Origin: [Collinsella] massiliensis
Lineage (GTDB): Bacteria > Actinomycetota > Coriobacteriia > Coriobacteriales > Coriobacteriaceae
Length of the DNA: 49,487 nt
Direction of reading: 5' to 3'
NCBI GenBank assembly: GCA_000333815.1
Contig: CAPI01000082.1
Span: 1-49,487 of the forward strand
Under the pieces are notes generated by a model. It was not told where the DNA came from. It was given only the letters and a program-made list of their open reading frames with translations, and ran no database searches. Below, piece by piece: positions 1 to 49,487 of the stretch. How positions within the stretch are numbered: position 1 is the first letter of the stretch; each line of letters starts with the position of its first letter. The translations under genes were made by a program, and so were the position numbers.

Positions 1-1267
1 CGGTCGCGCTCGGGGCCGTGTGGGCGTCGCGGGTCTGCGCTGCTCCATCGGCCGCATCGCGCTCCCCGCGTTCCTGCACGAGATGATACAGGCGCTCGAG
101 CTCGCGCGCATCCATGAGCTTCGGGACGGGGTAGAGCGGGTTGCCCTCGGCGTCGGCGTGGCGCGCCATCTCGGGGATATCCTCGTTGCGGATGCCCGCG
201 AGCTTCGTCGGGATCTGCATGGCGGCGTTCATCTCGCGCACCCATTGGATGAACGCGGTCGACGCATCATGGTCGTTCATGGCACCCGGGACCACGCCGG
301 CGCGGCGCGCGAGGTCGGCGAGGCGGTGCTCGCAGGACGCGCCGTACTCCTCCAGGACGTAGGGGAGCAGCACCGCGTTCGCGAGGCCGTGCGCGATGCC
401 GTACTGCCCGCCGAGCGAGTGCGCCACGGCGTGCACGTAACCCACGTAGGATTTCGTGAACGCGAGCCCCGCGCGATAGGCGGCGTGGAGCATGTGCTCC
501 CGCGCCTCGGCATCCGAGCCGTCGCGGTAGGCGCGCAGCAGGTAGGTGTGGATCTCGTGCACCGCCTGGATGGCGTTGGCGCGCGTGTCGCGCGTCGTGG
601 AGCGCCCGATGTAGGCCTCGACCGCGTGCACGAGCGCGTCCATGCCGGTCGTCGCGGTGATGCGCGGCGGCAGGCCGAGCGTGGTGCGGTAGTCGAGGAC
701 GGCGTAGCGCGGGATGAGCGCGAAGTCGTTGATGGGATACTTGTAGTGCGTCTCGCCGTCGGTGATGACGGCGGCGAGCGTCGTTTCCGACCCGGTGCCC
801 GCGGTGGTGGGCACGGCGATGAGGAGCGGTAGGGGAGCGAGCACCTTGAGGATCCCGCGCATGCGCTTGACGGGCTTGCGCGGGCGGGCGATGCGCGCAC
901 CGGCCGCCTTGGCGCAGTCCATGGCCGAGCCGCCGCCGAAGGCGATGATCGCCTCGCAGCCGTCGGCGAGGTAGCGCTCGCGCGCCGCCTCGACGTTCGC
1001 GATGGTGGGGTTCGGCACGACCTCGTCGAAGACGCTCGCCTCGATGCCGCGCGCGCTAAGCTCCCGGATGAGCGGGCGGGGGAGCCCGAGCTGCATGATG
1101 GTGGCGTCGGTCACGAGCAGCACGCGGCGGATGCCCTTCTCGTGCAGGAGCTCGGCCGTCTCCTCGAACGATCCGAGCGGTTTGGGTTCGCGATAGGGCA
1201 GAAGTGGGATCGCGAGGCGGAAACAGGTCTGGTAGGCACGGCACCAGAGCATGCGAACGGGATTCAT
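1..1267 (-). CDS. Iron-containing alcohol dehydrogenase (C-terminus cut by window edge)
   Basis: Group III (Fe-ADH fold) NAD(P)-dependent alcohol/aldehyde oxidoreductase. About 422 codons are visible, reading left from an ATG at 1267 with no stop before the edge. The N-terminal cofactor domain carries AIIAFGGGSAMDCAKAAG, the classic GGGSxxD dinucleotide motif, followed by PTTAGTGSETT. The C-terminal metal domain shows TGMDALVHAVEAY and then YVHAVAHSLGGQYGIAHG, which supply the Asp and three His ligands of the iron site. The first ~35 residues (MNPVRMLWCRAYQTCFRLAIP) precede the usual start of the fold; similar extensions occur in clostridial relatives. The gene diverges from gdhA. The substrate (1,3-propanediol, 4-hydroxybutyrate, butanol type) cannot be told from sequence. 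Confidence 0.9.
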   Translation of the reverse strand, partial: MNPVRMLWCRAYQTCFRLAIPLLPYREPKPLGSFEETAELLHEKGIRRVLLVTDATIMQLGLPRPLIRELSARGIEASVFDEVVPNPTIANVEAARERYLADGCEAIIAFGGGSAMDCAKAAGARIARPRKPVKRMRGILKVLAPLPLLIAVPTTAGTGSETTLAAVITDGETHYKYPINDFALIPRYAVLDYRTTLGLPPRITATTGMDALVHAVEAYIGRSTTRDTRANAIQAVHEIHTYLLRAYRDGSDAEAREHMLHAAYRAGLAFTKSYVGYVHAVAHSLGGQYGIAHGLANAVLLPYVLEEYGASCEHRLADLARRAGVVPGAMNDHDASTAFIQWVREMNAAMQIPTKLAGIRNEDIPEMARHADAEGNPLYPVPKLMDARELERLYHLVQERGERDAADGAAQTRDAHTAPSAT

Positions 1268-2970
<1,703 letters not shown>

Positions 2971-3036
2971 GGAGCACTGCATCGTCCCATCGGTTGGTAT
3001 CGTAGGTTCCGGCCGGTCATATACCCATGACGTTGC

Positions 3037-3073
3037 GCGGCTCGCACCGTAGCGTGCGAGCCGCTTTGCTTTT
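3037..3073 (+). terminator. Intrinsic terminator of gdhA
   Basis: A perfect 11-bp stem (GCGGCTCGCAC at 3037-3047 with its complement at 3054-3064) closes a 6-nt loop and is followed by TTTGCTTTT. Confidence 0.85.
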
Positions 3074-3104
3074 GGGCCCGATGCCTCGCCTCAACGGGGC
3101 GGGG

Positions 3105-3256
3105 TGGCCATTATTTCCAGATTTGTGACACGTTATGTGGAATATGGGGGTGTGCTTCGCTTACCGCCCTGATAGACGGCGTGGTTATCCCAGCTCTGGA
3201 GCAACCCCACCCCGATTTCCGCTGGATGCATGTCGCAAATCTGGAAAAAATGGCCA
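3105..3256. repeat. Long imperfect palindrome, 152 bp
   Basis: The outer 26-bp arms (3105-3130 and 3231-3256, beginning TGGCCATTATTTCCAG and ending in the complementary CTGGAAAAAATGGCCA) match at 24 of 26 positions. The arms continue inward as a weaker match (a GTGGAATATGGGGGTG stretch against the CCACCCCGATTTCCGC side) to a small GCC/GGC hairpin. No protein is encoded. It lies between the gdhA terminator and the 3' end of the leftward endonuclease-like gene. It could be a mobile palindrome (MITE or REP-like) or a structured RNA tail. Confidence 0.6.
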
Positions 3257-3300
3257 GCTTGGTTTCGTCGGGCTCTGTTGCGGGCGCTGATGCACATCCG

Positions 3301-4356
3301 TCAGCACGGTTTGAGCCCGAACGCCTCGCGCATGCCGTTGAGCAACCGCACGCGCCGCGCTGCGCCCTCCCGTGAACGATCCCTATATCTCATCTTGGCG
3401 CGGTGAAAGATCGTACTGCCCACGGCCTCGAGCGCCTCGACATCGCGAAGCGTGTCGTGGTTGAGCGCGATGACGGTTATACCGAGGGCGTTGAGCCCCC
3501 GGTTCCGATTCTCGTCATGTATGCGGGAGACGGTTTCGGCGTGATAGCCGCCGTTGTACTCAAGATCTACCCGTGCGCTCGGGATGAACGCGTCGCAGAT
3601 GGTATAGGGCATTCCTGAAGCGTTTGAGGCGAGTCGGTTGAAATCGATCCGGCGGTTGAGCTGCATCTCCTTGATCCCGATGCCTCCCAGGGAGATCGGC
3701 ATATGGAAGACCCCCGCCACGATCGCCTCCATGGGGGAGCGCGCGCCGTCAAGCAGGTTCGCGATGACCGACCGCGCCATCTTGACGCCCCGTACGTGGG
3801 GCATGCGCGCAACGACTCGGGCAAGGGCGGCGACCGTGGTCGCGGGCTCCGTTTCGAGGTACCCGGATGGGTCGGTCGAACCCTCGTCGCAATCCCAGCC
3901 GTCCCAGATGCCCTCGCACATGGAAAAGGTGCCGCACAGCTCATAGCCCAAGGCGAGCGCCTTGGGAAACGACAGCGTGGCGCAGCATTGGATGAAGGCG
4001 AGCTCCACCGACACCGAGAAGATGCCAGGAGCTGCTTCGAGGAGGGTCGCGCCGCGCGGGCTCACGCCCATGGTGTGGATGGAAACGTTCTCGCGGCGTC
4101 GGCGTGATGCCGAGCTCGAGGCGAGGAGGTGCACCCGCCGGGTGTCCTCGTCGCCCGGGCAGAACCCATGGCGCGCAAGCTCATCCAAGTCGACCGAGCG
4201 CGCGCTCGCGCGGGCTCGCGCCATGACGTCGCGCACCTCGCGCGCGGAGAGCGGCCGCCAGGGGAGGGCGGCATAGCGGCAGCGCGCGAAGCGGATGCCG
4301 CGCAGCGCGGACTCGTGGGAGACCACTATGACGGAAGGCGCTCGGTTCGTATCCAT
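3301..4356 (-). CDS. Orphan restriction-endonuclease-fold protein (DUF559/AbiEi C-terminal-like)
   Basis: A 351-residue soluble protein of unknown role. The C-terminal ~110 residues resemble the Vsr/DUF559 PD-(D/E)xK fold: SARVDLEYNGGYHAE gives the D-x-E pair and a His, followed by a helix rich in D/N/R and by LNALGITVIALNHDTLRD, the typical last strand. The N-terminal half starts MDTNRAPSVIVVSHESALRG and contains an Arg/Ser-rich segment. This layout recalls AbiEi-like toxins or regulators, but no AbiEii partner adjoins it and I see no clear winged helix. The frame is open much further upstream; I chose 4356 because a good promoter ends exactly there, so the mRNA is probably leaderless. Toxin, nuclease and DNA-binding regulator are all possible. 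Confidence 0.7.
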   Translation of the reverse strand: MDTNRAPSVIVVSHESALRGIRFARCRYAALPWRPLSAREVRDVMARARASARSVDLDELARHGFCPGDEDTRRVHLLASSSASRRRRENVSIHTMGVSPRGATLLEAAPGIFSVSVELAFIQCCATLSFPKALALGYELCGTFSMCEGIWDGWDCDEGSTDPSGYLETEPATTVAALARVVARMPHVRGVKMARSVIANLLDGARSPMEAIVAGVFHMPISLGGIGIKEMQLNRRIDFNRLASNASGMPYTICDAFIPSARVDLEYNGGYHAETVSRIHDENRNRGLNALGITVIALNHDTLRDVEALEAVGSTIFHRAKMRYRDRSREGAARRVRLLNGMREAFGLKPC

Positions 4357-4362
4357 AGGGAA

Positions 4363-4391
4363 GGTATAGCGGCTCCGCCGCCCGCCAGCAA
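4363..4391 (-). promoter_or_regulatory. Promoter for a leaderless transcript
   Basis: On the minus strand TTGCTG (4386-4391), a 17-bp spacer and TATACC (4363-4368) place the expected transcription start on the A of the ATG at 4356. Only six bases separate the -10 box from the start codon. The sequence just before the ATG (CTTCCCT) is pyrimidine-rich and cannot act as a ribosome site. Confidence 0.55.
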
Positions 4392-4540
4392 GCCCGGTGC
4401 GTCGCGCGGCTCCAATCTCCAGCGTTTCGCTACGCGATCGTTGCAAAAAACGCGAAAAACGGCCTTTTACGTGCGGAAATCTGACAGCCTTAGGGAGTTG
4501 GTGTGGAAAACGCCTCGACCGGGTGCGCTGCCGGACGGCG

Positions 4541-4546
4541 TATACT
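4541..4546 (+). promoter_or_regulatory. Candidate -10 box for the small membrane protein gene
   Basis: TATACT in the context GGCGTATACTGTC, 47 bp before the ATG at 4594. No convincing -35 box is visible. The same GTATACTGTC context recurs at 12580-12589. Confidence 0.35.
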
Positions 4547-4593
4547 GTCAGTGTCCTGTCATGCGCGCCGCGCCGAGGCGTTAGGGGTTTGGT

Positions 4594-4854
4594 ATGCAGC
4601 ATGAATACATCGCCATCGCGCTCGGGGCGGTTTCGATGGCGCTCTCGTTCGTCCCGTCCAGCATCGTCCAGATCATCGGCGTCCTCGTGGGCGTCGCGGC
4701 GTTCCGCCTGGCCCGCCGCGTCAAGCGCGAGGATTACCGCCGCGACATGCCCTGCACGATCGCCCAGGTCATGGGTGTCGCGGGCGCGGTCCTGTGCGCC
4801 GTCGTCCCCATACTCAACGTCGTGGGCTGGATCATCCTCTGGGTCACGGGCTGA
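4594..4854 (+). CDS. Small hydrophobic membrane protein (86 aa)
   Basis: Not recognised as a named family. Residues 5-38 are almost wholly hydrophobic (EYIAIALGAVSMALSFV, then IIGVLVGVAAFRLARR) and form one or two membrane segments. A basic loop (RRVKREDYRRD) follows, then a second hydrophobic stretch at about 58-84 (MGVAGAVLCAVVPILNVVGW). AGGGG lies 10 nt before the ATG and a TATACT box lies upstream, which supports expression. The alternating hydrophobic and basic pattern is unlikely to arise by chance in this GC-rich sequence. It precedes the amylosucrase but has a separate promoter signal between them, so a shared function is not implied. Confidence 0.65.
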   Translation: MQHEYIAIALGAVSMALSFVPSSIVQIIGVLVGVAAFRLARRVKREDYRRDMPCTIAQVMGVAGAVLCAVVPILNVVGWIILWVTG

Positions 4855-4858
4855 TTCA

Positions 4859-4867
4859 TGGTATAGT
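4859..4867 (+). promoter_or_regulatory. Extended -10 promoter candidate for the amylosucrase gene
   Basis: TGGTATAGT is an extended -10 element (TG-N-TATAGT) with no clear -35 box. It would give a leader of about 88 nt to the ATG at 4962. Confidence 0.4.
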
Positions 4868-4961
4868 TTCCTTGGCGACGGACATATGCGTGTGAAAGCA
4901 CGGTTGCAGCGGGGATCGAGGTTGCTCGATGACCCGTTGTGCTGATTCATGAGGAGCGCAT

Positions 4962-6860
4962 ATGTCTACCCGGCGAAAAAAGACGACACAACCCAATCCG
5001 CGCGGTTCGAAGGCCGCCCATCCCGCACCGGACGCGTTCGACGAGCGGCTCGCGCGCCATCACGACGAGCTGCGCTGGCTCTATATGGAGCTGTACGGCA
5101 ACGGCGACATGTTCGCCGAGCTTATCCACACCATGCGCTACTACTACGACGAGCGCCCGAAGGCGCTGCGCGCGCTCGATGCGAAGCGCGAGGCTGAGGG
5201 CGCCTGGTATCGCGACCAGAAGATGCTCGGCATGCAGATGTACATCGATAACTTCGCGGGCACCATCAAGGGGGTCGAGGAGAGGCTCCCGTACCTCGAG
5301 CGGTGCAACGTGACCTGCATCCACCTCATGCCGTTCCTTGACACGCCGCTCGACAAGAGCCGTTCGGACGGCGGCTACGCGGTGAGCGATTTCCGCCGCG
5401 TGCGACCCGACCTGGGCACCATGGACGACCTCGCGCACTTGGCGGCGACCTGCCATGAGCACGGCATCAGCCTGTGCATGGACTTCGTGATGAACCACAC
5501 GTCCGGGGACCATGAGTGGGCGCGGCGGGCGCGCGCCGGCGAGGGCGAGTACATGAGCCGGTACTTCTTCGAGGCGAACCCCGCGGTGATCGAGCGCTAT
5601 TCGCGTGACGTGCCCCAGGTGTTCCCCACGACGGCGCCGGGGCACTTCACCTACCTGCCCGAGCTCGGCCAGAGCGTCATGACGCAGTTCTACCCCTACC
5701 AATGGGACCTCAACTACCGCAACCCGCGCGTGTTCAACGAGATGATGTACAACTTCCTGTTCCTCGCGAACCAGGGCATGGACATCATCCGTCTCGATGC
5801 CGTCCCCTACATCTGGAAGGAGCTCGGCACGAATTGCCGCAACCTCCCGCAGGTCCACACCATCGTGCGCATGATGCGCATGATCGGCGAGGTCGTCTGT
5901 CCCGGCATCGCGCTGCTGGGCGAAGTGGTCATGGCGCCCGTAGAGGTCGTGCCCTACTTCGGCACCCCGGAGAAGCCCGAGTGCCACATGCTCTACAACG
6001 TGACCACGATGGCCACGACCTGGCACACCGTCGCCACGCGCGACACGCGCCTGCTGCGCAGCCAGCTCGGCGCCGTGTGCTCGCTGCCCGCCTCGTACAC
6101 CTTCCTCAACTACCTGCGCTGCCACGACGACATCGGCTGGGGCCTCGACTATCCGCTCCTCGCGTCCTGGGGCCAGCGCGAGGTGGAGCACAAGCGCTTC
6201 CTCAACGACTACTTCCTGGGGTGGGCGCCGGGCAGCTCGAGCCGCGGCGCGCTCTACAACGCCGATCCCGTCACGGGCGACGCGCGCTTCTGCGGCACGA
6301 CGGCCTCGATGTGCGGTATCGAGGCGGCGGGCTTCGAGGGCGACGCGGCGAAGATGGACGTCGCCATCGCGCAGGACCTCATGCTCCACGCCTACATGCT
6401 CACCCAGTCCGGCCTCCCCATCATCTACAGCGGCGATGAGGTCGCCCAGGTGAACGACTACAGCTACGTCGAGGATCCCGAGCGCGCGGACGATTCGCGC
6501 TACATCCACCGCGGCCGCTTCCCCTGGGAGCTCACCGAGCGCATCGACGAGGAGGGGAGCGTCCAGCAGCGCATCTTCGACGGGCTGCAGCTCCTCGAGC
6601 GCGTGCGCCGCGAGGACCCGGTGTTCTCGGCCGGGGCGCGCGTGTGGCCGAAGGACTACAGCGACCCCGCGATCCTGTGGATCGTGCGCGAGGTCGACGG
6701 CGAGACGTTGCACGCCGTGTTCAACTTCAGCGACCAGCCCAAGACCGTGTGGATGCCCGAGCCCGCCGAGTACACCGACCTCGTAGCCGGCACAAATGAG
6801 GAAGTCGCCACCGTCGACCTCCCCGCCTGGGGCTTCACCTGGCTCAAGCACATCTGGTAG
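4962..6860 (+). CDS. Amylosucrase-like GH13 glucosyltransferase
   Basis: A sucrose-acting GH13 enzyme (subfamily 4 character) that splits sucrose and transfers or releases glucose. Of 632 residues, the (beta/alpha)8 barrel shows LMPFLDTPLDKSRSDGGYAV (an amylosucrase hallmark), DFVMNHTS near 174, nucleophile Asp279 in DIIRLDAVPYIWKELG, acid/base Glu321 in ALLGEVVMAP, and HDD at 388-390. The C-terminal beta domain ends in FNFSDQP and WGFTWLKHIW. GAGGAG at 4951-4956 sets the ATG at 4962. It lies upstream of the alpha-galactoside transporter genes, where other bacteria often carry sucrose phosphorylase, so it probably consumes sucrose freed from raffinose. Sucrose hydrolase activity is an alternative. 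Confidence 0.85.
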   Translation: MSTRRKKTTQPNPRGSKAAHPAPDAFDERLARHHDELRWLYMELYGNGDMFAELIHTMRYYYDERPKALRALDAKREAEGAWYRDQKMLGMQMYIDNFAGTIKGVEERLPYLERCNVTCIHLMPFLDTPLDKSRSDGGYAVSDFRRVRPDLGTMDDLAHLAATCHEHGISLCMDFVMNHTSGDHEWARRARAGEGEYMSRYFFEANPAVIERYSRDVPQVFPTTAPGHFTYLPELGQSVMTQFYPYQWDLNYRNPRVFNEMMYNFLFLANQGMDIIRLDAVPYIWKELGTNCRNLPQVHTIVRMMRMIGEVVCPGIALLGEVVMAPVEVVPYFGTPEKPECHMLYNVTTMATTWHTVATRDTRLLRSQLGAVCSLPASYTFLNYLRCHDDIGWGLDYPLLASWGQREVEHKRFLNDYFLGWAPGSSSRGALYNADPVTGDARFCGTTASMCGIEAAGFEGDAAKMDVAIAQDLMLHAYMLTQSGLPIIYSGDEVAQVNDYSYVEDPERADDSRYIHRGRFPWELTERIDEEGSVQQRIFDGLQLLERVRREDPVFSAGARVWPKDYSDPAILWIVREVDGETLHAVFNFSDQPKTVWMPEPAEYTDLVAGTNEEVATVDLPAWGFTWLKHIW

Positions 6861-6926
6861 GAACCCGTTTGCGAGTACGTAACCCGCTCATCTGAGATAC
6901 GTTCTCCGCATCAACGGCCGAGCCAT

Positions 6927-7044
6927 CCGCCCTCCCGCCGGGGCAGGCGCTCGCTCCGGCGCAGTTCCGCAGAAACGGCCCTCCCAGGGCCGTTTCGAGG
7001 ACTGTCTGAGCACGGAGGGAGCGCCGGCCCCGGCGGGAGGGCGG
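6927..7044. repeat. Nested palindromic element, 118 bp, between convergent genes
   Basis: Perfect 18-bp terminal inverted repeats (CCGCCCTCCCGCCGGGGC at 6927-6944, its complement at 7027-7044) enclose an imperfect arm and a perfect central hairpin with an 11-bp stem (GAAACGGCCCT at 6972-6982, CCC loop, complement at 6986-6996). Read on the minus strand, the hairpin is flanked by CAGTCCTCG and CTGCGGAACTG. The same core flanks and similar ends occur in the element at 31407-31510. It lies between the 3' ends of the amylosucrase and AraC genes and could stop transcription in both directions. Confidence 0.7.
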
Positions 7045-7052
7045 AGCGCTCG

Positions 7053-7907
7053 CTACCGTTGCGCGTGCTGCTGGCGCCAAGCCCTGGGCGAGAGCCCGCG
7101 GGCGTTCTTGAACGCGCGCGAGAAGTGCAGCTGGTTGGGGTACCCCACCGCGCGGCCCACCTCGCCCACGGAAAGGTTCGAGAGCTTGAGCAGCTCGCAG
7201 GCCTTCTCGATGCGGAACCCGATGAGGAACTGCTGCGGCGAGACGCCCATCGCGTCGCGGAACACCTTGCCGAAGTAGCTGCGGTTGAGCCCGGCGTTGC
7301 GCGCGATGTCCTCGACCGTGATGTCGCCCTGGTAGTTCTGCTCGATGTAGGCGAGGGCGTTGTCCACGTAGAAGCTGTGCAGGCGGCTCGAGGCGCCCGA
7401 GCGGTGCGGCCGCGCTGACCCGAGGAAGGCGTCGAAGAACAGGTAGGCGCACGCCACGAGGTAGAACTGCGAGGCGCTGCGGTGCTCGAGCAGGCTGCGC
7501 ATGGCGTCGACCATCTGCTCGCAGCGCTCCTCGTCTTGCGCCTGGTACACCGGGGAGGCGGGGGAGAAGCCCAGGCGGTCGAGGTTGGACTTCACATGCG
7601 CGCCGTCGAACTCGATCCAGATGTACTCCCAGGGCTCATCGAGGTCGGCGACATAGGTGGTGATCTGGCCGGGGAAGATGAGGAACCCCTCGCCCGCGTG
7701 GAGCTCGTGGACGGTCGCGCTCCCCATCTCGTCGGTGGCGGTGAGCGACCCTTTCCCCTCAAGAATGAAATGGAAGAGGTAGTGGCTTCGGCGCGCGGGA
7801 CCGAAGGCGTGCCCCGGCGTGCACACCTCGCGGCCGTACTGGTAGGGCATGAGGTCGGTGAAGACACCGCCCTCGAAGGTTGAAAACTCGATCTCGTGTG
7901 GACGCAT
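7053..7907 (-). CDS. AraC-family regulator, likely controls the alpha-galactoside locus
   Basis: A transcription regulator of 284 residues with an N-terminal cupin sensor and a C-terminal double helix-turn-helix. The sensor has HYLFHFILEGKGSL and AGEGFLIFPGQ. The DNA-binding part (about 183-284) has DITVEDIARNAGLNRSYFGK, VFRDAMGVSPQQFL and the second-helix signature VGRAVGYPNQLHFSRAFKNA. The frame also allows an ATG at 7919, but GGAGG at 7913-7917 lies inside that extension, 5 nt before the ATG at 7907, so I take 7907. Divergent transcription from the msm-type operon fits the MsmR/RafR arrangement; the effector is probably an alpha-galactoside. Confidence 0.92.
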   Translation of the reverse strand: MRPHEIEFSTFEGGVFTDLMPYQYGREVCTPGHAFGPARRSHYLFHFILEGKGSLTATDEMGSATVHELHAGEGFLIFPGQITTYVADLDEPWEYIWIEFDGAHVKSNLDRLGFSPASPVYQAQDEERCEQMVDAMRSLLEHRSASQFYLVACAYLFFDAFLGSARPHRSGASSRLHSFYVDNALAYIEQNYQGDITVEDIARNAGLNRSYFGKVFRDAMGVSPQQFLIGFRIEKACELLKLSNLSVGEVGRAVGYPNQLHFSRAFKNARGLSPRAWRQQHAQR

Positions 7908-7963
7908 GACATCCTCCATCGCGTCGTGACCGGCTGCGTCGCTGTGCCGTGCACTTATGGCGT

Positions 7964-7993
7964 ACTATATACCAAAATGCGATAAATAATCAA
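7964..7993 (-). promoter_or_regulatory. Promoter of the AraC-family gene
   Basis: On the minus strand TTGATT (7988-7993), an 18-bp spacer and TATAGT (7964-7969) give a leader of about 50 nt before the start at 7907. Confidence 0.5.
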
Positions 7994-8345
7994 CAAGGGT
8001 ATATAATTCCTCTATAGATGTCGCAATATGATATATAAGCCTAATACATCATAAAACGTCGGCAATTACGTGGGCAAATACAGTATAGCGCTCCTGTGAA
8101 GACCTCCATCTGGTAGGGGAAATTTGATACCGTTGACCCCTCCTTTTCGACCGTCTATCGAATTTCCGGTAAAACTATACAAACTATTTACCCATATTTA
8201 CCAGCGCTAACAAGAATTAAGTAAGTATTTATAGCTAAGTATGTGTATAACCTAGCAAAAGGATAATTTTTACTATGGACACATACGCTTTGTCTGTCGC
8301 CTACGTCAAAGCAGGTCAAGAGCTCACGTTGGAAGGGGAAGCTCG
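7994..8345 (+). promoter_or_regulatory. AT-rich control region of the transporter operon
   Basis: This stretch is the most AT-rich of the window. Candidate promoter boxes are TTGACC (8133-8138), 17 bp and TATCGA (8156-8161). Just downstream lie two 10-bp direct repeats, TATTTACCCA (8185-8194) and TATTTACCAG (8195-8204), in phase with one helical turn, and an inverted GGTAAA at 8169-8174. These are plausible AraC-protein half-sites. The transporter gene has its own ribosome site (GGAAGGGGAAG) just before 8346. Confidence 0.45.
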
Positions 8346-9455
8346 ATGGCAGGACTCACGCTCGAACACGTTGGCAAGAAGTACCCCAATGGCTATGAGG
8401 GGGTGAAGGACTTCAACCTCGAGATCGCCGACAAGGAATTCATCATCTTCGTCGGTCCCTCTGGGTGCGGCAAGTCCACGACCCTCCGCATGATCGCCGG
8501 CCTCGAGGACATCACCTCGGGCACGCTCAAGATCGACGGCCGCGTTGTGAACGACGTCGAGCCGAGCGAGCGCGACATCGCTATGGTCTTCCAGAACTAT
8601 GCCCTCTACCCGCACATGACGGTCTACGAGAACATGGCCTTCCCGCTGCGCTTGCGCAAGGTGGACAAGGCCGAGATCGACAAGGCCGTCCACGAGGCCG
8701 CGCGCATCCTCGACCTCGAGAAGCTGCTCGACCGCAAGCCGTCGGCGCTCTCCGGCGGCCAGCGCCAGCGCGTCGCCATGGGTCGCGCCATCGTGCGCAA
8801 GCCCAAGGTCTACCTCATGGACGAGCCGCTCTCGAACCTCGACGCCAAGCTGCGCGTCCAGATGCGCGCCGAGATCTCGAAGCTCCACGACCGCCTGGGC
8901 GCCACGATCATCTACGTCACGCACGACCAGACGGAGGCCATGACGCTCGGCACGCGCATCGTCGTCATGAAGGAAGGCGTCATGCAGCAGGTGGACACGC
9001 CGTCCAAGCTCTACGCCGAGCCCTGCAACCTCTTCGTCGCCGGCTTCATCGGCAGCCCCCAGATGAACTTCATCGATGCCACGGTGGGCGAGGCCGAGGG
9101 CAAGATCACGCTCACCTTCGGCGGGAACACCATCTCCGTGCCCGAGTCGAAGGCCGAGGCGCTCAAGCCCTACATCGGCCGGGTCGTCATCGCCGGCATC
9201 CGCCCGGAGGACGTCATCGAGGAGCACGAGCACGCCGAGGACAAGCGCCTCTCCGAGCCCATCGACTCGCTCGTCACGGTCTACGAGCTCCTGGGCGCCG
9301 AGGCCATGATCTACGGCGACGTGGACGGCGGCGCCATCTCCGCGCACGTGTCCGCCACGAACCCCGCGCGCACCGGCAGCCGCATCAGGGTCGCCTTCGA
9401 CATGGACAAGCTCCATGTATTCGACAAGGAGACCGAGCTGGCCATCGTCCACTAG
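8346..9455 (+). CDS. msmK: Sugar ABC transporter ATPase, MsmK/UgpC type
   Basis: Cytoplasmic ATPase that powers the adjacent alpha-galactoside importer. 369 residues is standard for the family. Walker A is GPSGCGKST near 38-46, the Q-loop is VFQNYALYPHMTV, the ABC signature is LSGGQRQRVAMGRAI, Walker B is VYLMDEPLSNLDAK and the switch His is in YVTHDQTEA. The C-terminal ~130 residues form the TOBE/OB regulatory domain (GSPQMNFI, AGIRPEDVIE). It opens the operon and is followed by the binding protein after 18 bp. MsmK-type ATPases often serve several sugar importers, so it may not be dedicated to this one. Confidence 0.95.
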   Translation: MAGLTLEHVGKKYPNGYEGVKDFNLEIADKEFIIFVGPSGCGKSTTLRMIAGLEDITSGTLKIDGRVVNDVEPSERDIAMVFQNYALYPHMTVYENMAFPLRLRKVDKAEIDKAVHEAARILDLEKLLDRKPSALSGGQRQRVAMGRAIVRKPKVYLMDEPLSNLDAKLRVQMRAEISKLHDRLGATIIYVTHDQTEAMTLGTRIVVMKEGVMQQVDTPSKLYAEPCNLFVAGFIGSPQMNFIDATVGEAEGKITLTFGGNTISVPESKAEALKPYIGRVVIAGIRPEDVIEEHEHAEDKRLSEPIDSLVTVYELLGAEAMIYGDVDGGAISAHVSATNPARTGSRIRVAFDMDKLHVFDKETELAIVH

Positions 9456-9473
9456 CCCGAGAGGAGAGCAGAT

Positions 9474-10802
9474 ATGCTGAGCAAACCCATATCGCGGCGC
9501 TCGCTTCTGGGCCTCACCGCAGCGGGCGCGGCCTCGCTCATGTTCGCCGGCTGCACCAAGGAGCGCTCGGACGGCAAGATCGAGGTCGAGATCGTGAGCT
9601 ACAAGCAGGAGGCCGTGAGCATCTTCGAGCAGATCATGGCCGACTTCAACGCGACCCACGACGACATCTACCTCAACATCCAGAGCCCCGCGGACGCCGT
9701 GACCGTCATGAAGACGCGCTTCGTGCGCGAGAACTACCCGGACGTGATCGGCATCGGCGGCGACGCGGACTACGCGAGCTTCGTCGACTCCGAGATCCTC
9801 GCCGACGTGAGCGATTACCCCGGCATGGATTCCGTGAGCCCGGCCTACATTGACATCCTGAAGAGCGTCACGTACATCCCGATGGAGGGCGTCTACGGCG
9901 TGCCGTACGTGGCGAACGCCGCCGGCATGCTCTACAACAAGCAGATGTTCGCCGATAAGGGCTGGGCCATCCCCGAAACCTGGGACGAGCTCATCGCGCT
10001 CTGCGACGAGATCGTCGCCGAGGGTGAGGTCGCCCCGTTCTACCTGGGCTACGCCGACACCTGGACGATCCTCTCGCCGTGGAACTCCATCGCGGTGAAC
10101 ATGGTGCCGAGCGACCTCGCGCGCCAGGTGAACGCCGGCGAGGCCACCTTCGCCGAGTACTACGGCGCGCCCGCCCGCCGCATGCGCCAGATGCTGAAGT
10201 ACAGCCAGACCACCATCGGCGACCCCGGTCCCTTCTCCATCCAGTACAACGACGCCTGCACCCGCTTCGGCAACGGCATGTCGGCGATGTACCCCTGCGG
10301 CAGCTTCGCGGTCCCGCAGATCCTGCGCGCCGGCACCGACATCCAGGTCGGGATGTTCCCCATGCCCTCGGCCGAGAACCCGGAGGACCGCATCGTCGTC
10401 TCCGGCGTCGACCTGCAGTGGTGCGTGGCCGAGACCTGCAAGCACAAGGATGCCGTCTACGAGGTGCTCGACTTCTTGAGCTCGCCGGATTACCTGCAGA
10501 CCTACATCTCCGACCAGCGCGCCATCTCGTGCATCGAGGGCGACTTCGAGCTCGACCCGCTGTTCGACGACATCAAGCCCTGGCTCGAGGAGGGTCGCGT
10601 CCTCGACTACCTGGACCACTCCTACCAGAGCGCCATGGCGGTCGACGCGCAGCTCCAGACCATGCTGCAGGACAACGACGGCACCGAGGACGAGATCATC
10701 GACCGCTTCCTCAAGAAGTTCGATTCGGATTGGCAGCGCTACAACCGCAACGTCATCCGCCAGGTCCAGGAGTACGACCGCCAGCACGGTATCGAGAGCT
10801 AA
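9474..10802 (+). CDS. msmE: Sugar-binding lipoprotein of the alpha-galactoside ABC importer
   Basis: Extracellular binding protein (family 1 fold), 442 residues. The N-terminus has SRRSLLGLTAAGAASLMFAG and a lipobox ending at Cys27 (LMFAGC), so it is lipid-anchored; the Arg-Arg pair before the hydrophobic core suggests the Tat route. The mature part shows family features: EIVSYKQEAVSIFEQIMADF, DVIGIGGDADYASFVDSEI, VPYVANAAGMLYNKQMFADK and WDELIALCDEIVAEG. It lies between the ATPase and the permeases, with GAGAGGAG before the start. The ligand is inferred as raffinose or melibiose type from the alpha-galactosidase and amylosucrase neighbours. Confidence 0.92.
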   Translation: MLSKPISRRSLLGLTAAGAASLMFAGCTKERSDGKIEVEIVSYKQEAVSIFEQIMADFNATHDDIYLNIQSPADAVTVMKTRFVRENYPDVIGIGGDADYASFVDSEILADVSDYPGMDSVSPAYIDILKSVTYIPMEGVYGVPYVANAAGMLYNKQMFADKGWAIPETWDELIALCDEIVAEGEVAPFYLGYADTWTILSPWNSIAVNMVPSDLARQVNAGEATFAEYYGAPARRMRQMLKYSQTTIGDPGPFSIQYNDACTRFGNGMSAMYPCGSFAVPQILRAGTDIQVGMFPMPSAENPEDRIVVSGVDLQWCVAETCKHKDAVYEVLDFLSSPDYLQTYISDQRAISCIEGDFELDPLFDDIKPWLEEGRVLDYLDHSYQSAMAVDAQLQTMLQDNDGTEDEIIDRFLKKFDSDWQRYNRNVIRQVQEYDRQHGIES

Positions 10803-10814
10803 GGGGGAACCTCA

Positions 10815-11687
10815 ATGGCCACACGTGCGCAGGGCAAGGTCGGCACGAACCGCATGAGGACGTTCTACGCGATCCTCATCCCCGTGCTCATCTTGTTCGT
10901 TGCCTTCAACACCTACCCGCTCATCACGGGCTTTCTGTACAGCTTCACCGATTCGAAGGGCTACGGCGCCTTCAACATCGTCGGCCTGCAGAACTACGCC
11001 GACCTCTTCACCGACACGCGCGTCCTGAACTCCTACCTCTTCACGTTCAAGGTCGCCGTCGTCGCCACCATCCTCACGAACGTGTTCTCGCTCATGCTCG
11101 CGATGGCGCTCTCGAGCAAGATCAAGTTCAAGAGCGCGCTGCGCGGCCTGTTCTTCGTGCCGCAGATCCTCGGCGCGCTCGTCGTGGGCTACGTGTTCCA
11201 GTTCCTGTTCACCTGGCTCATCCCGGCGCTCTTCAACACCGACTACACGATCCTCGGCGACCCCACGTGGGCGTGGGTGGCCATCGTGGTGGTGCTCGTG
11301 TGGCAGAGCTGCGCGCAGACCACGATCATCTACATCACCGGATTGTCGTCGGTGCCCGAGGACGTCTACGAGGCGGCCGCGCTCGACGGCGCGAAGGGCT
11401 GGAACAAGTTCCGCTACATCACGTTCCCGCTCATCATGCCCTCCGTCACCACGAACATGGTGCTCGTGATGAAGAACATGCTCATGGTGTTCGACCAGAT
11501 CATCGCCATGACGAACGGCGGCCCGTCGCAGTCCACGGAATCCATCTCCTTCCTCATCTACAACAATGGCCTGTCCGGCGGGCAGTTCGGGTTCCAGTGC
11601 GCCAACGCCGTCATCTTCTTCATCCTCATCGCCGCGATCTCGGTTATCCAGACGCGCTTTTTGAATAGCAGAGAGGAGCAGCTGTAA
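10815..11687 (+). CDS. msmF: Sugar ABC transporter permease 1
   Basis: Integral membrane subunit of 290 residues with six predicted helices, MalF-type short form. The first helix is YAILIPVLILFVAFNTYPLI. The cytoplasmic EAA loop that docks the ATPase is YEAAALDGAKGWNKFRYI followed by TFPLIMP. AAGGGGGAA precedes the start and only 12 bp separate it from the binding-protein stop. The last base of its TAA stop is the first base of the next gene's ATG, so the two permeases are translationally coupled. Confidence 0.94.
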   Translation: MATRAQGKVGTNRMRTFYAILIPVLILFVAFNTYPLITGFLYSFTDSKGYGAFNIVGLQNYADLFTDTRVLNSYLFTFKVAVVATILTNVFSLMLAMALSSKIKFKSALRGLFFVPQILGALVVGYVFQFLFTWLIPALFNTDYTILGDPTWAWVAIVVVLVWQSCAQTTIIYITGLSSVPEDVYEAAALDGAKGWNKFRYITFPLIMPSVTTNMVLVMKNMLMVFDQIIAMTNGGPSQSTESISFLIYNNGLSGGQFGFQCANAVIFFILIAAISVIQTRFLNSREEQL

Positions 11688-12532
11688 TGGCACGCAACGC
11701 TACGGCGAAGGTCTCGGAGCGGGTCAACTGGCCCATTACCATCGCCCTGATCGTCCTCGCGGCGGTCACCATCATCTTCCCGCTGTACATGACGGTGCGT
11801 ATCGCCGTGTCCGAGCGCTATCCCATGGGTCTCGAGATCTTCACGCTGCCCGAAACCTGGGACTTTGCGAACTTCCTCGAGGCCATCGAGGCCACGGACT
11901 TCTTCGTCACGTTCATGAACTCGCTCATCATCACGGCCGTGGCCGTGGTCGTGTCCATCGTGGTGCACAGCCTCGCGGCGTACGCCATCGGGCGCAACAT
12001 GGAGAAGAAGCCCTTCAAGCTGAGCTACTACTTCATCGTCGCCGGCATGTACGTGCCGTTCGCGATCCTCATGATGCCGCTCGTGAAGCAGACCGCCGTG
12101 CTCCATCTGGACAACATGGTGGGCGTCATGATCCTCTACGTGGTGTTCTACATGCCCATGAACGTCATGCTCTACACGGGCTACCTGCGCAACATCCCGC
12201 TCGCGCTCGAGGAGGCCGCGCGCGTGGACGGCGCCCGCACCTGGACGACGTTCTGGAAGGTCATCTTCCCCATCATGAAGCCCATGCACGCCACCGTGGC
12301 GGTGCTCACCGGCCTCGCGGTGTGGAACGACGTCATGACCCCGCTCGTCATCATGGGCGGCTCGGGCGTGAACACGCTGCCGCTCGCGCAGATGACGTTC
12401 CAGACGACGTTCGGCACTGATTACTCGCTCGCCTTCGCGTCGTATCTGCTCGCCATGCTGCCCATGATCATCTTCTACATCTTCGCGCAGAAGCAGATCA
12501 TCGGCGGCGTCACGAACGGCGCGGTTAAGTAG
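11687..12532 (+). CDS. msmG: Sugar ABC transporter permease 2
   Basis: Second membrane subunit, 281 residues, MalG-type. The first helix is ITIALIVLAAVTIIFPLYM. The EAA loop reads LEEAARVDGARTWTTFWKVI and then FPIMKP. It starts inside the stop of the upstream permease (TAATG) and ends 126 bp before the alpha-galactosidase. Together with the ATPase and lipoprotein it completes a four-part CUT1 importer. Confidence 0.94.
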   Translation: MARNATAKVSERVNWPITIALIVLAAVTIIFPLYMTVRIAVSERYPMGLEIFTLPETWDFANFLEAIEATDFFVTFMNSLIITAVAVVVSIVVHSLAAYAIGRNMEKKPFKLSYYFIVAGMYVPFAILMMPLVKQTAVLHLDNMVGVMILYVVFYMPMNVMLYTGYLRNIPLALEEAARVDGARTWTTFWKVIFPIMKPMHATVAVLTGLAVWNDVMTPLVIMGGSGVNTLPLAQMTFQTTFGTDYSLAFASYLLAMLPMIIFYIFAQKQIIGGVTNGAVK

Positions 12533-12580
12533 TTTCTCTTGCGTGCCCGGCGCGCTCCCGCGGGCGTGCCGGGCGCGACG

Positions 12581-12586
12581 TATACT
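12581..12586 (+). promoter_or_regulatory. Candidate internal -10 box before the alpha-galactosidase gene
   Basis: TATACT in the context GACGTATACTGTCGG. It lies between two GC hairpins in the permease to galactosidase gap (GCCCGGC with GCCGGGC around 12545-12573, and CCCCGG with CCGGGG around 12595-12622). No -35 box is evident. It may give separate or boosted expression of the galactosidase. Confidence 0.35.
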
Positions 12587-12658
12587 GTCGGTGACCCCGG
12601 CCGGGCTGCGCCCCGACCGGGGCTTCGCACGAATATCTTGCTCGAAAGGCTGGCGATC

Positions 12659-14851
12659 ATGCCCATCAGCTTCGACGAATCCACCCGCGTCTTCACGCTC
12701 ACCACCCGATCGACCACCTACCAGATGCTTGCGGACTCCTACGGTTTCCTGCTGCACCTCTACTACGGCGCGCGCTCGGACGGCTTCATGGCCTACCTCG
12801 TGACCTATGCGGACCGGAGCGGCATGTGCGGCTGCCCCTACGATGTGAACGACCGCACCTACTCGCTCGACGTCCTGCCGCAGGAGTACCCGTTCCAGGG
12901 CGCGGGCGACATGCGCAGCCCGCTGCTCGTGGTGCGCGACGAGAGCGGCGCCTTCGGATGCGACTTGCGCTACGACGGTTACGAGATTCGTCCGGGCAAG
13001 TACGCCCTGCCGGGCCTGCCGGCGGTCTACAGCGACGATGAGGCCGACGGCGCCGAGACCCTTATGGTGCGCCTGCGCGACGCGCGCCTGGGCCTCGTGG
13101 TCGAGCTCCTCTACGGCGTCATGCCCGAGCTCGACGTTATCACCCGCGCCGCCGTGATCAGGAACGAGGGCACCGGGCGCATCACCGTCGACCGGGCGCA
13201 GACCGCCTGCCTCGACTTCGTGCACGGCGACTTCGACGTCATCTCGTTCCACGGCCGCCACGCCATGGAGCGCATCCCCGACCGGCACCGCGTGGGCCAC
13301 GGCACGTTCTCGGTTGGGAGCCGCCGCGGCATGTCGTCGAACCAGTACAGCCCGGTCATGCTGCTCTGCGACCACGACGCCACGGAATCGACCGGCCGCG
13401 CCTGGGGCATGAACTTCGTGTACAGCGGCGGCTTCGAGGCCGAGGTGACCGGCGAGCAGTTCGACCAGACCCGCATGCAGATGGGCCTTTCGGACGATCG
13501 CTTCTCCTATCCCTTGGAGCCCGGCGAGCAGCTCGTGGCGCCCGAGGTCATCATGACGTACTCGAGCGAGGGCATCGAGCGCGTGTCGCAGAACTTCCAC
13601 CGCTGCATCCGCACGCGCGTGTGCCGCGGCATCTGGCGCGACGCCGCCCGCCCCGTGCTCATCAACAGCTGGGAGGCGTTCTACTTCGACTTCACGGGCG
13701 AGTGCCTCGTGAAGCTCGCGGAGCGCGCCGCGAGCCTGGGCATCGAGATGCTCGTCATGGACGACGGCTGGTTCTCCACGCGCCGCGACGACCTGCGCGC
13801 CCTCGGCGACTGGACGGTGAACGAGGGGAAGCTCGGAGGGACGCTCGCCGAGCTCGTCGACCGGGTGAACGCCCTGGGCGTGAAGTTCGGCATCTGGGTG
13901 GAGCCCGAGATGGTGAGCGAGGACAGCGAGCTGTACCGCGAGCATCCCGACTGGGTGCTCGCCGTGCCCGGCAAGGGCCCTGTGCTCGGCCGCGACCAGC
14001 TCGTGCTCGACCTCTCGCGCGAGGAGGTGCGCGACAACCTCTTCGAGCAGCTCTGCCGCGTGCTCGACCAGGCGAACATCGAGTACGTGAAGTGGGATTA
14101 CAACCGCAGCATCGTCGACACGTACTCGCGCGCCTCGAACGACCAGGGCAAGGTTCTCTACGACTACATGCTCGGCCTCTACGACCTGCTCGAGCGCCTC
14201 GTCGAGCGCTACCCGAAGATCCTGTTCGAGGGGTGCTCCGCGGGCGGCGGCCGCTTCGACGCCGGCATGCTCTACTACATGCCGCAGATCTGGACGAGCG
14301 ACAACACCGACGCCGTCAACCGCCTGAAGATCCAGTACGGCACCTCGTTCGGCTTCCCGAGCTCCGCCATGGGCGCGCACGTCTCGGCCTGCCCGAACGA
14401 GATCAACGGCCGCAGCGTCCCGCTCACCACGCGCGGCATCACCGCCATGCAGGGCGCGGCCTTCGGCTACGAGCTCGACCTCATGAAGCTCCCGGAGCGC
14501 GCCTGCGAGCACATCCGCCGGCAGGTGAAGCGCTTCCACGAGATCGAGCCCATCGTGCGCGAGGGGCTCCTGTACCGCCTCGACTCGCCGCAGACGGACG
14601 CGATCTGCGCATGGGAGTACGTGACCGAGGACGGCGCGCAGGCCGTGGTGAGCGCGGTGCGCCTCGAGGTTGAGGGCTACGGCGTGGCGAACTACGTGGT
14701 GCCGCGCGGGCTCACCCCGGGCGCGAGCTATCGCGACCTGGATTCCGGCGTGGTGTACCCGGCGGACGCCCTCATGGACATGGGTTTCCCGCTGCCCGTG
14801 CGGCTCGAGGCGAACGCCGCGGTGATGTACCGCTTCGAGCGCGTGGACTAG
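12659..14851 (+). CDS. aga: Alpha-galactosidase, GH36
   Basis: Cleaves terminal alpha-1,6-galactose from raffinose-type sugars or melibiose in the cytoplasm. It has 730 residues, the usual size for tetrameric GH36 enzymes. The N-terminal beta-sandwich is followed by the barrel with EMLVMDDGWFSTRRDD, EPEMVSEDSELYREHPDW and nucleophile Asp480 in YVKWDYNRSI. SCSAGGGRFD-like motif FEGCSAGGGRFDAGML follows, and the acid/base is Asp548 in SDNTDAVNRL. The open frame begins upstream at 12539, but MPISFDESTRVFTL at 12659 matches the family N-terminus and has AAAGG nine bases before it. No signal peptide is present, so the substrate must first be imported. Confidence 0.95.
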   Translation: MPISFDESTRVFTLTTRSTTYQMLADSYGFLLHLYYGARSDGFMAYLVTYADRSGMCGCPYDVNDRTYSLDVLPQEYPFQGAGDMRSPLLVVRDESGAFGCDLRYDGYEIRPGKYALPGLPAVYSDDEADGAETLMVRLRDARLGLVVELLYGVMPELDVITRAAVIRNEGTGRITVDRAQTACLDFVHGDFDVISFHGRHAMERIPDRHRVGHGTFSVGSRRGMSSNQYSPVMLLCDHDATESTGRAWGMNFVYSGGFEAEVTGEQFDQTRMQMGLSDDRFSYPLEPGEQLVAPEVIMTYSSEGIERVSQNFHRCIRTRVCRGIWRDAARPVLINSWEAFYFDFTGECLVKLAERAASLGIEMLVMDDGWFSTRRDDLRALGDWTVNEGKLGGTLAELVDRVNALGVKFGIWVEPEMVSEDSELYREHPDWVLAVPGKGPVLGRDQLVLDLSREEVRDNLFEQLCRVLDQANIEYVKWDYNRSIVDTYSRASNDQGKVLYDYMLGLYDLLERLVERYPKILFEGCSAGGGRFDAGMLYYMPQIWTSDNTDAVNRLKIQYGTSFGFPSSAMGAHVSACPNEINGRSVPLTTRGITAMQGAAFGYELDLMKLPERACEHIRRQVKRFHEIEPIVREGLLYRLDSPQTDAICAWEYVTEDGAQAVVSAVRLEVEGYGVANYVVPRGLTPGASYRDLDSGVVYPADALMDMGFPLPVRLEANAAVMYRFERVD

Positions 14852-14865
14852 CGCGCCCGTTCCTG

Positions 14866-14900
14866 GCCGGCTGCCCGGTTCGCCTGACCGGGCAGCCGGC
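14866..14900 (+). terminator. Strong GC hairpin after the alpha-galactosidase gene
   Basis: A perfect 14-bp stem (GCCGGCTGCCCGGT at 14866-14879, complement at 14887-14900) with a 7-nt loop. No T-tract follows, so it may protect the mRNA 3' end or terminate inefficiently. Confidence 0.5.
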
Positions 14901-14930
14901 GTGACCGTTCGCGATTGAGAAGGGGAGCGT

Positions 14931-16886
14931 ATGCTCGATGATTATCGCCGGGCGCGCAAGCTCGCGGCCAAGCAGTTGCAGGTGGATGTCGAGGCGGGGC
15001 GCTACCCCTACCTGCCCGCGCTCGACGACATCCTGAAGGGCGAGGGCTGCCAGGGCGAGATCCCCATCGGCACCACCGAGATCGACATCGCCCTCATCGC
15101 GGGCACGCGCACGCACGGCCGCCAGAACAGCTTCGCCACGAACTTCATGCCCCTGCCCGAGGCCTCGAGCGAGTTCGCGATGAAGTGGAGCGACCTCATC
15201 GATTCTCAACGCGAGGAGGGCATCCGCGACCCCATCCTCGTCTACGAGTTCTTCCAGCGCTTCTACGTACAGGAAGGCAACAAGCGCGTCTCGGTGCTGC
15301 GCTTTTTGGGACAGCCGACCATCACGGCGCAGGTCGTCCGCGTGGTACCCATGGCGTCGGACTCCAAGGCGTACCGCGTCTACCAGGAGTTCATGCGCTT
15401 CTACAGCGTCGCGCCCATCTACGGCATCGTGCTCACCGAGGAGGGCTCCTACGCGAAGCTCGCCGCCTTCGCCGGGCGCGACCTCGAGGAGGCGTGGCCG
15501 GACGAGGTGGTGCACGACCTGCGCCAGGCGTTCGACTCCTTCCTCATGGCGTTCAAGAAGCACGGCGGGGAGCACCTGGGCGTGACCGCGGGCGACGCGT
15601 TCCTCGTCTACCTCAAGATCTTCGGCTTCCACCAGGCGGTCGAATCGCTGCCGAGCGAGGTGTCGCGCCATGTGGCGCGCATCTGGGACGAGTTCGTCGT
15701 GGCGCGCGACGGCGGCAAGGTCGCCTACCTGGAGGATCCCGCCGAGGGCAAGACCCCTGTCATCAGCGAGCTCAAGAGCCTCCTGCCCGTGAGCTCCTAC
15801 AAGCCCTTCCGCGTCTCGTTCATCTACGAGCGCTCGCCCGAGACGGACGGGTGGTGCGCCCTGCACGACAAGGGCAGACTCATGCTCGAGCGCTACATGG
15901 GCTCCACGGTGGAGACGCGCGCCCATCCCTTCTGCGCGGAGGACGACGCCTTCGACGAGGCGGTCGATCGCGCGATCGCCGCGGGCTCCGACCTCGTGGT
16001 GACGATCTCGCCCACGCAGATGCATTCCTGCCTGCACGCGGCCGTCCTGCATCCGGACACGCCCTTCATCAACTGCTCCGTGAGCCTCTCGCACAGCGCG
16101 GTGCGCACGTTCAGCGGCCGGCTCTACGAGGCGAAGTTCCTGCTTGGCGCGCTCGCGGCGACCCTCGCGGAGAACCATCGCATCGGGTATGTGGCGGAGG
16201 TGCCGACCTTCGGCAGCGTCTCGGCGATCAACGCCTTCGCCATCGGGGCGGCCATGGTCGACCCCGCCTCGACCATCTACCTCAAGTGGTTCTCGGCGAA
16301 GGACTACGACTGGAAGCGCGAGCTCGCGGAGGCGGACGTGCGCATCGTCTCGGCGCGCGACTACCTCGACCCGCTCGCGCCCGACGAGCCGTGGGGCCTC
16401 TACCGCATCGAGGACGACGGCACGTCCACGCACCTCGCCGAGCCCGTCTGGAAGTGGGGGCGCTACTACCGGCTCATCGTCCAGTCCATCCGCAACCAGA
16501 CCTGGAAGCGCGTGGGGGAGTCCATCTCCGGTGCCGCGCTCAACTACTGGTGGGGCATGTCGGCGGGCATCCTCGACGTGCACCTCTCCGAGGCGCTGCC
16601 GTACGGCCAACGCACGCTCATCGACGTCCTGCGCCAGTCCATCTTGACGCACCGCATCGACCCGTTCGCCGGCGAGCTCGTGAGCCAGGAGGGCGTCGTG
16701 CAGCTCGACGGCGCGGGGCGCCTGCCGAGCTCCGAGATCGTGCGGATGCGCTGGCTCAACGCCAACGTCGTGGGGCGTCTGCCCGAGCAGCGCGAGCTCT
16801 CCTGGAACGGCCTCGAGCAGGTCGAGGTGAGCGGCCTCATCCCGCTCGACGTGGAGAAGCTGCCCCATAAGGGGACGACATCATGA
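14931..16886 (+). CDS. Cytoplasmic BMP/PnrA-fold protein with ParB-like N-terminal region
   Basis: 651 residues without a signal peptide or lipobox, so it is predicted to stay in the cytoplasm. Residues ~290-570 match the basic-membrane-protein (BMP, PnrA/Med) nucleoside-binding fold, with SFIYERSPETDGWCALHDKG, GSDLVVTISPTQM and HRIGYVAEVPTFGSVSAIN (the usual glycine-rich hinge). Residues ~50-150 hold VQEGNKRVSVLRFLGQPTIT, which resembles the ParB/sulfiredoxin-type GNxR motif. Proteins of this layout occur in Clostridia. Their role is unknown; a nucleoside or nucleotide sensor is my inference. GAGAAGGGGAG precedes the start. The phosphoesterase gene overlaps its stop by 4 bp, which points to a joint function. 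Confidence 0.8.
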   Translation: MLDDYRRARKLAAKQLQVDVEAGRYPYLPALDDILKGEGCQGEIPIGTTEIDIALIAGTRTHGRQNSFATNFMPLPEASSEFAMKWSDLIDSQREEGIRDPILVYEFFQRFYVQEGNKRVSVLRFLGQPTITAQVVRVVPMASDSKAYRVYQEFMRFYSVAPIYGIVLTEEGSYAKLAAFAGRDLEEAWPDEVVHDLRQAFDSFLMAFKKHGGEHLGVTAGDAFLVYLKIFGFHQAVESLPSEVSRHVARIWDEFVVARDGGKVAYLEDPAEGKTPVISELKSLLPVSSYKPFRVSFIYERSPETDGWCALHDKGRLMLERYMGSTVETRAHPFCAEDDAFDEAVDRAIAAGSDLVVTISPTQMHSCLHAAVLHPDTPFINCSVSLSHSAVRTFSGRLYEAKFLLGALAATLAENHRIGYVAEVPTFGSVSAINAFAIGAAMVDPASTIYLKWFSAKDYDWKRELAEADVRIVSARDYLDPLAPDEPWGLYRIEDDGTSTHLAEPVWKWGRYYRLIVQSIRNQTWKRVGESISGAALNYWWGMSAGILDVHLSEALPYGQRTLIDVLRQSILTHRIDPFAGELVSQEGVVQLDGAGRLPSSEIVRMRWLNANVVGRLPEQRELSWNGLEQVEVSGLIPLDVEKLPHKGTTS

Positions 16887-17473
16887 GGATCCTCGCCATC
16901 TCGGACACCGAGGAGGACCGCCTCACGACGCGCGCCGGCCTCGAGGCGCTCGGCCCGCTCGACTTCATCGTGTCGTGCGGCGACCTCCCCGCGACGTACC
17001 TCGAGACGATCGTCACGCTCGCGAACGTGCCTCTGCTCTACGTGCCGGGCAACCACGACACCTCGTACGCGGAGCACCCGCCGCTCGGGTGCATGCCCAT
17101 CGACGGGAAGCTCATCTCGTGCTGCGGCCTGCGCATCGTCGGCCTCGGGGGGTCGCTGCGCTACAACGACCGCGTCTACGGCTTCACGGAGCAGGAGATG
17201 CGCTGGCGCATGTACAAGATCGCGCTGCGGGCGAAGTGGTCGGGCGGCGCGGACCTCATGGTGACGCACGCCCCGCCGCGCGGCTTCGGCGACCTCGACG
17301 ACTACCCGCACCGGGGCTTCGAATCATTCAACGTGGCGCTCGACATGCTCCGGCCGCGCCTGCTCGTCCACGGCCACGTGCACATGGAGTACGGCCGCAT
17401 CGAGCGCGAGCGCGACCACCCGTCGGGCGCGCGCCTCGTGAACGCCTGCGGCTCGCGGATCATCGAATTCTGA
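16883..17473 (+). CDS. Calcineurin-like metallophosphoesterase (DxE variant)
   Basis: A small soluble phosphoesterase of 196 residues, MPP fold. Motifs in order: ISDTEED (residues 6-12), SCGDLPA, PGNHDTSY, VTHAPPRGFGDLDD and VHGHVHMEYG, ending NACGSRIIEF. The first motif is normally D-x-H; here the metal-ligand His is replaced by Glu (D-T-E). Clostridial relatives that I recall share this D-x-E form, so it is probably a subfamily trait and not damage. The ATG lies inside the stop region of the BMP-fold gene (ATGA overlap). The substrate is unknown: a cyclic nucleotide or nucleotide would fit the partner, but that is inference. Confidence 0.88.
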   Translation: MRILAISDTEEDRLTTRAGLEALGPLDFIVSCGDLPATYLETIVTLANVPLLYVPGNHDTSYAEHPPLGCMPIDGKLISCCGLRIVGLGGSLRYNDRVYGFTEQEMRWRMYKIALRAKWSGGADLMVTHAPPRGFGDLDDYPHRGFESFNVALDMLRPRLLVHGHVHMEYGRIERERDHPSGARLVNACGSRIIEF

Positions 17474-17617
17474 GCGCGCGTCCCCGCGCCCGGCGCCCGC
17501 GCGCGCCCGGGTGGGGGAGCGACGCATGTGGGCGCGGCGTGTGAGCGCGCCCGTGCGCGAGCTTTACCGTGTGCACGCAGGCGGTATCTGCTATCATACG
17601 AGAGCTGTGCGCGACAC

Positions 17618-17701
<84 letters not shown>

Positions 17702-17708
17702 GCGCAGA

Positions 17709-17739
17709 CGCCCCTCGGGGCTTCCGCCGCACGCGGCGG
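17709..17739 (+). terminator. Tandem hairpins after tRNA-Leu
   Basis: GCCCC-TC-GGGGC (17710-17721) followed by CTT and a CCGCCGC/GCGGCGG hairpin (17724-17739). Probably 3' processing or a weak terminator before tig. Confidence 0.4.
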
Positions 17740-17799
17740 TGAGAGAGAAAAACAGGTTCCAGCGCCTGAGGCTATGCTGGGTAGGTTAGAGGAGGAACG

Positions 17800-19131
17800 T
17801 TGAACATCACTGCATCTGACGTCGAGAACGGCATCCTGACCGCGACGGTGACCATCCCCGCCGCCGACGTCGACGACGCGATCAAGAAGGCCTATCGCGA
17901 TGCCGCCAAGCGGTACAACTTCCCGGGCTTCCGCCGCGGCAAGGCCCCGCGCCCGGTCATCGACCGCATGCTCGGCGAGGGCGCCGTGCTCGCGATCGCG
18001 ACCGAGGACGCGGTGAACGCCGTCGCGCCCGAGATCCTCGAGGACCTCGACATCGTCCCCGTCAAGGACGGCGAGTTCAAGGTCGACGCCATCGTCAAGG
18101 ACCACGAGGACTTCACCTTCTCGGTCGACTACAAGATGCGCCCCGAGCCCGCCCTCTCGTCCTACGAGCCCGTCTCCATCGAGATGCCGCCCGCCGAGGT
18201 CACCGACGCCGAGATCGACGCCCAGATCAACATGCTCCTGGCCTACCAGGTGAAGTTCGAGGACGTCGAGGATCGCGGCGTGGAGGCCGAGGACTTCGTC
18301 ACCGTCGACATCAAGGACGTGAAGAACGCCGAGTCCCTCGCCGGCGAGGGCCGCGCGGTCTTCGTGGGCTCCGGCTCGATGCCCGAGGCCGTCGAGGAGG
18401 GCCTCAAGGGCATGAAGGCCGGCGAGTCCAAGGAGATCTCCTGGACGCCTGAGGGCGAGGACGCCGAGGAGGCCACGGTCGAGGTCACCGTCAAGTCCAT
18501 CCGCGCCCGCATCACCCCCGAGCTCACCGATGAGCTCGCCAAGGAGACCTTCGGCTTCGACAGCGTCGAGGCCATGCGCGACGCCGTGAAGCTCGAGATC
18601 GAGCAGGACAAGCAGTCCCGCCTGCCCGGCATCAAGGAGAGCCGCTGCGTGGCCGCCCTCGCCGAGCGCCTCGAGCTCGAGGAGATGGACGAGGACTACG
18701 AGCAGTCCGTCTTCCAGGAGCTCGGCCAGCAGTTCCTCTCGAACCTCTCCGCGCGCGGCATGAGCCTCGACCAGTGGCTCCAGGCCAACCGCCTCACCTC
18801 CGAGCAGTTCATCTCCGACCTGCATCACCAGGCCGACGACGTCGCCCGCGAGTCGCTCGCCCTCGACGCGCTCGCCCGCGAGCTCAAGATCGAGGTCACC
18901 GATGAGGACATCGACGCCGAGTTCGAGCGCGCCGGCGTGGAGGACGTCGAGGTCTCGAAGGCCAGCTTCGTCACCGAGGGCCGCATGCCCGCCGTGCGCG
19001 ACTCCATCCGCCGCTCGAAGGCCTGCGACTGGCTCGTCGAGAACGCCCAGGTGACCGAGGTCGACGAGGTGGCCCGCGCCGCCGAGGCCGAGGACAGCGA
19101 GGAGGGCGCCTCCGAGGAGGCCGCCGAGTAG
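17800..19131 (+). CDS. tig: Trigger factor, ribosome-associated chaperone and prolyl isomerase
   Basis: Binds the ribosome exit tunnel and shields nascent chains. The start is TTG at 17800, five bases after a strong GAGGAGG site (17789-17795). 443 residues. The N-terminal ribosome-binding domain carries the signature FPGFRRGKAPRPVI near residues 43-56. The FKBP-type PPIase domain (about 150-245) includes EDFVTVDIKDVKN and FVGSGSMPEAVEEGLKGMKAGESKEI. The C-terminal chaperone arms are helical and the tail is very acidic (AAEAEDSEEGASEEAAE). The order tig-clpP-clpX is conserved in many bacteria and links folding with proteolysis. Confidence 0.97.
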   Translation: MNITASDVENGILTATVTIPAADVDDAIKKAYRDAAKRYNFPGFRRGKAPRPVIDRMLGEGAVLAIATEDAVNAVAPEILEDLDIVPVKDGEFKVDAIVKDHEDFTFSVDYKMRPEPALSSYEPVSIEMPPAEVTDAEIDAQINMLLAYQVKFEDVEDRGVEAEDFVTVDIKDVKNAESLAGEGRAVFVGSGSMPEAVEEGLKGMKAGESKEISWTPEGEDAEEATVEVTVKSIRARITPELTDELAKETFGFDSVEAMRDAVKLEIEQDKQSRLPGIKESRCVAALAERLELEEMDEDYEQSVFQELGQQFLSNLSARGMSLDQWLQANRLTSEQFISDLHHQADDVARESLALDALARELKIEVTDEDIDAEFERAGVEDVEVSKASFVTEGRMPAVRDSIRRSKACDWLVENAQVTEVDEVARAAEAEDSEEGASEEAAE

Positions 19132-19146
19132 CGGTATAGCCTTCCC

Positions 19147-19172
19147 CCGATATGGGTACCGTCCCGTATCGG
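19147..19172 (+). terminator. Hairpin after tig
   Basis: CCGATATGGG (19147-19156) pairs with CCCGTATCGG (19163-19172) except for one inner position, around a 6-nt loop. No T-tract follows. Confidence 0.4.
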
Positions 19173-19186
19173 TAAACCGACGCATT

Positions 19187-19238
19187 CGTACGGTGGTCGA
19201 CCGCGCCCGGCGCAGGTTCCGGCCACCGTACGCGTTTC
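19187..19238 (+). terminator. Second hairpin between tig and clpP
   Basis: A perfect 10-bp stem (CGTACGGTGG at 19187-19196, complement at 19223-19232) around a 26-nt loop, followed by CGTTTCT. It could attenuate read-through from tig into clpP. Confidence 0.4.
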
Positions 19239-19262
19239 TCGAACCTTGAAGGAAGGAGCCCC

Positions 19263-19885
19263 ATGATTTCCCGGATCGATTCCGCCCTCGTCCCCTACGT
19301 CATCGAGCAGACGCCGCGGGGCGAGCGCAGCTACGACATCTACTCGCGCCTCCTGAACGACCGCATCGTCTTTCTGGGCGAGGAGATCAACTCCGTGACG
19401 GCGAACCTCGTGATCGCCCAGCTCCTGCATCTTGAGAGCCAGGACGCGGAGAAGGACATCTCGCTCTACATCAACTCGCCCGGCGGCGAGGTGTACTCGG
19501 GCCTCGCGATCCTCGACACCATGAACTTCATCAAGCCCGACGTCTCCACCATCTGCGTGGGCATGGCGGCCTCCATGGCCGCGGTGCTGCTCGCGTGCGG
19601 CGCGCGCGGCAAGCGCTTCTGCCTGCCGAACTCCATGGTGATGATCCACCAGCCGAGCGGCGGTGCCCAGGGCCAGCAGACCGAGATCGAGATCGTGGCG
19701 CAGGAGATCAAGGAGACGCGCCACAACCTCAACCGCATCCTCGCCGACGCGACCGGCCAGTCCATCAAGAAGGTCGAGCGCGACACCGAGCGCGACCACT
19801 ACCTGCGCGCCGACGCCGCCCTCGAGTACGGCCTCGTCGACCGCATCATCGCGTCCCGCTCCGACGCTGCGAAGGGTGCTGAGTA

Positions 19886-19886
<1 letters not shown>
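19263..19886 (+). CDS. clpP: ATP-dependent Clp protease proteolytic subunit
   Basis: Serine protease that forms the 14-mer barrel used by ClpX and ClpC. 207 residues. The oxyanion strand [14 protein letters not shown] is followed by the nucleophile Ser in [17 protein letters not shown], the catalytic His in [14 protein letters not shown], and an Asp in the RDTERDHYL region. The N-terminus ([20 protein letters not shown]) fits the cytosolic bacterial form with a short propeptide. GAAGGAAGGAG precedes the ATG. The TAA stop shares its last base with the clpX ATG. Confidence 0.97.
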
Positions 19887-21337
<1,451 letters not shown>

Positions 21338-21345
21338 CCCCACCT

Positions 21346-21374
21346 GATAAAATGGTGTCAGTCACCTTTTTATC
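21346..21374 (+). terminator. A/T-armed hairpin after clpX
   Basis: GATAAAATGGTG (21346-21357), loop TCAGT, CACCTTTTTATC (21363-21374). The stem is complete except for one T·T mismatch between the AT arm and the GC core. The T-rich right arm makes it a likely terminator on both strands. The same architecture recurs at 33914-33950. Confidence 0.65.
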
Positions 21375-21407
21375 ACGTCCAGATCACCAAGGAAGGGATT
21401 GACCTCC

Positions 21408-24143
<2,736 letters not shown>

Positions 24144-24199
24144 CGCGGGCGCCGCGCCGTTCTCGCGGATCGGTTCGCGTGCTTCGCTGAGCGCGGCAG

Positions 24200-24265
24200 A
24201 AAGCGTCGCATATCTCGATAGTCAAGGCTGAAATCCGGCCCCACTACCGAGCTATGCGACGCTTT
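24200..24265. repeat. Imperfect palindrome after valS
   Basis: 23-bp arms (24200-24222 starting AAAGCGTCGCATA, 24243-24265 ending TATGCGACGCTTT) match at 21 of 23 positions around a 20-nt loop. It lies in the 299-bp gap between valS and the LysR gene. The remainder of that gap holds only a TACAAT box at 24365-24370 without a -35 partner. Confidence 0.6.
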
Positions 24266-24442
24266 GTTCATCCGGAGCGGCCGTCTGCACCACCCAGATA
24301 GGCCGGTTGTTATCAAACAGCGGTTGACGGTAGCGCAAGGACGCATCCCTGACCGGGGCTTTCGTACAATTATGTGCGGCTCTGTATCGGTTGCTGACGA
24401 TCCGCTTGGCGTATGCCGGCGGATGCCATGGTGGTTGCGTCT

Positions 24443-25363
24443 ATGAACATTCAACAACTTCGCTATTTCTGCTCCGTCATGAAGGCGGGCACGTTCTCGG
24501 CTGCGGCGCGCGAGGAGGGCGTGTCGGTCCAGGCCGTCTCGAAGGCGCTTGCCGCGCTCGAGGATGAGGTCGGACGGCCGCTCTTCCTCCGCAAGAACAA
24601 GGGTGTCATCGCCACCACCCAAGCGCATCGGTTCCAGGAGCGCGCCCAGCGGGCGGTCGTCGCGTTCGACGAGGCGGAGGCCTTCGTCCGCGCGAGCCGG
24701 GACGAGCTTCCCCGGGAGCGCGACGCGCTCAGCATCCTCATCGCCGTGCCGTCGTTCAACAACCATGTCGCCGTGTGCCGCGGGCTCGAGCGCTTCCTGT
24801 CCGGCAGGCTCGGCATGGCGGTGAGCGTGGGCATCTGCTCGGGCGCCGATGCCATCCCGCACCTGCTCTCGCATGAGCTCGACGTCCTCATCGCGGTGGG
24901 GGAGTACGAGGACGCGCGCTGCGACGCCACCGTGTTCGGCTCGCTTCCCACGGGCGCGTTCGTCACGGGCTCCCACCCGCTCGCCGTCCGCGGTTCCGTT
25001 ACACTCGCGGACCTCGCGCCGTACCCCGTGTGCCATGCGAGTGGCCTCGACGACTTCAACGAGACCATCCTCAACCGCTACCGCGCGCACGGCCTGGCTT
25101 CGCCGGTGCGCGTCGTGCGCTCCCAGGAGGCGTTCGAGCACCTCGTGCTCGAGGAGCGGGGCTATGCGTTCGGCGTGGGCATCCAGAGCCTTTCCGCGGT
25201 GCCCGACGGCAGGCTGCTGCGCATCGACGAGCCGGGTGCCCTGAGCGTGCCCGTGTGCGCCATCACCGCCCGCGATTTCAAGAGCGATCGCTACCGCGCC
25301 CTCGAGCGCTTCATGCTCAAAGAGTTCCCCCAGTTCATGGCCGCGTTCGCCGCCGGATCGTAG
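24443..25363 (+). CDS. LysR-family transcription regulator
   Basis: 306 residues in the usual LysR size range. The N-terminal winged helix is MNIQQLRYFCSVMKAGTFSA followed by REEGVSVQAVSKALAALEDE and the wing residues GRPLFLR. A linker helix leads to a two-lobe effector domain (LSILIAVPSFNNHVAVCRGL to the C-terminus). The frame also permits ATG at 24413 or 24428; I chose 24443 because it gives the canonical N-terminus, although the ribosome site (GGTGG) is weak. No divergent target gene adjoins it, and it converges on the Cache-MscS operon, so the target cannot be guessed. Confidence 0.92.
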   Translation: MNIQQLRYFCSVMKAGTFSAAAREEGVSVQAVSKALAALEDEVGRPLFLRKNKGVIATTQAHRFQERAQRAVVAFDEAEAFVRASRDELPRERDALSILIAVPSFNNHVAVCRGLERFLSGRLGMAVSVGICSGADAIPHLLSHELDVLIAVGEYEDARCDATVFGSLPTGAFVTGSHPLAVRGSVTLADLAPYPVCHASGLDDFNETILNRYRAHGLASPVRVVRSQEAFEHLVLEERGYAFGVGIQSLSAVPDGRLLRIDEPGALSVPVCAITARDFKSDRYRALERFMLKEFPQFMAAFAAGS

Positions 25364-25407
25364 CGTCGCCGCAACCGCGTCTCCCCGAAACCCGGCCTTC
25401 CCACGCC

Positions 25408-25456
25408 GTAAAACGAAGCGCCGCCCGCCCCGATGCCAGTCGGGACGGGCGGCGCT
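25408..25456 (-). terminator. Terminator of the Cache-MscS operon
   Basis: 17-bp arms (25417-25433 and 25440-25456, AGCGCCGCCCG outward end) with one mismatch and a 6-nt loop. Read leftward, the hairpin is followed by TCGTTTTA. It may also stop the convergent LysR transcript. Confidence 0.75.
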
Positions 25457-25485
25457 CGTGCGTTCATGCACCTCGGCCGGCGCGG

Positions 25486-28400
25486 TTAGCTCTGCTCTGT
25501 GCCCTCGAGCTTGTCGATGGACGCGCCCTGGCGCTCCACGAATTCGTCGGCCTGCTCGAGCTCCTCGACCTCGTTCGGGTCGTCGAGGATGTCCTGTGCG
25601 TCCTCGTGCGTGAACTGCTGCTGGTAGGGGGCGATGCCGTAGCGCGTGAGCATGAGGCGCATCTCGCGCTTGAGGTTGCGCTCGAGCGCGCCGCGGTTCC
25701 GCTCTGAGCAGCGCGCCATGATGCGCAGGGTCATCGTGGAACCCGTGAGCGCCACCACGCCGCGGTAGAACGGGCCGTCGAGCACCAGGGGCTGGCGCGC
25801 TGCGATGCTCGGCAGCTCGCGCTCGAGGATGGTCTCCAGATAGGGCAGGTCCTCGCCCACGGCGATGTCGACGTCGATGACGGCGAAGGAGTCGAGCTTC
25901 GTGCGGTTCACCACGTTCGAGATGGCGCTGTTGCGCAGCACGATGACGTTGTCGCTGCCGTCGTTGATCTTGGTGGTGCGGATGCCGATCTCCATGACGG
26001 TGCCCGTGTTGCCGCCCACCGAGATGGTGTCGCCCACGCGGAACTCGCCCTCGAAGATGATGAACAGACCGCAGAGCAGGTCGGTCACGAGGTCTTTCGC
26101 GCCGAAGCTGATGGCGAGCGTGAGCAGGCCCGCGCTCGCGAGGAGCGTCGCGGTGTCCACACCCACGGTGGCCAGGCACCAGTAGAGCGTGCCGAGGATC
26201 GCTCCGTACTTCGTGAGGCTCACGAGCAGGCGGCAGACGGTCTCGCCGCGGGCGGAGAGCACGGTCGAGAGCAGGTGGAGCAGCTTCTGGACGATCCAGG
26301 AGACGGTGAAGATCACGCAGGCGGTCATGATGCTCGCCGTGATGGCGAAGATGTTGAGCCCGCGCTCCCAGCCGCCGCCCAGGATGTAGCCGAAGACGGA
26401 GTCGCTGCCGAAGATCGCGTCGCGGAAGAGCACCGAGATGAACACCGCGAGCACCGCGAAGCCCATGAAGATGCGCAGGACGAAGGCGAGCTTCTGCTCG
26501 GGCGTCATCTCGTCCCAGTCGAACGAGCGGCTGAGCCAGCGGCTCGCGGCGGATTCGGTGCGCGCGCGGCGTCCCGAGGGGGTCTCGATGTCGAAGACGC
26601 GCCCGTCGGCGTCCTGCGCGGCGCCCGTGGCCTCGGGCGCGGCCGCGTCGATGGAGATGATGCAGAAGACGAGCGCCATGCAGACGGCGGCGATGCCCAC
26701 GGTCGCCAGGGTGAGCGGCAGGCGCTGCGCCATGAGCTCGCCCTCGGGGCCGGCGACGTAGACGTAGTAATCGTCCGTCTCGACCGAGGAGGCGTAGTAG
26801 GTCTCGCCGTTCACGGTGAGGTAGTCGTCGTAGCCGCCCTTGAGCTGGCCCTCGGCGAGGCCCACGGCGGTCGCGGCCTTCCCCTGCACCAAGGGGTCGG
26901 GGTAATACGCGATGGTGCCGTCCGCCTTGCTCACCGCGAAGGCGAAGCCGCCGGCGCCCGCCTGGACGCCATCGAGCACGCGGTCGATCTGCACGCTCTC
27001 AAGGAGCGTCTCGAGGCGGCTCGAGCGGATGCCGATCTGCACGAACCCGTCGACGAAGCCCGCCTCGTCATAGGTCGCGATGCCGATGTACTGGCGGAGC
27101 GCCCCCGTGGTGTCGTCCGGCATGGGCTCCTGGATGTACTCGTCCACGCCCTGCAGCAGCTGGCGGAAGGCGTAGGACTGGTCGTCGGGGTCCTCGGAAA
27201 GCGAGAAGTGCTCATAGGGCGCGTTGGATGCCACCATATCGCCGTTGAGGTCGAAGACGTAGACGTTCACGATCTGCAGCGCGTCGGCGAGCTCCTGCAG
27301 CTTCTGCTTCTCGGCGAGCGCCGGGTTCTGCTCGAGGATGTAGGCGGCCGCGCGCGCCTTCGAGAGGTAGCGCTCGTTGTACTGCTCGGTGAGGTCGTCG
27401 GCGCGCTCGTTCGTGCGCTCGATGGTCTCGGCGATGGAGGCCGCGCGATCCTTGTTGGCCACCGACTGGGAGGAGAGCGCGAAGAGCGTCTGCATGTAGA
27501 GGGAGACGATGACGATCGCGATGAGGCCGGTCAGGGCGAGCACCGCGGTGCGCCGCCCGATCGAGGCGTCGAAGCGCAGCCGCCGCGACGGCGCGGAGCT
27601 CCCCGCCGTGCCCGCGCCCCCGTGGCGCTCCCGGTCGCGCAGGACGAAGACGCCGTAGAGCGCGACGGTCGCCATGACGACGAAGAACACGAAGAGGATC
27701 ACGGCCACGGTGACCGTGCGCGCCGAGGCCATGTCGCTCGCCGGGATGGCGCAGATGTAGTAGGTGTCGCCGATGAGGCTCACGCGGCAGTAGAGCTCCT
27801 GGCCGTCGAGCGTCATCCAGGTCGTGGCGCCGTCCTCGAGGTCGGTGACGTCGATGCCCGCGTCGAGGGCGTCCGCGCCCACGAGCGCGGCGTCCGGGTG
27901 GTATTCGATGACGTAGGTCTGGGCGGAGAGCGCGAACACGTAGCCACCCTGGCCCACGGAGATGTTGCCGAGGACGCTCGCGAGCGACCCGGTGTCCTCC
28001 ACGAGCTCGCGGAGCTCGACGGGGCTCTGCTCGATCACGACCATGGTGTCGGCATCGAGGCGGGCGGCGTAGTAGCGCGCGAGCCAGTCCTCGTCGGGCA
28101 GCTCGATCTCCACGGCGCGCGAGGGCTCGCCGGTGGACAGGCATTCCCGCAGGTAGTTGAAGCGCGCATAGGAGAAGTCCGCGTGCGTCTCGGCGGCCTC
28201 GGCCACGATGGCGCCGTCGGCGTCCACGACCAGGATGTTGTCGACATCGAGGAGCTGCTGGTACTCGCGCATCTTGGCGTCGGTCGCCGCGAAGCCGGTG
28301 TCGTTGGCCGCCATGAACGCGACCGTCTGGGCCTTCGACTGGTAGATGGCGTCGAAGGTCTCCTTGTTCTGGGCGTTCTCCTCCTCGGCCGCGGCGAGGA

Positions 28401-28563
28401 CGGCCTCCAGCTGCGCCGCCTCCTCGTCCATCTCGGCGGTGTAGCTCGCGAGGGAGAGGCTCTGCTGCATCTGGGACAGGAGGATGCCCATCGCGACCAT
28501 GCTCGCCGCGACGACGGCGACGAGCAGGACGATCTTGCGCTTGAGCTTACGAGACATCTGCAT
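25486..28563 (-). CDS. Dual-Cache mechanosensitive-type (MscS) channel
   Basis: 1025 residues with two repeated sensor modules and a channel. Helix 1 (11-31), extracytoplasmic Cache-like domain 1 (about 35-283), helix 2 (284-309); helix 3 (339-360), Cache-like domain 2 (about 365-612), helix 4 (616-638); then an MscS part with helices near 693-713, 735-765 and 783-803, and the pore helix with FGAKDLVTDLLCGLFIIFEG at about 820-839. The beta domain (VGDTISVGGNTGTVMEIGIR) and a cytoplasmic vestibule follow. The two modules look duplicated (QSKAQTVAFM / LSKARAAAYI; ILVVDADGAIVA / VYVFDLNGDMVA). AGGAGG lies 5 nt before the ATG and overlaps the stop region of the upstream binding-protein gene. A channel gated by an external ligand is inferred. 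Confidence 0.9.
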   Translation of the reverse strand: MQMSRKLKRKIVLLVAVVAASMVAMGILLSQMQQSLSLASYTAEMDEEAAQLEAVLAAAEEENAQNKETFDAIYQSKAQTVAFMAANDTGFAATDAKMREYQQLLDVDNILVVDADGAIVAEAAETHADFSYARFNYLRECLSTGEPSRAVEIELPDEDWLARYYAARLDADTMVVIEQSPVELRELVEDTGSLASVLGNISVGQGGYVFALSAQTYVIEYHPDAALVGADALDAGIDVTDLEDGATTWMTLDGQELYCRVSLIGDTYYICAIPASDMASARTVTVAVILFVFFVVMATVALYGVFVLRDRERHGGAGTAGSSAPSRRLRFDASIGRRTAVLALTGLIAIVIVSLYMQTLFALSSQSVANKDRAASIAETIERTNERADDLTEQYNERYLSKARAAAYILEQNPALAEKQKLQELADALQIVNVYVFDLNGDMVASNAPYEHFSLSEDPDDQSYAFRQLLQGVDEYIQEPMPDDTTGALRQYIGIATYDEAGFVDGFVQIGIRSSRLETLLESVQIDRVLDGVQAGAGGFAFAVSKADGTIAYYPDPLVQGKAATAVGLAEGQLKGGYDDYLTVNGETYYASSVETDDYYVYVAGPEGELMAQRLPLTLATVGIAAVCMALVFCIISIDAAAPEATGAAQDADGRVFDIETPSGRRARTESAASRWLSRSFDWDEMTPEQKLAFVLRIFMGFAVLAVFISVLFRDAIFGSDSVFGYILGGGWERGLNIFAITASIMTACVIFTVSWIVQKLLHLLSTVLSARGETVCRLLVSLTKYGAILGTLYWCLATVGVDTATLLASAGLLTLAISFGAKDLVTDLLCGLFIIFEGEFRVGDTISVGGNTGTVMEIGIRTTKINDGSDNVIVLRNSAISNVVNRTKLDSFAVIDVDIAVGEDLPYLETILERELPSIAARQPLVLDGPFYRGVVALTGSTMTLRIMARCSERNRGALERNLKREMRLMLTRYGIAPYQQQFTHEDAQDILDDPNEVEELEQADEFVERQGASIDKLEGTEQS

Positions 28564-28572
28564 CGGCTCCTC

Positions 28573-29430
28573 CTAGTTCCATTTGTCGGTCAGGGCCTCG
28601 ACGGTGCCGTCGTCGAGCATCGCCTGCACGGCCTCGGCCACGGGCGCGGAGAGCGCGGAACCCTTCTGGGTGGCGATGCCGAACAACTGCTCGGCGACCT
28701 CGAAGCCCTCGATGATGGCGCGCTTGTCGTTCATGTAGGTCTTGGCGATGGCGCCGTCGAGCACCATCGCGTCCACGACGCCCTCCTCGAGCGCGTCGGA
28801 GAGCTCCTGGTAGCTCGGGAATTGCAGGAGGCGCCACGTATCGAACTGGACGTCGAGGTCCGCGCCTCCCAAGATCTTGTCCGTGCCCGCGCTGAAGCCG
28901 ATCTCCTGAAGCTTCGCGTTGAGCAGCGGGGCGGCGTTCGCGCCGGCCATGGTGCCGAAGGTGCGCCCGCGCATGTCCTCGATCGTGGTGATGAGGGACG
29001 AGTTCTGGACGACGGCGATGACGTGGTCGGTGTAGTAGGCGGGCGAGAAATCGAAGTTCTCGAGACGCGTGCTCGCGATGGAGTAGCACGCGGCGATGAG
29101 GTCGATCTCGCCGGATAGGAGCATCTCCTTGCGGTCGTCGGGCGTGACGGTCACGAACTCCACGTCGTCGTAGCCCACGCGCTCGGCAAGCTCGCGCACC
29201 AGGTCGATCTCGAGCCCGTAGTACTTGCCCGTCTCCTCGTTCAGATACCCGAAGCCCATGACGTCCGCGCGCACGCCGGCGCGGAGCGCCGTGCCCGTAT
29301 CGAGCGGCTTCGCGGGCGCGCTGCCCGATCCAGCCCGTGCGCCGCCCGCGCAACCGGAAAGCGCCGCCTGGATGGGAAGCAGCCCCGCGGCGAGCGCGAG
29401 CGCACCGAATGACCTCCTCGTGAGATTCAC
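28573..29430 (-). CDS. Amino-acid-type solute-binding lipoprotein
   Basis: Family 3 (SBP_bac_3) binding protein of 285 residues. The start is GTG at 29430 with GAGGAGG just upstream. The N-terminus TRRSFGALALAAGLL leads to a lipobox at Cys27 (ALSGC); the RR pair is Tat-like. The mature domain has LRAGVRADVMGFGYLNEETG, YGLEIDLVRELAERVG, LLSGEIDLIAACYSI and EEGVVDAMVLDGAIAKTYM, all typical. No permease or ATPase gene is near. The only partner, 9 bp downstream, is the dual-Cache MscS channel, so this protein may present a ligand to that channel instead of to an importer. Confidence 0.92.
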   Translation of the reverse strand: MNLTRRSFGALALAAGLLPIQAALSGCAGGARAGSGSAPAKPLDTGTALRAGVRADVMGFGYLNEETGKYYGLEIDLVRELAERVGYDDVEFVTVTPDDRKEMLLSGEIDLIAACYSIASTRLENFDFSPAYYTDHVIAVVQNSSLITTIEDMRGRTFGTMAGANAAPLLNAKLQEIGFSAGTDKILGGADLDVQFDTWRLLQFPSYQELSDALEEGVVDAMVLDGAIAKTYMNDKRAIIEGFEVAEQLFGIATQKGSALSAPVAEAVQAMLDDGTVEALTDKWN

Positions 29431-29731
29431 GGTTCCTCCTCAGTTCAGCATTGGTTCAGCCTCGCTGCAAAACGAATATCAGCGGTCGCCCATTCTATCG
29501 GTATCCTCAAGCGCCGTCCCAGCTCAGCGGCATTTTCCGCTCCCGTCAACCAGCGGGTGAGGATGGGTGCGGGGAGCATAGGGGACTGTGTCCGTTCAGG
29601 CCTTCATGCGTCGGCAGCGAGGGCTCGCATGCCCGGTTTTTTACTGTTTGGGTGTGCGGCCGCGCGAGCGCGTCCCGCGCGGCGGAATGGGATACGATGG
29701 GAGCGCACGTTCTAGAGTGAGGGGAGCGCAC
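29431..29731. other. Divergent intergenic region before fhs
   Basis: A 301-base gap. A minus-strand TAGAAT (29492-29497) is a possible -10 box for the binding-protein operon. On the plus side a GCCGCGCG/CGCGCGGC hairpin (29659-29683) precedes GATACGATGG and the fhs ribosome site GAGGGGAG. I see no known riboswitch. Confidence 0.35.
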
Positions 29732-31405
29732 ATGGCAGCATACAAGTCCGACATCGAGATCGCCCAGGAAGCGGAGATGCTTCCCATCTCCGAGGTCGCC
29801 GCGAAGGTGGGCCTTCATGAGGAGCAGCTCGAGCATTACGGGACGTACAAGGCCAAGGTCGACATCCATGCCCTGCGCGACCTGCCGCGGAAGGCGAAAC
29901 TCGTGCTCGTGACCGCCATCAACCCCACGCCCGCGGGCGAGGGCAAGACCACGACGTCGGTGGGCCTGGCGGACGCGCTCTCGCGCTTGGGCAAGAAGGC
30001 CGTGCTCGCGCTGCGCGAGCCGTCGCTCGGCCCCGTCTTCGGCATCAAGGGCGGCGCGGCCGGCGGCGGGTATGCGCAGGTCGTTCCCATGGAGGACATC
30101 AACCTGCACTTCACCGGCGACTTCCATGCCATCGGCGCGGCGAACAACCTGCTCGCGGCCATGCTCGACAACCACATCCAGCAGGGCAACGCGCTCGGCA
30201 TCGACCCGAAGCAGATCGTGTGGAAGCGCGCCGTCGACATGAACGACCGGCAGCTCCGCCATATCGTGGACGGCCTCGGCGGCAAGGCGCAGGGCGTGCC
30301 GCGCGAGGACGGCTTCGACATCACCGTCGCCTCCGAGGTCATGGCCGCCTTCTGCCTGGCGAGCGGCCTCATGGACCTGAAGGAGCGCCTGGGCCGCATG
30401 GTCGTGGCCTACACCTACGACGGCAGGCCCGTCACCGCCTCCGACCTGCATGCGCAGGGCGCCATGGCGGCGCTGCTCAAGGACGCCATCAAGCCGAACC
30501 TCGTGCAGACGCTCGAGCACACCCCCGCCTTCGTGCACGGCGGCCCCTTCGCCAACATCGCCCACGGCTGCAACTCCGTGCAGGCCACCGAGTGTGCTCT
30601 CAAGCTCGGCGAGTACGTGGTGACCGAGGCGGGCTTCGGCGCCGACCTGGGTGCGGAGAAGTTCCTCGACATCAAGTGCCGCATGGCCGGGCTCGACCCG
30701 GACGCGGTGGTGATCGTCGCCACGGTGCGCGCCCTCAAGTACAACGGCGGCGTGCCGAAGGCCGAGCTCTCGACCGAGAACCTCGAGGCGCTCGAGGCGG
30801 GCCTGCCGAACCTGCTGCGCCACGTGTCGAACATCCGCGACGTGTACGGACTGCCGTGCGTCGTCGCCATCAACGCGTTCCCCACGGATACGGAGGCGGA
30901 GCTCGCACTCGTGGAGCGGAAGTGCCGCGAGCTCGGGGTGAACGTCGCGCTCTCCGAGGTGTGGGCGAAGGGCGGCGCAGGCGGCGAGGCGCTCGCGACC
31001 GAGGTCATGCGCCTCTGCGAGCAGCCGCACGCGTTCACGTACTCCTATGAGACGGGCGTTCCGGTGGAGGAGGCGCTCGAGGCCATCGCCACCAAGATCT
31101 ACCATGCGGACGGCGTGGACTACACGCCCGCCGCGAAGCGCCAGCTCAAGCAGCTGAAGGACAACGGCTTCGGCAACCTGCCGGTCTGCGTGGCGAAGAC
31201 GCAGTACTCCTTCACCGACGACCAGACGAAGCTCGGCGCGCCCGAGAACTTCCGCATCACGGTGCGCAACCTCAAGGTTTCCGCCGGCGCGGGCTTCGTC
31301 GTGGCGCTCACGGGCGACATCATGACGATGCCCGGCCTGCCGAAGGTGCCGGCGGCCGAGAAGATCGACGTGGACGAGAACGGCGTGATTACCGGGCTGT
31401 TCTAG
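29732..31405 (+). CDS. fhs: Formate-tetrahydrofolate ligase
   Basis: ATP-dependent formation of 10-formyl-THF from formate, 557 residues, exactly the family length. The P-loop is TPAGEGKT at 66-73 ([20 protein letters not shown]). Other family stretches are [31 protein letters not shown] and [12 protein letters not shown]. The ORF is open from 29588, but GAGGGGAG sits eight bases before the ATG at 29732 and [19 protein letters not shown] is the normal N-terminus. It heads the C1-folate block: Fhs, FchA and FolD in series interconvert formate and methylene-THF. Confidence 0.97.
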
Positions 31406-31406
31406 G

Positions 31407-31510
31407 ACGTTCCTCCTGTCGGCCTCCCGTCGGATTTCCCGCGGGGCTTGTCCTCGCTTCGCTGCGGAATCGCCCCGCGGGATAATCCGGCGGAAGGCCT
31501 GAGGTGACGT
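31407..31510. repeat. Palindromic element, 104 bp, after fhs
   Basis: Imperfect arms (31407-31447 and 31472-31510) carry perfect inner blocks such as CCCGCGGGGC/GCCCCGCGGG and outer ACGT, CCTC, GGCCT and CGGATT blocks. The centre reads TTGTCCTCGCTTCGCTGCGG followed by AATC. The TCCTCG and CTGCGGAA flanks and the CTCCCG(T/C)CGG / CCGGCGG(A/G)AGG ends match the element at 6927-7044 on its minus strand. It may act as an RNA hairpin between fhs and fchA. Confidence 0.65.
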
Positions 31511-31680
31511 GCATGTACGGCGCGGGTGCTCGCCGCGCGACACCTCGGGCTGCTCGGAGGGGGCACCTTCGGCAGGGCGGGGTGGGAGGCTTTGGTTTTT
31601 ATATGAGGGGTGGCCTGCGGTGGGTGGGTCGCGGCGCGTGGTGCATCACGGGGTGATGCGGAAGGAGCTAGGGAGGTTCC

Positions 31681-32331
31681 ATGACCGGTACCCATACGGC
31701 TGAGGGGTCGATCGCCGACCTCAGCTGCCGCGCGTTCGCCGCGGACCTGGCGGCCAAGCTCCCCGTGCCCGGTGGCGGCGGCGCGTCGGCGCTCGTCGGG
31801 GCGCTCGGCGCCGCGCTCTGCTCGATGGCGGGAAACTTCACCGCGGGCAAGAAGCGCTTCGCCGCCGTCGAAGACGACGTGCAGCGCATCCTTGCGGAGG
31901 CCGAGGGCCTGCGCCACGAGCTCATCGGTCTCATCGAGGCGGACGCGGCGGCATTCGAGCCGGTCTCGCGCGCCTACCGTATGCCGAAAGAGGATCCCGC
32001 CCGCGCCCAGGTGCTCGAGGTCGCCACCAAGACGGCGTGCTCGGCGCCCATCGAGACCATGCGGGTCTGCGCGCGCGTCATCGAGCTGCTCGAGGAGATG
32101 GGCGGCATATGCAGCCCGATGCTCCTCTCCGACGTGGGGTGCGGCGCGGTGCTCGGCGCGGCGGCGCTCCGCGCGGCGAGCGTCAACGTCTTCGTGAACA
32201 CGAGCGCGCTCACCGACCGCGCCTATGCCGAGGCGCTCGAGCGCGAGGCGGACGGCCTGCTCGAGGCCTACATCCCGCGCGCCGAGGCGCTTGCCGCGCG
32301 CGTGACCGACCATATCCGGGGAAGGGGATAG
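31681..32331 (+). CDS. fchA: Cyclodeaminase/cyclohydrolase family protein
   Basis: Methenyl-THF cyclohydrolase or formimino-THF cyclodeaminase fold, 216 residues, all helical. The signature PVPGGGGASALVGALGAALC (residues 29-48) is the folate-binding glycine-rich turn, and the C-terminal region CSPMLLSDVGCGAVLGAAAL is also typical. GGAGG lies 4 nt before the ATG. It ends 2 bp before folD and follows fhs, so the cyclohydrolase role (FchA of acetogens) is likelier than histidine breakdown, because no ftcD transferase domain or hut genes are present. The 275-bp gap before it holds the palindromic element and a GCATCAC-GGG-GTGATGC hairpin. Confidence 0.9.
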   Translation: MTGTHTAEGSIADLSCRAFAADLAAKLPVPGGGGASALVGALGAALCSMAGNFTAGKKRFAAVEDDVQRILAEAEGLRHELIGLIEADAAAFEPVSRAYRMPKEDPARAQVLEVATKTACSAPIETMRVCARVIELLEEMGGICSPMLLSDVGCGAVLGAAALRAASVNVFVNTSALTDRAYAEALEREADGLLEAYIPRAEALAARVTDHIRGRG

Positions 32332-32333
32332 CC

Positions 32334-33203
32334 ATGGCGGAGCTGCTGCGCGGCGTGCCCGTCGCCGCCGCCATCACCGGGGAGCTCACGGCGCGGGTCG
32401 AGGCGCTCAAGGCGCGGGGCGTCATGCCCACGCTCGCCATCGTGCGCGTGGGCGAGCGCCCGGACGACCTCTCCTACGAGCGCGGCGCCTGCAAGCGCGC
32501 GGAGAAGGTGGGCATCGCCGTCGAGCGCTTCGTCCTCCCCGCGGACTGCACGCAGGGGGAGCTGCTCGCGGTGATCGGCCGGGTGAACGCAGACCCCGCC
32601 ATCCACGGGTGCCTCATGTTCCGCCCGCTTCCCGCCACGCTTGACGAGGCGGCCGCGTGCGCGGCGCTCGACCCCGCGAAGGACGTGGACGGCATCACGC
32701 AGGGCTCGCTCTACGGCGTGTTCGCCAACGAGCCGACGGGCTTTCCTCCCTGCACGGCCGAGGCGGTGATCGAGCTGCTCGAGCGCTCCGGCATCGCGCT
32801 CGAGGGCGCGCGGGTGACGGTCGTGGGGCGCTCGCTCGTCATCGGCAAACCGGTCGCGATGATGCTCCAAGCCCGCCACGCCACTGTGACCATGTGCCAC
32901 ACGAGGACCCGCGACCTCGCCGCCGCCTGCCGTGGCGCCGAGGTGCTCGTGGTCGCTGCCGGCCATGCGGGCACCGTGGGCGCGGACGCCGCGGCTCCCG
33001 GCCAGGCGGTGGTTGACGTTGGCATCAACTGGGACGAGGCCGCGGGCAAGCTCGTGGGCGACGTCGCCTTCGACGAGGTCGAGCCCATCGTCGCCGCGAT
33101 CACCCCGGTTCCCGGCGGCGTGGGCGCGGTGACGACGGCGGTGCTCGCCCAGCACGTCGTCACGGCCGCCGAGCGCTCGTGCGCCGCGGCAGCATCCGAA
33201 TAG
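32334..33203 (+). CDS. folD: Methylene-THF dehydrogenase/cyclohydrolase
   Basis: Bifunctional NAD(P) enzyme that converts methylene-THF to 10-formyl-THF, 289 residues. The substrate motif reads PDDLSYERGACKRAEKVGI: the Tyr and the catalytic Lys six residues later are conserved, whereas the usual second Lys at +4 is Ala. FRPLPATLDEAAACAALDPAKDVDG and TVVGRSLVIGKPVAMML follow, then the C-terminal signature TPVPGGVGAVTTAVL. AAGGGGA precedes the ATG; a longer frame upstream is the shadow of fchA. It is translationally close-coupled to fchA. Confidence 0.95.
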   Translation: MAELLRGVPVAAAITGELTARVEALKARGVMPTLAIVRVGERPDDLSYERGACKRAEKVGIAVERFVLPADCTQGELLAVIGRVNADPAIHGCLMFRPLPATLDEAAACAALDPAKDVDGITQGSLYGVFANEPTGFPPCTAEAVIELLERSGIALEGARVTVVGRSLVIGKPVAMMLQARHATVTMCHTRTRDLAAACRGAEVLVVAAGHAGTVGADAAAPGQAVVDVGINWDEAAGKLVGDVAFDEVEPIVAAITPVPGGVGAVTTAVLAQHVVTAAERSCAAAASE

Positions 33204-33284
33204 GGCGAATAGGGCGTTTGTCTCCGTTTTACGGCGTATCGGCGGAATGGGCCGCCGGGCGCTGCGGCGCGCGTGGATGAGCGC

Positions 33285-33290
33285 TACAAT
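33285..33290 (+). promoter_or_regulatory. Candidate -10 box for folE
   Basis: TACAAT in the context GCGCTACAATGGG, 59 bp before the folE start. The same 12-mer GCGCTACAATGG occurs before guaB. No -35 box is seen. Confidence 0.4.
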
Positions 33291-33348
33291 GGGTGGCTCG
33301 TTTCGATACCGGCGCGGCACAGGCCATGCGAGCGAGAGGGGCTAGAGG

Positions 33349-33915
33349 ATGGCAGTCGACAGGGCGCGTGCGGAGCGCGCGATTCGCGAGTTCCTGATCG
33401 CGGTGGGCGAGGATCCCGACCGGCCCGGCCTCACGGAGACGCCGAACCGGGTGGCGCGCGCCGCCGAGGAGGTCTTGGGCGGATACGACGACGACCCGGC
33501 GCACCACCTGCGCAAGCAGTTCCAGGAGTCCGAGAGCGACGACATGGTCATCGTCCGCGACATCCCGTTCTCCTCGCTCTGCGAGCACCACATCCTGCCG
33601 TTCACCGGCCGCGCGCATGTGGCCTACATCCCGCGCGGCGGCCGCATCACCGGCCTCTCCAAGATCGCGCGGTGCGTGATGGGGTTCGCCCGCCGTCTGC
33701 AGCTGCAGGAGCGCCTGACCTCGCAGATCGCCGACGCCCTCATGGAGGAGCTCGATCCCCAGGGGGTGCTCGTCGTGCTCGAGGCGGAGCACATGTGCAT
33801 GACGATGCGCGGCGTGAAGAGCGCGGGCGCCCTTACCATGACCTCCGCCGTGCGCGGCGCGTTCCGCAAGGATATCAAGACGCGCGAGGAGGCGCTTCGC
33901 CTGCTCGGCCTGTAA
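33349..33915 (+). CDS. folE: GTP cyclohydrolase I
   Basis: First step of folate (pterin) synthesis: GTP to dihydroneopterin triphosphate. 188 residues. The zinc site is Cys78 and His81 in [20 protein letters not shown], and Cys150 in [32 protein letters not shown] and the C-terminal [18 protein letters not shown] are classic. GAGAGGGG and AGAGG precede the ATG. Its stop codon opens the hairpin at 33914, and fau follows 52 bp later. Confidence 0.97.
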
Positions 33916-33950
33916 ATGATAAAAACCAGACAGGCTGGATTTTATCATTT
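33914..33950. terminator. A/T-armed hairpin between folE and fau
   Basis: AAATGATAAAAACCAG (33914-33929), loop ACAGG, CTGGATTTTATCATTT (33935-33950). One A·A mismatch separates the AT arm from the CCAG/CTGG core. It begins inside the folE stop codon. A-tract and T-tract arms make it a likely bidirectional terminator or attenuator. Confidence 0.65.
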
Positions 33951-33967
33951 CGCTTGGGGGAGATGCC

Positions 33968-34663
33968 TTGATCCGGGAAGCTCATCTGAAAGCCCTCGTG
34001 CGCACGCCGGACGAGGTGGAGGCGGCCCGCGAGGGCAAGGACGGCCTCCGTGCGCGCTGCAAGGAGCTTAGGGCGCGCCGCTCGGCCGCTGAGCGCGCCG
34101 CCGCCGACAGCGCCATCGCAGCGCGCCTTTTCGACCTGCCGGCATTTCAGGCCGCGCGCGTCATCGCGCCGTACCTCTCCTTTGGCACGGAGGTGGAGAC
34201 GCGCGCCATCATCGAGCGCGTATGGGCGGCGGGCAAGATGGTCGCGCTGCCGCGCTGCGTGCCCGGTACCCGCGCGATGCGCTGGTACGCCGTCACGTCC
34301 CTGGCAGGCCTTGCGCGCGGCCCGCGCGGCGTGCTCGAACCCGCTGAAGACCCCGCGCGCGAGCTCGACCTTTCCGCGCGCGCCGACGCCCTCGCCGTGG
34401 TACCCGGCCTCGCCTTCGATGCCCGGGGCTTTCGCCTGGGGTATGGCGGCGGCTACTTCGATGCGTTCCTGTCCGCGTTCCCCGGTGTGTCCGTGGGGCT
34501 CTGCCGCGAGGCGCAGCTCGTCGAGAGCCTGCGGGCACTTGGCGCCGTCGATGCGCACGACGTGCCGGTGGACCTCGTCGTCACGGAGGCGCGCGTGCTC
34601 GCGTCGGCACAACCCGCGCAGATACGGGGCATACGGGACATACGGGGCATGCGGGACGAATGA
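33968..34663 (+). CDS. fau: 5-formyl-THF cyclo-ligase
   Basis: ATP-dependent conversion of 5-formyl-THF to 5,10-methenyl-THF, 231 residues. The start is TTG at 33968, five bases after GGGGGAG. Family features: RARCKELRARRSAAERAAAD with the basic N-terminal ATP site, APYLSFGTEVETRAII, VPGLAFDARGFRLGYGGGYF and DAFL. The C-terminal tail RGIRDIRGMRDE is encoded by four 9-nt repeats and lies beyond the family fold. It continues the folate block between folE and folC. Confidence 0.92.
   Translation: MIREAHLKALVRTPDEVEAAREGKDGLRARCKELRARRSAAERAAADSAIAARLFDLPAFQAARVIAPYLSFGTEVETRAIIERVWAAGKMVALPRCVPGTRAMRWYAVTSLAGLARGPRGVLEPAEDPARELDLSARADALAVVPGLAFDARGFRLGYGGGYFDAFLSAFPGVSVGLCREAQLVESLRALGAVDAHDVPVDLVVTEARVLASAQPAQIRGIRDIRGMRDE
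34622..34657 (+). repeat. Four 9-nt tandem repeats at the 3' end of fau
   Basis: ATACGGGGC, ATACGGGAC, ATACGGGGC and ATGCGGGAC in tandem encode IRG-IRD-IRG-MRD. The ATA codons are unusual in this GC-rich DNA. Confidence 0.75.
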
Positions 34664-34668
34664 CGCTC

Positions 34669-34719
34669 GGAGCCAAATTCGAGCACTTCTGCCCCCAAAA
34701 TGTGCTCGAAATTGGCTCC
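34669..34719. repeat. Palindrome between fau and folC
   Basis: 18-bp arms (GGAGCCAAATTCGAGCAC at 34669-34686 and GTGCTCGAAATTGGCTCC at 34702-34719) with one mismatch and a 15-nt loop containing CCCCC. It starts six bases after the fau stop. The rest of the gap to 34912 shows no clear promoter. Confidence 0.7.
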
Positions 34720-34912
34720 TATGGCTGAGGGTGTAAGCAGCATCCGAGTTGCGGTACCATCGGCGGGCAGCATGTTTCGGTGCGCGGCCTCCTGCGAGGA
34801 TGCGCGCGTGCCGCCCATGCCCCGTGCGGTGCCCAGCGAAGCGCCCCCATGCCGCCCGCGCCCCGTGCGCTCGCATCCCGTCCCGACGATCGACAGAAAG
34901 CCCTGTTGCCCG

Positions 34913-36295
34913 ATGACGCATAGCTCCCAAGCATCCCCGTATACCCCGCCCTTCGCGGTGCCCGAGCTCCCCTTCGAGGAGGCCGTGCGGCGCGCGGCGG
35001 ACACGGGGACCATCCCCGGTGACGCCGGCCCCTTGCTCGAGACCGTGGTCGACATACTCGACGAGCTCGACCGCCCGGACAAGCACTTCGACGTGCTCCA
35101 GGTCGCCGGGACGAACGGGAAGAGCTCCACGACGCGCTTCGCGGCGGCGATCCTCGCGGGCGAGGGGCTCCGCACGGCGCTCTACACCTCACCGCACCTC
35201 GTGCGCTACCCGGAGCGCATGGAGGTCTGCGGCCGCGTCGTCTCGGATGCGGCCTTCGCCCACGGCGTGTCGGCGGCCTTCGAGGCGGGCCGGCGCGTGA
35301 ACGCCCGCCGGCAGCACGCGGGTCTCGCGACCTACACCATCACGCCCTTCGACCTGCTCACCGTGGCCGCGCTCGTCATCTTCGCCGAGGCCGAGGTCGA
35401 TGTCGCCGTGCTCGAGGTGGGGCTCGGCGGTCGCTGGGATGCGACGAGCGCCACGAACCCCGTGGGCGTGGCGGTCACGGGCATCGGCCTCGACCATATG
35501 CGCATCCTGGGCGACACGCTCGCCCAGATCGCAGGCGAGAAGGCGGCCGTCATCCAACCGGGGCGCTTCGCGGTGCTCGGCGAGGGGGTGCACCAGCCCG
35601 AGGTCTGGCCGATCATGCGCGGGCGCTGCGCGGAGACCGGCGTCGTCCCGGATATGCCCGTCTTCCGTGTGCTCCACGAGCCGGCGACGCTCGGCGACGA
35701 GCTCCGCGTCGAGGTGCGCACGCGTCGCGCCGCCTACGAGGCCGCCCTCGTAAAGCCGCTCTACCAGGCGCAGAACGCCGCATGCGCCATCCAGCTCGCC
35801 GAGCGCTACCTCGACCGGCCGCTCGACGCGGGGGCGCTCGCGCGCAGCCTCGCCGCCTGCCCCACGCCCGGCCGCTTCGAGGTCGTGCGCCGCGAGCCGC
35901 TCGTGCTCATCGACGCCTGCCATAACCCGCAGTCGTGCGCCTCGTTCATATCGTCGGTGGGGGAGATCGAGCCTGCGCGCGCCGAGCGCCCCACGCTCCT
36001 CATCGCGGCGCTCGCGGACAAGGACGCCGAGGGCATCGTGCGCGCCCTCGTCCCGGCCTTTCCGCACGTGCGCGTGACGCAGACGGACTCGCCCCGCGCC
36101 CGTCCCGTCCGGGAGCTCGCCGCTCTCGTCGCCGACGAGCTCGCGCGCGAGGGGCGCCCGCCGGAAGACCTCGTCGCGACGCATGCCTCGGTCACCGAGG
36201 CGCTCGACGCCGTCACGCGCGCGGGCGAGGCCATCGTCGCCGCCGGCACCATCACGCTCGCCGGCGAGGTTGCCGCGCGCTTCGCGGCATGGTGA
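34913..36295 (+). CDS. folC: Folylpolyglutamate/dihydrofolate synthase
   Basis: Adds glutamate to folates (and dihydropteroate if bifunctional), a Mur-ligase-fold enzyme of 460 residues. The P-loop is VAGTNGKSSTTRF with GTNGKSS at 66-72. SPHLVRYPERMEVCGRVV, VLEVGLGGRWDATSATNPVG and the carbamylated-Lys region GEKAAVIQPG follow. CHNPQSCASF marks the C-terminal domain. No good ribosome site precedes 34913, and the frame is open to 34700; MTHSSQ is chosen because the fold starts soon after, so the start is uncertain. It closes the folate block. Confidence 0.93.
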   Translation: MTHSSQASPYTPPFAVPELPFEEAVRRAADTGTIPGDAGPLLETVVDILDELDRPDKHFDVLQVAGTNGKSSTTRFAAAILAGEGLRTALYTSPHLVRYPERMEVCGRVVSDAAFAHGVSAAFEAGRRVNARRQHAGLATYTITPFDLLTVAALVIFAEAEVDVAVLEVGLGGRWDATSATNPVGVAVTGIGLDHMRILGDTLAQIAGEKAAVIQPGRFAVLGEGVHQPEVWPIMRGRCAETGVVPDMPVFRVLHEPATLGDELRVEVRTRRAAYEAALVKPLYQAQNAACAIQLAERYLDRPLDAGALARSLAACPTPGRFEVVRREPLVLIDACHNPQSCASFISSVGEIEPARAERPTLLIAALADKDAEGIVRALVPAFPHVRVTQTDSPRARPVRELAALVADELAREGRPPEDLVATHASVTEALDAVTRAGEAIVAAGTITLAGEVAARFAAW

Positions 36296-36324
36296 TTTCA
36301 TCCCGGGTGTTGGATATCCACCGT

Positions 36325-36350
36325 TTGGTATACAATGCCATATTGGTATA
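36325..36350 (+). promoter_or_regulatory. Promoter with duplicated TTGGTATAC boxes
   Basis: The 9-mer TTGGTATAC occurs at 36325-36333 and 36343-36351, 18 bp apart, and forms an imperfect palindrome. The first gives an extended -10 (TGGTATACAAT). It lies 60 bp before the zinc-ribbon gene and may be bound by a regulator. Confidence 0.45.
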
Positions 36351-36391
36351 CGCCCGTTCGCGTTCGAGCAGCTGAAAGGTATTGATCGCTC

Positions 36392-36823
36392 ATGATGGAA
36401 TATATCCAGGAGCTCATGACGCCGCAGGTCATGTTCGTCATCTATCTCTTCCTCGCGTTCATCGTCGCACTGTACGTGCTGTCTGTCGTCTACGTCTTCA
36501 TCGACGCGCGGCGCCGCGGCTCGCAGTACTTCTGGGCGTGGGGGCTGCTCGCGCTCATCCCGTTCGTCGGCCTCATCGCCTACAACGTCCTGCGCCCGAG
36601 CACCTACCTCGCCGACCGCGAGGAGCAGGAGCTCGACATGGCGCTGCGCGAGCGCCAGCTCGCCCAGTACGGCACCTGCCCGCGCTGCGGCTCGCCCATC
36701 GAGAAGGACTTCGTCGTGTGCCCCGTGTGCAACACGCAGGTGCGCAACGTCTGCCCCAGCTGCCATCGCCCGCTCGACGCGCATTGGAAGGTGTGCCCGT
36801 ACTGCCGGACGCACATCCAGTAA
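36392..36823 (+). CDS. Membrane protein with double zinc ribbon
   Basis: 143 residues, family not named with certainty. Two N-terminal helices (about 13-36, MFVIYLFLAFIVALYVLSVV, and 47-66, FWAWGLLALIPFVGLIAYNV) resemble the PLDc_N/TM region of small sensors. A charged linker leads to two cytosolic zinc ribbons: CPRCGSPIEKDFVVCPVCN and CPSCHRPLDAHWKVCPYCR. The second Met (36395) is an alternative start; GAAAGG is 12 nt upstream. A perfect terminator follows at once, so it is monocistronic. Zinc-ribbon membrane proteins of this size often recruit other proteins, but no partner is visible. Confidence 0.85.
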   Translation: MMEYIQELMTPQVMFVIYLFLAFIVALYVLSVVYVFIDARRRGSQYFWAWGLLALIPFVGLIAYNVLRPSTYLADREEQELDMALRERQLAQYGTCPRCGSPIEKDFVVCPVCNTQVRNVCPSCHRPLDAHWKVCPYCRTHIQ

Positions 36824-36831
36824 GGTTTCGG

Positions 36832-36858
36832 AAGCCCCCGCGCGCGGGGGCTTTCTTT
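36832..36858 (+). terminator. Intrinsic terminator of the zinc-ribbon gene
   Basis: A perfect 22-nt palindrome (AAGCCCCCGCG and its complement) followed by TCTTT. Confidence 0.85.
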
Positions 36859-37114
36859 ATGGCGCGGGGGTCGGGTTGCCCGTTGGGTATGGGCAACGCC
36901 GCCCGGTTGTGGTAAACCTGTACCTGTTCGCGAGGAAAGGATCGAGCGCGTGATTCGCCGCTTGCTTGAACAAGGTATCCGAACTCAGACTATCTAGGCG
37001 TCTGTCCATCCCGCTGGCCTCGCGCCAGGGGCAGGCGCCACATGCCGCTCGTGCCCTTCGGCCGGGCGCTTTTTGTTTTCGACCATCCATCATCCGATCA
37101 TCGAGGAGCGAGCA
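36859..37114 (+). promoter_or_regulatory. thrS: Structured leader of thrS with attenuator
   Basis: A 256-nt non-coding leader. It holds a GTTGCCC/GGGCAAC hairpin near 36873-36895 and a CTGGC/GCCAG hairpin near 37014-37028. An intrinsic terminator follows: stem GTGCCC (37051-37056) with GGGCGC (37064-37069), then TTTTTGTTTT (37070-37079). GGGCA at 37029-37033 can pair with TGCCC of the terminator's left arm, giving a possible antiterminator. I could not find a T-box sequence, so the signal is unknown. Confidence 0.5.
37051..37079 (+). terminator. Leader terminator upstream of thrS
   Basis: Six-base-pair stem with one G·T pair, 7-nt loop and a ten-base T-rich tract, ending 35 bp before the thrS start. 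Confidence 0.6.
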
Positions 37115-38878
37115 ATGAAGGTTCTATACAACGACGGCCATGTGGACGAGTGCCCGACTGACGAGGTCACCCATGTGGTGCGGCACAGCGCGGCGCACAT
37201 CATGGCGCAGGCCGTGAAGCGCCTCTACCCCGAGGCGGACTTCGCCTACGGCCCCGCCACGGATAACGGCTTCTACTACGACATCGACCTGCCCGAGGGC
37301 CAGAAGATCTCCGAGGACGATTTCCCCGCCATCGAGGCCGAGATGAAGAAGATCGTGAAGGAGAACCTCAAGTTCCAGGTCTTCGAGCTCCCGCGCGAGG
37401 AGGCCATCGCCCTCATGGAGGAGCGCGGCGAGAAGTACAAGGTCGAGCACATCGGCGACCTGCCGGATGACGCCCGCATCACCTTCTACCAGCAGGGCGA
37501 GTACATCGACATGTGCGTGGGCCCGCACCTCACCTACACCAAGGCGCTCAAGGCCTTCAAGCTCACGGGCGTCTCGGGCGCCTACTGGAAGGGCGACAAG
37601 GACAACAAGATGCTCACCCGCGTGAACGGCACGGCCTTCGCCACGAAGGAGGAGCTCGACGAGCACCTGCGCCTCATCGAGGAGGCCAAGAAGCGCGACC
37701 ACCGCAAGATCGGCCGCGAGATGGACATCTTCATGATGCGCGACGAGGCACCGGGTTTCCCGTTCTTCCTGCCGAACGGCATGATCTTGAAGAACGAGCT
37801 GCTGAATTACTGGCGCGAGATCCATCACAAGGCCGGCTACGTGGAGATCTCGACCCCGCAGATCATGAGCAAGAGCCTGTGGGAGACCTCCGGCCACTGG
37901 GACCACTACAAGGACAACATGTACTCCACCATCATCGATGACGAGGAGTACTGCATCAAGCCCATGAACTGCCCGGGCGGCGTGCTCGTGTACAAGTCCC
38001 GCCCGCACAGCTACCGTGAGCTGCCCATCCGCGCCGGCGAGATCGGCCTCGTGCACCGCCACGAGATGCGCGGCGCGCTGCACGGCCTGTTCCGTGTGCG
38101 CTGCTTCAACCAGGACGACGCGCACCTGTTCGTCCGCCCCGACCAGCTCACGGACGAGATCGTGGGCGTGGTGAACCTCATCGACTCGGTGTACCAGAAG
38201 TTCGGCTTCACCTACCACCTCGAGCTCTCCACGCGCCCCGAGGATTCCATGGGCTCCGATGAGGACTGGGAGCGCGCCGAGGCGGGCCTGCGCGAGGCGC
38301 TCGAGCGCCTGGGCAAGGACTACGTGGTGAACGAGGGCGACGGCGCCTTCTACGGCCCCAAGATCGACTTCCACCTCGAGGACTCGCTCGGCCGCACCTG
38401 GCAGTGCGGCACCGTGCAGCTCGACTTCCAGATGCCGCTCAATTTCGACCTCGAGTACACCGACGCCGACGGCTCCAAGCAGCGCCCCATCATGCTGCAC
38501 CGCGTGTGCTTCGGCTCCATCGAGCGCTTCATCGGCATCCTGATCGAGCACTTCGCGGGCAAGTTCCCCACGTGGCTCGCGCCGGTGCAGGTGAAGGTGC
38601 TGCCCGTGTCCGAGAAGAGCCGCTACTACGCGCGCAGCGTGACCGACGCGCTCGAGGCCGCCGGCATTCGCGCCGTGCTCGACGAGCGCGACGAGAAGAT
38701 CGGCTACAAGATCCGCGAGGCGCGCAACATCGACCGCCCGCCCTACATGCTCATCCTGGGCGAGCAGGAGGTCGAGGCCGGCAACATCTCCGTGCGCGAC
38801 CGCTCGAACGAGACGCACGTGCGCGAGCTCACCGAGTTCATCGCCGACGTGAAGGACGAGATTGCCGAGCGCCGCTAG
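37115..38878 (+). CDS. thrS: Threonyl-tRNA synthetase without TGS domain
   Basis: Class II synthetase for tRNA-Thr, 587 residues against the usual ~640. The N-terminal TGS domain is missing: the protein begins MKVLYNDGHVDECPTDEVTH and passes at once into the editing domain (VVRHSAAHIMAQAV, DMCVGPHLTYT). The catalytic core has zinc Cys286 in KPMNCPGGVLV, LVHRHEMRGALHGLFRVR and MLHRVCFGSIERFIGILIEH, and the anticodon domain ends the protein. GAGGAG lies 6 nt before the ATG. No in-frame extension upstream could supply a TGS domain because the leader terminator lies there. Confidence 0.95.
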   Translation: MKVLYNDGHVDECPTDEVTHVVRHSAAHIMAQAVKRLYPEADFAYGPATDNGFYYDIDLPEGQKISEDDFPAIEAEMKKIVKENLKFQVFELPREEAIALMEERGEKYKVEHIGDLPDDARITFYQQGEYIDMCVGPHLTYTKALKAFKLTGVSGAYWKGDKDNKMLTRVNGTAFATKEELDEHLRLIEEAKKRDHRKIGREMDIFMMRDEAPGFPFFLPNGMILKNELLNYWREIHHKAGYVEISTPQIMSKSLWETSGHWDHYKDNMYSTIIDDEEYCIKPMNCPGGVLVYKSRPHSYRELPIRAGEIGLVHRHEMRGALHGLFRVRCFNQDDAHLFVRPDQLTDEIVGVVNLIDSVYQKFGFTYHLELSTRPEDSMGSDEDWERAEAGLREALERLGKDYVVNEGDGAFYGPKIDFHLEDSLGRTWQCGTVQLDFQMPLNFDLEYTDADGSKQRPIMLHRVCFGSIERFIGILIEHFAGKFPTWLAPVQVKVLPVSEKSRYYARSVTDALEAAGIRAVLDERDEKIGYKIREARNIDRPPYMLILGEQEVEAGNISVRDRSNETHVRELTEFIADVKDEIAERR

Positions 38879-38939
38879 GAGTCAATGGGGACGGGTTCAT
38901 TTGACTCGCTGAGTCAATGGGGACGGGTTCAATTGACTC
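38879..38939. repeat. Tandem pair of 29-bp palindromic units after thrS
   Basis: Two copies (38879-38907 and 38911-38939) begin GAGTCAATGGGGACGGGTTC and end TTGACTC; they differ at one base and are separated by GCT. Each has GAGTCAA/TTGACTC inverted ends. They start directly after the thrS stop. Confidence 0.8.
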
Positions 38940-38953
38940 ATCCTCGACGCATG

Positions 38954-38994
38954 CGGGCGCCCTCGGTTTGCCGCCGGGGGCGCCCGTCGTTTCT
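38954..38994. terminator. Bidirectional terminator between thrS and a convergent gene
   Basis: CGGGCGCCC (38954-38962) pairs with GGGCGCCCG (38978-38986), with an inner CGG/CCG pair and TCGTTTCT after it. The left-reading membrane-protein gene ends at 38993. Confidence 0.6.
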
Positions 38995-39646
38995 ATGCGT
39001 GCTGCTCCGCGCCGCCGTCCGGTTTTCCGTCTGCTCGATGCTTGCGTCGCCGCACGCGATGCGCGATCTGGTACCCGCCCGCGAACAGGGCGATCGCCAC
39101 GATGCCGACAATGATGAGGCGGACGCTTCCATCATTGACGATGGTGTGGCCGTTGCGCGTGAGAGCGATCTGCTTCCCGTCGCGCACCGTGACCTCATCG
39201 TGGGAGAACAGGGGCTTGTCGATGCGCAGGCGCTCTTCTCCCGACCCCGAGATGGGGGTCTTCGACGCTCCGGCGACGCGCCAGCGCGCGAGGAGCGGGC
39301 AGGCCTCGATGCCGACAACGTAGAGGCCGCCCGCTGCGTCGCGTACGAGCGCGTACTCGCGCCCGCCGCCCAGGGTGCGGTCGGTATCAAGGAACTGCGC
39401 GAGCGTCCCCACCGGTTCACGGAGCCGCGCGTTGCTGCTCGTCATGCCCACCACCTCGTAGTCCGAGAGCTCGGGAGTCTCGCGCAGGTCGGCGATCGTG
39501 ACGGGAAGGTTGTACGGGTAGATGAGGAAGAGCGCCGTATAGATGAGGGCGAATGCGAGCACGATGCTCGCAAGTCCCGCCGCGACCCAGGCTACCATGC
39601 GAAGGACGATGTGAGCGCCCTCGTTCATAGGGGATTTCGCGTCCAT
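38993..39646 (-). CDS. Two-helix membrane protein of unknown function
   Basis: 217 residues, no family recognised. A helix at about 14-42 (IVLRMVAWVAAGLASIVLAF, then ALIYTALFLIYPYN) is followed by an external domain of ~130 residues with DYEVVGMTSSNARLREPVGT and YALVRDAAGGLYVVGIEACP. A second helix at about 177-195 (LIIVGIVAIALFAGGYQIA) leads to a basic tail RVRRRKHR. AGGAGGAGG lies about six bases before the ATG at 39646; the much longer open frame upstream is a shadow of the PLP-fold gene. It diverges from that gene. Confidence 0.8.
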   Translation of the reverse strand: MDAKSPMNEGAHIVLRMVAWVAAGLASIVLAFALIYTALFLIYPYNLPVTIADLRETPELSDYEVVGMTSSNARLREPVGTLAQFLDTDRTLGGGREYALVRDAAGGLYVVGIEACPLLARWRVAGASKTPISGSGEERLRIDKPLFSHDEVTVRDGKQIALTRNGHTIVNDGSVRLIIVGIVAIALFAGGYQIAHRVRRRKHRADGKPDGGAEQHA

Positions 39647-39809
39647 AGCGGCCTCCTCCTTACCCGGCAGCGCGCATCGGCGCGGGGCGTGTGGGTTTTC
39701 GGCATTGTACCCGCGCGAGCGCGGGCTTGGGCGCTGGGTGTCGAGCGGCCGTTTGGTGTCGGTATACGGTGAGCTTCCCGCGCGCCCGGTTATACCGCGG
39801 CCCATGACG

Positions 39810-39839
39810 TTGGCAGCGGGCGGCGCTTGTCGGTATACT
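39810..39839 (+). promoter_or_regulatory. Promoter of the lysine-free PLP-fold gene
   Basis: TTGGCA (39810-39815), an 18-bp spacer and TATACT (39834-39839). This is one of the best two-box promoters of the window and shows that the odd gene is probably transcribed. Confidence 0.6.
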
Positions 39840-39869
39840 GGTCGGGTCGCGCTAAAGAAGGGGGAGTGC

Positions 39870-40997
39870 ATGTCGCAGCAACTGAGTGAGCTTTGTGACA
39901 GGTACGCGGCTGCCCACGGTGCGCGCGCCTCGTGGATCGTGCGGGCGGGCGACGGCGCCGATGTGCTCGCGCAGACGGGGATCGTCGGCGCGCACGACCG
40001 CATCGTGGCGTTCTCGGGCGCGGGTCGCGCGCGCTTGGCAGAGCTGTTCCGCTGGCAGCACCTCTCGTTCGCCGACGAGCTCACACCCCAGGCGTTCTTC
40101 GCCGCCTCAGAGCTGGTCGATGCCGAGCAGGCCGAGCGCGACCGCCTCGTCCCGCAGGGGTCTCCCGCCTCGTACGCGCATCCCGCGGGCATCTCGTCCG
40201 GGCGGCTCTTCTGGTTCGCGCCCTCGATCGACGCCGCGACTTTGCGCGTGGCCGATATCCGCGCGCTCGCCGCCGCGGCGCAAAGGGTCGGCGCCATCCT
40301 CGTGATCGACAACACCCTGCCCACGCCCTTCGGCTGCCGGCCGCTCGCCCAGGGGGCGCTCATCGTGGTCGAGGCGCTCGAAGGCATGGCGCCGGGTATG
40401 CTCTCCACGCCGCTCGTCGCGGTATCCGTCGCCCGTTCCCAGGTGGCGCATGGCCGCCGTCGGTCGGTGAACCCTGCCGCCGAGGACGCCTACCGCCTCC
40501 TCTCCTTCGGGCTGGGCGCGCCGGGCGCCGCGTCCGCCGCCTGCGCCCCGGGCACGTCCGACGTCGCCGCCCTCAGTGCCGCGCTCGATACCCTCGCCGA
40601 GCGCGAGCAGGCGAGCTTCGACCATGCCCGCGCCATCGCCTCCTACCTGTCCTGCCACCCGGCCGTGGGCTGCGTGCGCTACCCGGGCCTCGCGACGCAT
40701 CCCGACCGCGCCGTCGCCGCACGCACGCTGGAGCACGGGTTCGGATCGGTCGTGGGCTTCTGCCTCACGGGCAGCTGCGATGAGGCGCCCCGGGCGCGCT
40801 GCGAGCGCCTCCGCGCCCTCTTCGAGCATGTCCATGCCGCGCGGCGCAGCATCGAGGACGCCCGCGCGACCATCTCGATCGTCGATGCGGACGAGGTCTG
40901 CTACCTGCAGCTGTATGCCGGCGTCGACGACCCCATCGATGTGGTCGACAGCCTCGACCAGGCGCTGCGCCTCTTCTGCAATCCCCCCGAGCCGTAA
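39870..40997 (+). CDS. Lysine-free homologue of Cys/Met-metabolism PLP enzymes (predicted pseudoenzyme)
   Basis: 375 residues with the fold-type I pattern of cystathionine gamma-synthase relatives: AAAAQRVGAILVIDNTLPTP keeps the cofactor Asp147, VNPAAEDAYRLLSFGLG and SYLSCHPAVGCVRYPGLATH match the C-terminal domain, and the tail VCYLQLYAGVDDPIDVVDSL is canonical. At the site of the Schiff-base Lys (usual SATKYxxGH) it reads VVEALEGMAPGML, and the whole protein contains no lysine. It therefore cannot bind PLP in the normal way. No frameshift or stop is present and promoter and ribosome site (AAGGGGGAG) are good. A regulator, scaffold or new activity is possible. Confidence 0.8.
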   Translation: MSQQLSELCDRYAAAHGARASWIVRAGDGADVLAQTGIVGAHDRIVAFSGAGRARLAELFRWQHLSFADELTPQAFFAASELVDAEQAERDRLVPQGSPASYAHPAGISSGRLFWFAPSIDAATLRVADIRALAAAAQRVGAILVIDNTLPTPFGCRPLAQGALIVVEALEGMAPGMLSTPLVAVSVARSQVAHGRRRSVNPAAEDAYRLLSFGLGAPGAASAACAPGTSDVAALSAALDTLAEREQASFDHARAIASYLSCHPAVGCVRYPGLATHPDRAVAARTLEHGFGSVVGFCLTGSCDEAPRARCERLRALFEHVHAARRSIEDARATISIVDADEVCYLQLYAGVDDPIDVVDSLDQALRLFCNPPEP

Positions 40998-41116
40998 AGG
41001 CGGCGCGGGCTCGCCCCGCTTCCCGCTCGATACGCTCATCGCGGCGCGGTGCCCCGGGCCCGCGCCTGCATCGTGTGCGCGGCGCGTCCGTCGTGCCCGG
41101 TTCGAAGGGATTCACG

Positions 41117-41689
41117 ATGATGGGATTCACCCTCGCCAACCTGATCGAGAGCCTGTTTCTGGGTATCGCGCTCGCCATGGACGCCATGGCGGTGACGCTT
41201 TCGAACACGCTTTGCGAGCCCGACATGCCTCCTGCCAAGAAGCTCGCCATGCCCGTGCTCTTCGCGCTCTTCCAGATGGCCATGCCCATTGCCGGTTTCT
41301 TCGGCGGAACGCTCATCGCGCCCGTCATCGAGGCGTACGCGGGCATCGTCTCGCTCGCGATCCTCGCGTTCGTGGGCGGGAAGATGATCGTCGAGGCCGT
41401 GCGCGAGCTGCGCGACCCCGAGGCCTGCGCGACGACGCGCCTCACGTATGGCACGATCCTCGCCGAGGCCGTCGCCACCTCCATCGACGCCTTCGTCGTG
41501 GGCGTCTCGCTCGCGGCGAGCGGCGCGAACATCGTGCTCTACGGCGGGATGATCGGCGTCGCCACGTTCGCCTGCTGCCTCGCGATGCTTTTCGCGGGCC
41601 GTCGGCTCGGCGCGCGCTTCGGCAGCCACGCGCAGGTCGCGGGCGGCATCGTGCTCATCATCATCGGCCTCAAGGCGTTTTTCGGGTAG
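41117..41689 (+). CDS. mntP: Putative manganese efflux pump MntP
   Basis: Six-helix membrane protein of 190 residues that exports Mn(II) in other bacteria. The two repeats each carry the acidic motif: ALAMDAMAVTLSNTL near residue 18 and EAVATSIDAFVVGVSLAASG near 120. The C-terminus ends GGIVLIIIGLKAFFG, typical for the family. Start at 41117 (MMGFTLANL), six bases after GAAGGGA; 41120 is possible. I see no yybP-ykoY manganese riboswitch in the 119-bp gap upstream. Confidence 0.93.
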   Translation: MMGFTLANLIESLFLGIALAMDAMAVTLSNTLCEPDMPPAKKLAMPVLFALFQMAMPIAGFFGGTLIAPVIEAYAGIVSLAILAFVGGKMIVEAVRELRDPEACATTRLTYGTILAEAVATSIDAFVVGVSLAASGANIVLYGGMIGVATFACCLAMLFAGRRLGARFGSHAQVAGGIVLIIIGLKAFFG

Positions 41690-41708
41690 CCTCGGCGCGC
41701 CATGCAGG

Positions 41709-41729
41709 GGAGGGGAACGTCGCCCCTCC
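41709..41729 (+). terminator. Hairpin after mntP
   Basis: GGAGGGG, 7-nt loop, CCCCTCC. A T-run appears only 15 bases later (GGTTTTTCG), so termination is uncertain. Confidence 0.35.
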
Positions 41730-41790
41730 GTCGCTCCGTGCAGGTTTTTCGCAGCCCGGCAGGGTCGCGCGAGCCGCGCCCGGCCTGCGC

Positions 41791-41796
41791 TACAAT
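41791..41796 (+). promoter_or_regulatory. Candidate -10 box for guaB
   Basis: TACAAT within GCGCTACAATGGC, the same context as before folE. Leader about 105 nt. No -35 box is seen. Confidence 0.4.
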
Positions 41797-41907
41797 GGCC
41801 TGCGAGGTCGCTCGGTCAGGCGACCCCATTCGCGAAGACGCGCGACGTGGAGGCGGCGCCGCTGAGCCCGCCCCTGGATCGCGCCCAACCCCAGAGGAGG
41901 AGTATCC

Positions 41908-43422
41908 ATGGCCATGTTCTTTCCCGGTGAATCCCATACGTTCTCTGAGTACCTGCTGGTGCCCGGCTACTCGTCCTCGGAGTGCATCCCGACGAATGTG
42001 AACCTCAAGACCCCGCTCGTCAAGTACAAGCGCGGCGAGGAGCCCGCCATCAGCCTGAACATCCCCATGGTCTCGGCCATCATGCAGTCCGTCTCCGGCG
42101 AGGAGATGGGCATCGCGCTCGCCACCGAGGGCGGCATGAGCTTCATCTACGGCAACCAGACCCCCGAGTCCGAGGCGGCCATGGTCAAGGCCGTGAAGGA
42201 TCACAAGGCCGGCTTCGTGGTCTCCGACTCCACCCTCACGCCCGACATGACGATGGCCGAGGTCATGGACCTCAAGAACCGCACCGGCCATTCCACCATG
42301 CCCGTCACCGAGGACGGCACGGCGCACGGGAAGCTCCTCGGCATCGTGACGAGCCGCGACTACCGCCCCAGCCGCGACGACCCGAACATGAAGGTCGCCA
42401 CGTTCATGACCCCGCGCGAGCAGCTCATCGTGGGCGACAAGGACATCACCCTCAAGAAGGCCAACGACGTCATCTGGGACAACAAGCTCAACGCCCTGCC
42501 CGTGGTGGACGAGAACGACCACCTCGTGGGCATCGTGTTTCGCAAGGACTACGACAGCCACAAGTCCAACCCCAACGAGCTCCTCGACGCGAACAAGCGC
42601 TACATGGTGGGCGCGGGCATCAACACGCGCGACTACGAGAAGCGCGTGCCGCTGCTGCTCGAGGCCGGCGCCGATGTGCTGTGCATCGACTCCTCCGAGG
42701 GCTTCAGCGAGTGGCAGAAGCGCACCATCGAGTGGATCCGCGCCTGCTACGGTGACGACGTCAAGGTCGGCGCCGGCAACGTCGTGGACGGCGACGGCTT
42801 CCGCTTCCTCGCCGACTGCGGCGCGGACTTCGTGAAGGTGGGCATCGGCGGCGGCTCCATCTGCATCACGCGCGAGACGAAGGGCATCGGCCGCGGCCAG
42901 GCCACGGCGCTCATCGATGTGTGCCGCGCGCGCGACGAGTACTTCGAGGAGACCGGCGTCTACGTGCCCGTCTGCTCCGACGGCGGCATCGTCTACGACT
43001 ACCACATGACGCTCGCGCTCGCCATGGGCGCCGACTTCATGATGCTCGGCCGCTACTTCGCCCGCTTCGACGAGAGCCCCACGGCGCGCGTGAACGTGAA
43101 CGGCCAGTACATGAAGGAGTACTGGGGCGAGGGCTCGGCGCGTGCCCGCAACTGGCAGCGCTATGACCTCGGCGGTGCCTCGAAGCTCGCCTTCGAGGAG
43201 GGCGTCGACTCCTACGTGCCCTACGCGGGCTCGCTCAAGGACGGCGTGAACGCCACGCTCTACAAGATCAAGTCGACGATGTGCAACTGCGGCGCCCTCT
43301 CCATCAAGGAGCTGCAGCAGAAGGCGCGCCTCACGCTCGTCTCGGCCACCTCGATCGTCGAGGGCGGCGCGCACGACGTCGTCGTGAAGGACCGCAACCA
43401 TCAGACGGTGAGCTACCAGTAA
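41908..43422 (+). CDS. guaB: IMP dehydrogenase
   Basis: Oxidises IMP to XMP, the committed step to guanine nucleotides. 504 residues. The N-terminal barrel has [20 protein letters not shown]. Two CBS motifs occupy about 100-220 ([60 protein letters not shown]). The catalytic Cys is Cys319 in [20 protein letters not shown], and the flap region follows. The N-terminal form ([20 protein letters not shown]) resembles the longer IMPDH subtype seen in some anaerobes. GAGGAGGAG precedes the ATG. It appears monocistronic. Confidence 0.95.
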
Positions 43423-43473
43423 GCGCGCGTCGTGCCGCCCGTTTTGGCGGGACGCGGACACAAGGTCGCGAGC

Positions 43474-43499
43474 ACGGGGCGTCCGGGAGGGCGCCCCGT
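43474..43499 (+). terminator. GC hairpin after guaB
   Basis: ACGGGGCG, 10-nt loop, CGCCCCGT. No T-tract. Possibly the guaB 3' end. Confidence 0.3.
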
Positions 43500-43612
43500 C
43501 GCCACCGGTGCCCCAAATAGCCGTTCAGCGCGGCCCCGTACCGCATGCGCGCGCAGCCGGTAGCGGCAGATTTGCTACACTGGGTTCCAACGCATGCCGA
43601 AAGGGGGTTGCC

Positions 43613-44404
43613 ATGGAATGGGATCAGGAAGAGGACGGGATCGCGGCGTCCGCCGACGCCGATGATGGCGCGCCCGCCGGTGCCGGTGCCGAGAGCAAGG
43701 CCGGGGGCGCGGCCGAGGCCGAGCCGTCCGTGCTCGATGACGATGCGCTTGATGACGCCATCTTCGACGACGATTCCTTCGAGGCCGATCCCTTCGAGGC
43801 CGACCCGGACGTCGCCCACCCGGACGACGACCCCGCTGATGCCGGCCCCGCGGAGGGGGGCTCCGACGCCCCCGCAGCGCTCCGCCGCCTGCGCGAGCTC
43901 ACCGCCCGGCATGGGACGGCCTCGCTCGTCATCGCCGCCGCGGTCGCCCTCGTGCTCGTGCTCGGCTGCTTCGCCCTCGTGTACGGCGTCGTGCTCTCCG
44001 GCGTGACCGTGGAGAAGGACGCGCCCGACGATGCGTCCGAGGCGCTCCAGCCGGTCGAGAACCACGAGCTCCCGCACCTCGCCCTGCGTGTGACGGATAT
44101 CTCCGCGACTGAGTACCCCGTCGTCTCGGTCACCCTCGCCCTCAGCCCGGACGATGGGGGCGCCGTCCCCGCGCTCGACGCGTCGTCGTTCTCCATCGCG
44201 GCGCGCGATGCGGACGGCGCCGAGGTGGAGGCGTCCATCGAGGGCGTCGAGGCGGCGGGCTCCGATGCGGTGCGCGTCCTGTGCCGGTTGGGCGAGGCCG
44301 CGCCCGGCACGGAGCAGCGCATCGACCTTACGCTCGATCCCTCGTGCGGCTACCGCGGGGGCGTTACGCCGGGATTCATCGTTCCCGGTGAGCCTACGGC
44401 ATAG
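43613..44404 (+). CDS. Single-pass membrane protein with acidic N-terminus
   Basis: 263 residues, family not recognised. Residues 1-90 are very acidic and of low complexity ([40 protein letters not shown]) and lie in the cytoplasm. A helix at about 102-126 ([20 protein letters not shown]) leads to an external domain of ~130 residues with [20 protein letters not shown] and [20 protein letters not shown], likely a beta-sandwich. AAGGGGG lies 6 nt before the ATG; TACACT at 43576-43581 may be its -10 box. The acidic tail may recruit a cytosolic partner, but none is suggested by the context. Confidence 0.75.
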
Positions 44405-44461
44405 CGCGCCGCCCGCGTCACCGCGCGCTTCGGGTTCGAGGGGACACGTCCCGGGAAAACC

Positions 44462-44470
44462 TGCTAGAAT
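44462..44470 (+). promoter_or_regulatory. Extended -10 promoter of leuS
   Basis: TGCTAGAAT is an extended -10 element 37 bp before the leuS start. No -35 box is evident. Confidence 0.45.
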
Positions 44471-44507
44471 CTCGAACGTTACCGTTTTTGACCCAAGGAG
44501 CGCCCGC

Positions 44508-47099
44508 ATGTGCGACCATTGCAGCGATTCGCGAAAACCCGGCGGGATCCCCGCCTATGATGCCCAGGCCATCGAGGCCAAGTGGCAGAAGGCGTGGAAG
44601 GACGAGAACCTCTTCGCCGTGGATGAAGACCCCGCCAAGCCCAAGAAGTACGTCCTCGAGATGTTCCCGTACCCCTCGGGCGACCTGCACATGGGCCATG
44701 CGCGCAACTACACCATCGGCGACGCCATGGCGCGCCAGGCGCGCATGCGCGGCTTCGACGTGCTGCACCCCATCGGCTTCGACGCGTTCGGCCTGCCGGC
44801 CGAGAACGCCGCCATCAAGCACAACACCCAGGCGGGCGAGTGGACGTATAAGAACATGGACCAGGCGCTCGCCACGATGAAGCGCATGGGCTTCTCCTAC
44901 GACATGGACCGCCTCGTGAAGACCTGCGACCCCGACTACTACAAGTGGGGCCAGTGGATCTTCGAGAAGCTCTGGGAGCGCGGCCTCGTCTATCGCAAGA
45001 AGAGCCCGGTGAACTGGTGCCCCAGCTGCAACACCGTGCTCGCCAACGAGCAGGTCACGGAGGGGCATTGCTGGCGCTGCGGCTCGGTGCCCGAGAAGCG
45101 CGACCTCGAGCAGTGGTACTTCAAGATCACCGACTACGCCCAGGAGCTCCTGGACGACCTCGAGAAGCTTCCCGGCTGGCCCGAGCGCGTGAAGCAGATG
45201 CAGGCCAACTGGATCGGCCGCTCGGAGGGCGCGGAGGTGGACTTCAGGCTCTGCGACGCCGCCGGCCAGCCCATCCCCGGCGACGAGGGCAAGATCACCG
45301 TCTTCACCACGCGCGCCGACACGCTCTTCGGCTGCACGTTCTTCCTGCTCGCCCCCGAGTACAAGGGTCTTCTCGAGCTCGTCGAGGGGACGGAGTACGA
45401 GGCCGACGTGCGCGCCGTTATCGCGCGCGCCGAGAAAGTCTCGGCGGTGGAGCGCGCCCAGGGCGCCCTCGAGAAGCACGGCGCCTTCACGGGCCGCTAC
45501 GTGGTGAACCCGGTATCCGGCCAGAAGGTGCCCGTCTGGGTGGCCGACTACGTCGTCTCTGATTACGGCACGGGCGCCGTTATGGCCGTGCCCTGCGGCG
45601 ACCAGCGCGACTTCGAGTTCGCCCGCAAGTACGACCTGCCCATCGTGCCCATCATCCTCATGGACGATGAGCGCGCCGCCCTCGAGGAGGCGGGCGAGTC
45701 CATCGACACCTACCATGCCGAGACCGTCGACTGGGACGAGGCGCATGTGGCGGAGGGCACGCTCGTGCAGAGCGGCAAGTACACCGGCATGCGCGGCGGC
45801 AAGCACTCCGAGGGCGAGGCCGCGATCGTGGCCGACCTCGAGGCCGCGGGCACCGGCCGCCGCAAGGTGGAGTACCGCCTGCGCGACTGGCTCATCAGCC
45901 GCCAGCGCTATTGGGGCAACCCCATCCCCGCCGTCCACTGCGAGCACTGCGGGATCGTGCCCGTGCCCGAGGACCAGCTGCCCGTGATGCTGCCCGCGAA
46001 CCTCGACCTGGGCGCCGGCGAGACGCTCGCCGAGTGCCGCGAGTTCTACGAGACCACGTGCCCGGTGTGCGGCCGCCCGGCGCGGCGCGAGACCGACACC
46101 ATGGACACGTTCACGTGCTCGAGCTGGTACTACCTGCGCTACTGCGACCCGCACAACACCGAGCTGCCGTTCTCCCGCGAGGCGGCCGCGCGCTGGATGC
46201 CCGTCGACAACTACATCGGCGGCATCGAGCACGCCATCCTGCACCTGCTCTACTCGCGCTTCTTCACGAAGGCCCTGCGCGACCTGGGGCTGCTCGACGT
46301 GGACGAGCCCTTCACCAACCTGCTCTGCCAGGGCATGGTGAAGGATGCGAACGGCGAGACGATGTCCAAGAGCAAGGGCAACGTCGTGCCGCCGTCCTCG
46401 GTCATCGAGCCGTACGGCGCGGACACCATGCGCCTCGCGATCCTCTTCATCGCCCCGCCCGAGAAGGACTTCGACTGGGACGAGGACGCCGTGGCCGGCG
46501 CGAACCGCTTCATCAAGCGCGCCTGGCGCATCGTGTGGCAGCTCGCCCAGGCGGGCGACGCCTCCGCGCGCCTCACGCCCGGCTCGCTCGACGCGGTGGC
46601 CAAGCAGCTCTACCGCGAGCGGCACCGCACGCTCGCCAAGTGCACCGAGGACTTCGACCGCCAGCAGTTCAACACGGCCATCTCCGCCATCATGGAGCTC
46701 GTGAACGCCGCGAGCGCCTACCTCAACGCCACCGAGGCCGACCCGGCGGCGCGCGACGCCGCGCTCACGTGGCTCGTCGCGACCGACATCGTGAGCGTGC
46801 TCGCGCCCATCTGCCCGTTCTGGGCGGACGAGCTCTGGCACGCGGCGCTCGGCCACACCGAGAGCGTCTACACGGCGCCGTGGCCGGAGTTCGACCTGGC
46901 AGAGGCCGCGAGCGACACCGTGGAGATCGCGGTGCAGGTGCTCGGCAAGGTCCGCGCGCGCGTGGAGGTCTCCACCAACGCGACCCAGGACGAGATGCGC
47001 GCCGTCGCGGAGGAGGCCGCCGCGAAGTGGATCGAGGGTAAGACCGTCGTCAAGGCCATCTGCGTGCCGGGCAAACTCGTGAACCTCGTGGTGAAGTAG
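44508..47099 (+). CDS. leuS: Leucyl-tRNA synthetase
   Basis: Class I synthetase for tRNA-Leu, 863 residues. The HIGH box is HMGH at 61-64 ([14 protein letters not shown]), and the KMSKS loop is [11 protein letters not shown] near 619-622. Two zinc-type Cys pairs occur ([17 protein letters not shown]), plus CEHCGIVP and CPVCGRPA. The CP1 editing domain has [20 protein letters not shown] and [20 protein letters not shown]. The frame is open upstream to 44154, but ACCCAAGGAG before 44508 and the extended -10 box fix the start. The first residues [13 protein letters not shown] form an unusual Cys-containing N-terminal extension. Confidence 0.97.
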
Positions 47100-47107
47100 G
47101 TTTTGGC

Positions 47108-47146
47108 GCGCATGTAAAATTACCCCAGGGGTTATTTTACATGCGC
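47108..47146. repeat. Near-perfect 39-bp palindrome, copy 1
   Basis: GCGCATGTAAAATTACCCC (47108-47126) pairs with GGGGTTATTTTACATGCGC (47128-47146) with a single T·T mismatch and one central base. It begins nine bases after the leuS stop and is the likely leuS terminator region. Confidence 0.75.
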
Positions 47147-47185
47147 AGCCCGGTGGGTCTGCGGTGAGCGATGTCCTGCGGCATG

Positions 47186-47218
47186 CATGTAAAATAACCC
47201 CTGGGGTAATTTTACATG
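47186..47218. repeat. Near-perfect 33-bp palindrome, copy 2
   Basis: CATGTAAAATAACCCC (47186-47201) pairs with GGGGTAATTTTACATG (47203-47218) with one A·A mismatch. It is the exact reverse complement of the inner 33 bases of copy 1. Confidence 0.75.
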
Positions 47219-47270
47219 TGGAGCAATTGAGGAGACGATTGCCTTCCCGGGGCGCGCGCAGGGGGAGATG

Positions 47271-47299
47271 TTACCTGTCTGACCTGCTTGTGCTATAGT
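47271..47299 (+). promoter_or_regulatory. Promoter of the rimP-nusA-infB operon
   Basis: TTACCT (47271-47276), 17 bp, TATAGT (47294-47299), with the extended TGC before the -10 box. Transcription would start near 47306, about 20 nt before the attenuator hairpin. Confidence 0.55.
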
Positions 47300-47326
47300 T
47301 TTACACGGTAATTGACGTGTTGTGAG

Positions 47327-47360
47327 AGGAGTGCGGGTTTTGCCCGTGCTCCTTTTTGTT
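47327..47360 (+). terminator. Leader attenuator of the rimP operon
   Basis: AGGAGTGCGGG (47327-47337), loop TTTTG, CCCGTGCTCCT (47343-47353): an 11-bp stem with two G·T pairs, followed by TTTTTGTT. It lies between the operon promoter and the rimP ribosome site AAGGAGGT, so it can end transcription early. Feedback by NusA on its own operon is the obvious candidate. Confidence 0.7.
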
Positions 47361-47374
47361 GCAAGGAGGTGCGC

Positions 47375-47869
47375 ATGGTCAAGAGCAAGACCGAGCAGCT
47401 CATCATCGATGAGCTGGAGCGGCTCGCCCCGACCCATGGCGTCGACATCGTCGACGTCGAGATCACCGGCGCCACGAAGGCGCCCTGCGTCCGCGTGCGC
47501 CTCGAGGGGGCGGAGGGCGCGTCGCTCTCGCTCGACGAGGTATGCGCGCAGACCGCGTGGGTGAGCGACGCCGTCGAGGCGCTCGACCCCATCGCGAGCT
47601 CCTACACGCTCGAGGTGTCCTCGCCCGGCCTCGACCGGCCGCTGCGCCGCCCGAGCGACTTCATGCGCTTCCAGGGTGAGGCCTGCGAGCTCACGACCAC
47701 CGCGACCGAGGGGCGCCGGCGCTTCAAGGGCGTCATCGCCGCCGCGTCCGACACCTCCGCCACGCTCGAGCTCGAGGACGGGGAGCGCCTCGAGTTCGCT
47801 TTCGACGACATCAAGAAATGCACCCTGAAGCCGGTCTTCGACTTCAAGCAGAAGGAAGGGAAGAACTAA
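47375..47869 (+). CDS. rimP: Ribosome maturation factor RimP
   Basis: Helps assemble the 30S subunit. 164 residues. The N-terminal alpha/beta domain has HGVDIVDVEITGATKAPCVR and LSLDEVCAQTAWVSDAVEAL, and the link to the SH3-like C-terminal domain is YTLEVSSPGLDRPLRRPSDF, the family signature. LEFAFDDIKKCTLKPVFDF closes it. The ATG at 47375 follows a perfect AAGGAGGT; an upstream frame (from 47312) crosses the attenuator and is not credible. It ends one base before the nusA ATG. Confidence 0.96.
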   Translation: MVKSKTEQLIIDELERLAPTHGVDIVDVEITGATKAPCVRVRLEGAEGASLSLDEVCAQTAWVSDAVEALDPIASSYTLEVSSPGLDRPLRRPSDFMRFQGEACELTTTATEGRRRFKGVIAAASDTSATLELEDGERLEFAFDDIKKCTLKPVFDFKQKEGKN

Positions 47870-47870
47870 C

Positions 47871-49109
47871 ATGGCATCCGAGATGATGGAAGCTCTCATG
47901 GAGCTCTGCCAGGAGAAGCACCTGAACCAGCTCGCGCTCATCGACGAGCTCGAGCGCTCGCTCGCCGAGAGCTACCGCACCATCCTGCACCTCCCCTTCG
48001 GCGCCGAGGTCACCATCGACCGCGCGAGCGGCAAGATCTACGTCTACGAGCTCGTGCCCGTCGAGGAGTCCTACGATGAGGAGACCGACGAGTACACCGA
48101 GTTCACCAAGCGCGACGTGACCCCCAAGGACACGAGCCGCATCGCCGCCAAGCACGCGAAGGAGGCCATCAACACCCTCGTGCGCAAGTCCGCTCGCGAG
48201 CAGATCTACGAGGAGTTCTCCGACCGCATCGGCGACATCATCACGGGCACGGTGCTCCAGTCCACGCCCGACTTCACCATCGTGAAGATCCGCGAGGGCG
48301 TCGAGTCCGAGCTGCCCCACTTCGACCAGCGCCGCTACCCCGAGGAGCGCAACGAGCGTCCCGCGGGCGAGCGTTACCTGCACAACCAGCGCCTGCGCGC
48401 CGTCATCATCGACGTCCGCGACCCCAACTCCACCGAGCCCGCCACCAAGGGCGAGCACTCCCGCCCGCCGATCGTCATCTCCCGCACCCACCCGGCGCTC
48501 ATCCGCTGCCTCTTCGAGCTCGAGGTGCCCGAGATCTACGAGGGCACGGTCGAGATCAAGTCCATCGCCCGCGAGCCCGGCCGCCGCTCGAAGGTCGCCG
48601 TCCGCTCGCTCGACGACCGCCTCGACCCCGTGGGCGCCTGCGTGGGCCCGAAGGGCAGCCGCGTGCGCACCGTCGTGTCCGAGCTGCGCGGCGAGCGCGT
48701 CGACGTGATCCTGTGGGACGCGGACCCGGCGCGCTACGTGGCCAACGCGCTCTCGCCGGCGAAGGTCTCGCGCGTGCTCATCGACGCCGAGAAGGGCTAT
48801 GCGGGCGTGATCGTCCCCGATGACCAGCTCTCGCTTGCCATCGGCAAGGACGGCCAGAACGCGCGCCTCGCCGCCCGCCTCACCGGCTGGCACATCGATA
48901 TCAAGAACGAGCGCCTCGCGGCGGAGATCCTCGGCAACCTCCACATGGGCGACGAGGCCGACGACGACCTCATCGGCGAGGACGACGACAACCGCTGCGC
49001 GTTCGTGAGCGCCGACGGCATCCGCTGCCGCAACCAGGCGCGCCCCGGTTCCCGGTTCTGCGGCGTCCACGACCCGGAGGCCGCCGATACCGAGGAGGAG
49101 GGGATCTAG
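47871..49109 (+). CDS. nusA: NusA transcription factor with C-terminal Cys3-His tail
   Basis: RNA-polymerase-binding factor for pausing, termination and antitermination, 412 residues. The N-terminal polymerase-binding domain covers 1-~125. The S1 domain includes DIITGTVLQSTPDFTIVKIR, and KH1/KH2 show DPVGACVGPKGSRVRTVVSE, IVPDDQLSLAIGKDGQNARL and ARLTGWHIDIK. After an acidic linker (GDEADDDLIGEDDDN) a short tail RCAFVSADGIRCRNQARPGS ends in RFCGVHD: Cys376, Cys386, Cys397 and His400 could bind zinc. The tail resembles a widespread mini-motif of the form C-x9-C-x10-C-x2-H. GAAGGGAAG precedes the start. The ylxR gene usually found next is absent. Confidence 0.96.
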   Translation: MASEMMEALMELCQEKHLNQLALIDELERSLAESYRTILHLPFGAEVTIDRASGKIYVYELVPVEESYDEETDEYTEFTKRDVTPKDTSRIAAKHAKEAINTLVRKSAREQIYEEFSDRIGDIITGTVLQSTPDFTIVKIREGVESELPHFDQRRYPEERNERPAGERYLHNQRLRAVIIDVRDPNSTEPATKGEHSRPPIVISRTHPALIRCLFELEVPEIYEGTVEIKSIAREPGRRSKVAVRSLDDRLDPVGACVGPKGSRVRTVVSELRGERVDVILWDADPARYVANALSPAKVSRVLIDAEKGYAGVIVPDDQLSLAIGKDGQNARLAARLTGWHIDIKNERLAAEILGNLHMGDEADDDLIGEDDDNRCAFVSADGIRCRNQARPGSRFCGVHDPEAADTEEEGI

Positions 49110-49193
49110 CGGGTCGGGTGCCCCGGCACCCCGCATCGCAGACCCGTTGGATGTCACGGCGCGCACCGCGCGCGAGAGGTAGGTGATTGGCAC

Positions 49194-49487
49194 ATGGCGA
49201 ACGTTCGCATCTCAAGCCTGGCCAAAGAATTCGGAATGTCGTCCAAGGAGCTCCTGGAGCACCTGGATCGGTTGATGATCCCGGCGAAGTCGGCGTCCTC
49301 CACGCTGAGCCAGCAGTACGTCTCGCTGGTCCGCAAGGAGCTCGCGCCCGTGCTCAAGGCGCGCGAGGCCGAGATCGAGGCCCAGCGCCGCGCCGAGGAG
49401 GAGCGCGCTGCCGCGGAGGAGGCCGCCGAGGCGGCCAAGGAAGAGGAGCGGCGCCTGGCCGTCGAGGCGCGCCGCGAGGAGGAGCGC
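49194..49487 (+). CDS. infB: Translation initiation factor IF-2 (N-terminus only, cut by window edge)
   Basis: The first 98 codons are present. MANVRISSLAKEFGMSSKEL begins the IF2N helical domain, and a second part follows through PAKSASSTLSQQYVSLV. A long Glu/Ala/Arg-rich linker (EAEIEAQRRAEEERAAAEEA) then starts, typical of large actinobacterial IF-2. The GTPase domain lies beyond the edge. AGGTG lies about 8 nt before the ATG. It follows nusA after 84 bp and completes the rimP-nusA-infB operon. Confidence 0.93.
   Translation, partial: MANVRISSLAKEFGMSSKELLEHLDRLMIPAKSASSTLSQQYVSLVRKELAPVLKAREAEIEAQRRAEEERAAAEEAAEAAKEEERRLAVEARREEER

Follow-up and report, generated by a model that had tools for sequence, protein, structure and literature searches.

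The stretch of DNA considered here (the window) is 49,487 nucleotides of [Collinsella] massiliensis, and it carries on its minus strand two closely spaced genes. The upstream gene, at 28573..29430, specifies an amino-acid-type binding lipoprotein (SBP) of 285 residues belonging to the SBP_bac_3 family (PF00497, 88.6 bits for a cut-off of 26.4). Its reading frame opens with GTG and a lipoprotein signal peptide (29350..29430, minus strand), which comprises a twin-arginine-like TRRSF motif and the lipobox LSGC, with its cysteine at residue 27. After a gap of 9 bp comes the second gene (25486..28563, minus strand), recognised from its ORF, from Pfam and from AlphaFold models as a 1025-residue MscS channel with two external double-Cache (dCache) modules. 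An earlier note had described a lipoprotein followed, 9 bp further, by an MscS protein of this length, and ORF coordinates and Pfam matches agree with it. Convergent with the pair, a gene for a LysR-type regulator (Pfam HTH_1 and LysR_substrate) lies at 24413..25363 on the plus strand. At about 11 loci of Coriobacteriaceae, and in none of the other lineages, a relative is encoded immediately past the channel gene, on the strand opposite to it. For Coriobacteriaceae, and for them alone, it is a candidate regulator of the pair. A search for RNA elements gave no Rfam match between positions 24000 and 30500.

The nearest solved natural full-length relative of the SBP is PEB1a (2v25); 2pyy, which bears on the comparison with GluR0, is a weak relative. 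In the family alignment, SBP residues R100, R122 and D225 (28756..29133, minus strand) are the counterparts of R67, R89 and D174 of PEB1a, which we take to be its ligand-contacting residues. Each is invariant, in 77 of 77 family members, R122 and D225 being the arginine and aspartate that bind amino acids in SBP_bac_3 proteins. By itself this triad is insufficient to fix the ligand, and our best guess is an amino acid, perhaps an acidic one. The family also possesses invariant positions of its own, R54, Y71 and N165, at which importer SBPs differ. A lipobox-like cysteine is found in 56 of 76 homologues. The 20 that lack it all come from Clostridia and have a signal peptidase I signal instead. 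Outside a single-membrane cell such anchorless proteins would diffuse away unless docked, which suggests that they dock onto the channel.

The channel begins with two membrane-anchored modules. Module 1 (residues 1-315; 27619..28563, minus strand) is made of TM1, an extracytoplasmic dCache and TM2; module 2 (residues 338-645; 26629..27552, minus strand) repeats this plan with TM3, an extracytoplasmic dCache_1 and TM4. They are homologous (hhalign 99.9%, E 1e-35; BLASTP E 3e-13) and, judging from this resemblance, arose as a duplication within one chain. The Pfam match of module 2 to dCache_1, at residues 366-601, is marginal, with 45.5 bits for a cut-off of 45, and 44.7 for the fragment alone; the domain is found in 62 of 64 homologues of the module at E<0.01. 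For module 1 of this protein, a single-sequence search of Pfam gave no match above threshold, and a CHASE4 match below threshold at residues 79-143; its homologues match dCache_1 in 26 of 64 cases at E<0.01, with 4e-8 as the best value. When the modules were used in a profile search of PDB sequences, module 2 retrieved borderline chemoreceptor matches and module 1 nothing meaningful. The AF2 model of module 1 has a pLDDT of 88, and dCache sensor domains dominate its best 50 Foldseek matches in the PDB (probability 1.00, best E 7e-10). Its TM-scores against solved dCaches are modest, 0.3-0.4, so that the arrangement of its subdomains may differ from theirs. The ligand-binding domains of PscC, PctA and Mlp24 are the top fold matches of the modules. 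On profile-profile and fold comparison we reject the idea that module 1 is something other than a Cache, and in the predicted structures each module is a complete double-Cache domain. The earlier note had staked its reading on the external regions having Cache folds, and Cache folds are what AlphaFold and Foldseek return; its count of two Cache-like modules needs amending, as each is double, which places four PAS-like subdomains outside the cell. The full-length model, in which module 2 was also seen, is of moderate confidence (pLDDT 80, pTM 0.64) and, being that of a monomer, is uninformative on gating. The motif of amino-acid-binding domains of the PctA type, dCache_1AA, comprises Y121, R126, W128, Y129, Y144 and D173 (PMC10104139). 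A pattern search of 77 channels found the full motif in none of them and its R-x-W-Y core in one.

The pore occupies residues 660-1025 (25489..26586, minus strand), with an extra transmembrane segment, the MscS TM1-TM3, the beta domain and vestibule, and a cytoplasmic tail. Both MS_channel_2nd (PF00924, 53 bits, cut-off 20.2) and MS_channel_1st (PF21088, 30.5 bits, cut-off 23.1) are matched. The two hallmarks of the MscS superfamily, the beta domain and the TM3 pore helix, are present, and they align without gaps with those of TtMscS (3udc, 3t9n; E 1e-29 by sequence, 4e-13 by fold), so that by sequence and by model this is a pore of the TtMscS type. TtMscS itself, however, has neither extracytoplasmic sensor modules nor an SBP. 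Ligand control of MscS-type pores has a precedent in bCNG channels, the cyclic-nucleotide-gated members of the superfamily, but these use a cytoplasmic cyclic-nucleotide domain, and Pfam finds none in the present channel. Cache-less relatives of the pore often adjoin single-pass proteins with Ig/FN3/FctA-like repeats, a neighbourhood which suggests mechanical tethers for this pore clade.

How general is this association? Among the named loci with room to show an SBP, 78 out of 79 have one upstream of the channel, and the sole unpaired locus displays a decayed channel and has lost its SBP. The survey of neighbourhoods for conserved pairing which the earlier note had proposed thus upholds it. 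The pair extends over Coriobacteriia, Bifidobacterium and Clostridia (Actinomycetota and Bacillota), with intergenic gaps mostly of 2-19 nt. No other gene is conserved beside it, the commonest neighbour being present at no more than 12 of 80 loci, and a search of plasmids gave no full-length match. Conservation in two phyla, with unrelated flanking genes, rules out chance adjacency. No SBP is found at 15 ordinary MscS loci, nor next to those relatives within this pore clade that have no Cache modules. The SBP therefore goes with the Cache modules rather than with the pore, and the idea that it follows MscS pores generally is discarded. SBP and channel trees are mostly, if incompletely, congruent, 22 of the 31 well-supported SBP splits being compatible. 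Distances in the SBP correlate with those in module 2 (r 0.87), module 1 (r 0.84) and the pore (r 0.79); they lean towards the external modules, but shared ancestry confounds these values too much for them to carry weight. Conservation of an operon establishes functional linkage, which is not proof of contact.

The earlier note had seen no ABC permease or ATPase with the lipoprotein, rightly so: by a search for permease motifs and an inspection of neighbours, neither in the window nor in its relatives does an importer permease adjoin the pair, and the permease and ATPase set that polar amino-acid ABC importers have with their SBP is not encoded there either. The typed ABC genes that adjoin some pairs are of the ABC-2 or exporter kinds, with ABC exporters downstream of the pair in a few Clostridia and Eggerthellaceae. 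An importer operon is rejected on these grounds.

A close parallel is LuxP-LuxQ, the AI-2 receptor of Vibrio, where a soluble binding protein signals to a two-PAS, dCache-like extracytoplasmic domain and the two genes are adjacent. Here too a binding protein and a dCache-like receptor are specified by adjacent genes, the likeness being known from the genes, and this arrangement is the one kept at the 78 loci. In LuxQ, by contrast, the output is a histidine kinase where we find an MscS pore, LuxP belongs to another SBP family, and our channel has two dCache modules per chain. Action of ligand-loaded SBPs on chemoreceptors, sensor kinases and diguanylate cyclases is an accepted mechanism (PMC9602780), which the present pair would resemble in that a loaded SBP stimulates a transmembrane receptor; that work names no channel among such receptors. 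The 'ion channel' class of dCache_1 refers to the alpha2-delta subunits of animal Ca2+ channels (PMC4822843, Table 1). These also tie a Cache domain to channel function, but as auxiliary subunits of a voltage-gated channel and not by covalent fusion to an MscS pore. GluR0 and the ionotropic glutamate receptors likewise place an ion channel under an SBP-type amino-acid sensor; in those receptors SBP fold and K+-channel-like pore are joined in one protein, whereas here a separate SBP goes with MscS. Our search of the literature, with subscription journals mostly outside its reach, found no published combination of Cache with an MscS or mechanosensitive channel, or of SBP with MscS.

That the SBP tracks the Cache modules, that some SBPs are anchorless and that the Cache domains have no amino-acid motif is best explained if the lipoprotein relays a signal to these modules. 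The reading that we favour, and hold to be reasonably probable, makes the pair a single device: a LuxPQ-like, SBP-relayed, Cache-gated MscS channel answering an amino acid, perhaps an acidic one. The sequence of events that we infer would be as follows. The SBP would capture an extracellular amino acid (acidic as the best guess) and close. The closed form would dock onto the outer dCache modules, most likely module 1. The docked protein, rather than a ligand lodged in a Cache pocket, would shift the long stalk and transmembrane helices, as in LuxP-LuxQ. This would alter the tension threshold or the open probability of a C-terminal, presumably heptameric, MscS pore, and ions or osmolytes would cross the membrane upon appearance or disappearance of the nutrient. 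The earlier note had the lipoprotein presenting its ligand to the Cache domains: the dedicated pairing stands, but hand-over of the ligand is less likely than contact between SBP and Cache. For a multi-part ligand-gated channel, whose MscS pore opens or closes when an amino acid caught outside by the SBP acts on it through the dCache tandem, we see the chances as evenly balanced.

Other readings have to be weighed. Since dCache domains usually bind small ligands, and since both modules are well conserved among homologues, gating might rest on direct sensing of the ligand by the Cache modules, with the SBP as a separate sensor or buffer that makes no contact with the channel. This we find unlikely: all 77 channels are without the published amino-acid motif by pattern, the near-invariant 2-19 nt pairing and the anchorless SBPs fit contact better, and in one divergent, SBP-less variant module 1 is devoid of its membrane-distal subdomain. 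Nor do we give much credence to an SBP feeding an amino-acid ABC importer encoded elsewhere, with the channel as an osmotic valve that would, for example, balance the accumulated amino acid. The SBP does come from an importer family, and a GlnP-type importer encoded in this genome comes with an SBP of its own, 33% identical to that of the pair; yet this importer is thereby already provided for, in none of the lineages does an importer adjoin the pair, the SBP disappeared where one channel decayed, and the invariants R54, Y71 and N165 set the family apart from importer SBPs. The tether-like neighbours of the Cache-less pores would accord with an SBP acting as an inhibitory plug or tether, which keeps the channel shut or couples it to wall or membrane, ligand binding having become vestigial or no more than regulatory. 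A mere plug, however, would not require the triad kept throughout the family, and we consider this very improbable.

Bacteria sense nutrients outside the cell mainly through Cache domains and binding proteins, and as outputs the surveys consulted list kinases, chemoreceptors, cyclases, phosphatases and transcription factors. If an SBP-relayed, Cache-gated channel is indeed what the pair forms, MscS-type channels would be chemically controllable from the outside, and the two proteins would make a compact, reconstitutable system for testing ligand gating of an MscS pore. Gut Actinomycetota and Clostridia would then possess a bacterial equivalent, in function, of the glutamate receptors, its parts differently arranged. 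The carriers are common gut genera, Collinsella, Enorma, Olsenella, Gordonibacter and Eggerthella, together with members of the Lachnospiraceae and Oscillospiraceae, and they may read the free amino acids of the gut via this pair.

An SBP_bac_3 lipoprotein of 285 residues (28573-29430, minus strand; the SBP below) is the product of the first gene of a pair, the second of which, 9 bases 3' of it, codes for a membrane channel of 1025 residues (25486-28563, minus strand). This anatomy, described in the earlier note, is confirmed by the open reading frames and by Pfam. The host genome (2.33 Mb, 135 contigs) has Enorma and Collinsella, of the Coriobacteriaceae, as its closest named relatives. The pair is flanked divergently by an ORF of 605 residues (start 29588, plus strand) that, judging by eye from its sequence, we take to be a formate-tetrahydrofolate ligase, and convergently by a LysR gene (24413-25363, plus strand), found in that position in Coriobacteriaceae only. 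Its product could be the regulator of the pair or a mere neighbour.

The conserved pairing that the earlier note wished to see checked by a neighbourhood survey is borne out. Among Coriobacteriaceae, the SBP lies directly upstream in 20/20 loci with this channel, two broken channel genes included, and in 0/15 ordinary MscS loci retrieved by the same query. From 85,000 species genomes, scanning yielded 80 named loci, down to about 40% full-length identity, in Coriobacteriaceae, Atopobiaceae, Eggerthellaceae, Bifidobacterium panos, Lachnospiraceae and Oscillospiraceae. The SBP is upstream of the channel in 78 of them; one of the other two (L049) starts at a contig end, and the last (L113) has a broken channel adjoined by an unrelated gene, with no SBP remaining. 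Between the SBP stop and the channel start there are 2-19 nt in most loci, the few outliers stemming partly from start codons chosen in the analysis. Neighbour clustering of the 80 loci found no further gene shared by over 12, leaving aside ORFs antisense to the pair. The system is patchy (58/398 Coriobacteriia species by the module-1 profile, nearly all with the full architecture). SBP and channel trees have 33/71 splits in common, and 22/31 well-supported SBP splits are compatible with well-supported channel splits, so that the two were mostly inherited, and moved, together. In two loci (L025 in genome G058, L026 in G040) the channel gene carries frameshifts or a stop, the adjoining SBP gene still being there. 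Directly 3' of the channel, L081 and L085 have an FHA-ABC ATPase and ABC-2 membrane protein pair (Pfam), and L094 an ABC-ATPase ORF of similar size, recognized by motif only.

The channel ends in an MscS pore (residues 660-1025), where PF00924 and PF21088 both score over the Pfam cut-off. TtMscS (3udc, 3t9n) matches it with E 1e-29 by sequence and 4e-13 by fold, aligning without gaps across the pore helix and beta domain. The topology derived from hydropathy and model combined is N-in with eight TM helices, MscS TM2 being visible in the structure model and missing from the hydropathy list. The two acidic external regions (about 255 and 262 residues) repeat a single TM-dCache-TM unit (BLASTP 26% identity, E 3e-13; profile-profile probability 99.9%, E 1e-35, the match extending into the TM helices). 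Structure prediction upheld their Cache-like nature: in a full-chain AlphaFold model (64-sequence alignment, pLDDT 79.7, pTM 0.64), each module has a long N-terminal helix followed by membrane-distal and membrane-proximal PAS-like subdomains, the double Cache fold. Module 1 modelled alone (pLDDT 88) has as top PDB matches the ligand-binding domains of PscC, PctA, Mlp24, Tlp3 and similar sensors (E 7e-10, TM-scores modest). Among homologues, Pfam dCache_1 recognizes the second module in 62/64 and the first in 26/64. In an Eggerthellaceae genome, a dCache module of this kind is joined to an apparent GGDEF (diguanylate cyclase) domain (L186:3721-5172), and the channel modules may have come from such a protein.

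The nearest full-length relative of the SBP among natural proteins of known structure is PEB1a, the aspartate/glutamate-binding protein of Campylobacter; AncQR, an ancestral reconstruction, scores slightly above it. R100, R122 and D225 of the SBP, each invariant in 77/77 members, align with the PEB1a ligand residues R67, R89 and D174. R54, Y71 and N165 are family-specific positions of the channel-linked SBP. A pattern search of the channels for the amino-acid motif described for dCache domains (PMC10104139) did not find it. Since the SBP residues are invariant and the Cache motif is absent, sequence comparison suggests that recognition is done by the SBP, not by the Cache pocket. An importer SBP paralogue elsewhere in the genome (33% identity) has its own two permeases.

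In 20/76 SBPs, all from Clostridia, the lipobox cysteine is missing, its place taken by an AxA site for signal peptidase I. Because a cell with a single membrane could not retain a free SBP on its outside, such a protein likely has a membrane partner; alternatively, an uncleaved signal peptide could anchor it. Coriobacteriaceae SBP signal peptides (29350-29430 here) carry a twin-arginine-like TRRxF motif, and those of Eggerthellaceae and Clostridia look Sec-type. The closest Cache-less pore relatives, small MscS proteins of Clostridia (about 345 residues; full-length profile E down to 1e-99), have no SBP of this family at their loci, so that it is the Cache modules with which the SBP goes. A divergent Atopobiaceae locus (L185, 2184-5141) has no adjoining SBP, and its module 1 lacks the membrane-distal subdomain, a single case hinting that this distal part is the docking site; there, an in-frame stop separates module 1 from module 2 and the pore, so that the gene may be decaying or mis-assembled. 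The Clostridia Cache-less pores often lie just 3' of a gene whose single-pass product carries Ig/FN3/FctA-like repeats outside the cell (6-7 of 10 loci with a recovered pore ORF: L175, L176, L177, L182, L183, L184 and L179; L174, also among the ten, has no room), and the kind of external partner may vary within this pore clade. Two other Cache-less pores (L180, L181) adjoin what looks to be a spoIVA-like gene, a hint of a link with sporulation.

The best reading of the pair is a relay resembling LuxP-LuxQ, the Vibrio AI-2 receptor, in which a binding protein signals to a dCache-like receptor; here the output would be a channel. The SBP would bind its ligand and, once loaded, dock on a dCache module, and the resulting movement would travel via the TM helices to the MscS pore. 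More speculatively, thanks to their tandem duplication the two modules in a chain could pair with one another, and dimeric Cache domains could then be reconciled with a pore presumed to be seven-fold. Known Cache outputs comprise kinases, chemoreceptors, c-di-GMP enzymes, cyclases, phosphatases, Ser/Thr kinases and transcription factors. A survey of these domains (PMC4822843) has a single ion-channel class, VWA_N/VGCC_alpha2, which belongs to Ca2+ channel subunits. Binding proteins are reported to stimulate chemoreceptors, kinases and cyclases, in a paper that names no channel (PMC9602780), and our literature search turned up no account of Cache fused to MscS or of an SBP paired with an MscS channel. 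The components are individually known and their arrangement appears new, in a pair that is small, conserved and open to direct testing.

Follow-up and report, generated by a model that had tools for sequence, protein, structure and literature searches.

What is an enzyme fold kept for after its chemistry has been lost? The question is raised by a gene, here called X, in a window of 49,487 nt from [Collinsella] massiliensis, the whole stretch of DNA that was analysed. The coding sequence of X (39870–40997, +) starts with ATG, its frame is intact to the stop, and the original prediction held in that the 375-residue product contains no lysine. The promoter that had been proposed, TTGGCA-18-TATACT, is present at 39810–39839 (+) as a sigma-70-like consensus match only; it was the sole match in 38880–41300, where 0.2 were expected in shuffles. 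The ribosome-binding-site-like GGGGGAG was also read in the sequence before the ATG, at 39860–39866 (+). X scored 74.3 bits against Pfam PF01053 (Cys/Met metabolism PLP-dependent enzyme; cut-off 27), which makes it a member by descent and bears out the claim of a recognisable cystathionine γ-synthase-family fold. X also matched many solved cystathionine lyases and synthases. Against the NCBIfam enzyme equivalogs, the best score among the 25 of 42 families listed was 83.7 bits compared to a cut-off of 440, and X fell far short of every cut-off listed.

The PLP site of X was compared with that of L001, the canonical enzyme encoded on contig C55 of the window's genome, and the columns were located by the L001 motifs; in methionine γ-lyase numbering they include Tyr59, Arg61, Asp186, Lys211 and Arg375. 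The Schiff-base lysine column of the alignment falls on Gly172 (codon 40383–40385, +), within VEALEGMAPG, in agreement with the replacement that had been predicted. Lysine was absent from this column in all 84 pseudoenzyme rows (55 from Coriobacteriaceae, the window included, and 29 further rows, which include the Coriobacteriaceae genomes G149 and G141; in the shorter forms of X the site is often deleted and the alignment there is loose), whereas the lysine of the S-x-[TS]-K motif was kept in 7 of 7 canonical enzymes. The search for the same loss in relatives thus gave no case, among those examined, in which the Schiff-base lysine was restored. The 55 Coriobacteriaceae rows carry Arg (52), Ser (2) or Gly (1) at this position. 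Enorma burkinafasonensis has Ser, G004 (outside the 55 rows) has Ala, and the corresponding stretch of the second G002 frame is SLSGA, with the Gly assigned by eye. As had been claimed, the cofactor-facing Asp is kept: the pyridine-N column aligns with Asp147 (codon 40308–40310, +), and all 55 Coriobacteriaceae rows and 27 of the 29 others have Asp, as do the enzymes. The substrate-carboxylate Arg, present in 53 of 55 Coriobacteriaceae rows, is Gln347 in the alignment of the window protein (codon 40908–40910, +), and Gln also occurs in G002. The N-terminal Tyr and Arg clamp columns, which belong to the phosphate of the neighbour's PLP, are gapped in 55 and 54 of the 55 Coriobacteriaceae rows, respectively. 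At the phosphate-binding Ser-Gly-Met/Gln loop the window has Ala, Gly and Asp, with only the Gly coinciding; Ala and Glu occupy the Ser/Thr-before-Lys positions, and the stacking Tyr is a Gly. In total, the window protein has lost or changed the residue in 9 of the 12 PLP-site columns. With Gly for Arg172 and Gln for Arg347, the old active-site pocket appears to have decayed further in the window's genus.

An AlphaFold model of X, built from 44 sequences, reached a pLDDT of 90.1 and a pTM of 0.89. Residues 1–371 of the model matched γ-lyases and sulfhydrylases with Z 33–34.5, and the comparison with 8bis_A (Z 34.5, 309 residues aligned, 2.2 Å) showed the fold of the family. Residue 1 of the model aligned at residue 26–83 of the listed solved chains, when one chain with offset numbering was set aside. 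Because this position was mostly ~60, the N-terminal clamp, which reaches the neighbour's PLP and lies within the ~60 N-terminal residues of the enzymes that are missing here, is absent from X. Compared to the PF01053 enzymes (cystathionine γ-lyase, cystathionine γ-synthase and O-acetylhomoserine sulfhydrylase; 8bis, 2nmp, 4ixs and 7ba4), X shares the fold over nearly its full length, a recognisable sequence, the Asp of the DNT motif and the C-terminal YPGL...GFG core, but it has no Schiff-base lysine, N-terminal clamp, phosphate-binding residues or stacking Tyr.

The original prediction had also suggested that the loss of every lysine might be a selected trait. This did not stand, and selection for total lysine loss in X was rejected, since the relatives carry 0–8 lysines; over the 53 named Coriobacteriaceae relatives the mean was 4.5, and one had none. 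Further lysine-free members were found in G116 and G194 and, as read frames, in G086 and G119. At the relatives' rate a lysine-free 375-mer has a Poisson expectation of ~0.8% of cases, and on this ground the zero in X was taken as the low extreme of a family poor in lysine, in a genome rich in GC. No lysine-free case was found among 98 ORFs of at least 300 aa in 289 kb of the window's genome, where the median lysine fraction was 3.0%; these ORFs are heuristic calls, and X is among them from an earlier TTG, with two lysines upstream of the ATG. The conserved trait, as judged from the alignments, is the loss of the catalytic lysine together with a low lysine content and not the total absence of lysine.

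Orthologues of X were found in 35 of 37 genomes of the same family (Collinsella/Enorma, the window's genome included) and in 4 of 5 genomes of the window's genus. The two assemblies with no orthologue, G001 and G013, gave weak thrS matches only, and the X locus is probably missing from these assemblies, not lost. A scan of named genomes used an alignment as the query, a single-protein query having returned no matches, and gave 67 loci; these came from Collinsella, Enorma and relatives and from some Olsenella/Atopobiaceae, and eight of them were canonical enzymes from other bacteria. Strain-specific decay of X was rejected, given orthologues across Coriobacteriaceae and Atopobiaceae genomes. 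The nearest relative of the window X is 56% identical. In the tree, which was midpoint-rooted for drawing and in which the pseudoenzyme lineage has very long branches, a branch with 100/100 support had the canonical enzymes on one side, and Enorma burkinafasonensis was the sister of the window X (97/90). A 307-aa member with no lysine motif was found in a third family (G038), where its position in the tree is uncertain. In G002, a MAG of the window's genus, the orthologue is split over two overlapping frames (L041 and L088), and decay, sequence error and frameshift are indistinguishable there. Plasmid relatives comprised 94 records, all below 60% identity and none covering 80% of the query. 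The ten plasmid matches listed were 28–31% identical and, where annotated, PLP or aminotransferase-fold enzymes, with no orthologue among those listed.

The dN/dS test that had been proposed was run on 170 close pairs of X (dS 0.05–0.6, NG86) and gave values of 0.077–0.377 with a median of 0.175, thus not near 1; the relatives of the window protein itself are too distant for a dN/dS of its own. Together with the intact frame, these values agree with the original view that X is not an obvious pseudogene. By codon comparison the X family is, with this median, under purifying selection. Over the same pairs the neighbouring genes had medians of 0.025 (guaB, 135 pairs), 0.007 (thrS, 5 pairs) and 0.056 (mntP, 5 pairs), and since dN/dS in X is several-fold above that of guaB, the constraint on X seems moderate. 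A wider set of 344 pairs (dS 0.05–1.2) had a median of 0.233 with values up to 1.25 (up to 0.63 for thrS) and was dropped as noisier; its high values were taken to come, presumably, from divergent, gappy pairs.

In Atopobiaceae (f5), X shrinks from ~290 to ~100 residues. Start codons in this family were chosen by rule and lengths are uncertain by some residues; among the 36 loci read, X measured 220–310 aa in 20, 130–219 aa in 3 and less than 130 aa in 13. Twelve of these 13 stubs belong to one genus, g18, and start 0–17 nt behind the thrS stop, and the remaining stub, in G127, starts 66 nt behind it. The stubs, likewise under purifying selection, had a median dN/dS of 0.208 and a maximum of 0.544 (78 pairs). 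Five stubs of 89–125 aa were scanned and matched PF01053 only at positions ~250–308. What the ~100-aa stubs retain is the core of the C-terminal domain, 56 residues long and equivalent to residues 243–298 of the window protein (40596–40763, +). A model of this core matched 118 of 121 Atopobiaceae genomes, 99 of them with at least 70 bits; part of these 99 were read. In the frames checked, canonical enzymes matched the core model at lower scores. The mean identities in the core (window residues 243–298) and in the PLP part (residues 18–215) were 0.466 and 0.453 among canonical enzymes, 0.639 and 0.520 in Coriobacteriaceae, 0.558 and 0.300 in Atopobiaceae, and 0.422 and 0.257 between the two families. 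Because the two regions differ in identity in the pseudoenzymes and hardly in the canonical enzymes, the seat of function may have shifted out of the PLP pocket and into the core. Nearly all members of the X family have Asp251 and Pro293, which are not the commonest canonical residues at these positions; the window has Ser293.

The usual gene order in Coriobacteriaceae is thrS–X–mntP–guaB. In the window, the recurrent upstream neighbour thrS encodes a threonyl-tRNA synthetase (ThrRS) with no N-terminal TGS match (37115–38878, +), the frequent downstream neighbour is an mntP-like manganese efflux pump (PF02659; 41117–41689, +), and the most constant downstream neighbour is a guaB-like IMP dehydrogenase (PF00478; 41908–43422, +). 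Among the 50 Coriobacteriaceae loci with at least 4 kb of upstream sequence, thrS ended less than 4 kb upstream of X in 29 and was absent from this range in 21, mostly of the C. aerofaciens group. Within 5 kb downstream, guaB was found in 43 of 47 loci and mntP in 30 of 47. The 36 Atopobiaceae loci read had thrS at most 300 nt upstream in 29 cases and at most 30 nt upstream in 22. No thrS was seen beside X in the stretch read of G040 and G069. The tight spacing in Atopobiaceae makes a link with thrS the strongest lead for X and points to a possible role in or beside threonyl-tRNA synthesis, although X lies apart from thrS in the C. aerofaciens group.

The idea that X substitutes for the missing TGS of ThrRS was rejected. 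The association was apparent in a first sample, and no strict dependence was found: G040, G069 and G101 carry X together with a ThrRS match of the long-frame kind (47–49% identity, from residue 15–18, in frames of 648–652 aa whose N-termini were unread), and G037 and G072 have no TGS, yet no thrS-linked X. Short-frame matches to the TGS-less ThrRS, at 70–92% identity, are scattered over the order (also in G037, G072, G088, G160, G046 and G052). Other genomes have a ThrRS form at ~50% identity, with TGS present where the N-terminus was read, and the scatter of the two forms suggests replacement or transfer. Two further genes lie near thrS in the window. A divergent gene between thrS and X (38993–39661, −) encodes a membrane-like protein of 222 aa with no Pfam match. 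A 143-aa protein with PLDc_N and double zinc ribbon matches (36392–36823) recurs upstream of thrS in both families.

We consider it fairly probable that X is an old, vertically inherited, PLP-independent pseudoenzyme with its constraint shifted to the C-terminal core and with a binding or adaptor role; X probably has a new, non-catalytic job. The fold is that of cystathionine γ-synthase/O-acetylhomoserine sulfhydrylase, and by sequence the X of both Coriobacteriaceae and Atopobiaceae has lost the Schiff-base lysine, the clamp at the N-terminus and the residues binding the phosphate and the ring. Constraint has moved from the PLP domain to the 56-residue core, and little else remains of X in one genus of Atopobiaceae. 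Such a protein would neither form a PLP Schiff base nor catalyse a reaction, and would bind its partners or serve as an adaptor via the core. A point against this reading is that PLP could still bind X non-covalently, and Asp147 is kept. A more specific proposal, in which a PLP enzyme of 400 residues was pared down to its C-terminal domain, a protein of 100 residues, and remodelled in Atopobiaceae and Coriobacteriaceae into a dedicated accessory or regulator of ThrRS (or of threonine/tRNA sensing), with the full-length lysine-free forms as surviving intermediates, seems unlikely as it stands.

A retained use of the old pocket is a doubtful alternative: X would handle PLP or another ligand there by a route with no Schiff base, with the conserved Arg172 taking the place of the lysine in most relatives. 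The frequencies of Arg at the lysine column, of Asp147 and of the carboxylate Arg in Coriobacteriaceae would fit such a use, but the residues for phosphate binding and stacking have been lost, position 172 is Gly, Ala or Ser in the window and its genus, position 347 is Gln in the window and in G002, and no pocket is left in the stubs. That carboxylate-binding Arg, kept in most relatives, and the shared fold would also suit X as a catalytically inactive subunit that associates with an active O-acetylhomoserine sulfhydrylase or γ-lyase and modulates it, in the manner of LCB1. One canonical full-length enzyme, L001, is encoded in the window's genome, and a full-length canonical match was found in 23 of 26 genomes searched. 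We nevertheless regard this arrangement as very unlikely, since the N-terminal clamp is missing, the stubs also have no PLP domain, and in the window's genome the gene for X is not on the contig that carries the canonical gene. Moreover, three genomes of genus g85 that are 96–99% complete (G185, G196 and G169) have X behind thrS but lack a full-length PF01053 enzyme (best E values 1e-5 to 1e-6), which argues against an obligate partner and disfavours the active Met/Cys enzyme that had been proposed as a partner of X. The least probable explanation is neutral erosion, in which X would be a long-dead gene in slow decay and the stubs its late stages. It would account for the progressive shortening of X, its faster evolution than that of its neighbours and the split frames in G002. 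It is hard to reconcile with dN/dS values well under 1 for stubs and full-length forms alike, with frames that stay open across two families, with a core whose conservation exceeds that of the remainder when pseudoenzymes are compared but not among canonical enzymes, and with residues fixed in this family such as Asp251 and Pro293 (Ser in the window).

A literature search found no description of the X family, although such an absence is no proof. Ornithine decarboxylase antizyme inhibitors have a different fold type from X and are eukaryotic. In PMC2748086, these inhibitors are inactive homologues of PLP enzymes with a regulatory role, and they resemble X as a PLP-enzyme homologue that is retained with no activity. 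The same paper (PMC2748086) presents LCB1/SPTLC1 as the non-PLP subunit of serine palmitoyltransferase and a homologue of a PLP enzyme, which, as we propose for X, is not itself PLP-dependent; LCB1 pairs with an active homologue, whereas X persists in three genomes with none and shrinks to a domain stub. For trypanosomatid deoxyhypusine synthase, PMC3663545 describes a catalytically dead paralog that is retained, kept though dead as X appears to be, but it is not a PLP enzyme and is an allosteric partner of its active paralog. X may work most like the inactive PLP-enzyme homologues already described, of which LCB1 and the antizyme inhibitors are examples. The forms of X make up a graded natural series, mostly at one locus, of 375, 340, 290, 250, 210 and ~100 residues, with purifying selection where measurable, and with this series one can test directly why an enzyme fold persists once its chemistry is gone. 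It also flags genes of Collinsella, Olsenella and their relatives that score as Cys/Met PLP enzymes though the catalytic machinery is gone.

No Rfam match was found in 38500–42200, and a manganese riboswitch before mntP and a hidden RNA element at the end of X were rejected. The C-terminal tail of X, RLFCNPPEP (40968–40994, +), is conserved as a peptide in most full-length relatives and absent in the C. aerofaciens group; its DNA carries synonymous changes, which together with the Rfam result argued against the RNA element. The canonical enzyme L001 ends before the region of this tail.
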